Shown: piece after piece, positions 1-36,538 of the stretch
Position numbering within the stretch: the stretch's first letter is position 1
Layout: each line of letters opens with the position of its first letter
Virus record (IMG/VR): IMGVR_UViG_3300032285_000306
Coordinates: 1-36,538 of that record
DNA length: 36,538 bases
From: a virus
Direction: 5' to 3' (one strand)
The notes under the pieces: generated by a model
Database searches by the model: none
Told to the model about the DNA's origin: nothing
What the model saw: the letters and a program-made list of their open reading frames with translations, nothing else
Translations under genes and position numbers: made by a program

Positions 1-2
1 AC

Positions 3-761
3 CTGTGGACGATCGAACAGGGGCAGATTCCAATGGTCACAGGGCAAGCTATATACCCCTTACCTATTGATACGATTGATTTGCTTGACACTGTGATCCG
101 TACTGGGTCTGGTCAAAATCAGATTGACATCAACATTACCCGCATTTCTGAGTCCACATACATCACGATCCCAACTAAGAATGCACTGGGGCGTCCGATT
201 CAAGTATGGGTAAACCGTCAATCTGGCAATACAAATGCTATACCGTCTGCAACGTTGTCTGCCTCTATTTCGTCTACAGATACAACAATCAATGTTTCAT
301 CGGCTGCGAGCTTGCCAAGTTCAGGCTATGTGAAGATTGATGACGAGATTATTGTCTATCAAAATGTGAGCGGTAATCAGCTATTAAACTGCTTTCGTGG
401 GCAGGCAAACACAACTGCTGTTGCTCATAGTGCATTAGCTTCAGTTACTCAAATCTTTTTACCAAACGTGAATGTCTGGCCTACCCCCAATGCACCGGGC
501 AACCAGTACACGTTTGTATATTACCGTTTAAGACGCATCCAAAACTCAGGTAACGGCATTTCTACACAAGACATCCCGTTTCGTTTTATTACGTGCATGG
601 TCGCAGGTCTTGCGTATAACCTAAGCATTAAGTTGCCAGAGGTTGACCCAAATCGAATTGTGATGCTGAAAGCAGATTACGAGCAACAGTTTCAGTTGGC
701 AGCAGATGAGGATCGTGAGAAGGCTCCTGTACGGTTTGTGCCGCGACAACTTTTTTACTAA
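3..761 (+). CDS. Neck/tail virion protein, 5'-truncated by window edge
   Basis: The reading frame is open from base 3 to the stop at 759-761, so the true start lies upstream. The Met at base 33 is probably internal, because the codons before it read LWTIEQGQIP and fit the protein. The flanks (a YPLPIDTIDLLD stretch near the start, and DIPFRFITCMVAGLAYNLS followed by an acidic/basic tail ending FVPRQLF) resemble a conserved phage protein encoded next to head-tail connector genes. A beta-rich module of about 66 residues (residues 74-139 counted from Met33) interrupts it between VNRQSGNTN and the LPNVNVWPTP stretch; similar modules occur in two later genes. A neck or tail role is inferred from neighbours and from memory of similar phage proteins. 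No enzymatic motif is visible. Confidence 0.7.
   Translation: MWTIEQGQIPMVTGQAIYPLPIDTIDLLDTVIRTGSGQNQIDINITRISESTYITIPTKNALGRPIQVWVNRQSGNTNAIPSATLSASISSTDTTINVSSAASLPSSGYVKIDDEIIVYQNVSGNQLLNCFRGQANTTAVAHSALASVTQIFLPNVNVWPTPNAPGNQYTFVYYRLRRIQNSGNGISTQDIPFRFITCMVAGLAYNLSIKLPEVDPNRIVMLKADYEQQFQLAADEDREKAPVRFVPRQLFY
252..449 (+). other. Reused beta-rich module, copy 1
   Basis: This encodes about 66 residues with the pattern: T-x-I-x-V-S-S-A-A near the start, G-Y-V-K-I-D-D-E-I-I-V-Y in the middle, then L-L-N-C-F-R-G and N-T-T-A-V-A-H at the end. It matches copies at 10218-10412 and 12230-12418 in otherwise unrelated virion proteins. The module looks like an insertion into the host protein. Confidence 0.65.
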
Positions 762-769
762 GGTGACAT

Positions 770-1192
770 ATGCCTAGTAAATTTGCGTCAGGTAAATATG
801 CAATTGCCGAGTGTGACCGTTGCGCTCAGCGATACAAGTTGAAAGAATTAAAGAAGCAGGTACTGAAGACTAAGCTGTACAACATCAAGGTTTGCCCGTC
901 TTGTTGGGACCCCGATCAGCCACAGTTGCAATTGGGTATGTATCCAGTCAATGACCCGCAGGCAGTGAGAGAGCCAAGGCCAGACGTTAGCTATTTGGTT
1001 TCCGGCACAAGTGGTTTGCAGATTGCTTTGACGGATACAAATGCGCCGATCGGCATTGGTTATCCTGAAGGTGGTAGCAGGGTTATCCAATGGAATTGGA
1101 ACCCCGTAGGTGGTCCTGCAGATGACGGCTTAACGCCAAACGATTTATTGGCGACTGGTCAAGTAGGTACAGTTAGTATAGAAATAATATGA
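770..1192 (+). CDS. Zinc-ribbon phage protein of unknown function
   Basis: This 140-residue protein has two CxxC pairs (C15/C18 in ECDRC, and C42/C45 in CPSC), an arrangement expected to bind one zinc ion. A basic stretch (KLKELKKQVLKTK) lies between them. The segment after the second pair (DPDQPQLQLGMYPVNDPQA, then REPRPD) resembles small proteins encoded beside neck genes in other aquatic phages. The start at 770 follows an AAGGTGAC ribosome site 8 bases after the previous stop. It overlaps the HNH gene by 4 bp (ATGA). Its role in virion assembly is inferred only from location. Confidence 0.75.
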   Translation: MPSKFASGKYAIAECDRCAQRYKLKELKKQVLKTKLYNIKVCPSCWDPDQPQLQLGMYPVNDPQAVREPRPDVSYLVSGTSGLQIALTDTNAPIGIGYPEGGSRVIQWNWNPVGGPADDGLTPNDLLATGQVGTVSIEII

Positions 1193-1716
1193 AAATATGC
1201 ACGGTTTGTAATGTAAGTAAAGATAATTCGTTGTTTGAACCACAGCGTAGGCAGTGCATTGAGTGCCGAAAAACTTATCAGAAAATGAACCGTAAGCGAT
1301 ATTACCAAAAAACTCGAGATAAAAGTATTTTAGCCGCGAAGCAGTGGAGGGATGAAAATGCTAATCGTCGCAAAAAACTACGTGCGATAGAGTACTCAAA
1401 CAACGCTGTTAAAGCTAAAGAAGCTGCTAAACAATACCGTAAGGATAACCCAGCCAAAGTAAATGCTTGGTCACGTAAACGGCAAACAGCTAAATTACAC
1501 AGAACCCCATCGTGGCTTACAGAAGATGATTATTGGATGATTGAACAAGCATATGAATTGGCGGCGTTACGTACAAAAATATTTGGCTTTTCATGGCATG
1601 TTGACCATATAATCCCATTGCAAGGCAAATTGGTGTCTGGGTTACATGTGCCAACAAATTTACAAGTTATACCTGCGTCAACAAACCAACGCAAAAACAA
1701 TAGTTACATTACTTAG
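1189..1716 (+). CDS. HNH endonuclease, probable free-standing homing type
   Basis: This 175-residue protein has an N-terminal zinc-finger-like pair of CxxC motifs (C4/C7 and C23/C26). A long Lys/Arg-rich helical middle follows, then a C-terminal HNH core. The core has D139-H140 in WHVDHIIPLQGK, N157 in TNLQV and a final Asn in NQRKNN. This arrangement is typical of HNH nucleases that nick or cut DNA with one divalent metal. The gene starts inside the stop of the zinc-ribbon gene (ATGA overlap) and looks more AT-rich than its neighbours. Together with its insertion between small structural genes, this suggests an acquired selfish endonuclease. A packaging-associated role is an alternative, but no terminase gene is near in this window. 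Confidence 0.85.
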   Translation: MKICTVCNVSKDNSLFEPQRRQCIECRKTYQKMNRKRYYQKTRDKSILAAKQWRDENANRRKKLRAIEYSNNAVKAKEAAKQYRKDNPAKVNAWSRKRQTAKLHRTPSWLTEDDYWMIEQAYELAALRTKIFGFSWHVDHIIPLQGKLVSGLHVPTNLQVIPASTNQRKNNSYIT

Positions 1717-1722
1717 GAGCCT
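1714..1722 (+). promoter_or_regulatory. Ribosome-binding cassette TAGGAGCCT, copy 1
   Basis: The nine-base string TAGGAGCCT precedes the ATGGC start at 1726. Identical strings precede the genes at 2866 and 3328 with nearly the same spacing. The AGGAG core is the Shine-Dalgarno element. Confidence 0.7.
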
Positions 1723-1725
1723 ATC

Positions 1726-1911
1726 ATGGCGTATAAAAGCGGCGCAGACGGTGTTACCAAAACCGGCAGAACCAAAGGCAAAAATCTTGGCGACTCAGGC
1801 CCATCAGTGGGTATTGAGGGCGGCAAGGGTAAAAAAGGTGCAAGCACCGTTACGTCAATGGCAATGAAAAAAGTTGGTCGTAACATGGCTCGTGCTAACA
1901 ACCAAAAGTGA
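1726..1911 (+). CDS. Small Gly/Lys-rich protein of unknown function
   Basis: This 61-residue, strongly basic, low-complexity protein has many Gly and Lys residues (TKGKNLGDSGPSVGIEGG and GGKGKKG stretches) and ends in KKVGRNMARANNQK. The start is set by a strong AGGAG site. A gene of this type, paired with the next one, is something I recall from other aquatic podovirus genomes, but its function is unknown to me. The composition would suit nucleic-acid or capsid-surface contact, which is inference. Its last residues (GRNMAR) echo the GRMARG end of the following protein. Confidence 0.7.
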   Translation: MAYKSGADGVTKTGRTKGKNLGDSGPSVGIEGGKGKKGASTVTSMAMKKVGRNMARANNQK

Positions 1912-1918
1912 GATTGTC

Positions 1919-2200
1919 ATGGCTAAATTTAGCTCAAAAATGATGGGTAAAGAAGTTGGTCAAGCTGATAAATATGCTGAGCCGCACACTATGAAAGGTG
2001 GTGCAGTTAGTATGGAAGATGCGGTTAGTCGAAAGCCTGACCCAAACACTTTTTCTGCTGATCAAGTTAGTCCACGCACTTTAGCTATGCGCGTTGCCAT
2101 TGGTAACCCCGGTCGTGACGATGTTAAAGCTGATGGTATCGAGACTCGCGGCAACGGTGCAGCAACTAAGGGTCGTATGGCTCGTGGACCGATGGCTTAA
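1919..2200 (+). CDS. Small conserved phage protein, unknown function
   Basis: I chose the ATG at 1919 (93 residues, beginning MAKFSSKMMGKEVGQ) rather than the one at 1874. The longer form would overlap the previous gene by 38 bases with an unrelated hydrophobic leader. The 1919 start sits 7 bases after the previous stop, with a weak GTGAG site upstream. The protein is polar and ends in a Gly/Arg-rich tail (ETRGNGAATKGRMARGPMA) similar in style to the preceding small basic protein. No catalytic motif is visible. Its position between the zinc-ribbon/HNH pair and the adaptor gene suggests a minor structural or assembly role. Confidence 0.65.
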   Translation: MAKFSSKMMGKEVGQADKYAEPHTMKGGAVSMEDAVSRKPDPNTFSADQVSPRTLAMRVAIGNPGRDDVKADGIETRGNGAATKGRMARGPMA

Positions 2201-2202
2201 AG

Positions 2203-2850
2203 ATGAATTACGCCCAGTTATCAACTGCCATTCAGGATTATGCGGAGACCTTTGAACAGGTCTTCATCGACAACATCCCGAACTTTGTGCAGCTTGCTGA
2301 AGAGCGCATCTACAACGCGGTGCAGATTCCTGCAATCCGCCGCAACGTGACAGGCAACTTCACGGCTGGGGACAAGTATTTGTCTTTGCCAACAGACTAC
2401 TTGGCAACATTCTCGTTGGCTGTAACTGACTCCAATGGCGAGCAACAGTTTCTGTTGGACAAAGATGTAAACTTTATTCGTCAGGCTTACCCAAGCCCAA
2501 GCGACACAGGGTTGCCAAAGTACTTTGGTCAGTTTGCCCCGTACACGTTCATCATCGGTCCAACGCCGGATCAGAGTTATGTTGTTGAATTGCACGAATA
2601 CTATTACCCAGAGTCGAGTGTTACTGCGGGTACGTCATGGGTGGGCGATAATTTTGAAACAGTGTTGCTGTATGGCTCACTGCGCGAGGCTGTGATTTTT
2701 CAAAAGGGCGAGCAGGACATGGTCGCTTACTATGAGAAGATGTATCAAGAGTCAATGGCTCTGCTCAAAGACCTTGGTGATGGAAAAGAACGTCGCAGTG
2801 CCTACCGTGACGGACAACTTAAACTCCCGGTTCCGGGGCCTGTACGATAA
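2203..2850 (+). CDS. Head-tail adaptor-like protein
   Basis: This 215-residue protein starts MNYAQLSTAIQDYAE, then has VFIDNIPNFVQLAEERIY and a Pro/Tyr-rich middle (FIIGPTPDQSYVVELHEYYY). It ends in a helix with KDLGDGKERRSAYRDGQL. This organisation resembles the phage adaptor proteins (SU10 adaptor-like) that form the ring between portal and tail in podoviruses: an N-terminal helix, a beta-rich middle and a C-terminal helix. The identification is from memory of that family, not from a search. It starts 2 bases after the previous stop, with only a weak upstream ribosome site, so translational coupling is likely. Confidence 0.65.
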   Translation: MNYAQLSTAIQDYAETFEQVFIDNIPNFVQLAEERIYNAVQIPAIRRNVTGNFTAGDKYLSLPTDYLATFSLAVTDSNGEQQFLLDKDVNFIRQAYPSPSDTGLPKYFGQFAPYTFIIGPTPDQSYVVELHEYYYPESSVTAGTSWVGDNFETVLLYGSLREAVIFQKGEQDMVAYYEKMYQESMALLKDLGDGKERRSAYRDGQLKLPVPGPVR

Positions 2851-2853
2851 TTT

Positions 2854-2862
2854 TAGGAGCCT
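2854..2862 (+). promoter_or_regulatory. Ribosome-binding cassette TAGGAGCCT, copy 2
   Basis: This is the same nine-base string as at 1714, followed by ACT and the ATGGC start at 2866. Confidence 0.7.
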
Positions 2863-2865
2863 ACT

Positions 2866-3315
2866 ATGGCAATCACGCAAGCGATGGCAACGTCTTTCAA
2901 GGTTGAAATCCTTGATGGCATCCACAATTTTGGCACTGGCGTTGTCCGTGCTTCGACCGCAGCCGACACGTTTAAGATTGCGCTGTACACCTCAGCAGCA
3001 ACACTGGACGCAACGACCACTGCTTATACAACCTCTAACGAAGTTGTTGGTACTGGCTACACGGCTGGTGGCAACACACTGACAATCTCAGTGGTTCCTG
3101 TATCGTCAGGCACTACAGCGTATCTGTCGTTCTCAAACAGCTCATGGTCATCGGCAACTATTACTGCTCGCGGCGCAATGATCTACAACAGCACACAGAG
3201 CAACAAGTGCGTGGCTGTGTTGGACTTTGGCTCTGACAAGACTTCGACTGCCGGTACATTCACTGTTGTGTTCCCGACTGCTGCTGCCGGTACTGCAATT
3301 ATTCAGATTGCTTAA
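2866..3315 (+). CDS. Beta-rich phage virion protein
   Basis: This 149-residue protein is rich in Thr, Ser, Ala and Val. It starts with MAITQAMATSFKVEILDGIH and continues with alternating polar/hydrophobic residues typical of beta-sheet virion proteins. It has no Cys pairs and no enzymatic motif. It closely resembles in style a protein common upstream of tail fibers in environmental phages. It carries the TAGGAGCCT translation signal and is followed 12 bases later by another beta-rich gene with the same signal. A tail-tip or decoration role is inferred from context. Confidence 0.65.
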   Translation: MAITQAMATSFKVEILDGIHNFGTGVVRASTAADTFKIALYTSAATLDATTTAYTTSNEVVGTGYTAGGNTLTISVVPVSSGTTAYLSFSNSSWSSATITARGAMIYNSTQSNKCVAVLDFGSDKTSTAGTFTVVFPTAAAGTAIIQIA

Positions 3316-3324
3316 TAGGAGCCT
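3316..3324 (+). promoter_or_regulatory. Ribosome-binding cassette TAGGAGCCT, copy 3
   Basis: This is the third identical copy, followed by GAC and the ATGGC start at 3328. It begins right after the stop codon of the preceding gene. Confidence 0.7.
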
Positions 3325-3327
3325 GAC

Positions 3328-3648
3328 ATGGCTCTGGTGCTTGCGGATCGAGTACAAGAAACCAGCACAACTGCTGGTACGGGAACACTTACGCTTGCTG
3401 GTGCGCTAACCGGTTATCAGACGTTCTCTGCTGGTATTGGCAACGGTAACTCTTGCTACTACACTATTACGAACGCAGCGGGTAGCTGGGAAGTTGGCAT
3501 TGGTACATACACCTCAGCGGGTAATACGCTGTCACGCACGACCGTCTTGGCTTCATCAAACTCAGGCAGTTTGGTAAGTTTTACAGGCACACTGAACGTG
3601 TTTGTGACATACCCCGCAGAGCGTATTACTAATAGTGGGACATTTTAG
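3328..3648 (+). CDS. Small beta-rich tail/fiber-associated protein
   Basis: This 106-residue protein starts with ALVLADRVQETSTTAGTG, followed by LTLAGALTGYQTFSAGIGNG, a central WEVGIGTYTSAGNTLSR segment and an ending VFVTYPAERITN. I recognise this as a compact domain found alone or within tail-fiber proteins of many phages; its exact function is not known to me. The protein has no signal peptide or membrane segment. The gene lies in the fiber block immediately before a repeat-containing fiber gene. Confidence 0.65.
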   Translation: MALVLADRVQETSTTAGTGTLTLAGALTGYQTFSAGIGNGNSCYYTITNAAGSWEVGIGTYTSAGNTLSRTTVLASSNSGSLVSFTGTLNVFVTYPAERITNSGTF

Positions 3649-3657
3649 GAATAGATC

Positions 3658-4776
3658 ATGGCACAAGCAGGCTTTTTACCAATTCAAACGTACTACAGCA
3701 CAACAGCTTCAGCTACACCTTCTGCAAGCAATCTGGCAAATGGTGAGTTAGCTGTAAACATTACTGACGGCATTCTTTATTACAAAGACAATACAGGTAA
3801 TGTTCAGGTTATTGCGTCAAAAGCGTCAGCTGGAACTGTGTTCCCCGCCAACTATGTACCTTACGGCAACGGTACGTCTGCTTTACAAACTTCGGCTAAT
3901 TTGCAGTTTAGTGGTACTGCGTTAACCGTTGTGGGTACGTCATATTTAGGCGCAGCAGCGGGTGCGGAATCATTGCGTGTCACGCCTGTTGCTAGTGCGG
4001 TAAATTATTTGCAGGCTGCGGGGGCTGTTACAACTTCTTCGCCATCAATTACAGCGGCAGGTTCTGACACTAACATTGGGCTTACCTACACCTCTAAAGG
4101 CACAGGCACACAGCTATTTAATGTAGGCGCTAACTCTGTACTGCGTTTAGACAATAGCACAGGTAACACGCTTCAGCTTTATTCAGGAGGTAGTTCATAC
4201 AATTTAAATTTTATTGGCTCAGATACCAATATTTCTACAACTTATCAGGCAAAAGGGTCTGGATTCCACGGGTTTGCAACAGGTGGTGGCTATCAATTTT
4301 TAATCACTAATACAGCCTCAGCAGTTAATTACCTCACCGTAACAGGTAGCGCTACGGGGAACTCCACTTCCTTGGCTGCATTAGGCTCAGATACCAACAT
4401 CAGCATTACCTTGACCCCCAAAGGCACGGGCAAGACCGCGTTTACAGGCACGGGTTACTCGCCCAACTTTACGTTGACCGATGCAGCTACAATTGCGTGG
4501 GACACCACAACAGCGGGCGGGCAAGTGGCTACATTTACTTTTGTGTCATCAAATCGCACAATGGGCGCACCTACGGGTTTGGTAAACGGCGCGTTTTATG
4601 CGTTGGCTGTGATTCAAAATGCAGGGTCTAATACGCTCACATGGAACTCGGTGTTCAAGTGGGCTTCTGGTACTGCACCAACGCTGTCTACCGCTGCCGG
4701 GGCAAAAGACTTCTTCACCTTCCGCTCTGACGGCACAAATCTCTATCAACAAGGCATCTCACAGGCGGTGGCGTAA
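3658..4776 (+). CDS. Tail fiber-like protein with GSDTNI repeats
   Basis: This 372-residue protein has an N-terminal segment NGELAVNITDGILYYKDN (residues 28-45), typical of phage fiber/tropism-protein attachment regions. The central region has three GSDTNI motifs (residues 135-140, 187-192 and 243-248). Each is followed by a KG-T/S-G turn, and two repeats also carry ASAVNYL. The spacing of 52 and 56 residues indicates a tandem beta-repeat shaft. The C-terminal part (residues 270-372) is another beta domain with WNSVFKW and FFTFRSDGTNLYQ. The stop overlaps the start of the next fiber gene by one base (TAATG). It is probably a trimeric fiber; the receptor is unknown. Confidence 0.7.
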   Translation: MAQAGFLPIQTYYSTTASATPSASNLANGELAVNITDGILYYKDNTGNVQVIASKASAGTVFPANYVPYGNGTSALQTSANLQFSGTALTVVGTSYLGAAAGAESLRVTPVASAVNYLQAAGAVTTSSPSITAAGSDTNIGLTYTSKGTGTQLFNVGANSVLRLDNSTGNTLQLYSGGSSYNLNFIGSDTNISTTYQAKGSGFHGFATGGGYQFLITNTASAVNYLTVTGSATGNSTSLAALGSDTNISITLTPKGTGKTAFTGTGYSPNFTLTDAATIAWDTTTAGGQVATFTFVSSNRTMGAPTGLVNGAFYALAVIQNAGSNTLTWNSVFKWASGTAPTLSTAAGAKDFFTFRSDGTNLYQQGISQAVA

Positions 4777-7154
4777 TGTTTCCGGTATTAGCTGGCGCTA
4801 ACCCTACAGGCTACAACCTCACACGCTCGCTGCGGTTTAGGGCGAGTGCGTCTGCGTATTTGAATCGGACTAATACTGGCACAGTTACTAACAACGCTGT
4901 GTGGACTTGGAGCGCTTGGGTCAAGATTGGAAATTGGCCTTCTGGCAATGCCGCTATTTTATTTGGTAATGGCGTTAACGGCGGCACAAACGAATCGTCA
5001 ATTAAATTCACAAACAACCAGCTAGAAGTTATCAATTACGTCAGCAGCACAGTGCAATCACGACGTGTTACAACGCAAGTATTTCGTGACCCATCTGCTT
5101 GGTATCATTTTGTTGTTGCAAGCAACAGCTCTACTGCGCTTAACCTATACGTTAATGGCGTGCAAATCACATCGTTTGGCACAAGTACTGGGCCAAGTGC
5201 GGCGGAATGGGCATTAAACACAGCATCGACAGCAACCAATATTGGGTATTTAACATCAGCGCAGTATTTTGACGGCTACCTAGCAGAAGTCAACTTCATT
5301 GACGGTCAAGCCCTAACCCCCTCATCATTCGGCTCAACCAACGTTCTCACAGGCGTATGGCAACCCGCACGGTACACAGGCACATACGGCACAAACGGTT
5401 TTTATCTCCCCTTCACAGACAACTCTGCGCTGACTACAAGCAGCAACGTAGGCTTGGGTAAAGACTTCTCAGGCAACGGCAATTACTGGACAACGAACAA
5501 CATCAGCATCACGGCTGGTGTGACGTATGACAGCATGGCTGATGTGCCTACGTTGACGAGTGCTACGGCGGCTAACTATTGTGTATTGAATCCGTTGAAT
5601 GCAGAAACAGGCATGACGGGTACGCTTGCGGGTGGCAACCTTAATATATCGGGCAGCGGCGGCAAGCGTTCAACAATTGCTGCTCGGACAGGTAAGTTTT
5701 ATTGGGAGTTTGTTAGCAATAGTGGTGCAGGTGCTAATTTTCCAATTTCAGGCTTGTATGTGGCGGGGCTTGGAACGTATTGGCCCGGCTACGATGCCAA
5801 TTCATTTGGTTATTTTCAAGGCGGTGACATTTACTATAACGGTTCATCTGTGCTTACCGTTAGTTCATTTACCGATGGCGATTTGCTTGGTTTTGCTTGG
5901 GACGCTGACACAGGTAAAGTGTGGGTCGCTAAAAATGGCACTTGGCAAAATTCAGGCAATCCTGCTGCGGGTACTGGGCAAGTAACAACCATTTCTACTG
6001 GCGTAGACCGTGTTGTTGGGGCGTATTCATCTTCCGGTTCATCAACTATTAACTTTGGTCAGCGTCCGTTTTCATACACACCCCCCACAGGTTTTGTAGC
6101 CCTGAACACATACAATTTGCCAACAAGCACCATCCTCAAGGGCAACACGGTGATGGATGCTACGTTGTATACGGGTAATGGCTCGACACAAAGTATTGTT
6201 AATGCGGGTGCGTTTAAACCCGACCTAGTATGGGTTAAATGTCGTTCATTGGGGTACGGCAATTATTTAGAAGATTCTGTGCGTGGTGTTGGTAAGGACT
6301 TATCATCCAATTCAACTAATGCAGAAGCCACTTTTAATCTGCTTACATCGTTTAACAGCAATGGGTTTACAGTAAGCACTAGTAGCGGAACATACCTTGC
6401 ATCAAACGATAGCGGTCAAACTTTTGTCGGCTGGCAATGGCAAGCAGGGCAAGGTTCAACATCAAGCAACACCAACGGCTCAATCACATCGACTGTGAGC
6501 GTTAATGCGTCTGCCGGATTTTCGATTGTCACTTACACAGGTAACGGCACAAACGGTGCAACGGTTGGTCATGGGCTTGGTGTCAAGCCATCGTTGATTA
6601 TTGAGAAAGGTCGTGCATCAACGTATAACTGGGTTGTACAAGGTTGCGGTGTATTGTGGTCTACGGCTACGCAGACTTTGTTTTTGAACAACACCAGCGG
6701 TTTAAATGCTGGTAGCGCCATTGCTGCGCCAACATCATCAGTGTTTACACCGGCGGCTCTTTCGTACGCAAACGAAAGTGGTTTAGGTTATGTTGCCTAC
6801 TGCTGGACACCTATAGCAGGATACTCAGCGTTTGGTAGCTTAACTGGTAACGGCAGCACGGACGGTGTGTTTGTATACCTTGGGTTTAAACCTCGGTTTA
6901 TTCTTTATAAGCGCACAGACACAACAAGCGATTGGCGTATTTGGGATACAGCAAGAACACCATACAACGCTATGAGTTCAATTCTTTACCCTAACACTTC
7001 TGATGCTGAGTACACAGCAACAACGCAAGATTTTGATGCGCTTTCAAATGGGTTCAAAATTAGAAATAACTCTGCTGCAATTAACGCATCTGGTGGCACA
7101 TACATATACGCCGCCTTCGCAAGTAACCCTTTCCGCAACAGCCTTGCTCAATAG
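4776..7154 (+). CDS. Large multidomain tail fiber / receptor-binding candidate
   Basis: This 792-residue protein has a mosaic of beta domains. Residues about 10-180 resemble a LamG/concanavalin-like lectin fold (WTWSAWVKIG, WYHFVVASNSS, LNLYVNGVQI, FDGYLAEVNFIDGQ). Residues about 280-430 resemble a SPRY-like fold (GKFYWEFVSNSG, LGFAWDADTGKVWVAKNGTW, then INFGQRPF). The last part has three related units, each with a TGNG motif (residues 466, 588 and 690) followed by a hydrophobic strand and a KP segment (FKPDLVWVK, VKPSLIIEK, FKPRFILYK). Lectin-like folds suggest carbohydrate binding on the host surface; this is inferred. It lies directly after another fiber gene and before a tail-assembly-chaperone-like gene. 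Confidence 0.7.
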   Translation: MFPVLAGANPTGYNLTRSLRFRASASAYLNRTNTGTVTNNAVWTWSAWVKIGNWPSGNAAILFGNGVNGGTNESSIKFTNNQLEVINYVSSTVQSRRVTTQVFRDPSAWYHFVVASNSSTALNLYVNGVQITSFGTSTGPSAAEWALNTASTATNIGYLTSAQYFDGYLAEVNFIDGQALTPSSFGSTNVLTGVWQPARYTGTYGTNGFYLPFTDNSALTTSSNVGLGKDFSGNGNYWTTNNISITAGVTYDSMADVPTLTSATAANYCVLNPLNAETGMTGTLAGGNLNISGSGGKRSTIAARTGKFYWEFVSNSGAGANFPISGLYVAGLGTYWPGYDANSFGYFQGGDIYYNGSSVLTVSSFTDGDLLGFAWDADTGKVWVAKNGTWQNSGNPAAGTGQVTTISTGVDRVVGAYSSSGSSTINFGQRPFSYTPPTGFVALNTYNLPTSTILKGNTVMDATLYTGNGSTQSIVNAGAFKPDLVWVKCRSLGYGNYLEDSVRGVGKDLSSNSTNAEATFNLLTSFNSNGFTVSTSSGTYLASNDSGQTFVGWQWQAGQGSTSSNTNGSITSTVSVNASAGFSIVTYTGNGTNGATVGHGLGVKPSLIIEKGRASTYNWVVQGCGVLWSTATQTLFLNNTSGLNAGSAIAAPTSSVFTPAALSYANESGLGYVAYCWTPIAGYSAFGSLTGNGSTDGVFVYLGFKPRFILYKRTDTTSDWRIWDTARTPYNAMSSILYPNTSDAEYTATTQDFDALSNGFKIRNNSAAINASGGTYIYAAFASNPFRNSLAQ

Positions 7155-7162
7155 GAAAACAA

Positions 7163-7678
7163 ATGTTTGCAATCATTTCCAACGGCGTTATCGCCATGTT
7201 AATCCCCGCTGGCACAGCTTTTGAGTGGGATGGTACGCAATACCCAGCCAATTGGTGCAACCTGTCTAGCCCCGAAGAAAAGGCGGCTATCGGCATGGTT
7301 GATGTGGTGTACGGTCAATATCCTTCAGATGTCTATTATTGGATTAGCCAAGACGCACCTGTCTACAACGGCACGGTGGTTGAGATTAACTACACCGCTA
7401 CGCCTAAAGACTTGTTTGAGTGCCAGTCTAATGCGGTCAACGCAACAAACGCAGCGGCTTACTCAATCCTCTTGCCAACCGACTGGATGGTTGTTAAGGC
7501 TGTTGAAACAGGCGGCACAGTCGCACCCAACTGGAACACATGGCGTCAAACAATTCGCACACAGGCTGCCGACTACATCACGGCAATTAACGCTTGCACG
7601 ACTGTTGACCAGTTAGCTGCTTTGCCACCTGTGGTTTGGGCGCATGACCCGAATTACACACCCCCTACTGGAGCGTAA
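7163..7678 (+). CDS. Tail fiber assembly / chaperone-like protein
   Basis: This 171-residue protein starts after an AGGAAAAC ribosome site. The C-terminal half contains LPTDWMVVKAVETG and then NWNTWRQTIRTQAADYITAI, ending with a TVDQLAALPPVVW segment. The pattern of a DW strand followed by an R-rich helix resembles phage tail fiber assembly chaperones, and its position directly after the large fiber gene fits. The N-terminal half has tryptophans and tyrosines but no recognisable active site. The family assignment is tentative: it could itself be a small fiber-tip protein. Confidence 0.5.
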   Translation: MFAIISNGVIAMLIPAGTAFEWDGTQYPANWCNLSSPEEKAAIGMVDVVYGQYPSDVYYWISQDAPVYNGTVVEINYTATPKDLFECQSNAVNATNAAAYSILLPTDWMVVKAVETGGTVAPNWNTWRQTIRTQAADYITAINACTTVDQLAALPPVVWAHDPNYTPPTGA

Positions 7679-7682
7679 ATAA

Positions 7683-8348
7683 ATGCTTGGGTTTACCCCG
7701 ATTGCTGGTGCATCGTTTGCGGCTACGGGGGTAGATTCGGTAAGCATTAACGTAACGGGTTTAATTGGCACAGGTTCGGTTCGCTCGGTTAGCATTACGG
7801 CAGATGCAAGCGTTACGCTTACTGGAGTACGTGGCACAACAGCTCTTGGCACTGCAACGGTAAATGCGGGTGCTTCGGTAAACGTCACTTATGTGCGTGG
7901 TACTACTGCGCTAGGCACAGCTTCGGTTACTGGTACTGCTAACGTAACTCCAACAGGTGTGGTTGGTACAGGTTCGGTTCACTCGGTTATTGCTACCGCT
8001 GACGTAAGTGCTGCTGTTACGGGCGTGACAGGCACAGGCTCGGTTGGTATTGCCTACGTTGTGCAGAGCGCGGTTGTTAACGTTACTGGAGTGCGCGGTA
8101 CAACTGCTCTTGGCACGGCAACTGCCTTCTCAACCGTAGTTGTTAATGTCACCGGCGTCACGGGTACTACACGCTTAGGCAACGTCAACGCCACGGCAAA
8201 CGCTGATGTCTTTGTGACTGGACTGACCGCCTACGGCAGGATTGGTGACTTCATGGTCTGGAGCGACATTGTCCCCGCGCAAACAGCAAATTGGGTTGAC
8301 GTAAACGCTTCACAGACTAACAATTGGCAAGACGTATTGGCTGCTTAA
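7683..8348 (+). CDS. Virion protein with eight 22-residue beta repeats
   Basis: This 221-residue protein is almost wholly repetitive. A Thr-Gly pair (Thr-Tyr once) recurs at residues 25/26, 47/48, 69/70, 91/92, 113/114, 135/136, 157/158 and 179/180, an exact 22-residue period. The unit is roughly V-T-G-V-x-G-T-x-x-L-G-x-A-x-V. The C-terminus switches to tryptophans at residues 193, 204 and 215, an 11-residue period, with QTANW and QTNNW. Such regular beta repeats suit a solenoid or fiber shaft. The gene lies within the tail block, with its ribosome site (TGGAGCG) inside the end of the previous gene. Its exact role is unknown. Confidence 0.65.
   Translation: MLGFTPIAGASFAATGVDSVSINVTGLIGTGSVRSVSITADASVTLTGVRGTTALGTATVNAGASVNVTYVRGTTALGTASVTGTANVTPTGVVGTGSVHSVIATADVSAAVTGVTGTGSVGIAYVVQSAVVNVTGVRGTTALGTATAFSTVVVNVTGVTGTTRLGNVNATANADVFVTGLTAYGRIGDFMVWSDIVPAQTANWVDVNASQTNNWQDVLAA
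7749..8276 (+). repeat. 66-bp coding tandem repeat, eight diverged units
   Basis: These are eight in-frame 66-base units (22 codons) within the 7683-8348 gene. Units 2, 3 and 6 are the most alike, sharing codons for RGTTALGTA. Divergence at the DNA level indicates an old expansion kept for protein structure. Confidence 0.75.
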
Positions 8349-8360
8349 AAAGGATTTACT

Positions 8361-8786
8361 ATGCCATCAACTTACTCACCATCACTCAAAATCGAACTTA
8401 TCGGTGACGGCGAACAGTCCGGTACATGGGGTCAAACGACCAACAAGAACCTTGGCACATTGCTTGAACAGGCAATCACTGGGGTGCAGACAATTACCAT
8501 GCTGGATGCTGACTACACGCTAACTGATTTAAACGGGCTGTCAGACGAAGCACGTAACGCGGTTATCATAGCAACAGGCACACTGACCGCTCAGCGCAAC
8601 GTCGTGGCTCCGCTGGTCAATAAGGCTTACGTCGTCTACAACAACACCACCGGCGGGTTCCCCATCGTGTTTAAAGCCTCAACAGGCGCAACGGTAACTG
8701 TTGGTAACGGCGTAAAGCAGAACGTATACTGTGACGGATCAACTGGCTTTTACTCTGCCATTACACTCTCTGGAGGTACGTTCTGA
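8361..8786 (+). CDS. Conserved phage tail/fiber-associated protein
   Basis: This 141-residue protein starts MPSTYSPSLKIELIGDGEQ, followed by SGTWGQTTNKNLGTLLEQAI. I recognise this N-terminal pattern from many phage virion proteins and fiber N-termini. The rest is beta-rich (TITMLDADYTLTDL, AYVVYNNTTGGFPIVFKA) and ends with a GF/SG-rich segment. The AAAGGA ribosome site fixes the start. Its stop overlaps the next start by one base (TGATG), so the two are translationally coupled. It may be a short side fiber or an adaptor for fibers; I cannot decide between these. Confidence 0.65.
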   Translation: MPSTYSPSLKIELIGDGEQSGTWGQTTNKNLGTLLEQAITGVQTITMLDADYTLTDLNGLSDEARNAVIIATGTLTAQRNVVAPLVNKAYVVYNNTTGGFPIVFKASTGATVTVGNGVKQNVYCDGSTGFYSAITLSGGTF

Positions 8787-8986
8787 TGATTATCGAAAAC
8801 CAAGCAACTGATACAGAAGCCGCGCACAAGATTGAAATTCTCTGCCCGAGTTGCAGTGCGGACGTAACCCAAGAAGAGCTGGACAAAGCGCAATGCTCAG
8901 ACTGCGGTGCTGACCTAGCCACGCCACAACAGAACGTTGAGATTCACGCAACCTCTGTGCCGATGTTTGCTATTACGTTTGGATAA
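8786..8986 (+). CDS. Small zinc-ribbon protein
   Basis: This 66-residue acidic protein has two CxxC pairs (CPSC and CSDC) separated by 13 residues, a classic zinc ribbon. The start overlaps the previous stop by one base, and the stop lies 3 bases before the holin-like gene. No other domain is visible. Small zinc-ribbon proteins at this place are known in other environmental phages, but their function is unclear to me. Confidence 0.7.
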   Translation: MIIENQATDTEAAHKIEILCPSCSADVTQEELDKAQCSDCGADLATPQQNVEIHATSVPMFAITFG

Positions 8987-8989
8987 GCT

Positions 8990-9355
8990 ATGGACCCGCT
9001 AACCATCCTTGCTGCGCTTGGCCCACTTGCCGTAGACCTAGGGAAATCCCTTATAGGTCGTTTTATTCAGACCGACGTTTACAAGCCAGTGAACATCAAC
9101 GAATACGTCCAGATGCGCCAGACTGATTTGCAGATGTTTCAGGCGATGAACGCTGCTGGTGGTACTGGCACAACCTATCCGTGGGTTGAAGCTGTTGTGA
9201 GGCTTATGCGCCCGTCTGTTGGGCTAATTGTGCTTGGCACTTGGGCATTCATGCAGTTGTCTGGTCAAGACAGCCCTGCCGTAAATAACTTTGCTTCAGC
9301 CGTTGGGTTCTACTTGTTTGGTGACCGCACCTTGTTTTACTCGCAAAAGAAATGA
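8990..9355 (+). CDS. Holin-like membrane protein
   Basis: This 121-residue protein has a hydrophobic N-terminus (PLTILAALGPLAVDLGKSLI) and a clear membrane segment near residues 70-90 (RPSVGLIVLGTWAFMQL). A third weaker hydrophobic stretch near the end contains FASAVGFYLFGDRT. This arrangement resembles the three-helix holins of phages and gene transfer agents. It overlaps the muramidase gene by 4 bp (ATGA), a typical lysis-cassette arrangement. The holin would permeabilise the inner membrane so the endolysin can reach the cell wall. No separate spanin genes were recognised nearby. Confidence 0.65.
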   Translation: MDPLTILAALGPLAVDLGKSLIGRFIQTDVYKPVNINEYVQMRQTDLQMFQAMNAAGGTGTTYPWVEAVVRLMRPSVGLIVLGTWAFMQLSGQDSPAVNNFASAVGFYLFGDRTLFYSQKK

Positions 9356-9885
9356 AAGACAACTGGAAACAATCGTTTGACTACATGCAAGAGTCAGAAG
9401 GCGGGTTTAGTGACGACCCTGATGACAATGGCAACTGGCTTCCTGATGGCAGAAAAGGCTGCACCAATCTTGGTGTAACGCAAACAACTTGGGAGTCTTG
9501 GGTTGGTAGACAGTCAAACGAAAAAGAAATGCGTAACCTCACTCATGCGTTGGTTGAACCCATGTACCGCCGTAAATTCTGGGATGCGGCTCATTGCAAC
9601 GATTTGCCAAACGGTGTGGATTATCTTGTGTTTGACCTCGCTGTTAATGCTGGGGTTGGTCGCGGTGCTAAGACTTTGCAAAGTGCTGTTGGTGCAACGC
9701 CTGACGGGGCAATCGGTCCGTTAACGTTAGCTGCGGTCAGTAAGTTTAATTCCACAGAACTTGTCAACAAGTTTACCGACGAAAAAGTGGCGTGGTATAA
9801 AAGTTTAAAGAACCCAAAATACGAACAAGGCTGGCTTAATCGTGCAGAAATTGTTCGTCAACGTGCTTTAAAGATGGTGGGCTAA
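9352..9885 (+). CDS. Endolysin, GH108-type N-acetylmuramidase
   Basis: This 177-residue protein matches the GH108 pattern: ESEGGFSDDPDDNG near the start (expected catalytic Glu16), then CTNLGVTQ in place of the usual TNYGIT, and MYRRKFWD. The C-terminal half (VDYLVFDLAVNAGVGRG, then QSAVGATPDGAIGPLT) fits the peptidoglycan-binding domain that follows in this family. The enzyme cleaves the glycan strands of the cell wall to release progeny. It has no signal peptide, consistent with holin-dependent export. The length is typical for the family. It overlaps the upstream holin-like gene by 4 bp. Confidence 0.88.
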   Translation: MKDNWKQSFDYMQESEGGFSDDPDDNGNWLPDGRKGCTNLGVTQTTWESWVGRQSNEKEMRNLTHALVEPMYRRKFWDAAHCNDLPNGVDYLVFDLAVNAGVGRGAKTLQSAVGATPDGAIGPLTLAAVSKFNSTELVNKFTDEKVAWYKSLKNPKYEQGWLNRAEIVRQRALKMVG

Positions 9886-9887
9886 AA

Positions 9888-11987
9888 ATGCTCCAGAAAC
9901 TTCAGTTCAGACCCGGTTTAAACCGCGAGGGTACTGACTACGCCAACGAAGGCGGGTGGTATGACGGGGACAAAATTCGGTTTCGCTCAGGCTTTCCCGA
10001 AAAGATTGGCGGCTGGACTCGGCTGTCTGACAACACATACCTAGGCACTGCGCGTTCGCTGTGGAATTGGGTTGACCTGTCTGGCAACAATTACCTTGGT
10101 GTTGGCACAAGCCTTAAATACTACATTGAGCTTGGCGGTACGTACTACGACATTACCCCGATCCGCAAGACCGTTAACCCAATGGCAAACAACCCGTTTG
10201 CTTCTGCCTACAGCACATTGAATGGCAGCATTACCGCAACGGCTACAAGCTTAACTTTGGTTTCTGGTGCGTCGTTTTCAAACTCGCCCGGCATCATCAA
10301 GATCGGCACTGAACAGATTTTCTTTACCAGCAAGACTGGCAACGTCTTAAATGGTTTGATTCGTGGCTATAACGGCACAACGGCTGCAACTCATCCAACC
10401 GGTGCGGCAGTGGGTTGTTCGACCATTACAGTTACCGATGTGGCAAACGGCGCAACAAAAAATGATTTTGTGACTTTCAGTGGTGCAACAGCTTTTGATG
10501 GATTTACTACGGGCAACCTGAACGCTGAGCAAGAAATCTACAACATCATCAACGCTAACACATACACCTTCAATGTTAGCGGCGTGTTCTCAACCAGTGC
10601 TACGTCTGGTGGCGGGGCTGCTGTTGTTGCTGCGTATCAAATTAACACCGGTCTAGATACATACGTTACTGGCACAGGCTGGGGTTCGGGTACATGGGGT
10701 CGTGGCGGCTGGGGGTCTGGTGCGGTTACAACAATCGGTAATCAATTACGCTTGTGGTCAGATGACAACTACGGTCAAGACTTGGTGATTGCACCTCGCG
10801 CAGGAGCTATTTATTACTGGAAAGCCAGCACTGGTGTATCAACACGCGCACAGCTCTTATCCGACCTGTCAACGTCTGAAGGCTACTCAGGCACGTATGT
10901 GCCGTATGAGACGTACCAAGTGATTGCTTCTGCAATTCAGCGTTTTATTATTGCTTTTGGTGCAAATCCTTATGTGTCAGGCATCCCAAACACCACGTTT
11001 GATCCGATGCTTGTGCGTTGGTCTGATCAAGCCAATGCTTACCAATGGGTTCCAGAGGTAACAAACCAAGCCGGTGAGTTCAGGCTGTCCAACGGTTCGT
11101 ACATCATGCAAGCAATTGCAACGCGCCAAGAGATTCTGGTTTGGACTGATTCATGCCTGTATTCAATGCAGTACCTTGGACCGCCATACGTTTGGAAGTT
11201 TGAGATTTTGATGGACAACATTTCCGTCATCTCGCCAAACTCAATGATCACAATCAACAACGTAACCTACTGGATGGGTACGGACAAGTTCTACATGTAC
11301 TCAGGTCGTGTAGAAACACTGCCCTGTTCACTGCGCCAGTATATTTTTGACGACATCAACCAAGATCAGTCATACCAAGTGTTCTGTGGCGGCAATGAAG
11401 GTTACAACGAGGTCTGGTGGTTCTACTGTTCAGGCACATCAAACACCGTCGATAAGTATGTGATTTACAACTACCTTGATCGCGTCTGGTATTACGGCTC
11501 GATGGCTCGCACGGCATGGCTTGACTCTGGTATTCGTCGCTACCCAATGGCTACAAACTACGACAACCGTGTGTTGTACCATGAGTCAAACGTTGATGAT
11601 GTGGCTGGAACCTCCCCCGCGCCAATCGATGCGTATGTGCAGTCGTCAGACTTTGATATTGGTGATGGTCACAACTTTGGGTTTGTCTGGCGTATCTTGC
11701 CTGACGTTAACTTTAATGGTTCAAACGTGGATCAACCTGCGGTAACCATGACAGTTAAGCCTCGGCAAAACTCAGGTTCACCTTACGGGCAGGCGGATAA
11801 CCCAACGGTACAGAGCAACGATAACTACACCAATCGGGGCGTGTACAACATCCAAGAGTTTGACGGTCAGGTCTATACTCGCCTGCGCGGGCGTCAAATG
11901 GCGTTCAGGATTGAGTCCACAGGGCTTGGGGTGGCTTGGCAGCTTGGCACGCCGCGAATTGACATTCGCAACGACGGCAGGCGATAG
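9888..11987 (+). CDS. Large neck/tail virion protein with inserted module
   Basis: This 699-residue protein starts MLQKLQFRPGLNREGTDYAN followed by EGGWYDGDKIRFRSG, a start I recognise from a widespread structural protein of environmental podoviruses. After residue 300 there are repeated aromatic-rich strands (VIAPRAGAIYYWKAS, WTDSCLYSMQYLGPPYVW, NEVWWFYCSG, YLDRVWYYG) with roughly regular spacing, suggesting a beta-propeller or beta-sandwich array. P22 gp10-like stabilisation proteins have a comparable layout, but this link is tentative. Residues 111-175 carry the module shared with two other virion genes. The gene follows the endolysin by two bases. Confidence 0.65.
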   Translation: MLQKLQFRPGLNREGTDYANEGGWYDGDKIRFRSGFPEKIGGWTRLSDNTYLGTARSLWNWVDLSGNNYLGVGTSLKYYIELGGTYYDITPIRKTVNPMANNPFASAYSTLNGSITATATSLTLVSGASFSNSPGIIKIGTEQIFFTSKTGNVLNGLIRGYNGTTAATHPTGAAVGCSTITVTDVANGATKNDFVTFSGATAFDGFTTGNLNAEQEIYNIINANTYTFNVSGVFSTSATSGGGAAVVAAYQINTGLDTYVTGTGWGSGTWGRGGWGSGAVTTIGNQLRLWSDDNYGQDLVIAPRAGAIYYWKASTGVSTRAQLLSDLSTSEGYSGTYVPYETYQVIASAIQRFIIAFGANPYVSGIPNTTFDPMLVRWSDQANAYQWVPEVTNQAGEFRLSNGSYIMQAIATRQEILVWTDSCLYSMQYLGPPYVWKFEILMDNISVISPNSMITINNVTYWMGTDKFYMYSGRVETLPCSLRQYIFDDINQDQSYQVFCGGNEGYNEVWWFYCSGTSNTVDKYVIYNYLDRVWYYGSMARTAWLDSGIRRYPMATNYDNRVLYHESNVDDVAGTSPAPIDAYVQSSDFDIGDGHNFGFVWRILPDVNFNGSNVDQPAVTMTVKPRQNSGSPYGQADNPTVQSNDNYTNRGVYNIQEFDGQVYTRLRGRQMAFRIESTGLGVAWQLGTPRIDIRNDGRR
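10218..10412 (+). other. Reused beta-rich module, copy 2
   Basis: Residues 111-175 of the 699-residue virion protein have the shared pattern: S-L-T-L-V-S-G-A-S-F, G-I-I-K-I-G-T-E-Q-I-F-F, L-N-G-L-I-R-G and G-T-T-A-A-T-H. The equivalent modules are at 252-449 and 12230-12418. Confidence 0.7.
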
Positions 11988-11998
11988 GGTAAACCCTT

Positions 11999-12874
11999 AT
12001 GGCAATCATTACTCAAATAGCGACCTTGCTTCGTGGCACAAAGGCTCCCAACCAGCCAATTGCCCCGGTTGAGTACGACCAACGGTTTCAGGATCAGTTT
12101 AGTAACGTTTTGCGTTTGTATTTCAACACGCTAGATAACTTCACAAACACCCTGACATCCACTGCGGGCGGCAGCAACTTGCGCTTTCCAAACGGTGCGT
12201 TTCATCAAGACGGTGTCACAGCTCTAACGGCAAACATTAGCAACGTATCAACAACGCCCATTGCGGTTACATCAACGGCAGACTTTTTGAGTGCGGGTGC
12301 GATACTGATTGGCACTGAGCTTATTCAGTACACAGGCAAAACACCCACAACATTTACGGGGATTACCCGTGGCGCATACGGTTCAACAAAAGCCGCGCAC
12401 ACATCTGGAGCTGCTGTATCTGAAGCACAGCCTGTACCATCGCCAACTACAGCTTTAACCGTTGTATTCACTCAAACTGACGTTGCCAATCAAGTAGCCA
12501 TTGATCCCACCGACAAGACTAAGATTGTTTTTGATGTGGCTGGTTATTACAACGTGCAGTTTAGTATCCAGCTTTTAACGTTTGACTCTTCCATTGACAA
12601 CGTAACTCTGTGGTTTAGGCAAAACGGTGTAGATGTGGCAAACAGCGCCGGTATTGTGTCTGTTCCAGCTATTCACGGTGGCGTCCCCGGTGCGGCAATT
12701 ATTTCTTGGAACTTGGTCTTACCGCTAAACGCTGGGGATTACGTTCAACTGCTTATGGCTTCTGATTCTGGCAACACGGTAGCGGCAACATACCCCGCAG
12801 GAACAGCGCCAGTACACCCTGCATCACCGTCCATAATTCTTACGGCAACCTTTGTATCTGCGCTATACGCATGA
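11999..12874 (+). CDS. Virion protein with C-terminal C1q/TNF-like jelly roll
   Basis: This 291-residue protein has three parts. The first 70 residues include an amphipathic QRFQDQFSNVLRLYFNTL segment. The shared module spans residues 78-140. The C-terminal domain (about 145-291) resembles a C1q/TNF-type jelly roll: KIVFDVAGYYNVQFSIQL, then VTLWFRQNGVDVANS, ISWNLVLPLNAGDYVQLLM and a final SIILTATFVS strand. Jelly-roll tips on phage fibers usually trimerise and may bind receptors; that role is inferred. It follows the 699-residue protein by 11 bases with only a weak AGGG site, so coupling is likely. Confidence 0.65.
   Translation: MAIITQIATLLRGTKAPNQPIAPVEYDQRFQDQFSNVLRLYFNTLDNFTNTLTSTAGGSNLRFPNGAFHQDGVTALTANISNVSTTPIAVTSTADFLSAGAILIGTELIQYTGKTPTTFTGITRGAYGSTKAAHTSGAAVSEAQPVPSPTTALTVVFTQTDVANQVAIDPTDKTKIVFDVAGYYNVQFSIQLLTFDSSIDNVTLWFRQNGVDVANSAGIVSVPAIHGGVPGAAIISWNLVLPLNAGDYVQLLMASDSGNTVAATYPAGTAPVHPASPSIILTATFVSALYA
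12230..12418 (+). other. Reused beta-rich module, copy 3
   Basis: Residues 78-140 of the jelly-roll protein have I-A-V-T-S-T-A-D-F, A-I-L-I-G-T-E-L-I-Q-Y-T-G-K, F-T-G-I-T-R-G and A-A-H-T-S-G-A-A-V. It shares the G-T-E-x-I core and GAAV end with copy 2. Confidence 0.7.
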
Positions 12875-12908
12875 TAATATTGAATAACTTGTTTAAACGA
12901 GGAAAGGC

Positions 12909-13262
12909 ATGAACCTTGAAGCCTTAAAGCCCAACACAGAGTACGTCCCTGTCGAGCATGAGTACATTGAGTTCGCAGAGGTTGACGACATCTGGGTTCG
13001 CGCTTACTCAATTAAAAAGGCAGAGAGCATTGCCGGACAGCATGTCCATACGCACGATCATATCACTCTTGTTTCGCGTGGAACGGTTGAGGCTTGGCAA
13101 GATGGCGCGTTGATGGGTGTGTATGTAGCACCTGCAATTATCAAAGTACAAGCAGGCAAACAGCACGCATTTAAAGCACTTACTGACGATGTAGTCTTTT
13201 GTTGTTTACACAACTTGCGCGGCACGGGTCTTGAGTCGCCAGAAATTATGGAAGGGGCGTAA
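12909..13262 (+). CDS. Cupin-fold protein
   Basis: This 117-residue protein has a cupin-like first motif with clustered histidines (H45, H47, H49 and H51 in GQHVHTHDHITLVSRG). The second motif has VQAGKQHAFKAL, with His86. These would form a single metal site in a small beta-barrel. The cupin fold is used for sugar isomerases, dioxygenases and sensors, and the substrate cannot be told from this sequence. It has a clear GAGGAAAG ribosome site and ends 2 bases before the next gene. Its place between fiber and ejection genes suggests a structural or accessory role rather than a standard metabolic one. Confidence 0.75.
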   Translation: MNLEALKPNTEYVPVEHEYIEFAEVDDIWVRAYSIKKAESIAGQHVHTHDHITLVSRGTVEAWQDGALMGVYVAPAIIKVQAGKQHAFKALTDDVVFCCLHNLRGTGLESPEIMEGA

Positions 13263-13264
13263 CC

Positions 13265-15106
13265 ATGCCTATTATGTGGGGTTTAGCAATTGGCGCTGCA
13301 ATGGGTGGCGGTATCGCTGCACTGCAACATAAAGACGTATTGACCGGCGCTTTGATGGGTGGCGCTACTGGCGCTTTGGGTGGTGCTTTGGCTCCCGCTG
13401 CATTAGGTAGTGAGGTTGCGGTTGCATCAGCAGTGCCCGCGCCTGCCCCGATTGCTGGTTCTGTGTTACCTGAAGCCAGCGCAGGTATTACATCGTTACC
13501 TTCAAGCGGTGTGACTGTTAACGGTACGTCTTTATTAGGAAATCAAGTTCCTAGTGCTATGGGTAGCTTGTCTACTGGAGCTGCACCGCTTTCAGGTGTT
13601 GTACCTTCTCAGACTATAGCTGATACGAGTTCGGCGCTTTCTGGTACATCTGCTGCTTCAAATGCGGGTAAAGGGTTTTTTGACTCAGGTATTGGTAAAT
13701 GGGTTGCTGAAAATCCCGGTAAAACCGCATTAGGTGTTGGCGCTTTGGGGTTAACAGCATTTAAACCATCCAGTAGTAGTGGCGGCGCGGGGCAAAAGAC
13801 AAGTTACATTCGCCCGTATAAATACAGTCAAACAGAAAATCCAGAATATGCTGGTGCTGGCACACCGTATTTCAAACAATCATACACAGCTCAAGAGCCT
13901 GTAAATGCAAATGATTGGGGTACGCGCACAACGATGGCTGATGGTGGTATTGCGGGTCTTGCGCAAGGCGGTCAACAAAGTGGGTTATCCCAACAAGATA
14001 ATTTCTTGGGTCAAAATGCAATTTATCCAACTTCACATATTGACCACACTCAGTACGCTACATCTTCACAGTTGCCAACAAGCGCTGCAATCCGCGACTC
14101 TGACTACGATACACCTACTACGCCATATGCAGGACAAGAATACACGCGCATGGCTGAAGGTGGTGAGGCAGAAGCCAAAGAAGCTCCTCAGGCTGTAGCT
14201 TTACCCGCTGCGCAACAACAAGGCAACCCAACGCTTGCGGCACTAATGGCAATACAACAGGCTCAAACCCCTCAAGTAATTGTGCCTCAAGGCATTACGC
14301 AACCAATGATTCAGCCAGAATTGGCGCAAATTCAACAACACTACGCAACACCACAACGACAAGCTCCTGAGGCGTTTCAATACCAACAACCTGCCTTTGT
14401 AAAATATGGTAATGCGTACACAAATGGCACGGCTGGTGGTGCAGGGGGAGCCGCCGGTGTAGCGGGTGCAGGTGGTGCGGGTGCTGCTGGTATTGCTGCT
14501 CTTGCCACTAAAAAAGCCGCCGCCTCTCCTGCTTCCTCTGCTGTTGCGGGTGATTCTTCCGCGCCTCAAATTGCTGAGGTCTATGACTATGCCAACAACA
14601 CGCCAACGCGTCCTTATAACCCGACATCAGGTTCGCCTGAGTTCAACATCCCGTCTAATGTGCCTGTTGATCCATCAAGTGGTTTAGCTGCAATACAGCA
14701 ACGTTATGCCAACATGGGATATACGGACTATGTGCCTAGCGCTACCAATACAGACCAAGGCGCAGCTAATGGTGGTCTGATGCCACAAAACTTACAGTAT
14801 GCAATGGGTGGGGGTATTGGTGACCTTGGCTCATACTCAGACGGCGGTAGGTTACTAAAAGGACCCGGCGATGGCGTCAGCGATAGCATCCCTGCTCAAA
14901 TTGGTCGTCATCAGCCTGCTCGTCTTGCTGATGGTGAGTTTGTCATTCCTGCTCGGATTGTTTCTGAATTGGGGAATGGGTCTACAGATGCCGGTGCTAA
15001 ACGTTTGTACGCCATGATGGATCGCATTCAAAACAATAGACGTAAGACTGTCGGTAAGGGTAAAGTAGCTGTTAACTCTAAATCAGACAAATACTTGCCA
15101 GCATGA
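13265..15106 (+). CDS. Ejection-type virion protein with glycine zipper and ADGGI motif
   Basis: This 613-residue protein starts with a Gly/Ala-rich hydrophobic region (residues 6-47, GAAMGGGIAALQ, then LMGGATGALGGALAPAAL) that could insert into membranes as a glycine zipper. The middle is low-complexity, Ala/Gln/Pro-rich, with ADGGI (225-229), AEGGE (297-301) and further GG pairs. The C-terminal domain (from about 533) has GPGDGVSDSIPAQIG, then ARLADGEFVIPARIVSELG and KRLYAMMDRIQ; I have seen this ending in many phage virion proteins. Membrane-active, disordered proteins here suit DNA ejection; this is inferred. It overlaps the next gene by 4 bp. Confidence 0.65.
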   Translation: MPIMWGLAIGAAMGGGIAALQHKDVLTGALMGGATGALGGALAPAALGSEVAVASAVPAPAPIAGSVLPEASAGITSLPSSGVTVNGTSLLGNQVPSAMGSLSTGAAPLSGVVPSQTIADTSSALSGTSAASNAGKGFFDSGIGKWVAENPGKTALGVGALGLTAFKPSSSSGGAGQKTSYIRPYKYSQTENPEYAGAGTPYFKQSYTAQEPVNANDWGTRTTMADGGIAGLAQGGQQSGLSQQDNFLGQNAIYPTSHIDHTQYATSSQLPTSAAIRDSDYDTPTTPYAGQEYTRMAEGGEAEAKEAPQAVALPAAQQQGNPTLAALMAIQQAQTPQVIVPQGITQPMIQPELAQIQQHYATPQRQAPEAFQYQQPAFVKYGNAYTNGTAGGAGGAAGVAGAGGAGAAGIAALATKKAAASPASSAVAGDSSAPQIAEVYDYANNTPTRPYNPTSGSPEFNIPSNVPVDPSSGLAAIQQRYANMGYTDYVPSATNTDQGAANGGLMPQNLQYAMGGGIGDLGSYSDGGRLLKGPGDGVSDSIPAQIGRHQPARLADGEFVIPARIVSELGNGSTDAGAKRLYAMMDRIQNNRRKTVGKGKVAVNSKSDKYLPA

Positions 15107-15516
15107 ACGTACAACACGTACCTATTGAGTTTGTGAATCAGGTATGGGTTCAGGCTGAAAGTTTTATAAAAGATGCAATTGAGCAGCAAGAAGGTGAACA
15201 AGACTACACGCTAGATCAAGTCAAAACGCTTGTGGTAACTGGGCAGTGGTTATTGCTTGTAGCCTCGAACGAAGAAAACGAGATTAGGGGTGCTGCAACG
15301 GTTAGTTTTTCAAACCGACCTAATCATCGTGTGGCGTTTATTACTTACATTGGGGGGCGGCTAATCACTAACCCCGGCACGTTTCAACAGACGTGTGCAA
15401 TCCTAAAGCGCTACGGTGCTACATGTATTGAAGGTGCGGTCAATGAAGCTGTGGCTAGGCTCTGGCGGCGTTATGGGTTCACTGAAAAATATTCGATAGT
15501 CGGGGTAACTATATGA
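15103..15516 (+). CDS. GNAT-like protein of the ejection gene block
   Basis: This 137-residue protein has a strand-helix pattern like GNAT acetyltransferases: WLLLVASNEENEIRGAATV, then VAFITYIGGRLI, a helix FQQTCAILKRYGAT, and ARLWRRYGFTEKYSIV at the end. The usual Q/R-x-x-G-x-G/A acetyl-CoA loop is not evident, so it may be a structural GNAT-fold protein without activity. Both ends overlap neighbours by 4 bp (ATGA), locking it between two ejection-type genes. I recall GNAT-like proteins among the internal virion genes of some T7-like phages, which would fit. Confidence 0.6.
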   Translation: MNVQHVPIEFVNQVWVQAESFIKDAIEQQEGEQDYTLDQVKTLVVTGQWLLLVASNEENEIRGAATVSFSNRPNHRVAFITYIGGRLITNPGTFQQTCAILKRYGATCIEGAVNEAVARLWRRYGFTEKYSIVGVTI

Positions 15517-17903
15517 AGTACAACCATTTTGACATGCTGCCTGAACGGGCTTTCTTAAAAGTCGGCGGCAAGATCATGCCTCAAGGCGGCGGTGGCGGTC
15601 AACCAACGCAGACTACCGTACAAAACACTTCAATCCCCGAATACGCGCAGCCATACGTCGAAAGCACGCTTGGTAAAGCTGCTGCTTTAACGAACATCAC
15701 AGACAATCCGTATCAACCATATCAAGGTCAACAAGTTGCTGGGTTTACTCCTTTGCAAATGCAAGCGCAACAAAATGTTGGCAATCAACAAATAGCACCT
15801 CAGTTAGCTGATGCGTCAAACATGGCGTACATGACCGGTCAGTATGGTCTTGGCACTCAAGGCACGGCTGCTCAACTTCAAAACGCTTCGCTTGGGTACG
15901 GTGCATTAGCTGCGGACACTGGGCGTCAATACGCTCAACAAGCCACAAATCCGTATGCTCAACAAGCGTACATGAACCCGTATTTGCAAAACGCATTGCA
16001 GCCTGCATTGCAGGAAGTGCAACGTCAATACGACATTACCGGCGCTCAAGAAATGGGCAACGCTACGCGATCAGGTGCGTTTGGTGGAAGTCGTGAAGCG
16101 TTAATGGCTGCTGAAAATCAGCGCAACAAGAACATGGCAATGAACCAAATGATTGGTCAGGGCTATAACACTGCATTTCAACAGGCTCAACAAGCGCAGC
16201 AGTTTGGTGCAAACCTTGGGTTACAAGGGCTGCAGGCGGGTCAACAAGGCGTTCAAGGCGCGGTTGGTGCTGGGCAGTATGGTCTGGCTGGTCTTGGGCA
16301 AGCAGGTGCTGCAGCTTCTACGTTAGGTCAATTGGGTCAAACCCAGTTTGGTCAAGAGCAGGCTGCTAACCAAGCAATGCTCACGGCGGGTACACAGCAA
16401 CAACAGTTGCAGCAAAAAGGTCTGGATACTGCGTACCAGCAATACGTGGCGCAGCTTAACTACCCATATCAACAGATTGGCTTTATGTCCGACCTGTTGC
16501 GTGGTCTGCCATTGACTCAACAGTCAACGTCTATGTACCAGAACCCAAGCATGATTTCACAAGCTGCCGGTCTTGGCACTGCGGGTATTGGTGCGCTTGG
16601 TTTGTACAACCAAATGAATAAAGCAGAAGGCGGTGAGATTAAAGAAACCCGCATGGCTGATGGCGGCATCACCAAACTGTTCGACGTGGGCGGTGAGATT
16701 AAGTCTGATCTGTATCAGATGGAGCCACAAGACCTGCAGAAGTACATCACGCAAAGTTCAAGCCCAGCGGTTAAACGCATGGCTCGTCAAATTCTTGCCG
16801 AAAAAACTTTTGCTGCGGGGCAAGAAAACGCAGGTGTTACGCAGTTGCCTAGCAATTTACCAGTCATGGGGCATGCGGATGGCGGCATCATTGCGTTTGC
16901 TGATGAAGGGCAAGTTGTTGACCCAGTTAAAAATGCAACACCAAAAACATCTACGTATGGTGAGCTTCCGCTTATGAGTCCTGAAGCTCGAGAAAATTTT
17001 TCTCAGTATCAACAAATGTACAAAGATATGCGCAGTGATGTGCCGCAACAACGCGATGAAGCTAAATGGCTTGCGCTTATGCAGGCTGGTTTTGGTATTG
17101 CTGGCGGTACATCACCAAATGCGTTTGCTAATATTGCTCAAGGTGCGCAGCCAGCGCTGACTCAGTATGCAACGGCGCTTAAAGACATTCGTAAAGAAGA
17201 CCGTGAAGCAGTTAAAGGTCTTATCGACGTCGGCCTTAGCAGAGAGAAGTTTATGCAAGAAGTTCAAAAAATGGGTGTTGACCTTGAGAAGTCAAGGATT
17301 GCCTACGATGCTGCAGTTGATGCCGCAAAAGTTAATGCTGCAAGTCGTATTAACGCTGCGGGTGCTGGGGCTAAACTACCCACTACGGGCAGCATTATGG
17401 ACCAGCAAATTAAAACTGGGATTCTTATAGATCAATTAACAACTAAAGCAAAAGAAGGCCCGCTGACTAAAGATGAACAAGCTGCTTTGAACACTGCAAT
17501 ATCAAGCCAAAAACACTATATGGATATTTTGGCGCAACAACGTCCTGTGCAGCCAAACGCTGCGATACCAAACGCAGTTACAGCTCGACTTAAAGAAGAC
17601 TCTGAATACAATAACTTAGAGGTTGCGTTGTATAGAGCGCGTAATGATCCTGCTGCGCAGGCAGAGATTAAGGAAAAAATGGACGCCCGAGTTGCTAAGA
17701 TACAAGAAGATATTTCCGCAGGGGGTAGTGGCGGACGCGGTGTTGTTGGTGCTGGGGGAGCTGGTGGCGCACCTAACACGGGCGGTTCAGTAGGTTTGCC
17801 TTTTGGTGGTATTCGCTCACCGCAAGCGCCCGCTGCCCCTGCTTCTTCAGGTATATTTAACTATGATCCAAATAATCGTAGACTAATAACCGTAGGCAAC
17901 TAA
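15513..17903 (+). CDS. Gln-rich ejection-type virion protein
   Basis: This 796-residue protein is very rich in Gln, Ala and Gly over residues 60-310 (QAQQNVGNQQIAPQL, AQQAQQFGANLGLQGLQAG). Such helical, low-complexity content is typical of internal virion and ejection proteins. The middle has AEGGE (371-375), ADGGI (382-386 and 455-459) and a final FADEGQ, motifs also present in the gene two upstream. Residues about 560-640 are charged and helical, and the C-terminus is Gly/Pro-rich. No catalytic motif is visible. It may be the equivalent of T7 internal core proteins in position, without evident sequence similarity. Confidence 0.65.
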   Translation: MKYNHFDMLPERAFLKVGGKIMPQGGGGGQPTQTTVQNTSIPEYAQPYVESTLGKAAALTNITDNPYQPYQGQQVAGFTPLQMQAQQNVGNQQIAPQLADASNMAYMTGQYGLGTQGTAAQLQNASLGYGALAADTGRQYAQQATNPYAQQAYMNPYLQNALQPALQEVQRQYDITGAQEMGNATRSGAFGGSREALMAAENQRNKNMAMNQMIGQGYNTAFQQAQQAQQFGANLGLQGLQAGQQGVQGAVGAGQYGLAGLGQAGAAASTLGQLGQTQFGQEQAANQAMLTAGTQQQQLQQKGLDTAYQQYVAQLNYPYQQIGFMSDLLRGLPLTQQSTSMYQNPSMISQAAGLGTAGIGALGLYNQMNKAEGGEIKETRMADGGITKLFDVGGEIKSDLYQMEPQDLQKYITQSSSPAVKRMARQILAEKTFAAGQENAGVTQLPSNLPVMGHADGGIIAFADEGQVVDPVKNATPKTSTYGELPLMSPEARENFSQYQQMYKDMRSDVPQQRDEAKWLALMQAGFGIAGGTSPNAFANIAQGAQPALTQYATALKDIRKEDREAVKGLIDVGLSREKFMQEVQKMGVDLEKSRIAYDAAVDAAKVNAASRINAAGAGAKLPTTGSIMDQQIKTGILIDQLTTKAKEGPLTKDEQAALNTAISSQKHYMDILAQQRPVQPNAAIPNAVTARLKEDSEYNNLEVALYRARNDPAAQAEIKEKMDARVAKIQEDISAGGSGGRGVVGAGGAGGAPNTGGSVGLPFGGIRSPQAPAAPASSGIFNYDPNNRRLITVGN

Positions 17904-17922
17904 TTTTAGGTGGAGTATCACT

Positions 17923-20900
17923 ATGGCGGTAGTTAACATCCCTAACGTGGGATCGGTGAACTTTCCTGATTCAATGTCGCAAGCTGACATTATCAACGCA
18001 ATTGAAAATGATATTCTGCCTAATTACGCAGGGGCTGCTGCTGCACCACAAAATGCAGTACAAACACCAGTAGCTGCCGCACCTGCGGTTACTGCGCCTA
18101 CACCGGTAACTGAGACACCTACGCCAGAAGAATACTATGACCCTATGACGGGCGCTCCCGTAGGGAACATATCGTCTGCTACCCCGCAAAAAACACCAAA
18201 GTTGCCCGGGTCTGTTATGGCTGGGGTTAATGAAAATTTGCCACCAACGCAAACACCGCAAATTGATCCGGCGGTAAAAAATATTTACGATGCCGCTTCA
18301 CAAGAAGAACGAGTAAAGCTTGCAAAATCTGACATAAGATTTGCTGAAGTAGCTAAGTACTACCGTGACCTAGACATAAAAAACAAAGAGTATTTAGAAA
18401 CTAATCCGTCAGGTGCGATTAACCCATACATGGCGGACGATCGACTTGAGTATCGGGTTAGGGATTACATACGACAAGGTATGTCCCCTGAGGTTGCTTT
18501 AAATACGGCTAAACAAGATGCGCTTGAAGGCAAACCTTCGCACGTTTCAACAGCCGGGGAAGTTAAAGAAGCACCTGAAGAGTACATGCTAAAACGCGGT
18601 TATGCGTTAGACCCTAAGGCTCCGGGCTATGAGACCGCACTTAAGTTAGCGCAACGCACCGCACTAAAATCATTGTATGGGTTTGCTCAAGCAGGTGGTG
18701 GGCAACAAAAGTTTTTAGCCGAAGCTATTCTTGGAATTGACCCAAGTGATACAAATAAAACACTTGACTACCTTAGTAAACATACAGAAGCGTTAGGTGA
18801 TCCAACATCAAAACCTTTAGCTCTTGTTGAAAACGCGGTCAGCTCAATTATTCAACAACTACCCGGGTTACTTACTGGTACAGAAGCGTTGTCTTTAGGG
18901 TCAATGTTTTTGCAAAGTTTTGGGCAAACGTATGACGATAGCCGCAGAAAAAATCTTGGTATTGGTGAAAGCACTTTTAGGTCTGCAGCTTATGGCGCAC
19001 TTGAAGTATTAGGGGAAAAACTTGGTTTAGGCGATACTTTAAAAGGTATTAAGGCTGCTTCTCGTGGCATCCCTGACAAAGAGCTAATCGAACATTTTGC
19101 TAAGTCATTAGCTAAAGAAATACCCGGTGAACAATTAACTTATGCGGGCCAATTTGGTATTGACAAAGCATTTGCTCTAAATCCAGAAGCTGGCATCAAA
19201 CAATTTTTAAATGGTGCTGTAGATACGCTGGCTGCTACTGTTGCGCAAGGCGGCATAATGATGGGTGGCGCTGCTGCTATCAACAAAGCCAATCAAGTTT
19301 ACAGTGATGCAGCGGGTACTAGACGCGCTGAAGATGCAGCAGAAACAGCAAAACAAAATGCTTTGCAAAAAGCGCAAGATATGTTTAAGTTTACGCCTAA
19401 ACAAAAAGGCGAGACTGTTGAGCAACTTACTAGCGTAACACCACCTGAGCAACCTGAAGAAGTAAAACCTCTTTCTGATCAGGGCGTCATTTGGCTTGAG
19501 CCTACTGAACAAACTGCAACTGAACCTTACATCGACCCTGAAACGGGCGAAGTTATGGAGAAACGCCCTGAACCAAAAATTGGTAGTGGGGGCAATGAAG
19601 CAGTTATACAGCGTCGTGCTGCCGAAATAGCAAGTGAGCTTGGTGTACCCAAGAATATTGCGTTGGCTATGGCGCAACGGGAAGCTTCAGAGAGGGGACA
19701 AAATGTCGAGCGAGCGCCTGCAAAACCTGACACTGGACGAGTTGAGCCAAGCATTTCTGTGCTTGAGTCAGAAGCACCCGCCGCCGAAGTCACTACACCA
19801 CCTGATACTACAGGACTGGCTGGACCTGTCGAGACTCCTGAACCATCTGTTGCAGGAAAAGGAGAAGAGCCTGCTGCACTAGGTGAGATACCTACGCTTA
19901 CTGAGCGCCCACCTGCTGCTGAGGAAACGCCTAAAACAGAAAAAGAACAGTTACAAGCTTTGCTTGCGTATGATGAAAATCGCTTAGCAACTTTACCTAA
20001 AACTACTGCTAATAATGGTGAGCGGTTTCACCTTGAAGCATCAATCAAGGACATCAAAGAAAAACTTGCGGCTCAAGAACCCACCGCTGAAACTGTTACC
20101 GCTAAAGAACCCACTGCTGAGACCCCTGCCACCCCTGTTGAGCAAGCACAAACTAAATTAGCCGATGCAGAGACTGCAGTGGCTGAGGCAACGACGCCTG
20201 AAGAAAAGACAGAAGCCACCAAACAGCGCAACGTGGCGCGGCAAGAGTTGAAGAAAGCTGAAGCTGCTGCACCTGTTGAAAAAACACTTGCTGCTACCAC
20301 TACAACCGAAGTAGCTAAGCCTAAGCGTGGTCGTCCACCTAAGCCCAAAGCTGAAGTCACTACGCCTGTTGCCCAAGAAAACAAACCTAAGCGCGGGCGT
20401 AAACCTAACCCCCCATTGCCTCCTGATCTTCAGGCTGCTGCTGATAAGACACGTAAAAAGAATCAGGAAAAAGCAATCTATGCTGGGCGCGATGTAGACA
20501 AACTTATTAAGTTCCTCAGTACTGAGTTCGATCCGGCTAACCACAAATCACCTGAGTTCACAAAAGTGGCAACGCAGGGGTTGCAGAATGTGCGCCGTGA
20601 GTACATATACAAACTTAACGAGTTTGCTAATAAGCATCGTGGTAAACCAAACTCAGGCGGCAAGGCAAAAGACTTTCTAGCCAACAGCGACAAGATTACG
20701 CTTAAAGAGCGTTCTGATCTTGCTGAGCGTTTGCAATTTGAAAAGAGCCGTAGACCATCTCCTGCACAAACAAAGTCGGCGGGTACACCTGTACCAGCTT
20801 TCTACAAATTTACAACTGCTACTCAAGCGATCAATCACATCATCCGCAATGGTACGCCGTTTGAGCGGGCACTAGCTGCACGCCTTAAGCCATTTGTATC

Positions 20901-23900
20901 TGATGTGCGGCTTATCATTGCCAAGGATGAGGACTCAACGCACCCAGCAATTGCTGAGATGATTGAGGACCCCGAGAACGATGTTTCAGCATCAGGCGTG
21001 TATAGCTCTGTGCAGTTTGGGGATAAGTTCCATAGAAACATTGTTTTGCGTGGTGAAAACTTTGGCGACGACCCCGGACAACAGGGCGTTAACAACATTA
21101 TCTTTTTGCATGAAGCATTGCATGCCGCAACCGAAGCCAAGATTGATCAATGGCAGACGTTAACAAATGCTGGTAAACCTGTACCACCCGAGCTGAAAAA
21201 AGTTATCGACGAGTTGTTCGGTACGATGGCTGATGCGCAGGTGCAGTACGAGAAGATGAAAGCCTCAGGTGAGTTCATATCAGTTAACTTGCGCCATAAG
21301 TTTGAAAGCAAAGAAAACAACGGGCTTGATATTCTCAACGACCTGAAAGAGTTTGTTGCTTACGGTATGACCGACCCCGAGATTCAACAATTTCTGTTGG
21401 ATACACCCGGCGCTGTGCGTAAAGATGCAGCAACAGGCTTCTGGAAAAACTTGTTCAATCGTTTTGTCAACAACTTGCGCAAGATGTTTGACATGGATGA
21501 CAAGCACCAGTCGGCGCTTCAAGACCTTATCCTTATTACAGAAGGCATACTGCAAGAACAAGAGTTTGAGCCTGCTTACTCAGCCAATACAGAGCTAAAC
21601 GCATCTGTAGCAAAAGCAGATAAAAACTTAACTAAGATTGCTGCGTCTAATAACCAACAAGATGTAATTGATGGTATTCAAGGTAACGTACCAACTCATG
21701 ACTTTGGGCTATACGACAAGTTAATGAAATCTAGGTTCCCCGCGATGGGTAGTGGGTTTATAAGCAAATCTTTAGGTAAATTACAAACGTCTGACATTAT
21801 AAGGTGGCAAGGCGATAATATACCCGCGCTTAAACGCATAGATGAACTTGTTGAGCGCATGGTTGGATCGCGTATGAACATGGAAAAAGCTTTTGCCAAA
21901 AAAGCCGATAAGCTGGCAAAATTCATGCGCTACTCAAGAAGATCGTCGCGGCAAGCGTTAAGTGATGCTATGCACTTAGCGCGTTTAGAAAGTGTAAGCC
22001 CTACAGAGTTTTCAGATCGTCAAGATGCGCTTGCTAATGATTTGCGTGTAGTTGAATTAACTAAACTGGCAAATGACCCAAGAACAAACCCTGACGAACT
22101 TAATGCCATCGACGACAAAATAAAAAAACGAGAAGCCAGCATCAACAAAGTATTTGATGCTTGGGAAAGGTTGGGGCAAGTTAAAGATGGGCAAGAGATG
22201 TACCGTATGGTGCGTAAGTTTTATAAAGATATGAACGTTTTGCATCGTACGTTGCTTGATGAACGTATAGATCGTTTGAATCTATCGGGGGCAGTTAACG
22301 ACCCAACTACCCCCAAGGGTAAGTTAATGTTGTCCGTGCGTCGTATGTTTGAGGGGAGTGATTATGCTGGTGTAGATGAATACTTCCCGTTTATGCGACA
22401 TGGTGAGTATTGGCTGCGCGTAAACGGCCCAGAAGGTCGTGAGTTTTACATGTTTGATAACGGCTCTAAGCGTAATGACTTTTTACATATTCGCGCAGCG
22501 CAGCTTGGCCTTGACGTAAAAGACCCTAAAGCATTTGACGCTGGTGACACTAGCAATGAGTTACGCAATAAATATAGTGGTGAAAGCAAAATACTTGCGG
22601 AGATGTTTGACGTAATTAACCAGCACTTTGATAACACTAAAATACCAAACGCTGCAAATATGAGCGAGGCAGAGCTTAAAAATGCGCAAGAAACCCAAGC
22701 TCAAGCGTTGGAGCAATTAAAAGACTCGTTGTATCAAACGTATTTGATGACAATGCCTGAGCAAAGTTACCGCAAACAATTTTTGCATGCTGAAAACGTA
22801 ACTGGTTTTAGTTCAGACGTGTTTCGTAATTTTAAAATGTCTGCAACAAAACTGGCTTCACAAGCGTCTAAGCTGGCGTATTCTGATTTGATCAATATGG
22901 AAGTGCAAAGTGGATATGATTCACTAGAAGGTATGCCTGCACTTGAACGCGCTAAGATGCGCTTGTTTGTTGATGAAGTTGGTTTTCGAGCAAACGCTGA
23001 GATTAACCCGCAAGAAGATAATATTTACGCTACAGGTCTTAACCAGCTTGGTTATTTTTGGATGTTGTCAGGTGTTGCTACCGCAATTACTCAAACTACT
23101 TCAATACCTATAATGGTAATGCCAATCTTAAACGACGAGTATGGTTACGGTAAATCGGCAGCTAAATTTACTAAATACATGCAGTTATGGAAATCTGTAG
23201 GGGTAACTGAAAATGGGCCAAATGGCGATACAAATTGGTTTGCGCCATCTATGGGTACTTCAAAATTAGTTCAAAGAGACCCCATACTTAAACGTGCTTT
23301 TGCAGAAGCTTCTGAACGTGGCATCTTATCTCAGACTTCAATTTCTGTGCTTACAAACCGTAACCGCACACCCGCTAATGCTTACTCTAATATTCCCAGT
23401 GCTTTTTTACGGGCTACTAAAATAGGCATGTCAGCGTTGTTTAATGGCGCAGAACGTATGACCCGCGAAATGACGTACATGATGACGTTTGAGTTGGAGT
23501 ATGCAAAAACAAAAGACTTTGATAAGTCAGTGCAAAAAGCAATTGATGTGGTGCAAGAAACACTTGGTCGTTACGACAACTTTAATCGCCCACGTATTTT
23601 GCGCAACGTTTTAGGACGTACTGTTGGGCAGTTTAAAATGTATGCCGTCAACATGACGTCGTTTTTTATGCGCAACGGATACAACATTTTTAAAGGTATG
23701 TATGAGGGCATTACAATAGGTAAGGCTGATCTATTACTTTCTTCTATGCACCGCTTAGGTGGCGTACTAACTATGGCGGCGTTGTTTGGTGGTATTACTG
23801 CACTACCGTTGTATACCACAGTGTGCGCAGTAATTGATATGTATATTGATTTTTTTGGGGATGACGAAGAAAAGAAACGGCGTATTGCTCGTAACCCCTA

Positions 23901-24726
23901 CACAGCAGAAAGTGCTGACTTGCGTTTTCGTTATGAATTTTTACCTGAATGGTTTGGCCCGATGAGGTATCAAACAACCAAAGGGCTTGACGGTAGAGAA
24001 CATACTCTAGCGTCCATATTGGAAAAAGGCGCTGTATCTGAACTTACTGACATTAACGTAGGTTCACGTACGTCGTTTGATGGTATGTGGTGGCGCGGCG
24101 GAAAACATGGCGACACCGAAAGAGAAAAAGTTGAAAACTTTTTAATTGCAAACCTTGGTGCGGGCGCTGAAACTATTTTAAAAATCCCCGAAGCAATGAC
24201 TGAGTGGAGAAACGGCAATATTTTACGGGGGTTTGAAAAAATATTACCAGCTATGCTCAAAAACGTTGTGACTGAAGAACGGTTACGTAGAGAAGGGGCT
24301 AAGACACCGTCAGGCAAACTCATAATGAGCAAAGAAGAATTTTCTTCGTTTAGCTTGGCGATGCAAAGTCTTGGCTTTCAAAGTACGGCATTAGCTCGAG
24401 TCCAAGAAAATGGTATTAAGTTACAAGAAGAAATTGTGTTGGCTGCAGAGCAACGTGCGAACATACTTAAACGGCTCGGTACGACAATGCTCAGTGAAGA
24501 TGCTACGGATAAAGACGTTGAGCGTGTATTTAATAAGATCGACGAGTATAACGATCGTTACGTTGCGCTTAAACATTTGCGCATAGACCCAAATACTATT
24601 AAAGAAGTAGTAGATCGGGCAAAAGGCAAAGAAAAATACATGTTCAGAGGCATGTACATACGCAAAGAAGATTTGCCGTACCTACTTGAGTTGCGTGATG
24701 TTGCCGAACCCGGGCAAAGAAAATAA
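17923..24726 (+). CDS. Giant ejection-type virion protein with zincin motif and AT hooks
   Basis: At 2267 residues this is the largest gene here. The N-terminus carries VNFPDSMSQADIINAIENDI, a start common in large phage ejection proteins. Residues about 500-840 are Pro/Glu/Thr-rich and probably disordered, with two AT-hook-like motifs (PKRGRPPKPK at 800-809, PKRGRKP at 822-828). HEALH at 1063-1067 plus E1143 (LKEFVAYGMTDPE) forms a zincin-type metalloprotease signature. Hydrophobic segments near 1712-1735 and 1946-1975 sit in a long helical C-terminal half resembling large polyvalent phage proteins (LPD38-like, tentative). It is likely packaged and ejected with DNA. The start follows an AGGTGGAG site. 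Confidence 0.75.
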   Translation: MAVVNIPNVGSVNFPDSMSQADIINAIENDILPNYAGAAAAPQNAVQTPVAAAPAVTAPTPVTETPTPEEYYDPMTGAPVGNISSATPQKTPKLPGSVMAGVNENLPPTQTPQIDPAVKNIYDAASQEERVKLAKSDIRFAEVAKYYRDLDIKNKEYLETNPSGAINPYMADDRLEYRVRDYIRQGMSPEVALNTAKQDALEGKPSHVSTAGEVKEAPEEYMLKRGYALDPKAPGYETALKLAQRTALKSLYGFAQAGGGQQKFLAEAILGIDPSDTNKTLDYLSKHTEALGDPTSKPLALVENAVSSIIQQLPGLLTGTEALSLGSMFLQSFGQTYDDSRRKNLGIGESTFRSAAYGALEVLGEKLGLGDTLKGIKAASRGIPDKELIEHFAKSLAKEIPGEQLTYAGQFGIDKAFALNPEAGIKQFLNGAVDTLAATVAQGGIMMGGAAAINKANQVYSDAAGTRRAEDAAETAKQNALQKAQDMFKFTPKQKGETVEQLTSVTPPEQPEEVKPLSDQGVIWLEPTEQTATEPYIDPETGEVMEKRPEPKIGSGGNEAVIQRRAAEIASELGVPKNIALAMAQREASERGQNVERAPAKPDTGRVEPSISVLESEAPAAEVTTPPDTTGLAGPVETPEPSVAGKGEEPAALGEIPTLTERPPAAEETPKTEKEQLQALLAYDENRLATLPKTTANNGERFHLEASIKDIKEKLAAQEPTAETVTAKEPTAETPATPVEQAQTKLADAETAVAEATTPEEKTEATKQRNVARQELKKAEAAAPVEKTLAATTTTEVAKPKRGRPPKPKAEVTTPVAQENKPKRGRKPNPPLPPDLQAAADKTRKKNQEKAIYAGRDVDKLIKFLSTEFDPANHKSPEFTKVATQGLQNVRREYIYKLNEFANKHRGKPNSGGKAKDFLANSDKITLKERSDLAERLQFEKSRRPSPAQTKSAGTPVPAFYKFTTATQAINHIIRNGTPFERALAARLKPFVSDVRLIIAKDEDSTHPAIAEMIEDPENDVSASGVYSSVQFGDKFHRNIVLRGENFGDDPGQQGVNNIIFLHEALHAATEAKIDQWQTLTNAGKPVPPELKKVIDELFGTMADAQVQYEKMKASGEFISVNLRHKFESKENNGLDILNDLKEFVAYGMTDPEIQQFLLDTPGAVRKDAATGFWKNLFNRFVNNLRKMFDMDDKHQSALQDLILITEGILQEQEFEPAYSANTELNASVAKADKNLTKIAASNNQQDVIDGIQGNVPTHDFGLYDKLMKSRFPAMGSGFISKSLGKLQTSDIIRWQGDNIPALKRIDELVERMVGSRMNMEKAFAKKADKLAKFMRYSRRSSRQALSDAMHLARLESVSPTEFSDRQDALANDLRVVELTKLANDPRTNPDELNAIDDKIKKREASINKVFDAWERLGQVKDGQEMYRMVRKFYKDMNVLHRTLLDERIDRLNLSGAVNDPTTPKGKLMLSVRRMFEGSDYAGVDEYFPFMRHGEYWLRVNGPEGREFYMFDNGSKRNDFLHIRAAQLGLDVKDPKAFDAGDTSNELRNKYSGESKILAEMFDVINQHFDNTKIPNAANMSEAELKNAQETQAQALEQLKDSLYQTYLMTMPEQSYRKQFLHAENVTGFSSDVFRNFKMSATKLASQASKLAYSDLINMEVQSGYDSLEGMPALERAKMRLFVDEVGFRANAEINPQEDNIYATGLNQLGYFWMLSGVATAITQTTSIPIMVMPILNDEYGYGKSAAKFTKYMQLWKSVGVTENGPNGDTNWFAPSMGTSKLVQRDPILKRAFAEASERGILSQTSISVLTNRNRTPANAYSNIPSAFLRATKIGMSALFNGAERMTREMTYMMTFELEYAKTKDFDKSVQKAIDVVQETLGRYDNFNRPRILRNVLGRTVGQFKMYAVNMTSFFMRNGYNIFKGMYEGITIGKADLLLSSMHRLGGVLTMAALFGGITALPLYTTVCAVIDMYIDFFGDDEEKKRRIARNPYTAESADLRFRYEFLPEWFGPMRYQTTKGLDGREHTLASILEKGAVSELTDINVGSRTSFDGMWWRGGKHGDTEREKVENFLIANLGAGAETILKIPEAMTEWRNGNILRGFEKILPAMLKNVVTEERLRREGAKTPSGKLIMSKEEFSSFSLAMQSLGFQSTALARVQENGIKLQEEIVLAAEQRANILKRLGTTMLSEDATDKDVERVFNKIDEYNDRYVALKHLRIDPNTIKEVVDRAKGKEKYMFRGMYIRKEDLPYLLELRDVAEPGQRK

Positions 24727-24752
24727 AAAAACCCCCACTGCTAAGGTGGGGG
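24721..24752 (-). terminator. Rho-independent terminator of the replication operon
   Basis: CCCCCAC (24732-24738) pairs with GTGGGGG (24746-24752) around a 7-base loop. On the minus strand the stem is followed by seven T, an A and three more T. On the plus strand no T-run follows, so it should stop only leftward transcription. Confidence 0.85.
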
Positions 24753-24775
24753 GAAAAAGGAGATTTTCTTCAAGG

Positions 24776-24792
24776 AAAAGCAGCATGGCTGC
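24776..24792 (-). terminator. Weak auxiliary terminator hairpin
   Basis: GCAGC (24780-24784) and GCTGC (24788-24792) pair around a 3-base loop. On the minus strand four T follow. It lies just before the strong terminator, so the two form a tandem for leftward transcripts. The stem is only 5 bp, so support is modest. Confidence 0.35.
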
Positions 24793-24807
24793 AGAGTCAG
24801 TATAACG

Positions 24808-25002
24808 TCAAACCCGCCATATACGTATCCCCCTGACGTTTTCCTCAATCACGACCTTCATAACAACATCAAACTTTTGTTTTCTTACCACAGCTAAGAT
24901 GTTCTTCTTAGCCTCACTGCAGTTGATGCAGGGTATGAAAAATGAATGCCCACGCTTGAAGTTACGCCAGTTGACGTTATACGTTAGCATCTCGACTTTC
25001 AT
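24808..25002 (-). CDS. Small conserved protein at operon end
   Basis: This 64-residue basic protein has VNWRNFKRGHSFFIPCINC near its centre and ends with EENVRGIRIWRV. The W-x-x-F-x-x-G-x-S-F-F-I-P-C and final R-x-W-R-V pattern resembles small phage proteins I have seen next to replication genes, though with no known function. The start at 25002 has a GGAG site 9 bases upstream and overlaps the primase-helicase 3' end by 26 bp in another frame. It ends just before the operon terminators, which supports it as the last gene of the unit. Confidence 0.65.
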   Translation of the reverse strand: MKVEMLTYNVNWRNFKRGHSFFIPCINCSEAKKNILAVVRKQKFDVVMKVVIEENVRGIRIWRV

Positions 25003-27865
25003 CGCCCAACTCCGGTAAGACTATCCCATCCATGTCAATAAACTCAGAGTTTGAGCAGTCAAACATCAGGGTATGCACAGCGGGTGACGTGATCTTCATG
25101 CCCTTAGACATACGCTTGTTGGGGTTGCCGATCGCAAACCCGCGCTCTTTAAGCTCACGCAGTGTATCTTTGTAGTTGATCTGACGCTCAACACAGTCCT
25201 TCCTGAAAGCGCCAGTCACGAAGTACATGTGCTTGGTATCAGGCTCGTAGCGTATGAGCAGCTCACCTCGTGGCTCAAGTGTTGGTAAAGCGGCGGCTGA
25301 GGTGCGGTTATCGTGGTCAGCTTTCACCACAAGGATGTTTTGCATATGGCGGTTAATGTAGTCACCCACAATGCTCACTGCGTCATGCAGCGGTGGTCTG
25401 ATCTCTTCGCGCATCGTCTGAATGGTTTTGCATACCCACGTATATATAGACCGCATATCGTAGGTTGATAGCCCCAAGCTATTAGCAATCAAGCCACCAG
25501 CAATGTTGCACGCAGCAACAGCCGACCAAAAACGTTCGGGGGCAGTTAGTCTAAGCTCTGAATCAATCTTTGCTTGTATCTTAAGTATCGTCTCAACTGC
25601 TTCTTCAAGGTTGTTCACCAGCCACTTGATGTAAATCTCACCCGCATGCCCATAGTTTTGTTTGAGCTGATGGTCAAACATGCGCTTGCCTTCTTCAGTC
25701 GAGATGACACCGTTAGGCACAATGTCGTATTCAAACAGCCGCAGCATCTCTGCATTGCCACCAGCTTTGACGCTTGCCAACTTCTCATAAAAACTTGCGT
25801 TGGCGCTACACAGCGACATGGTCTGCCAAGTGGTTGAGTTATCCCGCAGCTCGTTCGTTGCGCCTTTCATGCGGTCACTGCCTCGACCCTGTGACATACT
25901 GTATGCCAAGTTTGAGAAGTCCTCAGGGGTAATGTTGGTGATCTCGTCACAGGTAAACGGCAAGTTGTTCATAATGCCTAAGCGGTGCGTGCGTGCAGCG
26001 TTGGTATCGCGCCAAATTGAACCCAGTGCCTCAGGGTGTCCGTAGACGCTATTGCACATAAACAGCGTAGTTGACTTGCCCGAGCCGCCTTCCTTGTAGA
26101 TCACGTTGATGATTGCGCCCTTAAGCCCCGTAAACTTAAACAGCGGCGCACCAAATGCAGTCAGTGCAGCAAATGCGTGTGGTTCCATCCCGGGCTTGGC
26201 GTACATGTTGAAAGCTTCTTTCCACTTAGAAAAGTCACCCACTGGGCCAATGTGTTCTGCTATTGCTTTCGTAGCCGTTGACGGTGGACTGCCGTACATG
26301 CCTTCTTTGCTTACTTCCATATCCCCAAGTATGAACTTGGTGTTGTTATCAGCCCAACCAAACTGAGTCCTCATAATCTCTACCTTTTTTGAATACTGTA
26401 AGTTTTTAACAAATGCGTTAACAAACGTGGCTAGGTGCGTCATCTGTGTGGGAGTACCCGCCACACCATTCTTAGCCAGCACCTTGCGCAGATCATCTTT
26501 CACTGCAATCACTGCCTGCGGTACGACAAACTCAACCACACCGTCCATGGGTAAGTGCAGTCTAAGCAGGGCTACGTGACCGTCAGTTGGGTCTTTCATG
26601 CGCTTGACTACATACAAGGCATGCTCATACACGCAAAAGGGTTCTGCTTCTTCACCAGTAGGGGGCAGGTAAATCGCGCCGTTAGGCCCTTTCTGATAAG
26701 GCTTGGGGTACGCTGGTATCTTGTACTGCGGTGACAACTCATCAACGATGCCTGTCTCATCTTCTTCGGGTACGTCTACCTCAACTTCAACCGTATCGTC
26801 CTCTTCTACAACTTCTCTGCTAAGTGCAATCGGTCCATGGATTTTGCCCTGCCACTTGCAACCCTTGCACCCACTTGGATTGGTCTTTTCAAACGTCACG
26901 CAACGATGCGGTCCACCCTCTGCGCCACCTTGTGATGCCTTACGTTCGGTAGCGTGGTAGTCGTAGTCAGGGTGCTGATTTGAAATCATGTGAATGGCTT
27001 TATCACGATCCACGCACTCATTGGCTACAGTCAGCGCCGACCACCACAATGGCTCGGGGGTTTCGGCTTGGTTCATAAACACATAATTCAACTGCTGACA
27101 TCCATCCTCGCCACGAATCATGATGTTCTTGAATTTCTGTATCGTGTTACCTGCAAGTGAGTCGGTCAGGAAGTTAAGCCCCGGCTCATTGACAAGCGGT
27201 GCGGTATTAAATATGGTTGCTTCTTCCGGTGGGCGCACGCCCAACAGCTTAGTGAACGCATCAAACGCTACGGGCTTACCTGTGGTTATTACAGTAACGT
27301 CAAGCGGGGGGTCTGACTTAAAATTAAAAGTCCCGGGTATCCTCAATACTCGAGCAGCCTCAAACACACTAGAGTCAACGTATAAATCGTGCAGTATGCA
27401 AAGCTCGTTCAGTCTTGCGGCAACTGGTTCCCACTCTTTGCGGGTTACCGTCTGCTCTAATACCCAGTACACATGTAGACCGCGTCCTGAGTTAACAATA
27501 ATTGGTTTGGGCAAACCCACCAATACGCAAAACCGCTGCAGCTCAACTAGACCTGTGCCTTGGTCGATGTAACCAAACGGGCGATTAGTAGCTGAGTTAA
27601 TCAGCTCTTTGCCTTCGCCGCAATCAATGTCCATCCAAAACGATTTGATGCCTAATACGTTGGATTGCTTACGGCTTTCACCTGTAGCGTACTTAGCGCA
27701 GCCAAAAAACACATTGCGCCCATCGCTTACAAACTGCTCCGCAAACTTATCTACTTCTTCTCGTGTCTCAACCAGCTCTTGTTTTATGGATTTGCCCTTA
27801 ATGCCAACGACTGCAAACCACCCATCAGCGGGAAGCACTGCGTCGAGAAGGTCAAACGTATCCAT
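24977..27865 (-). CDS. Primase-helicase (AEP primase plus DUF927-like helicase)
   Basis: This 962-residue protein combines two replication activities. The N-terminal part matches archaeo-eukaryotic primases: D79-x-D81 in FWMDIDCG, S126-x-x-x-x-H131 in NSGRGLHVYWVL, and R172 in ARVLRIPGTFNFK. A small Cys cluster follows (C322, C333, C336, with nearby His320), probably zinc-binding. The C-terminal part is a DUF927-like ATPase with Walker A EGGSGKST (residues 592-599) and Walker B-like FTCDEIT (Asp640, Glu641). It should synthesise primers and unwind DNA at the fork with the family A polymerase of this operon. The ribosome site (TGGAAT) is weak. Confidence 0.88.
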   Translation of the reverse strand: MDTFDLLDAVLPADGWFAVVGIKGKSIKQELVETREEVDKFAEQFVSDGRNVFFGCAKYATGESRKQSNVLGIKSFWMDIDCGEGKELINSATNRPFGYIDQGTGLVELQRFCVLVGLPKPIIVNSGRGLHVYWVLEQTVTRKEWEPVAARLNELCILHDLYVDSSVFEAARVLRIPGTFNFKSDPPLDVTVITTGKPVAFDAFTKLLGVRPPEEATIFNTAPLVNEPGLNFLTDSLAGNTIQKFKNIMIRGEDGCQQLNYVFMNQAETPEPLWWSALTVANECVDRDKAIHMISNQHPDYDYHATERKASQGGAEGGPHRCVTFEKTNPSGCKGCKWQGKIHGPIALSREVVEEDDTVEVEVDVPEEDETGIVDELSPQYKIPAYPKPYQKGPNGAIYLPPTGEEAEPFCVYEHALYVVKRMKDPTDGHVALLRLHLPMDGVVEFVVPQAVIAVKDDLRKVLAKNGVAGTPTQMTHLATFVNAFVKNLQYSKKVEIMRTQFGWADNNTKFILGDMEVSKEGMYGSPPSTATKAIAEHIGPVGDFSKWKEAFNMYAKPGMEPHAFAALTAFGAPLFKFTGLKGAIINVIYKEGGSGKSTTLFMCNSVYGHPEALGSIWRDTNAARTHRLGIMNNLPFTCDEITNITPEDFSNLAYSMSQGRGSDRMKGATNELRDNSTTWQTMSLCSANASFYEKLASVKAGGNAEMLRLFEYDIVPNGVISTEEGKRMFDHQLKQNYGHAGEIYIKWLVNNLEEAVETILKIQAKIDSELRLTAPERFWSAVAACNIAGGLIANSLGLSTYDMRSIYTWVCKTIQTMREEIRPPLHDAVSIVGDYINRHMQNILVVKADHDNRTSAAALPTLEPRGELLIRYEPDTKHMYFVTGAFRKDCVERQINYKDTLRELKERGFAIGNPNKRMSKGMKITSPAVHTLMFDCSNSEFIDMDGIVLPELGDESRDANV

Positions 27866-27891
27866 CTATTTATTCCAGAGACGAGTAGGCA

Positions 27892-27905
27892 GGGGGCAAG
27901 CCCCC
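27892..27905. other. G/C hairpin between HTH and primase-helicase genes
   Basis: GGGGG and CCCCC pair around CAAG in the 57-base gap, on either strand. There is no T-run on either side, so it is not a typical terminator. It could affect mRNA stability or translation of the primase-helicase. Confidence 0.35.
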
Positions 27906-27922
27906 AAGTCCATACCCAATGG

Positions 27923-28153
27923 TTATTTAAGTTTTTTTAAGTACTCTGTAAGAGCGGGTACGTAGGCAGCTTGGGGTTCGTGCAAGCCCATAAACCAGTT
28001 GTATATCGTCATTCTGCTGACGCCTAAACTCTCGGCAACATCTGACACTGGAATATTTTGGGCTATGCACAAACGACCAACAGCTACGCCAAGATGACGA
28101 CGACTCGCCTTCTTGTTCCGTTCAATGAGCATTGAACTGTATCCGTAGCTCAT
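27923..28153 (-). CDS. Small HTH DNA-binding protein
   Basis: This 76-residue protein has a helix-turn-helix at residues about 35-55 (PVSDVAESLGVSRMTIYNWF), with the typical A-x-x-x-G-V-S-x-x-T-I-x-x-W pattern of Cro/XRE or resolvase-type regulators. The rest is basic. The start at 28153 lies 6 bases after the previous stop and lacks a strong ribosome site; the Met at 28132 is an alternative. It lies inside the replication operon, so it may control the switch between early and late transcription or assist origin recognition. Both are inferred. Confidence 0.75.
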   Translation of the reverse strand: MSYGYSSMLIERNKKASRRHLGVAVGRLCIAQNIPVSDVAESLGVSRMTIYNWFMGLHEPQAAYVPALTEYLKKLK

Positions 28154-28159
28154 GATGTT

Positions 28160-29071
28160 TTACGCATCGCTCCATGCGCTGATAACCGATGCCAAGTCTT
28201 TCTTCGGTGCAGGTGCATCCTCAGGCTTCTTGGTTACGCGTTTGACAGGCTCAGGCATTTCCTCGGCATCTTCGGCTTCAACTACTTTTGCCTTTGCTTT
28301 CGGTGCTGGCTTTTCAAACTCTTCTACTGGAGTACCGGGTAATGCGAGTGGCTTCTTCACACCATCGGTTTGCGCAACGGTCATGGTGATTGCGTTTTTA
28401 GCCTCTTGTGAATCACCGGCTTCTTTGGCAATTTCCCATTCTTCTTGCGTGATGTGGCGTACAGGCGAGAAAAGCAACTTAGGCGTATCGCTGTCGGTGT
28501 CCAAGCTAACCTGTGTCACGATCTGATTGATGTTGCGACCATTGCCAGCGATGTACTTACCGTAGCTCTCGAACGGGTGGATGTTGCCCTCACCCTTACC
28601 AAAGATTGACTGCGATGGAAGCGTTAACTGATACACCGCACCGGTCATATCACCTTCAAGCAGTACAGCAATACGACGCTGATAACGGCAAGCACGACTT
28701 GTACCATCACCTGACCCAGCGATATTCTGTGGGCACTCGGCGCAGGTCTTGCCTTGCTTCTCTTCAACGTGCGCATCAGGCACATCGCCATCGTTTGACC
28801 AACATGTAGGTGGCACGATTTCATCAGGGTTGTACTTACCAGCATAAAACACACGCGATACGTTCTTACGCGCATTGATGATGATCACGTTCATCTCACG
28901 ACCAGTCAGCTTGCCAACTTCTTCACCGTTAACAATCTTGCGAAACACACCACCACGAATCGAAATGCGTTTTGCACCGCCACCACCAGCCAATGATTTG
29001 GTTAGGTCATTAAGCTCAGCGCCGCGCAGAAAGTCGGGTAACTCTTGATTGAAAATTGAAACATTGCTCAT
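28160..29071 (-). CDS. Candidate ssDNA-binding protein with zinc site
   Basis: This 303-residue protein has an N-terminal beta-rich domain (KRISIRGGVFRKIVNG, REMNVIIINARKNVSRVFY). A Cys cluster (C90, C110 and C113 in CAECP, C128) probably binds zinc. The tail (residues 235-303) is Pro/Lys/Glu-rich and ends in a short acidic/aromatic SVISAWSDA, comparable to the acidic tips of single-stranded DNA-binding proteins. I recognise this layout from other phage replication operons, where such proteins are placed beside helicases; the ssDNA-binding function is inferred and not proven by sequence. A strong AGGAGA site supports the start. Confidence 0.55.
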   Translation of the reverse strand: MSNVSIFNQELPDFLRGAELNDLTKSLAGGGGAKRISIRGGVFRKIVNGEEVGKLTGREMNVIIINARKNVSRVFYAGKYNPDEIVPPTCWSNDGDVPDAHVEEKQGKTCAECPQNIAGSGDGTSRACRYQRRIAVLLEGDMTGAVYQLTLPSQSIFGKGEGNIHPFESYGKYIAGNGRNINQIVTQVSLDTDSDTPKLLFSPVRHITQEEWEIAKEAGDSQEAKNAITMTVAQTDGVKKPLALPGTPVEEFEKPAPKAKAKVVEAEDAEEMPEPVKRVTKKPEDAPAPKKDLASVISAWSDA

Positions 29072-29090
29072 TGCTACTTCTCCTGAAAAA

Positions 29091-29495
29091 TTAGCTTCTT
29101 TTTACTACGATTGTGTATTTGCTATCTGACCACAAGCCGGGGGGCAGTAAGTCAGGATGCTCTTCTAAAAACTGCTTCAAGTTTGCTTGGTGCAGTCGTT
29201 GTTGCAACAGTCCAAATGCGTCATGCTGCTTAATAAACTGGTGCATTGAACCCCAATCATTTGTGTTGTAGTTTGTCGTTACTTTGCGAATGATTGTCCC
29301 TTCATTAGTACGCATGCTAGATATGTCAAGCGCCTTACACATCTCAAGCATTTCGTTTGAGATTGCCTCAAGCTGGTCATTCAAAGCTGTCAGCTCTTGC
29401 TTATGCCGCTCAACTGCTGCTTCCTTTGCATCGCGTATCTTAATGTAAATTTTTGCCAGCTCTTCGGCTGATACTTTTGGTGCGTCTGTTTCCAT
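29091..29495 (-). CDS. Conserved phage coiled-coil protein, unknown function
   Basis: I chose the ATG at 29495 (134 residues, METDAPKVSAEELAKIY) over a longer frame starting at 29579, because AGGAGA lies just before it and the extension would overlap the helicase. The N-terminal half is a charged coiled coil (AAVERHKQELTALNDQLEAI). The C-terminal half has NDWGSMHQFIKQHDAFGLLQ, then LKQFLEEHPDLLPPGL and YTIVVKR. I recall this W/H/LPPG pattern from phage proteins next to recombination genes; host nuclease inhibition (Gam-like) is possible but unproven. A consensus promoter lies directly upstream. Confidence 0.7.
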   Translation of the reverse strand: METDAPKVSAEELAKIYIKIRDAKEAAVERHKQELTALNDQLEAISNEMLEMCKALDISSMRTNEGTIIRKVTTNYNTNDWGSMHQFIKQHDAFGLLQQRLHQANLKQFLEEHPDLLPPGLWSDSKYTIVVKRS

Positions 29496-29517
29496 GAAGT
29501 TCTCCTGTTGAATTGTT

Positions 29518-29545
29518 ATTATAAATAACTTTTTTACTTTGTCAA
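29518..29545 (-). promoter_or_regulatory. Consensus sigma-70 promoter
   Basis: On the minus strand TTGACA (29545-29540) and TATAAT (29523-29518) are separated by 16 bases, with both hexamers matching consensus exactly. The expected transcription start is near 29511, 16 bases before the ATG at 29495. It overlaps the 3' end of the helicase gene and could drive the coiled-coil, ssDNA-binding, HTH and primase-helicase genes. Confidence 0.8.
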
Positions 29546-30915
29546 GAAGTTTCTTCAATCTCCTGACGATAAAGATCAATTATTTTTGTGTGGTTGTCGA
29601 TGTTGGTGTTTAGCATTTTGTATAACCGATCTTCCACTTCACTACCCGTAACATGTACGACAGTCATAGCATTCTTTTGACCGGGCCTGTTAATACGCGC
29701 ATTGGCTTGCAGATACGTTTCGACTGACATTACGGGGGCATACCATATAACAGTGTTAGCTGCGGTGAGCGTGAGACCGTGTGATGCTGCCTGAGGCTGG
29801 ATGATAAGCACCTTGACCCGATCTGTATTTTGAAAGTCATCAACGATACTACTTCTGCGGTTAACCGGCACTGCGCCGTTGATCACTTCACTAACGATAT
29901 TGTTTTTCGTGAGGTACGTTTTAAGCAGCTCAATCGTGTGCGTGAATGGCACAAACACTAACACCTTGTGCGACGACTCTTCAATCACCTCAAGCACAAC
30001 TTGCAGCCGGTTAGACACATCAAACTCAACGACTTCTTTTTGGTCTGTGTAAACTGCACCGCCGGATATTTGCAACAGCTTGTTTAGGTTTGTCGCTGCA
30101 TTGGCTGAGCTGATCTCTTCACCCGCTGCCTTCATAATCATGTCGTTCTTGAGCATGCGGTAATACTTCATCTGCTGCGCGGTAAGCGGTGCGTGCCGTT
30201 CAACATGGGTTACGTCAGGTAAGTCCAAGCATTGATCCTTCTCGAACCTTATTGCCGGTTGCAGCACGTTATGCACTACGGCTTGCGCATCAGGTCGAGG
30301 TATCCAACGAAACATGCCAACCTTATACATAACCTGATCTCTAAACTGCCCAAAGAATGGCGCAACGCCCTTGGGGTTTACAAGCTTTGCCAAACCATAC
30401 GCATCCACAGGCGATTGTGCTGCTGGCGTACCAGTAAGCATCCACAGGCCCCGTATCGTTTTATTCAGGTCACGCATGACCTTCCACCTTTCGGTTGTCG
30501 GGTTCTTATACGCTGACGCTTCATCAACCACGATCAAATCAAACCCGCCATTTGCCACATCATCCTTAACGATAGCCAGCCCGTCAAAGTTAATGATCAC
30601 AAATTCTGCACCACCATTTACAATCTTGGCGCGTTTCTTCCTGTCACCATAGGCTATGTCGCAAGTGCGGTGCATCGCAAACTTAAACAAGTCGTTCTGC
30701 CATGCTGACTTCATGATCGACAGGGGGCATACCACCAGCACCCTACGCACTACGCCAATATTCATAAGGTAATCAGCGGCCCAGATAACTGAAGCGGTTT
30801 TACCAGTACCTTGCTCGTTGAAGCAAAATGCCTTGGGCCGTTCGGCTAAGAAGCTTGCTGTTACTTTCTGATGTGCAAAGGGTGTAAACTGCCCGGGCCA
30901 GTTGTAATCATTCAT
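29542..30915 (-). CDS. SF2 helicase, SNF2-like
   Basis: This 457-residue protein carries SF2 helicase motifs in order: Walker A NEQGTGKTAS (G36-T40 core), DEAS at 131-134 (Walker B), LTGTPA at 160-165 (motif III) and QANARINRPGQKN near the C-terminus (motif VI). The SNF2-like spacing and the arginine-containing motif VI favour an ATP-driven DNA translocase. It is shorter than chromatin remodellers and similar in size to phage helicases that remodel forks or branched DNA. It starts within the stop of the HNH-like gene (ATGA overlap) without a strong ribosome site, so it is probably translationally coupled. Confidence 0.88.
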   Translation of the reverse strand: MNDYNWPGQFTPFAHQKVTASFLAERPKAFCFNEQGTGKTASVIWAADYLMNIGVVRRVLVVCPLSIMKSAWQNDLFKFAMHRTCDIAYGDRKKRAKIVNGGAEFVIINFDGLAIVKDDVANGGFDLIVVDEASAYKNPTTERWKVMRDLNKTIRGLWMLTGTPAAQSPVDAYGLAKLVNPKGVAPFFGQFRDQVMYKVGMFRWIPRPDAQAVVHNVLQPAIRFEKDQCLDLPDVTHVERHAPLTAQQMKYYRMLKNDMIMKAAGEEISSANAATNLNKLLQISGGAVYTDQKEVVEFDVSNRLQVVLEVIEESSHKVLVFVPFTHTIELLKTYLTKNNIVSEVINGAVPVNRRSSIVDDFQNTDRVKVLIIQPQAASHGLTLTAANTVIWYAPVMSVETYLQANARINRPGQKNAMTVVHVTGSEVEDRLYKMLNTNIDNHTKIIDLYRQEIEETS

Positions 30916-31199
30916 TTCTTTTTGCGTTCTCTCGCGCTAACCTCAGACACTAAATTGTGCTTTGAGTCTCGTTTAAATGACCGGTTGCTGTTCGCATCTT
31001 CAACTCGTATACCGTCTTTGAGCGAACCGCCTTTGTCGATCGCCTTCACATGGGCAGCATCCTTGCCATCACCCTTGTGCAGCTTGCCTTCTTTCATCAG
31101 CTTTCTGCGGGCTTTGTTGCGCTCGGCACGCTCTTTAATATGTTCGGGTTTACCCTGATAGGTAGCGTACTCTTGTTTGTAGTCACGGGGCTTCGTCAT
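30912..31199 (-). CDS. HNH-like small basic protein
   Basis: This 95-residue, very Lys/Arg-rich protein contains RRKLMKEGKLHKGDGKDAAH and then VKAIDKGGS, followed by GIRVEDANSNRSF. The order (H at about 50, then a loop with GG, then N-R-S) resembles an HNH fold in which the usual DH pair appears as AAH. It could be an active nuclease or a degraded one acting only in DNA binding. It has a GGAG site before the start at 31199, overlaps the gene before it by 17 bp and the helicase by 4 bp. Its placement suggests a role with the helicase and the nuclease nearby. Confidence 0.55.
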   Translation of the reverse strand: MTKPRDYKQEYATYQGKPEHIKERAERNKARRKLMKEGKLHKGDGKDAAHVKAIDKGGSLKDGIRVEDANSNRSFKRDSKHNLVSEVSARERKKK

Positions 31200-31527
31200 C
31201 TTTAATCTCCATCGGTCTGATACCGGTAATCATGTGAGTGTTAAGTTCTGCACTTGTCAGTTTAAACTCTTCAGGCGTAGATTCCCATAGCGGCTTGCGC
31301 TCGTCTTTGTCCACGTTTTTAAGCATCTGCCCGACCTTAATGGCAATTTCGAGCAACATCTCTTCCTTCTCGCGCTTGATGGCTTCCTGAATCTGCTTAC
31401 CAATTATGTTGATGACGGTGCGCTCAACATTTTTACCAATAAGGTTGTTTACTCGCTCTTGCAACTTGCCTTCAAGCAGCAGCATTGAGTCGATGTTTTG
31501 TTGATCTTCCATTTGATCGGGGGTCAT
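31183..31527 (-). CDS. Helical protein, unknown function
   Basis: I chose the ATG at 31527 (114 residues, MTPDQMEDQQNID) over one at 31599, because AAAGGAAAAG precedes it and the ATG overlaps the upstream stop (ATGA). The protein is predominantly helical: LLLEGKLQERVNNLIGKNVE, then KQIQEAIKREKEEMLLEI, with an acidic tail. No known domain was recognised. It lies between the Cas4-like nuclease and the HNH-like gene, so a role in DNA processing is possible from context only. Confidence 0.65.
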   Translation of the reverse strand: MTPDQMEDQQNIDSMLLLEGKLQERVNNLIGKNVERTVINIIGKQIQEAIKREKEEMLLEIAIKVGQMLKNVDKDERKPLWESTPEEFKLTSAELNTHMITGIRPMEIKDDEAP

Positions 31528-32195
31528 TTTCTTTTCCTTTGATGTACACACGTATCCACAGGGCAAAAACCGCACAGTGGGCCTGAAACTGGATTCCACA
31601 CCTTGTTGCCCAACGCCGCTTCAAGCCGGTCAAGCTCAGGCTTCATGGTCTCAAGGTACTTGGTTTTATAAAAGCTGTGATGCTCTTTCTTAACAAACTC
31701 GCCACTCACCACAAACGCCAACGCCGACTTGATCTCAATCACCTGCGGGAAGTGCAGAAACACCCCTGCCGCCAACAGATCAAGCTGCTTAGTATCCGCA
31801 TACTTTGCATTTTTACTGGTCTTGTAGTCAGCTAAGTAAGCCCTGCCACCATCAATGATTACCAAGTCAGCAATGCCATGCCACCAGTAGTCGGGTGCAT
31901 CAAACGCACAAGCCACAAACTTACCCTTGCGGATAGCAATGCCCATCTCAAGCTCACAATGCTTCTCACCCTTGATGTTTTTGAACGCCTCAAGTATCGG
32001 GCGCATATAGGCAAACTTCTCAGGCACATCCACACCATCACGGATGTAGTCCTCAGCCGCCTTATGCACGAGCGTGCCGTAGTGCGCAGCTTCACCCGCC
32101 TCATCAACAACGTCTTTGGCAATCTTTAAGTGGTAATACTTCTTCGGGCATTGCTGAAATGTTTTCAGGCTGCTGTACGACCATTGGATGCTCAT
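31524..32195 (-). CDS. Cas4/RecB-like PD-(D/E)XK nuclease with Fe-S cysteines
   Basis: This 223-residue protein starts with WSYSSLKTFQQCPKKYYH, typical of the RecB-type PD-(D/E)XK family. His44, Asp110 (HGIADLVI), Asp123-Tyr-Lys125 (LADYKTSK) and Gln137 fit the catalytic core. Cys16 plus a C-terminal trio (C208, C211, C216 in CGFCPVDTC) match the four-cysteine iron-sulfur site of Cas4 and AddB. It should be a single-strand exonuclease or end-processing enzyme. No cas1 or cas2 genes or CRISPR repeats are in the window, so a phage recombination or replication role is more likely. It has an AGGAAAAAG site and overlaps its neighbour by 4 bp. Confidence 0.85.
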   Translation of the reverse strand: MSIQWSYSSLKTFQQCPKKYYHLKIAKDVVDEAGEAAHYGTLVHKAAEDYIRDGVDVPEKFAYMRPILEAFKNIKGEKHCELEMGIAIRKGKFVACAFDAPDYWWHGIADLVIIDGGRAYLADYKTSKNAKYADTKQLDLLAAGVFLHFPQVIEIKSALAFVVSGEFVKKEHHSFYKTKYLETMKPELDRLEAALGNKVWNPVSGPLCGFCPVDTCVHQRKRK

Positions 32196-32476
32196 TTCTT
32201 TTTCCTGTAAGCGGCAACAAAAAACTTAGCGGCATCACAATCGCTTAGGTTCTGCCAATAGTAAGACCCGTCACACGCAAGCTGAATGCACAAACCTTCA
32301 TGGTTATCAGTAAATGAAACAATAGGCTCAGGCTTGGCTAACGCTTCTTTGAGTGCTGCTGCCGCTGCGTTCACAAGGTCTTCGTCAAATGTTTTGTATG
32401 ACTCTTCCTCGCTATCGTAGTCCCAGTTGCAGGTGTTCAAAGCATCCAACGCTTGCTGCATGATTGCTCTGCTCAT
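32192..32476 (-). CDS. Small conserved protein, unknown function
   Basis: This 94-residue acidic protein begins MSRAIMQQALDALNTCNWDY and has a helix with LVNAAAAALKEALAKPEP. It then has a Cys/Trp-containing beta segment (GLCIQLACDGSYYWQNL) and a basic end. Small proteins of this start are common in phages and prophages, but I cannot assign a function. Both ends overlap neighbours by 4 bp, so it is a genuine operon member. Confidence 0.6.
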   Translation of the reverse strand: MSRAIMQQALDALNTCNWDYDSEEESYKTFDEDLVNAAAAALKEALAKPEPIVSFTDNHEGLCIQLACDGSYYWQNLSDCDAAKFFVAAYRKKK

Positions 32477-32736
32477 TCTTCTGTCGTCTCAATTAGTTTT
32501 TGTAAGTAGTGCTGTGCTTTACGCAAGTCCTGCACACCGTTTTTGTCCTTCCACCTACTGACGTACTTGATGATGTTGCCTTCCAGATAGCCAAGGTTGT
32601 TTGCAACGATGTAGTCCCATGGCTGAATGTGCTTGTCTTTGTAATGCTCACCACCAACCTGCACAGCGTTTGCGTCTTGTTTTGTCATGTCTTGCTCTTG
32701 CTTGATAAAGTCGTTAATTGTTAGTGGAGGATACAT
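32473..32736 (-). CDS. DUF3310-like protein
   Basis: I chose the ATG at 32736 (87 residues, MYPPLTINDF) with GAGG 8 bases upstream; a start at 32799 would overlap the previous gene by 86 bases, and one at 32688 has a weaker site. The core GGEHYKDKHIQPWDYIVAN and LEGNIIKYVSRWKDKNG, then DLRKAQHYLQKLIE, matches DUF3310, a family including T7 gp1.7-type proteins linked to nucleotide metabolism. In T7 the related protein phosphorylates dGMP and dTMP; this activity here is inferred. It probably helps the replication machinery by adjusting nucleotide supply. Confidence 0.8.
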   Translation of the reverse strand: MYPPLTINDFIKQEQDMTKQDANAVQVGGEHYKDKHIQPWDYIVANNLGYLEGNIIKYVSRWKDKNGVQDLRKAQHYLQKLIETTEE

Positions 32737-32941
32737 TCGTTGACCTCTTACGTTTAGGTTTAATAGCTGTAATGCCCTCTTCAACTTCGGGTTCAGCATA
32801 CTTGGCTTTGATCATTGCATCTGCGGTTTCGTATGCAAGGGCTGATACCGTGTCCGGTCTAAACCCAAACGATGCACGCCCGTTCAATATGCCCATCAAC
32901 GCCAACCCTGCAAACAAATCTCTTAGGTCTTCATCATTCAT
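32714..32941 (-). CDS. Small conserved phage protein
   Basis: This 75-residue protein starts MNDEDLRDLFAGLALMGILN, followed by SALAYETADAMIKAKYAEPE and a Lys/Ser-rich tail. This start (DLRDxFA) and the ALAYETADAMI helix are familiar from many phage and prophage proteins without known function. It has an AAAGGAAAA site, overlaps the next gene by 23 bp and the previous by 8 bp. Confidence 0.65.
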   Translation of the reverse strand: MNDEDLRDLFAGLALMGILNGRASFGFRPDTVSALAYETADAMIKAKYAEPEVEEGITAIKPKRKRSTNVSSTNN

Positions 32942-33254
32942 TAAATTTTTCCTTTAGTTCTTCAGTACGTTTTTCATACTCTATATCAAATATTTGATTC
33001 AGCCCGGGCAACAACTCTTTGAGTAACTGCGCACGACTAATCGCCCCGCCCTTACGCTCTAAGTCATACGCTGTAAGCAAGCGGCGCATTACCTCTTTAG
33101 TAAAAACTCTTGGTTTGTATATTGGTGCTTCGGGGGTATCAAGGTAGACGTTATGCATTGCTAACAAGTTAGTCCAACGCCCAAAATCAATAAACTCTTT
33201 AGGGTTAGTTTTCCTGCGCTCAAGCAGCAACGCAACGCCTTTATTTATCGCCAT
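32934..33254 (-). CDS. Polymerase-flanking paralog family, member A
   Basis: This 106-residue protein starts with the shared motif AINKGVALLLERRKTNPKEF and continues with GRWTNLLAMHNVYL and FTKEVMRRLL. The same order (NKG, LL-x-R, NPKEF or HPEEF, R-W, and F-T-x-x-V-M-x-x-L-L) is found in three further genes here. A charged helical tail follows (RAQLLKELLPGLNQIFDIEY). A good AAGGAG site precedes the start. No catalytic motif is obvious; a polymerase- or DNA-associated role is suggested only by location. Confidence 0.7.
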   Translation of the reverse strand: MAINKGVALLLERRKTNPKEFIDFGRWTNLLAMHNVYLDTPEAPIYKPRVFTKEVMRRLLTAYDLERKGGAISRAQLLKELLPGLNQIFDIEYEKRTEELKEKFNE

Positions 33255-33564
33255 ATAAGCTCCTTCGTAGGTTTGCTGCCATGACTTCTTTAGTTTCTTG
33301 CATAGCCTTGGCTAACGCTTTCGTATAGTCTTTCGACACTTGGCGCATTGGGTCATGCTCACCTTGAAGCAACTCATTCATGACCGCTTCGGTAAAGCTT
33401 TCGCCTTTTTTACCTGTTGGGTAAGTACGTGTATCATTTAGGTTAACTTTGTAATCCCTAAATAAACCACTCCACCGCATAAGTTCAAACCGATCAAGCT
33501 GAGGTACAAACTCTTGGGGATGTGTTTCACGTCTTGCCAACAATATTTCAACGCCTTTGTTCAT
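33241..33564 (-). CDS. Polymerase-flanking paralog family, member B
   Basis: This 107-residue protein begins MNKGVEILLARRETHPQEF if the ATG at 33564 is used; alignment with its relatives supports that over a start four codons earlier at 33576. It continues with RWSGLFRDY and, after a charged loop, SFTEAVMNELLQ. The C-terminus is helical (AKAMQETKEVMAANLRRSL). It overlaps member A by 14 bp and member C by 4 bp (ATGA). Tandem related genes with diverged middles suggest old duplication followed by separate roles. Confidence 0.7.
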   Translation of the reverse strand: MNKGVEILLARRETHPQEFVPQLDRFELMRWSGLFRDYKVNLNDTRTYPTGKKGESFTEAVMNELLQGEHDPMRQVSKDYTKALAKAMQETKEVMAANLRRSLYGDK

Positions 33565-33866
33565 TTGTTTTTCCATAAGTTTGCGTATGCTTTTGCATAG
33601 TCTTCGGGTTTGATACCCATTCTCTTCGCCATGAGTAACTGAGTACCAGTAAGCTTCACAGTTGTCTTTGGCTCTTCAAGGTCACTTCCAGTAAGTATCC
33701 TGTGTATAACCTGCCTATTAAACTCCCGTGGGTTTTTGGGGTTATGTTCCTTGTCCAACGGATACGCATCAAACGCAATTAGCAAAGAAGTCCAACGCCC
33801 CATTGAACAAAACTCTTCAGGGTGAATCTTCTTACGTTCAAGCAGCAACTTAACGCCTTTGTTCAT
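33561..33866 (-). CDS. Polymerase-flanking paralog family, member C
   Basis: I chose the ATG at 33866 (101 residues, MNKGVKLLLERKKIHPEEF) over one at 33950. It has a GGGGAG site, overlaps the polymerase stop by one base (TGATG), and aligns with its relatives at residue 1. The shared parts are GRWTSLL and FNRQVIHRIL. The C-terminal end (TGTQLLMAKRMGIKPEDYAK) differs from members A and B and could be a small helical domain. Coupling to the polymerase stop suggests co-production with it. Confidence 0.7.
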   Translation of the reverse strand: MNKGVKLLLERKKIHPEEFCSMGRWTSLLIAFDAYPLDKEHNPKNPREFNRQVIHRILTGSDLEEPKTTVKLTGTQLLMAKRMGIKPEDYAKAYANLWKNK

Positions 33867-35692
33867 CAGCACTCCCCATAGCTTTTGCCAATACCGCTTT
33901 CGCAATTTAGCGGCAGCTCTAATGCCCACGTAGGGCGCATGCGCATACACATCTCGACATACTCTTGCGCAACCTCGGCTTCATCTTCAGGCGCAACGAT
34001 TGCAATTGCATCATGCACAGTCATTACCACTTTGTACTTCTTCGCTATGCGTAACATCTGCTCGCCAATTATGATGCGAGCCAAGCCTTGACACAGGTTC
34101 TCCACGACCTTACCGCCGTATATCTTGTTGGGTATGACTGCCTTACCCTTCTTGGTGTCATACACATACTCATCTTTCCCATCTTCCTTGGTTTGCTTAC
34201 GCAGGTTTGGGTACTTAATGTGCAGACCATTAGGCATACGTATGCCTTTCTTACCATCAACGACCAACACACCTTCACGTCCTAAATCACACGTTTTGTC
34301 CTCTGCGATAGCGTCAAGTGCGCGACCGGCTTGTCGCCATAGCTTCGTAATTGATGGGTATGTGTCGCGGTAAACTTGGATGATTCGAGCCGCTTCAGCT
34401 TCTTCAATGTCCACCCCAAAAGTTTTAAGTTGCATCTTGAATTTTGCAGCGCCCATACCATAGCCCGCACCAAGAATCGTTGTCTTGCCAACAAAGCGTT
34501 CGTCTTTAGTAATTTCTGATTCCGCCTTGCCATAGATAGCAGAAGCCATGATTTTGTATACATCTTTGCCTTCCTCAAATGCTTGCACTAAGTCATCCTG
34601 CCCTGCCAACCACGCCACCGTACGCGCCTCAATCTGTGATGAGTCTGAGTCAATCATCATGTAGCCTTCGGGTGCGCGGATAGCATGCTTCAAAGGTGAT
34701 TTACGCCCAAGGTTCTGCATATTCACTTTGTCATCGCCACCCCAACGCCCTGTGTGTGCTGCGTAATAGCGTAGTGGTATGGGCAGTCTGCCACGCGAAG
34801 AAATGCTGATCAACCGCTGAGTCCTTGTCTCTTCTTGCGTAGACTTAAGCCCTAGACGGGCCGCAACTAAAGCTTGAACAAAAAAGTTTTCATGCTCGGC
34901 TAGTTCTTTGAACCCCTCATCGTTTTTAGCAAACGCCCATGTTTCTTTACCTGTTGTTGGACTGATCTTGCGTGGGGGTGTCACATTAAGTTGTAGTAAT
35001 ACCTCTGCAAACTTATCGTTGCTCATTAACGCTTCACGGTTTTCCATCCCCGCTGAGTCAAGCAAATCTGCTTTAGCTTGTTTTTGATGTTCTAGATGTG
35101 CAAACAAAGCCGTTGGGCTAAGCTCAAGTACCGGCTCACTAAACATCCGTATGGTCAGGTCAATCAGCCGCAGCTCAAGCGCAGGAAACTCAGGCGACAT
35201 ACAGTTAAACAACTTGTACGTTAGCTCAACGTCGTTGACGCAATACTCCCCGTACTCAGCTAGGTCGTAGGGCGTGAAATCTAGCCGGTGCTTGCCTAAC
35301 GCTTGCGCTACCGCAGTACCTTTCTGACCCAAGCCATAATGCTGCGTAAGCTTGTCGAGGCTTCCACCCACTTCTGTGCTGTGTATAGCCCTTGCCATAC
35401 TAAGCGTATCAAGCCAACCACGAGGGTGAATGCCAAAATACCAACTAAGAATAGAGGCATCAAACATAGCATTGTGAGCAAGTGCAAGATTGTCGTCAAA
35501 GTCGAAACTTTCGAGAAATTTTTTGGTGTCTGAGTATGTGCCTGAGAACCATTGCGCTTCACCATCGTTCACCTTTACGCTTACGCCTATCACTTCAAAC
35601 TCTGCACCACGTACGTACTCTTCGGTAGTCAGTTTGCTCAAGCTATACGTCTGCGAGTAGTACGTTTCAAAATCAAGTGTAATGATGTTCAT
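33866..35692 (-). CDS. DNA polymerase I-like (family A) with 3'-5' exonuclease
   Basis: This 608-residue family A polymerase begins with an intact exonuclease domain: D7-x-E9 in LDFETY, N74 and D78 in NAMFDAS, and Y150-x-x-x-D154 in YCVNDVELT. Polymerase motif A is DSSQIEAR (D350-R357), motif B is R399-x-x-x-K403-x-x-x-L407-x-x-x-Y411, and motif C is VHDAIAI (D561). L407 is the equivalent of E. coli Pol I residue 762, where Phe or Tyr is usual. Ala562 replaces the usual Glu of motif C. There is no 5'-3' exonuclease domain. It is the replicative polymerase of the phage, working with the primase-helicase. Confidence 0.93.
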   Translation of the reverse strand: MNIITLDFETYYSQTYSLSKLTTEEYVRGAEFEVIGVSVKVNDGEAQWFSGTYSDTKKFLESFDFDDNLALAHNAMFDASILSWYFGIHPRGWLDTLSMARAIHSTEVGGSLDKLTQHYGLGQKGTAVAQALGKHRLDFTPYDLAEYGEYCVNDVELTYKLFNCMSPEFPALELRLIDLTIRMFSEPVLELSPTALFAHLEHQKQAKADLLDSAGMENREALMSNDKFAEVLLQLNVTPPRKISPTTGKETWAFAKNDEGFKELAEHENFFVQALVAARLGLKSTQEETRTQRLISISSRGRLPIPLRYYAAHTGRWGGDDKVNMQNLGRKSPLKHAIRAPEGYMMIDSDSSQIEARTVAWLAGQDDLVQAFEEGKDVYKIMASAIYGKAESEITKDERFVGKTTILGAGYGMGAAKFKMQLKTFGVDIEEAEAARIIQVYRDTYPSITKLWRQAGRALDAIAEDKTCDLGREGVLVVDGKKGIRMPNGLHIKYPNLRKQTKEDGKDEYVYDTKKGKAVIPNKIYGGKVVENLCQGLARIIIGEQMLRIAKKYKVVMTVHDAIAIVAPEDEAEVAQEYVEMCMRMRPTWALELPLNCESGIGKSYGEC

Positions 35693-35695
35693 GGC

Positions 35696-36199
35696 TTAGC
35701 CTTTGAAAGTACCGTTTTTTGTAAACGTATGCGTACCTGTTGGGGTCTTGACGACTACTGAGCCGCCACCGCCACCGCCACCTGAACCAACAATACCGCT
35801 ACCGCCGCCTCCACCGCCCGCTACTACAGGCATTGGTATTGTCTGCCACACTTGGTTGCCGGTATAAACTTCATACTGGTCTTTAGTGTGGTTAAAGCGC
35901 AGTGAACCGACAGCAGGTTGTGGGCGTATAGCCCTGTCAATCTCTTCTTCACCCTCACGAATAAGCAACTCTTTCATTACCGCTTCGGTAAAGTCGTCAC
36001 GCCTTTTGTTTGCGTACCATTCGTTTAAACCCATCTTGGCTTCTTCCCATACTTCCTTCTCTTCCTCAGTCATGTAATTAGAAAAGTTTTCCATCATGTT
36101 TGTCCACCTAGACGCAATGTGGCTACCAGTTTCCCAACCAAAAAACTCTTCAGGGTGTGTTTTAGTACGTGCAATGAGTATCTCAAATCCTCGGTTCAT
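35696..36199 (-). CDS. Paralog family member D with fused Gly-rich tail-like C-terminus
   Basis: This 167-residue protein starts MNRGFEILIARTKTHPEEF, then RWTNMMENFSNYM and DDFTEAVMKELL, matching the family members downstream of the polymerase. From residue 97 a different region follows: GSLRFNHTKDQYEVYTGN and WQTIP, a long glycine run (residues 128-147) and TPTGTHTFTKNGTF. That part resembles fiber or other virion-protein ends rather than replication proteins. Its start overlaps the preceding stop by 4 bp (ATGA), and its stop lies 3 bases from the polymerase start. A fusion or domain-capture event is likely. Confidence 0.7.
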   Translation of the reverse strand: MNRGFEILIARTKTHPEEFFGWETGSHIASRWTNMMENFSNYMTEEEKEVWEEAKMGLNEWYANKRRDDFTEAVMKELLIREGEEEIDRAIRPQPAVGSLRFNHTKDQYEVYTGNQVWQTIPMPVVAGGGGGGSGIVGSGGGGGGGSVVVKTPTGTHTFTKNGTFKG

Positions 36200-36538
36200 T
36201 TGAATCCCAACCCTTTAGCCATTTTGCTTAGCATGCTTTCAGACATAGGCTGCGGGTGTGAGCCTTGGCTAGACTGATACGGGTTAGCGTTCATCAAATT
36301 TTGACCACTCCGCGCTATCGCTTCCTGATGTGCTGCTATGTGTTGAGCGTGGGCTACCGCCTGATTCTGTGGTGATAGTTGATTGATTGCATTATGGTAC
36401 TGGTGCGTGTCTACATCGTACAGACCTTGCAAGCCGTACGTATTTATGTCGTTGTTGGCTGTGCTGACACGTAATTTTTGTTGCCCAAACTGCGTTTGCA
36501 GGGATTGCATCTTTGCTCGTGCATCGGCTTCTGATGAT
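36196..36538 (-). CDS. Gln/His-rich protein, 5'-truncated by window edge
   Basis: The frame is open to the window end, so the start is missing; the Met at 36510 is likely internal because the codons before it read SSEADARAK. The visible 114 residues are rich in Gln, Ala, Asn and His (YHNAINQLSPQNQAVAHAQH, then AAHQEAIARSGQNLMNANPY) and end MLSKMAKGLGFK. I do not recognise a family. It overlaps the next gene by 4 bp and is therefore part of the same operon. Confidence 0.6.
   Translation of the reverse strand, partial: SSEADARAKMQSLQTQFGQQKLRVSTANNDINTYGLQGLYDVDTHQYHNAINQLSPQNQAVAHAQHIAAHQEAIARSGQNLMNANPYQSSQGSHPQPMSESMLSKMAKGLGFK

Follow-up and report, generated by a model that had tools for sequence, protein, structure and literature searches.

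Why would a phage maintain several copies of one small gene around its DNA polymerase gene, and what do these copies do? The question is raised by a 36,538-nt stretch of viral DNA, referred to here as the window, for which a sequence-only reading had proposed a four-member paralogous family flanking the polymerase. We address it here by considering the shared and the variable parts of these proteins separately, and then the functions that the combination might serve.

A paralogous family with a conserved N-domain

All four open reading frames were found where they had been placed, on the minus strand and with polA in between. These are P1 (106 aa; 32934..33254, N-domain 33057-33248), P2 (107 aa; 33241..33564, N-domain 33361-33564; an alternative upstream ATG at 33576 is possible), P3 (101 aa; 33561..33866, N-domain 33675-33866) and P4 (167 aa; 35696..36199, N-domain 35963-36199), each with a tail after the N-domain, while polA itself (DNA polymerase family A, 608 aa; 33866..35692, minus strand) is their fixed neighbour. 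The tandem overlaps measure 14 and 4 bp, as had been described. The N-terminal two thirds of the four proteins align with 13 invariant columns (M1, N4, G6, L10, R13, P18, E20, F21, R26, W27, F51, V55 and L60), pairwise E-values range from 3e-16 to 4e-5, and a single profile, built from the same four proteins, recovers all of them at E <= 9e-41; judged by these alignments, their similarity is beyond chance and the family is paralogous. The count of four, on the other hand, was one short. A fifth paralog, P5, lies at the window edge (36196..36537, minus strand), where only its C-terminal part is present, and the complete gene is found at L001:3605-4228, on a contig that shares 4,678 bp with the window at 99.3% identity.

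The shared part is a conserved helical N-domain of about 70 residues, joined to a variable and often disordered tail. The AF2 model of P1 has a mean pLDDT of 90.5. The family has no entry in Pfam or PHROGs (37 members scanned, with no family matched by more than three of them), the best shared PHROG match of the N-domain being phrog_4685 at E 0.006, and no solved chain matches its sequence at E <= 0.05. Structural searches gave a best E of 1.2 with Foldseek against the PDB and a best Z of 5.6 with VIA-align, whose matches were ordinary helical ones, and the best BFVD match is an uncharacterised protein of an uncultured phage (E 4.6e-3); matches this weak do not demonstrate a new fold. The earlier statement that no known motif explains the family holds for the N-domain in Pfam and PHROGs. 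It fails for the ends, where segments of the major capsid protein (MCP) and of a putative scaffolding protein are matched.

The family is phage-only and occurs at hundreds of IMG/VR loci. There it is flanked by a VRR-NUC gene and by polA, whose strand it shares, and is present in 1-5 copies; the check suggested earlier, whether copy number varies among relatives while the position at polA is kept, came out positive. Members share the strand of polA in 212/212 cases, and the nearest upstream member overlaps the polA open reading frame or lies within 60 nt of it in 114 of 119 loci. Among related polA loci with enough upstream sequence, 35 of 67 have no upstream member, and the family is wholly missing from the fetched stretch in 36 of 79. 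The genomes in which members lie are those of phages, 58-66 kb in size and equipped with an MCP, a portal, a terminase and a polymerase of their own. Among cultured phages, tblastn with three members returned no convincing match, and in four phages that share the MCP the best hit of an N-domain profile, at E 0.013, was not convincing. Genes upstream of polA in Rhizobium phage RHph_TM3_14A (E 3.9) and Aeromonas phiA008 (E 0.16) were considered as remote members and rejected when an iterated profile gave no support. Weak P3 matches in HTVC023P and 023Pt_psg01 lie inside the gene at the scaffold position.

Tails that resemble capsid and scaffold segments

The ends of these proteins had been described as diverged. 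They are, rather, short tails with no relation to one another, each resembling its own stretch of a virion protein, and since the window record has no MCP of its own, its tails were matched to the MCPs of relatives. The MCP is identified by phrog_371, major head protein (E 5.6e-23), by Pfam Phage_capsid_4 and Mu-like_gpT, and by the annotated capsid genes of cultured relatives; Planktothrix phage Pag-Yong1 and DSL-LC04 are examples of cultivable phages that share it. The tail of P1, AISRAQLLKELLPGLNQIFDIEYEKRTEELKEKFN (32940..33044, minus strand), corresponds to the MCP N-arm, residues 3-37, with 65-74% identity in 13 MCP-holding relatives and an E of 2e-12 against the MCP profile; residues 74-104 of P1 are predicted to be helical. 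The tail of P2, VSKDYTKALAKAMQETKEVMAANL (33268..33339, minus strand), corresponds to MCP residues 103-126 (50-61% identity; profile E 2.5e-5), and a segment of the P5 tail, SLQTQFGQQKLRVSTANNDINTYG (36433..36504, minus strand), to MCP residues 204-227 (profile E 8.3e-3), a segment also found in L016:3456-4010 at E 2.9e-4. P3, on the other hand, ends in KTTVKLTGTQLLMAKRMGIKPEDYAKAYANL (33576..33668, minus strand), which matches the putative scaffolding protein (phrog_28737) at its C-terminus (293-323 of 326), with E 2.2e-6 against the scaffold profile; in phrog_28737 itself, positions 308-334 of 341 are also matched, below threshold. The evidence is weaker for the tail of P4 (35699..35926, minus strand), which consists of a fibre-like segment, RPQPAVGSLRFNHTKDQYEVYTGNQVWQTI (35837-35926; phmmer E 0.016 to a fibre-like open reading frame, and an E of 1.9e-5 that is partly due to low complexity), and a glycine-rich end (35699-35818; Gly_rich_2, E 0.0055, below the cut-off).

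The same pattern extends across the family, in which many tails bear one or two short copies, of about 15-37 residues, of the MCP or of the putative scaffold C-terminus. The MCP is matched by 21 of 124 nonredundant tails, where shuffled sequences predict 0.05 and reversed ones gave none, and the scaffold by 15 of 124 (0.15 shuffled, 1 reversed); no capsid or scaffold piece was detected in 69 of the 124. When the tails were compared with 53 conserved protein families, capsid and scaffold were the only ones sampled. Furthermore, all five partial MCP matches outside capsid genes, in 17 genomes, lie within 600 bp of polA. The anatomy of these proteins, an N-domain followed in many members by a tail with capsid or scaffold pieces, is well supported. 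Capsid pieces also occur at the same place in another small open reading frame family (B) and in a DUF3310 linker. A P22-type coat protein was considered as the source of a tail start reading LTIQQIT and dropped, PF11651 being absent from 17 records.

A predicted -1 frameshift to the capsid C-terminus

More than 30 divergent relatives carry a stretch coding for the MCP C-terminus in the -1 frame of the family gene. A first set comprised 19 such members, with none in the +1 frame, and all 17 of those scored for a heptamer have an in-phase X XXY YYZ sequence (C CCA AAR or G GGA AAG), accompanied in 15 of 17, against a background of 13%, by a Shine-Dalgarno (SD)-like sequence 10-12 nt upstream of it. 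Heterozygosity at -1 codon positions 1, 2 and 3 is 0.28, 0.22 and 0.48; the third position is the most variable, which points to amino-acid selection on the -1 frame. A prediction made in advance held on new loci: of 13 new members, 12 have the heptamer and 9 the SD, and none was in the +1 frame. For a downstream stimulatory stem-loop, which not every such site has, the 60 nt after the slippery site gave no consistently low z-score for RNA structure against simple shuffles. These features suggest that in some phages a programmed ribosomal frameshift apparently adds the MCP C-terminus, so that one gene could yield two tails. In 12 related genomes with the MCP C-terminus, the capsid reads SDPL where the tail copies mostly read SDPR. 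The window paralogs have no convincing frameshift site and none carries the cassette; two apparent hits, to the MCP N-arm (P2, +1 frame) and to MCP 101-126 (P3, -1 frame), stem from the following gene and were set aside.

Programmed -1 frameshifts are known from lambda gpG-T and from dnaX, with the canonical heptamers G GGA AAG and A AAA AAG, and dnaX has an SD sequence about 10 nt upstream of its heptamer. The present family is similar in its canonical heptamer and, to dnaX, also in the upstream SD; it differs in that its alternative frame copies the end of the MCP, the product of another gene.

Age and selection

The tails appear, from codon comparisons, to be old but constrained. In the window's clade, tail dN/dS is 0.18-0.33 over the mimicking core, similar to that of the N-domain, and thus indicates purifying selection. 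Where the P1 tail and the MCP have identical residues, the codon is the same in no more than 7-11 of 23-25 positions, and this codon saturation rules out recent DNA copying of the MCP gene; synonymous sites are close to saturation and the peptides are retained. The suggestion that repeated duplication reflects a selected function accordingly stands as far as the family is real, duplicated and under purifying selection, but the polymerase accessory role offered with it has no support.

Possible functions

Pieces of late structural proteins have long been kept at the protein level in early-region genes, partly via a predicted frameshift, and this argues for a selected interaction with something that binds capsid or scaffold. 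We consider it probable that the phage thereby encodes a repertoire of capsid and scaffold peptides, in which a duplicated carrier domain bears a different piece in each copy and a frameshift adds the capsid C-terminus, and which times or sabotages assembly, be it its own or that of a satellite or rival, or blinds capsid-sensing immunity. More specifically, and with a confidence somewhat short of even, we propose that the family interferes with, or tunes, capsid assembly by interface mimicry. The scaffold-like tail of P3 would dock on the capsid protein at the site that the scaffold uses, the N-arm-like tail of P1 would bind the scaffold, and other capsid segments would fill subunit contacts. 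Presented on the N-domain and expressed as part of the replication operon, ahead of the late proteins or alongside them, a timing that we take from gene position, these mimics would compete with assembly or template it, and duplications would provide one carrier per peptide. Assembly might thus be delayed until replication has run, capsid geometry might be altered, or assembly might be spoiled for satellites and competing phages whose capsids are related. The best-matched peptides, the scaffold C-terminus and the MCP N-arm, correspond to the two assembly partners of the SaPI1 system, where the scaffold C-terminus adjoins the MCP N-arm helix (PMC5644958). Against mimicry, MCP segments 103-130, 139-164 and 204-229 are not obvious scaffold contacts. 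The tails with no capsid or scaffold piece, the SDPR of most tail copies against SDPL in the capsid, and the lack of a frameshift cassette in the window paralogs and of an MCP in the window also count against it. The family is not needed for assembly, because about half of the close polA relatives lack it, and it is not an obligate polymerase accessory for the same reason.

The main rival, which we regard as improbable but worth serious attention, is that the tails are decoys that show capsid or scaffold epitopes, perhaps a different one on each paralog, and occupy host immune sensors or satellite proteins, so that the real capsid escapes notice or hijack. A bacterial sensor that binds newly made MCP does exist, CapRel-SJ46 (PMC9712102), and satellites bind helper coat proteins (TcaP, PMC10945586; CpmB, PMC5644958). 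Copy number, tail repertoire and presence differ among relatives as an arms race would predict, and the tails draw on many different regions of the MCP. If a peptide bound CapRel in the manner of the MCP, however, the sensor would be activated and not blocked; tails from the scaffold C-terminus fit poorly with a role as sensor decoys, and selection on tails in the window's clade is purifying, not diversifying. Tails could instead be tags by which the N-domain enters the procapsid as an internal head protein, for delivery with the DNA into the next cell, which seems unlikely to us. The internal head proteins of T4 are delivered in this way and are sent to the prohead by a short N-terminal targeting and cleavage peptide. 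On this reading the present family would resemble them in using a short sequence to direct accessory proteins to the prohead; the T4 sequence differs in being an N-terminal tag and not a set of segments copied from the mature capsid protein. Scaffold C-terminus and N-arm peptides are plausible loading tags, and a tag logic is common to many small, fast-evolving proteins; yet several of the tags here are MCP segments with no obvious interior localisation, the genes lie in the replication operon and not in the head operon, and the capsid-derived peptide is C-terminal and in some members reachable by frameshift only.

The strand and spacing shared with polA would also suit a replisome accessory, whose N-domain binds the polymerase while its tails connect replication with packaging or the assembly of capsids. 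We rate this as quite unlikely: many related polA loci have no upstream member, the structure searches recognised no relative of the N-domain fold, a hot spot of accessory genes would account for the adjacency by itself, and nothing found links the family to polymerase activity. Least credible of all, in our estimation, is that a recombination hot spot at polA collects pieces of genes, of which the tails would be passive remnants. Tails are indeed short, mosaic and different among paralogs, and family B and the DUF3310 linker bear capsid pieces at the same place; but the sampling is confined to capsid and scaffold, peptides are kept while synonymous sites near saturation, and a conserved arrangement of heptamer and SD opens access to the -1 peptide.

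Comparison with known systems

We found no description anywhere of a protein kind that joins a carrier domain to capsid or scaffold peptide tails. If the interpretation is right, the peptide repertoire would establish a class of regulators or counter-defence proteins that is new, and with any of the candidate partners (the assembly machinery, satellites and bacterial immune sensors) the principle of regulation or counter-defence would be new as well. The family would also flag which capsid surfaces matter, and other unannotated small genes may be readable by their tails rather than by a conserved domain.

PLE TcaP and P4 Sid are external satellite scaffolds that bind the capsid from outside (PMC10945586). 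They, too, are small, and they change assembly through a phage capsid protein; unlike the present family, they are satellite-encoded, and the abstract of that paper does not describe copying of capsid or scaffold sequence for them. The closer parallel is SaPI1 CpmB, a protein of capsid size redirection, which has a dimerization domain and a scaffold-like C-terminus and outcompetes scaffold for capsid protein (PMC5644958). CpmB is satellite-encoded, whereas the present family is phage-encoded beside polA, and it has one scaffold-like peptide, no capsid-protein peptides and apparently no frameshift (PMC5644958). The searches gave no confident match of the N-domain fold to CpmB, and a missing match is no proof. 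Both, on the other hand, are small helical proteins in which an N-terminal domain is followed by a C-terminal copy of a scaffold C-terminus, that of the helper in the case of CpmB (PMC5644958), and this layout is seen in P3 and in 14 other tails with a scaffold C-terminus peptide.

A paralogous family fixed beside polA

The four ORFs described as a paralogous family flanking the polymerase in the sequence-only reading stand at the coordinates claimed, all on the minus strand: P3 (33561-33866), P2 (33241-33564) and P1 (32934-33254) form a tandem array, overlapping by 14 and 4 bp, and the family A DNA polymerase gene polA (33866-35692) separates them from the fourth paralog, P4 (35696-36199). 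Their alignment holds 13 invariant columns, and matches among paralogs inside the window are as strong as 3e-16. The window, one entire IMG/VR virus record (36,538 bp), is a genome fragment, the genomes of relatives being 58-66 kb, and a contig with 99.3% identity to it across 4,678 bp (L001) extends beyond its edge. From this overlap, ORF 36196-36537 can be recognized as the end of a fifth paralog (P5); the start of P5, MSEEFSAGVNILLQRMETHPEEF, falls outside the window and is seen in L001. The gene order in the window's clade is VRR-NUC, P5, P4, polA, P3, P2, P1.

A profile built from the four window paralogs matched 24 loci, and a widened profile matched at least 356 stretches in IMG/VR; our member set comprises 227 ORFs, 175 of them distinct. 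Members share their first ~70 residues (consensus MNxGVxILLxRMxxNPEEF...KW...LTxxE..AL...F...VM..LL), for which no relatives were found in Pfam, PHROG or solved structures. Among 84,980 bacterial and archaeal species, the widened profile found one match, in a Legionella MAG; the 5-kb contig that holds it (L104, CAISKC010000526.1; the sole match in bacterial genomes) is probably a mis-binned phage contig. Members lie on the polA strand in 212 of 212 cases. At 114 of 119 loci, the gap between polA and the end of the closest member upstream is no more than 60 nt, or the two ORFs overlap. In a polA-drawn sample, a member occurs upstream in 32 of the 67 loci with enough upstream sequence and downstream in 10 of 77; location is thus constant, whereas presence and copy number (1-5) vary. 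Where polA relatives lack a member, the gene adjoining polA is in many cases VRR-NUC-like (called by eye from sequence).

AlphaFold2, run on an alignment of 90 sequences, gives the member L092:9992-10399 a helical N-domain (pLDDT >90 for most of residues 1-72) followed by a disordered tail (pLDDT <50), while the P1 model is all helices (mean pLDDT 90.5), its tail a single helix, 74-104. Searches for fold relatives gave no convincing candidate.

Capsid and putative scaffold pieces in the tails

The P1 tail is 65-74% identical to the N-terminal residues of a ~304-aa protein in 13 of 13 relatives having that ORF, and the tail of P2 matches a stretch of that protein some 100 residues further downstream. 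Sequence matches identify this protein as the major capsid protein (MCP): it matches phrog_371, major head protein (E 5.6e-23), and Pfam Phage_capsid_4 and Mu-like_gpT, and it carries a capsid annotation in Planktothrix phage Pag-Yong1 (72.7% identity), DSL-LC04, Pelagibacter phage HTVC023P and others. For the P3 tail, the match is to the final residues of a different protein, of ~330 aa. This protein (phrog_28737, for which PHROG lists no function), charged and helical, is encoded between the portal and capsid genes; its position and composition suggest a putative scaffold. Public records label the putative scaffold gene of this capsid type kinesin-like (OL906435 47607-48494; MW574966 29130-30092), probably a coiled-coil artefact. 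P5 carries MCP 204-227 and P4, on weaker evidence, fibre-like and glycine-rich segments. The window contains no capsid gene of its own phage.

From 14 related genomes we took 53 conserved protein families and compared their profiles with 124 nonredundant tails, using 20 shuffled sets and reversed tails as controls. The MCP was matched by 21 tails (0.05 expected from shuffles; 0 reversed) and the putative scaffold by 15 (0.15; 1 reversed); the third-ranking family had 6 (0.35; 1 reversed), from compositionally biased tails, and the remainder were near chance. No capsid or scaffold piece was detectable in 69 of the 124. The MCP segments represented are 3-37, 46-80, 103-130, 139-164, 204-229 and 274-302, and some members have two pieces: MCP 274-297 with scaffold 290-322 (L048), MCP 46-78 with scaffold (L034), or MCP 139-164 and then 212-229, collinear with the MCP (L016:3456-4010). 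P1, P2, P3 and P5 each bear a different piece, as do the two of three L016 paralogs in which one was detected. Across 17 genomes (16,159 ORFs), the MCP profile made five partial matches outside capsid genes, all five within 600 bp of polA. The tails of L169, L163, L021, L030, L032:9507, L104, L122, L137 and 8 more members share the motif [IL]x[IL]Gxxx[LI][DTS]Exx[IL]xx[IM]Kxx, for which no counterpart was found among other proteins of related genomes.

The P1 tail shares 23-25 of 34 residues with the MCP N-arm, and only 7-11 of these use the same codon, which is not above the sharing between MCPs of different phages; recent DNA copying of the N-arm is thus ruled out. Capsid proteins of related genomes (G001-G015) have SDPL at the C-terminus, whereas tail copies mostly have SDPR, and the pieces may therefore follow an ancestral or foreign capsid. 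SDPR also occurs in capsids of the cultured relatives DSL-LC04, HTVC023P and 023Pt_psg01.

A predicted -1 frameshift

The MCP C-terminus (..ERYxFGWSDPRxxFG..) is encoded over the tail in the -1 frame in 19 members (18 distinct) and in the +1 frame in none. All 17 members scored have an in-phase slippery heptamer (X XXY YYZ) inside the open -1 frame; in almost every case it is C CCA AAR (D-P-K, closing the N-domain) or G GGA AAG (L-G-K), and a Shine-Dalgarno-like sequence lies within 18 nt in 15 of 17, against a 13% background (spacing 10-12 nt in the main types). Variation at -1 codon positions 1, 2 and 3 is 0.28, 0.22 and 0.48; the third-position maximum indicates that it is the -1 reading that is constrained. 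Most -1 frames stop 3-8 residues past DPR, and capsid proteins likewise stop shortly past this motif. The arrangement was predicted in advance and checked on 45 new nonredundant members, which, being chosen as relatives of frameshift-type members, inform on arrangement and not prevalence: 13 had the -1 motif and none the +1 motif, with a heptamer in 12 of the 13 and a Shine-Dalgarno-like sequence in 9. On this sequence evidence, a programmed -1 frameshift is predicted to add the MCP C-terminus; the window paralogs have no convincing site. In L037:7524-7982 and similar members, zero-frame TLSAGQTHAQ and -1-frame RYAFGWTDPRS are read from the same DNA, and the Q/A-rich tails may thus in part be a by-product of overlapping code.

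Possible function

The last 16 residues of the phage 80alpha scaffold adjoin the capsid N-arm helix, and CpmB of the satellite SaPI1, which carries a near-copy of that scaffold peptide on its own domain, outcompetes the scaffold (PMC5644958). Since the strongest two tail matches, capsid N-arm and putative scaffold C-terminus, are the same partner pair, we tentatively favour, by analogy, interface mimicry acting on capsid assembly as the likeliest function; the effect could then be delay, reshaping, recruitment or sabotage. Next in order, the tails could serve as decoys for capsid sensors (CapRel) or satellites. Tags that target proteins to the capsid are less likely, as is the polymerase accessory role that the sequence-only reading had suggested for these neighbours of polA. 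Passive capture is also less likely; dN/dS in the window's clade is 0.33 (P1), 0.18 (P2) and 0.25 (P3) for the mimicking cores and 0.29, 0.20 and 0.18 for the respective N-domains. No description of such proteins was found in open PubMed Central text.

Capsid- and scaffold-like pieces in other genes near polA

A second, unrelated small family has the domain ..YxMRFxNGKYTIYRxEY..TTLAKGLDKxTAxGMMKLL.. (L068:3530-3850, L131:1037-1279, L133:3747-4004, L148:3603-3860, L142:2194-2427, L090:4101-4373 and G013 58082-58327). Its genes lie mostly directly upstream of N-domain genes or polA, and its capsid-like peptide is N-terminal: some members have the MCP N-arm (E 2e-4 to 2e-3), and in others the C-terminal motif of the MCP was recognized by eye. 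Furthermore, the scaffold C-terminal motif KKIVLxxSEVxxANRLGIxTAEYAKQK occurs within larger ORFs upstream of polA (L129:741-1271, L153:2249-2794, L137:617-1150, L125:2730-3338, L066:1-489); in L129 and similar ORFs, it lies in the linker of an apparent HTH + DUF3310 protein.

Follow-up and report, generated by a model that had tools for sequence, protein, structure and literature searches.

Small proteins encoded beside a phage family-A DNA polymerase gene carry tails resembling segments of capsid, scaffold and tail-fibre proteins

How does a segment typical of tail fibres come to stand in a protein encoded beside a DNA polymerase gene? The question arises from the minus strand of a 36,538-base virus record (IMG/VR IMGVR_UViG_3300032285_000306; the whole record is hereafter the window), which carries, with replication genes, an array of small paralogues in the order E (cut by the window end), D, polymerase, C, B and A (Table 1). 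A sequence-only reading had described member D as a small-family N-terminus joined to a fibre-like, glycine-rich tail; the gene directly precedes the polymerase gene and lies outside any virion gene cluster. The structural-looking genes of the window, judged by eye, are on the plus strand, and a small cupin-like protein, also named by eye, is encoded among them (12909-13262). A 2267-aa protein on the same strand (17923-24726) matches in its C-terminal part a DarB-like antirestriction PHROG (1e-28), though an unknown-function PHROG matches it more strongly.

Table 1. Members and segments of the polymerase-side array, with positions in the window
Feature	Position	Strand	Description
Member E	36196..36537	(-)	Cut by window end; capsid-like LRVSTANNDIN at about 36436-36510
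Member D	35696..36199	(-)	167 aa; N-module (residues 1-90) + fibre-type tail
D residues 86-124	35828..35944	(-)	Predicted three-stranded sheet of fibre/TSP4 beta-prism type; AIRPQPAVGSLRFN..QYEVYTG..VW
D residues 125-167	35699..35827	(-)	VVAGGG start, glycine linker, fibre-type C-terminal hairpin VVVKTPTGTHTFTKNGTFKG
Family-A DNA polymerase	33866..35692	(-)	Start 3 nt after D stop; PF00476 8.6e-37, phrog_17 3e-94
Member C	33561..33866	(-)	N-module + putative scaffold C-terminus tail (tail 33564-33665)
Member B	33241..33576	(-)	N-module + tail matching capsid segment 100-124 (tail about 33271-33345)
Member A	32934..33254	(-)	N-module + tail matching capsid N-terminus 2-36 (tail about 32943-33044)

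Member D carries the described N-terminus, followed by GSLRFNHTKDQYEVY (its G being residue 98), two glycine runs and a THTFTKNGTFKG end, and the gene recurs at 100% identity in a second contig (L001). Comparison with five other aligned orthologues (L002, L003 and L008-L010) places the GSLRF strand in the window and L001 only; the orthologues that lack it carry a different segment in its place, and L010 additionally lacks the glycine run and the end. Two orthologue lineages (L002/L003 and L008/L009) retain the end itself, GGSVVVKTPxGTHTFTKxG, at dN/dS 0.08-0.17, and this end is, on the few changes that these 19 codons contain, under purifying selection. Conservation of this kind argues against the possibility, raised with the original description, that the tail is a frameshift artefact.

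Resemblance to fibres is evident from several queries. When a 346-aa glycine-rich fibre of another phage (L197) was searched against 20 records, its one match in the record of the window was D (E 7.6e-11), with further matches in two records, G001 and G009. By blastp, D residues 92-114 align to this fibre with 15/24 identities (E 1e-7), pairing D AIRPQPAVGSLRFNHTKDQYEVYTG with fibre AQRPASPATGSMRYNTTTNQYEVYSG; after the strand segment, both proteins continue with VVAGGG, glycine runs, a VVV/VVI strand and an HTFTxxGTFT-like very C-terminus. One of the two further records, G001, contains a small-family member and also encodes such a fibre (31115-34819, 1235 aa), which a D tail matches at E 1.6e-5 and whose C-terminus the D orthologue of L008 matches at 4e-4. 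An HMM of 91 fibre motifs, from which family members were excluded, recovers D at E 1.1e-7 and a paralogue (L012:3456-4010) at 2e-6, the next of 2167 sequences being a shuffled tail at 3.5; this result is optimistic, because the fibres were collected with a pattern drawn partly from D (at least 124 matches, 121 outside the family, at 119 loci). A shifted version of the pattern gave no matches and, because it carried an extra T/S constraint, serves as a rough control only. The last 12 residues are identical to fibre C-termini at 7/12 positions in the window and at 9/12 in the L008 orthologue; the ends of 546 other ORFs reach at most 6, and 2 of 20000 shuffles reach 7. The L197 fibre is itself encoded in a cluster whose other ORFs include glycine-rich or fibre-like ones and one resembling lysozyme, all named by eye.

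Other searches returned less. Pfam PF21722 scores D at 17.2 bits, below its cut-off of 24.3; the best PHROGs match has an E of 0.0027; D is missed by an HMM built on the final 44 residues of fibres; and a whole-fibre HMM scores family tails no better than shuffles. These results would suit a chance or compositional resemblance of glycine-rich, low-complexity tails, an explanation that we consider very improbable in light of the 91-motif HMM, the last-12 identities and the L197 matches, together with the tail-versus-shuffle counts and the capsid search of the window record described below; for A, C and D it is already contradicted. The L197 and G001 matches, with the collinear VVAGGG, glycine runs, strand and C-terminal end, indicate at the sequence level that the D tail is the C-terminal part of a fibre, shortened from about 295 to about 78 residues with the same elements in the same order. 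The first description of this 167-aa protein is thus borne out; there is support for its suggestion of a captured structural domain, which can be widened, since other paralogues in the window carry capsid and scaffold pieces.

The strand segment was profiled from 25 rows (D, its L012 paralogue and 23 pattern-gathered ORFs, L197 among them). Against the PDB, this profile gives three sequences with E up to 1, all of them CBA120 TSP4 (E 0.005-0.007); a profile match placing the tail in a non-virion family would have spoken against the fibre reading, and no such match was obtained. TSP4 is not among the 60 of 115 matches listed for a phmmer search with whole D, which are mostly glycine-linker matches. 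Structure prediction of the tail had also been proposed. An AF2 model of full D (97 family rows) is helical over residues 1-90, with block-mean pLDDT of 75-97 to residue 80 and 60 for 81-90, and places a hairpin at 148-159, but residues 92-145 fall below pLDDT 50; modelled with fibre rows, residues 86-124 alone form three strands (mean pLDDT 83). The top five Foldseek matches of this shorter model are TSP4 chains, with weak E of 0.8-1.5 and rmsd 1.7-1.8 over 28 columns, and VIA-align gives Z 2.0 against TSP4; the trimerisation domain of collagen XVIII and a phage tropism determinant are further matches, all at Z <=3. The three-strand segment also occurs in ORFs of about 203-220 aa (L109, L115, L134, L139, L160, L194), where it occupies about the last 28-32 residues, and in the 112-aa proteins of L170, L189 and L190.

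The N-module of D, by comparison, defines a family of its own. Members were gathered from viral contigs with the D alignment, a module alignment (best 80 of 156), L012 (best 80 of 90) and an HMM, giving 189 ORFs at 123 loci and 144 distinct proteins; the loci were fetched by their N-module with limited flanks and, owing to near-identical contigs among L033-L042 and L079-L085, are not all independent. A family-A polymerase gene is present on 119 of the 123 loci, and of the remaining four, three end at most 2 bases from the family stop and one (L040) ends 675 bases past it. The family stop lies within -60..+20 nt of the polymerase start in 82 of the 119, the nearest being 131-2013 nt upstream in the other 37. 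D fits the family as defined, by its module and by a same-strand polymerase gene nearby. A capsid gene was located in eight of the fetched records, at a distance of 18-41 kb from the family genes. Tails are hypervariable and differ between relatives; many end in short conserved motifs (KTLFGKLFNY, PIAGVTQTL, GTTWGRLQV; e.g., L062, L226, L070), and a KTLFGKLFNY-ending tail, searched elsewhere, found family genes only, in 7/16 records.

No PHROG matched more than 3/97 family members at E<=0.01, and no Pfam family matched more than 1/97 at E<=0.05. Foldseek searches of the N-module fold against the PDB and BFVD gave no match at E<=0.001 (the best in BFVD, 0.007, is an uncharacterised phage protein), and the best VIA-align Z was 3.2. 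Two single queries did not find the family in 50,697 phage records, and an HMM recovered no member near the polymerase genes of three cultured relatives that had been selected among 2046 records (best E 0.57). Among GTDB genomes, 1/27 candidate stretches contained the family: L295, a contig of 5 kb that was binned in a Legionella MAG, looks like phage DNA and holds a family member and a polymerase gene. Searches of one open-access library gave no title on polymerase-linked proteins with capsid, scaffold or fibre tails. From this literature search and the Pfam and PHROGs results, it is our judgement that a polymerase-linked array with virion-protein tails would be a new kind of system.

A total of 110 tail clusters were searched by blastp-short against the other proteins of eleven family-bearing phage records and the window. 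At E<=1e-3, 11 matches were obtained with real tails and 1 with 550 shuffled ones. Four of the 11 pair family members with each other, three E genes and L012 all matching the cut E copy, and one reflects glutamine-rich low complexity; in the remaining six, A (twice) and B find capsid, C finds scaffold and D (twice) finds fibre. At E<=1e-4, 8/110 real tails match, three of them E against its own cut copy, and 0/550 shuffled. The capsid targets are the major head protein phrog_371, encoded in G001 in the same cluster as portal and terminase; the target of the C tail is phrog_28737, an unknown-function PHROG that we call scaffold on account of its acidic composition and its position between portal and capsid genes. 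Neither a capsid nor a scaffold gene was found in the window record itself, and the donor proteins compared are those of other phages. An HMM of eight capsid proteins, at E<=0.01, matches 7/111 tails, 0/1110 shuffles and 0/543 C-termini of other ORFs; a scaffold HMM, at the same threshold, matches 2/111 tails and none of the shuffles or control C-termini.

The clearest capsid-type tail is that of A. Searched against the window record, the capsid protein has one match, the A tail (E 6.6e-9; 32922-33044, running past the A stop), and capsid residues 2-36 are matched in five sequences at capsid-HMM iE 6e-10 to 1e-8 (6e-10 for A in L001); these residues are all that A covers, with no complete coat domain. 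The B tail shares 13/18 identities with capsid (E 1e-5; HMM iE 0.0016), and, among the 144 distinct full proteins, B-type tails match capsid 100-141 in nine sequences at iE 0.001-0.12. Scoring the same 144 proteins in full gave other segments: 48-72 (one sequence, 0.078), 133-161 (one, 0.11) and 272-301 (six, best 0.0055). Several capsid matches weaken under full-protein scoring (L012:3456 to iE 0.11; L068 to 0.078 and 0.45), and A alone gives strong matches on this measure. E, 207 aa when complete (L001:3605-4228), and L012 match capsid 201-228 at HMM iE 0.32 and 0.19, respectively. The pairwise score of E against capsid 200-223, a segment chosen after the HMM match, is reached by 0/1000 shuffles, as is that of the L012 tail against capsid; E thus probably carries about residues 201-225, though the match is weak. 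For three D orthologues with DGVxLxSVSxP, the score against capsid is reached by 2, 3 and 27 of 1000 shuffles. A KxEG motif resembling capsid 51-67 and drawn after seeing the tails occurs in 7/111 tails, 0/1110 shuffles and 0/543 controls. Tails of the KPTRILTSAQITKDALKIL type were considered as coat-protein pieces, an origin that found no support: their capsid score is reached by 158/1000 shuffles, tblastn matches appear at E 5-7 only, Pfam gives no match, and one of three scanned in PHROGs has weak matches (best 0.026), to families without an assigned function. For GNVGIGT-like tails (L254, L276), the evidence is no more than suggestive.

The C tail is matched by the scaffold HMM at iE 6e-4 (the same protein, in L001), 1.4e-5 (L002, L003) and 0.0075 (L010), and matches ORFs of 319-328 aa in 6/20 records (E 5e-5 to 0.011). 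It covers only about positions 308-336 of the 341 in the profile and is not a full-length scaffold. Two phages that are cultured or named each encode, a short distance ahead of the capsid gene, a protein whose C-terminus the C tail matches at E 0.2-0.3. The scaffold-type tail also weakly matches (E 0.02) the start of the N-module of a family gene, G021:C1:11028-11102 (L051), which is not a scaffold; the resemblance hints that the first helices of the N-module may be similar to the scaffold C-terminus, and may be chance. Across the family, a source is identified for 12/111 tail clusters by strict and 21/111 by lenient scoring, leaving 99 and 90, respectively, without one. Sequence comparison thus shows an array of small paralogues beside a polymerase gene, each with a conserved, predicted helical N-module and a different short tail, those in the window corresponding to capsid 2-36 (A), capsid 100-124 (B), a putative scaffold C-terminus (C) and a miniature fibre C-terminal domain (D).

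Substitution patterns bear on how such tails persist. Compared with capsid genes, the A tail has pS 0.70-0.95 and pN 0.11-0.18 over 19 codons, and the B tail pS 0.97-1.01 and pN 0.21-0.23 over 18 codons. With synonymous sites close to saturation and the peptides nonetheless retained, neither tail is a recent DNA copy of a capsid gene, and both look kept at the protein level. Pairs among four A orthologues differ by 1-3.5 non-synonymous and 0.5-2 synonymous changes, numbers that are too small to demonstrate recent constraint on the A segment. The tails might be recombination scars: fragments of structural genes would accumulate in frame ahead of the polymerase gene, and any flexible extension would be acceptable to the N-module. 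The hypervariable tails, the predicted disorder of D residues 92-145 and the A orthologues' lack of clear constraint among themselves would fit; the purifying selection on the D end (dN/dS 0.08-0.17, 19 codons) and the retention of the A and B peptides against saturated capsid synonymous sites make scars unlikely.

The same retention of A and B could be expected of immune decoys, early-made pieces of virion proteins that occupy host sensors which capsid or other late proteins would otherwise activate. Defences that respond to capsid exist, such as Lit/Gol and CapRel, and the paralogues in the window sample several virion proteins, one piece each, with tails that differ between relatives. Against this, a fragment may activate a sensor instead of blocking it, early expression is assumed from gene order, and no defence system or host was identified; we hold decoys to be improbable. 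The sequence-only reading had also considered that the small family might itself be a virion or ejected component, its members riding in the particle by means of their capsid, scaffold or fibre tails. With its scaffold C-terminus, C could indeed be targeted to particles, as could A and B with their capsid pieces, but the array shares the minus strand with the replication genes while the structural-looking genes are on the plus strand, polymerase accompanies the family at 119/123 loci, the capsid gene is 18-41 kb distant in eight records, and the fibre tail of D does not target capsid, so we regard virion cargo as quite unlikely.

Over decoys, scars and virion cargo, we prefer, tentatively, adaptors between replication and assembly, whose tails would mimic virion peptides and dock on assembly partners. 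The peptides could bind the partners of virion proteins (the capsid lattice, scaffold or fibre trimers), while the N-module, made together with polymerase, would couple replication to assembly or ride onto the procapsid. D may form a trimer through its beta-prism sheet, with N-modules held on a flexible glycine linker, and the array as a whole would be made early, as assumed from gene order. More generally, and with somewhat less confidence, phages may keep a modular adaptor array on the polymerase side, each member showing a distinct peptide from the capsid, scaffold or fibre of the phage itself, that controls assembly partners in step with replication or blinds host sensors. Pieces of fibre, capsid and scaffold can in any case become tails of an unrelated protein family. 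If the tails act as mimics, they would constitute a virion-peptide repertoire beside replication genes, and would either tie genome replication directly to particle assembly at the molecular level or represent counter-defence of a new form; they would also supply a short list of peptide-partner pairs.

Among known systems, single-stranded DNA binding proteins likewise combine a folded N-terminal part, a flexible linker and a short C-terminal interaction peptide, a likeness in general plan rather than one traced in sequence. The major capsid protein phrog_371 shares segments 2-36 with A, 100-124 with B and probably about 201-225 with E, which in these proteins are short segments behind an unrelated module. 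C ends in the C-terminal VKLTxxQxxxAKRxGxxxExYA of the putative scaffold (phrog_28737; HTVC023P gp37, 353 aa), whose long acidic N-terminal part is absent from C, a protein encoded beside the polymerase.

In the baseplate anchor domain of CBA120 TSP4 (7REJ, 7RFO, 7RFV), SVRYNPDSDEFEGYYENGGWLSLGGGG aligns with the fibre/D segment profile; in the excerpted account of that structure, an antiparallel three-stranded sheet from each subunit packs into a trimeric beta-prism II and is followed by Gly76-79 (PMC8825819). On that account, TSP4 and D would both have a three-stranded sheet and then a glycine linker, whereas TSP4, a tailspike, has a triple beta-helix preceding its sheet and D has a helical N-module and is encoded beside a polymerase gene. 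There is likeness also to the glycine-rich tail fibres (PF21722, phrog_2295; L197, G001 31115-34819), of which Pam3 gp24 appears, from the excerpted text, to be a further example (PMC9608196). These share with D the succession RP-PA-G-x-RYN..EVY..W, VVAGGG, glycine run, strand and HTFTxSGT[FY]T end, which in the fibres extends over about 295 aa and in D over about 78, the glycine-rich part being mostly gone and the Pfam score below cut-off.
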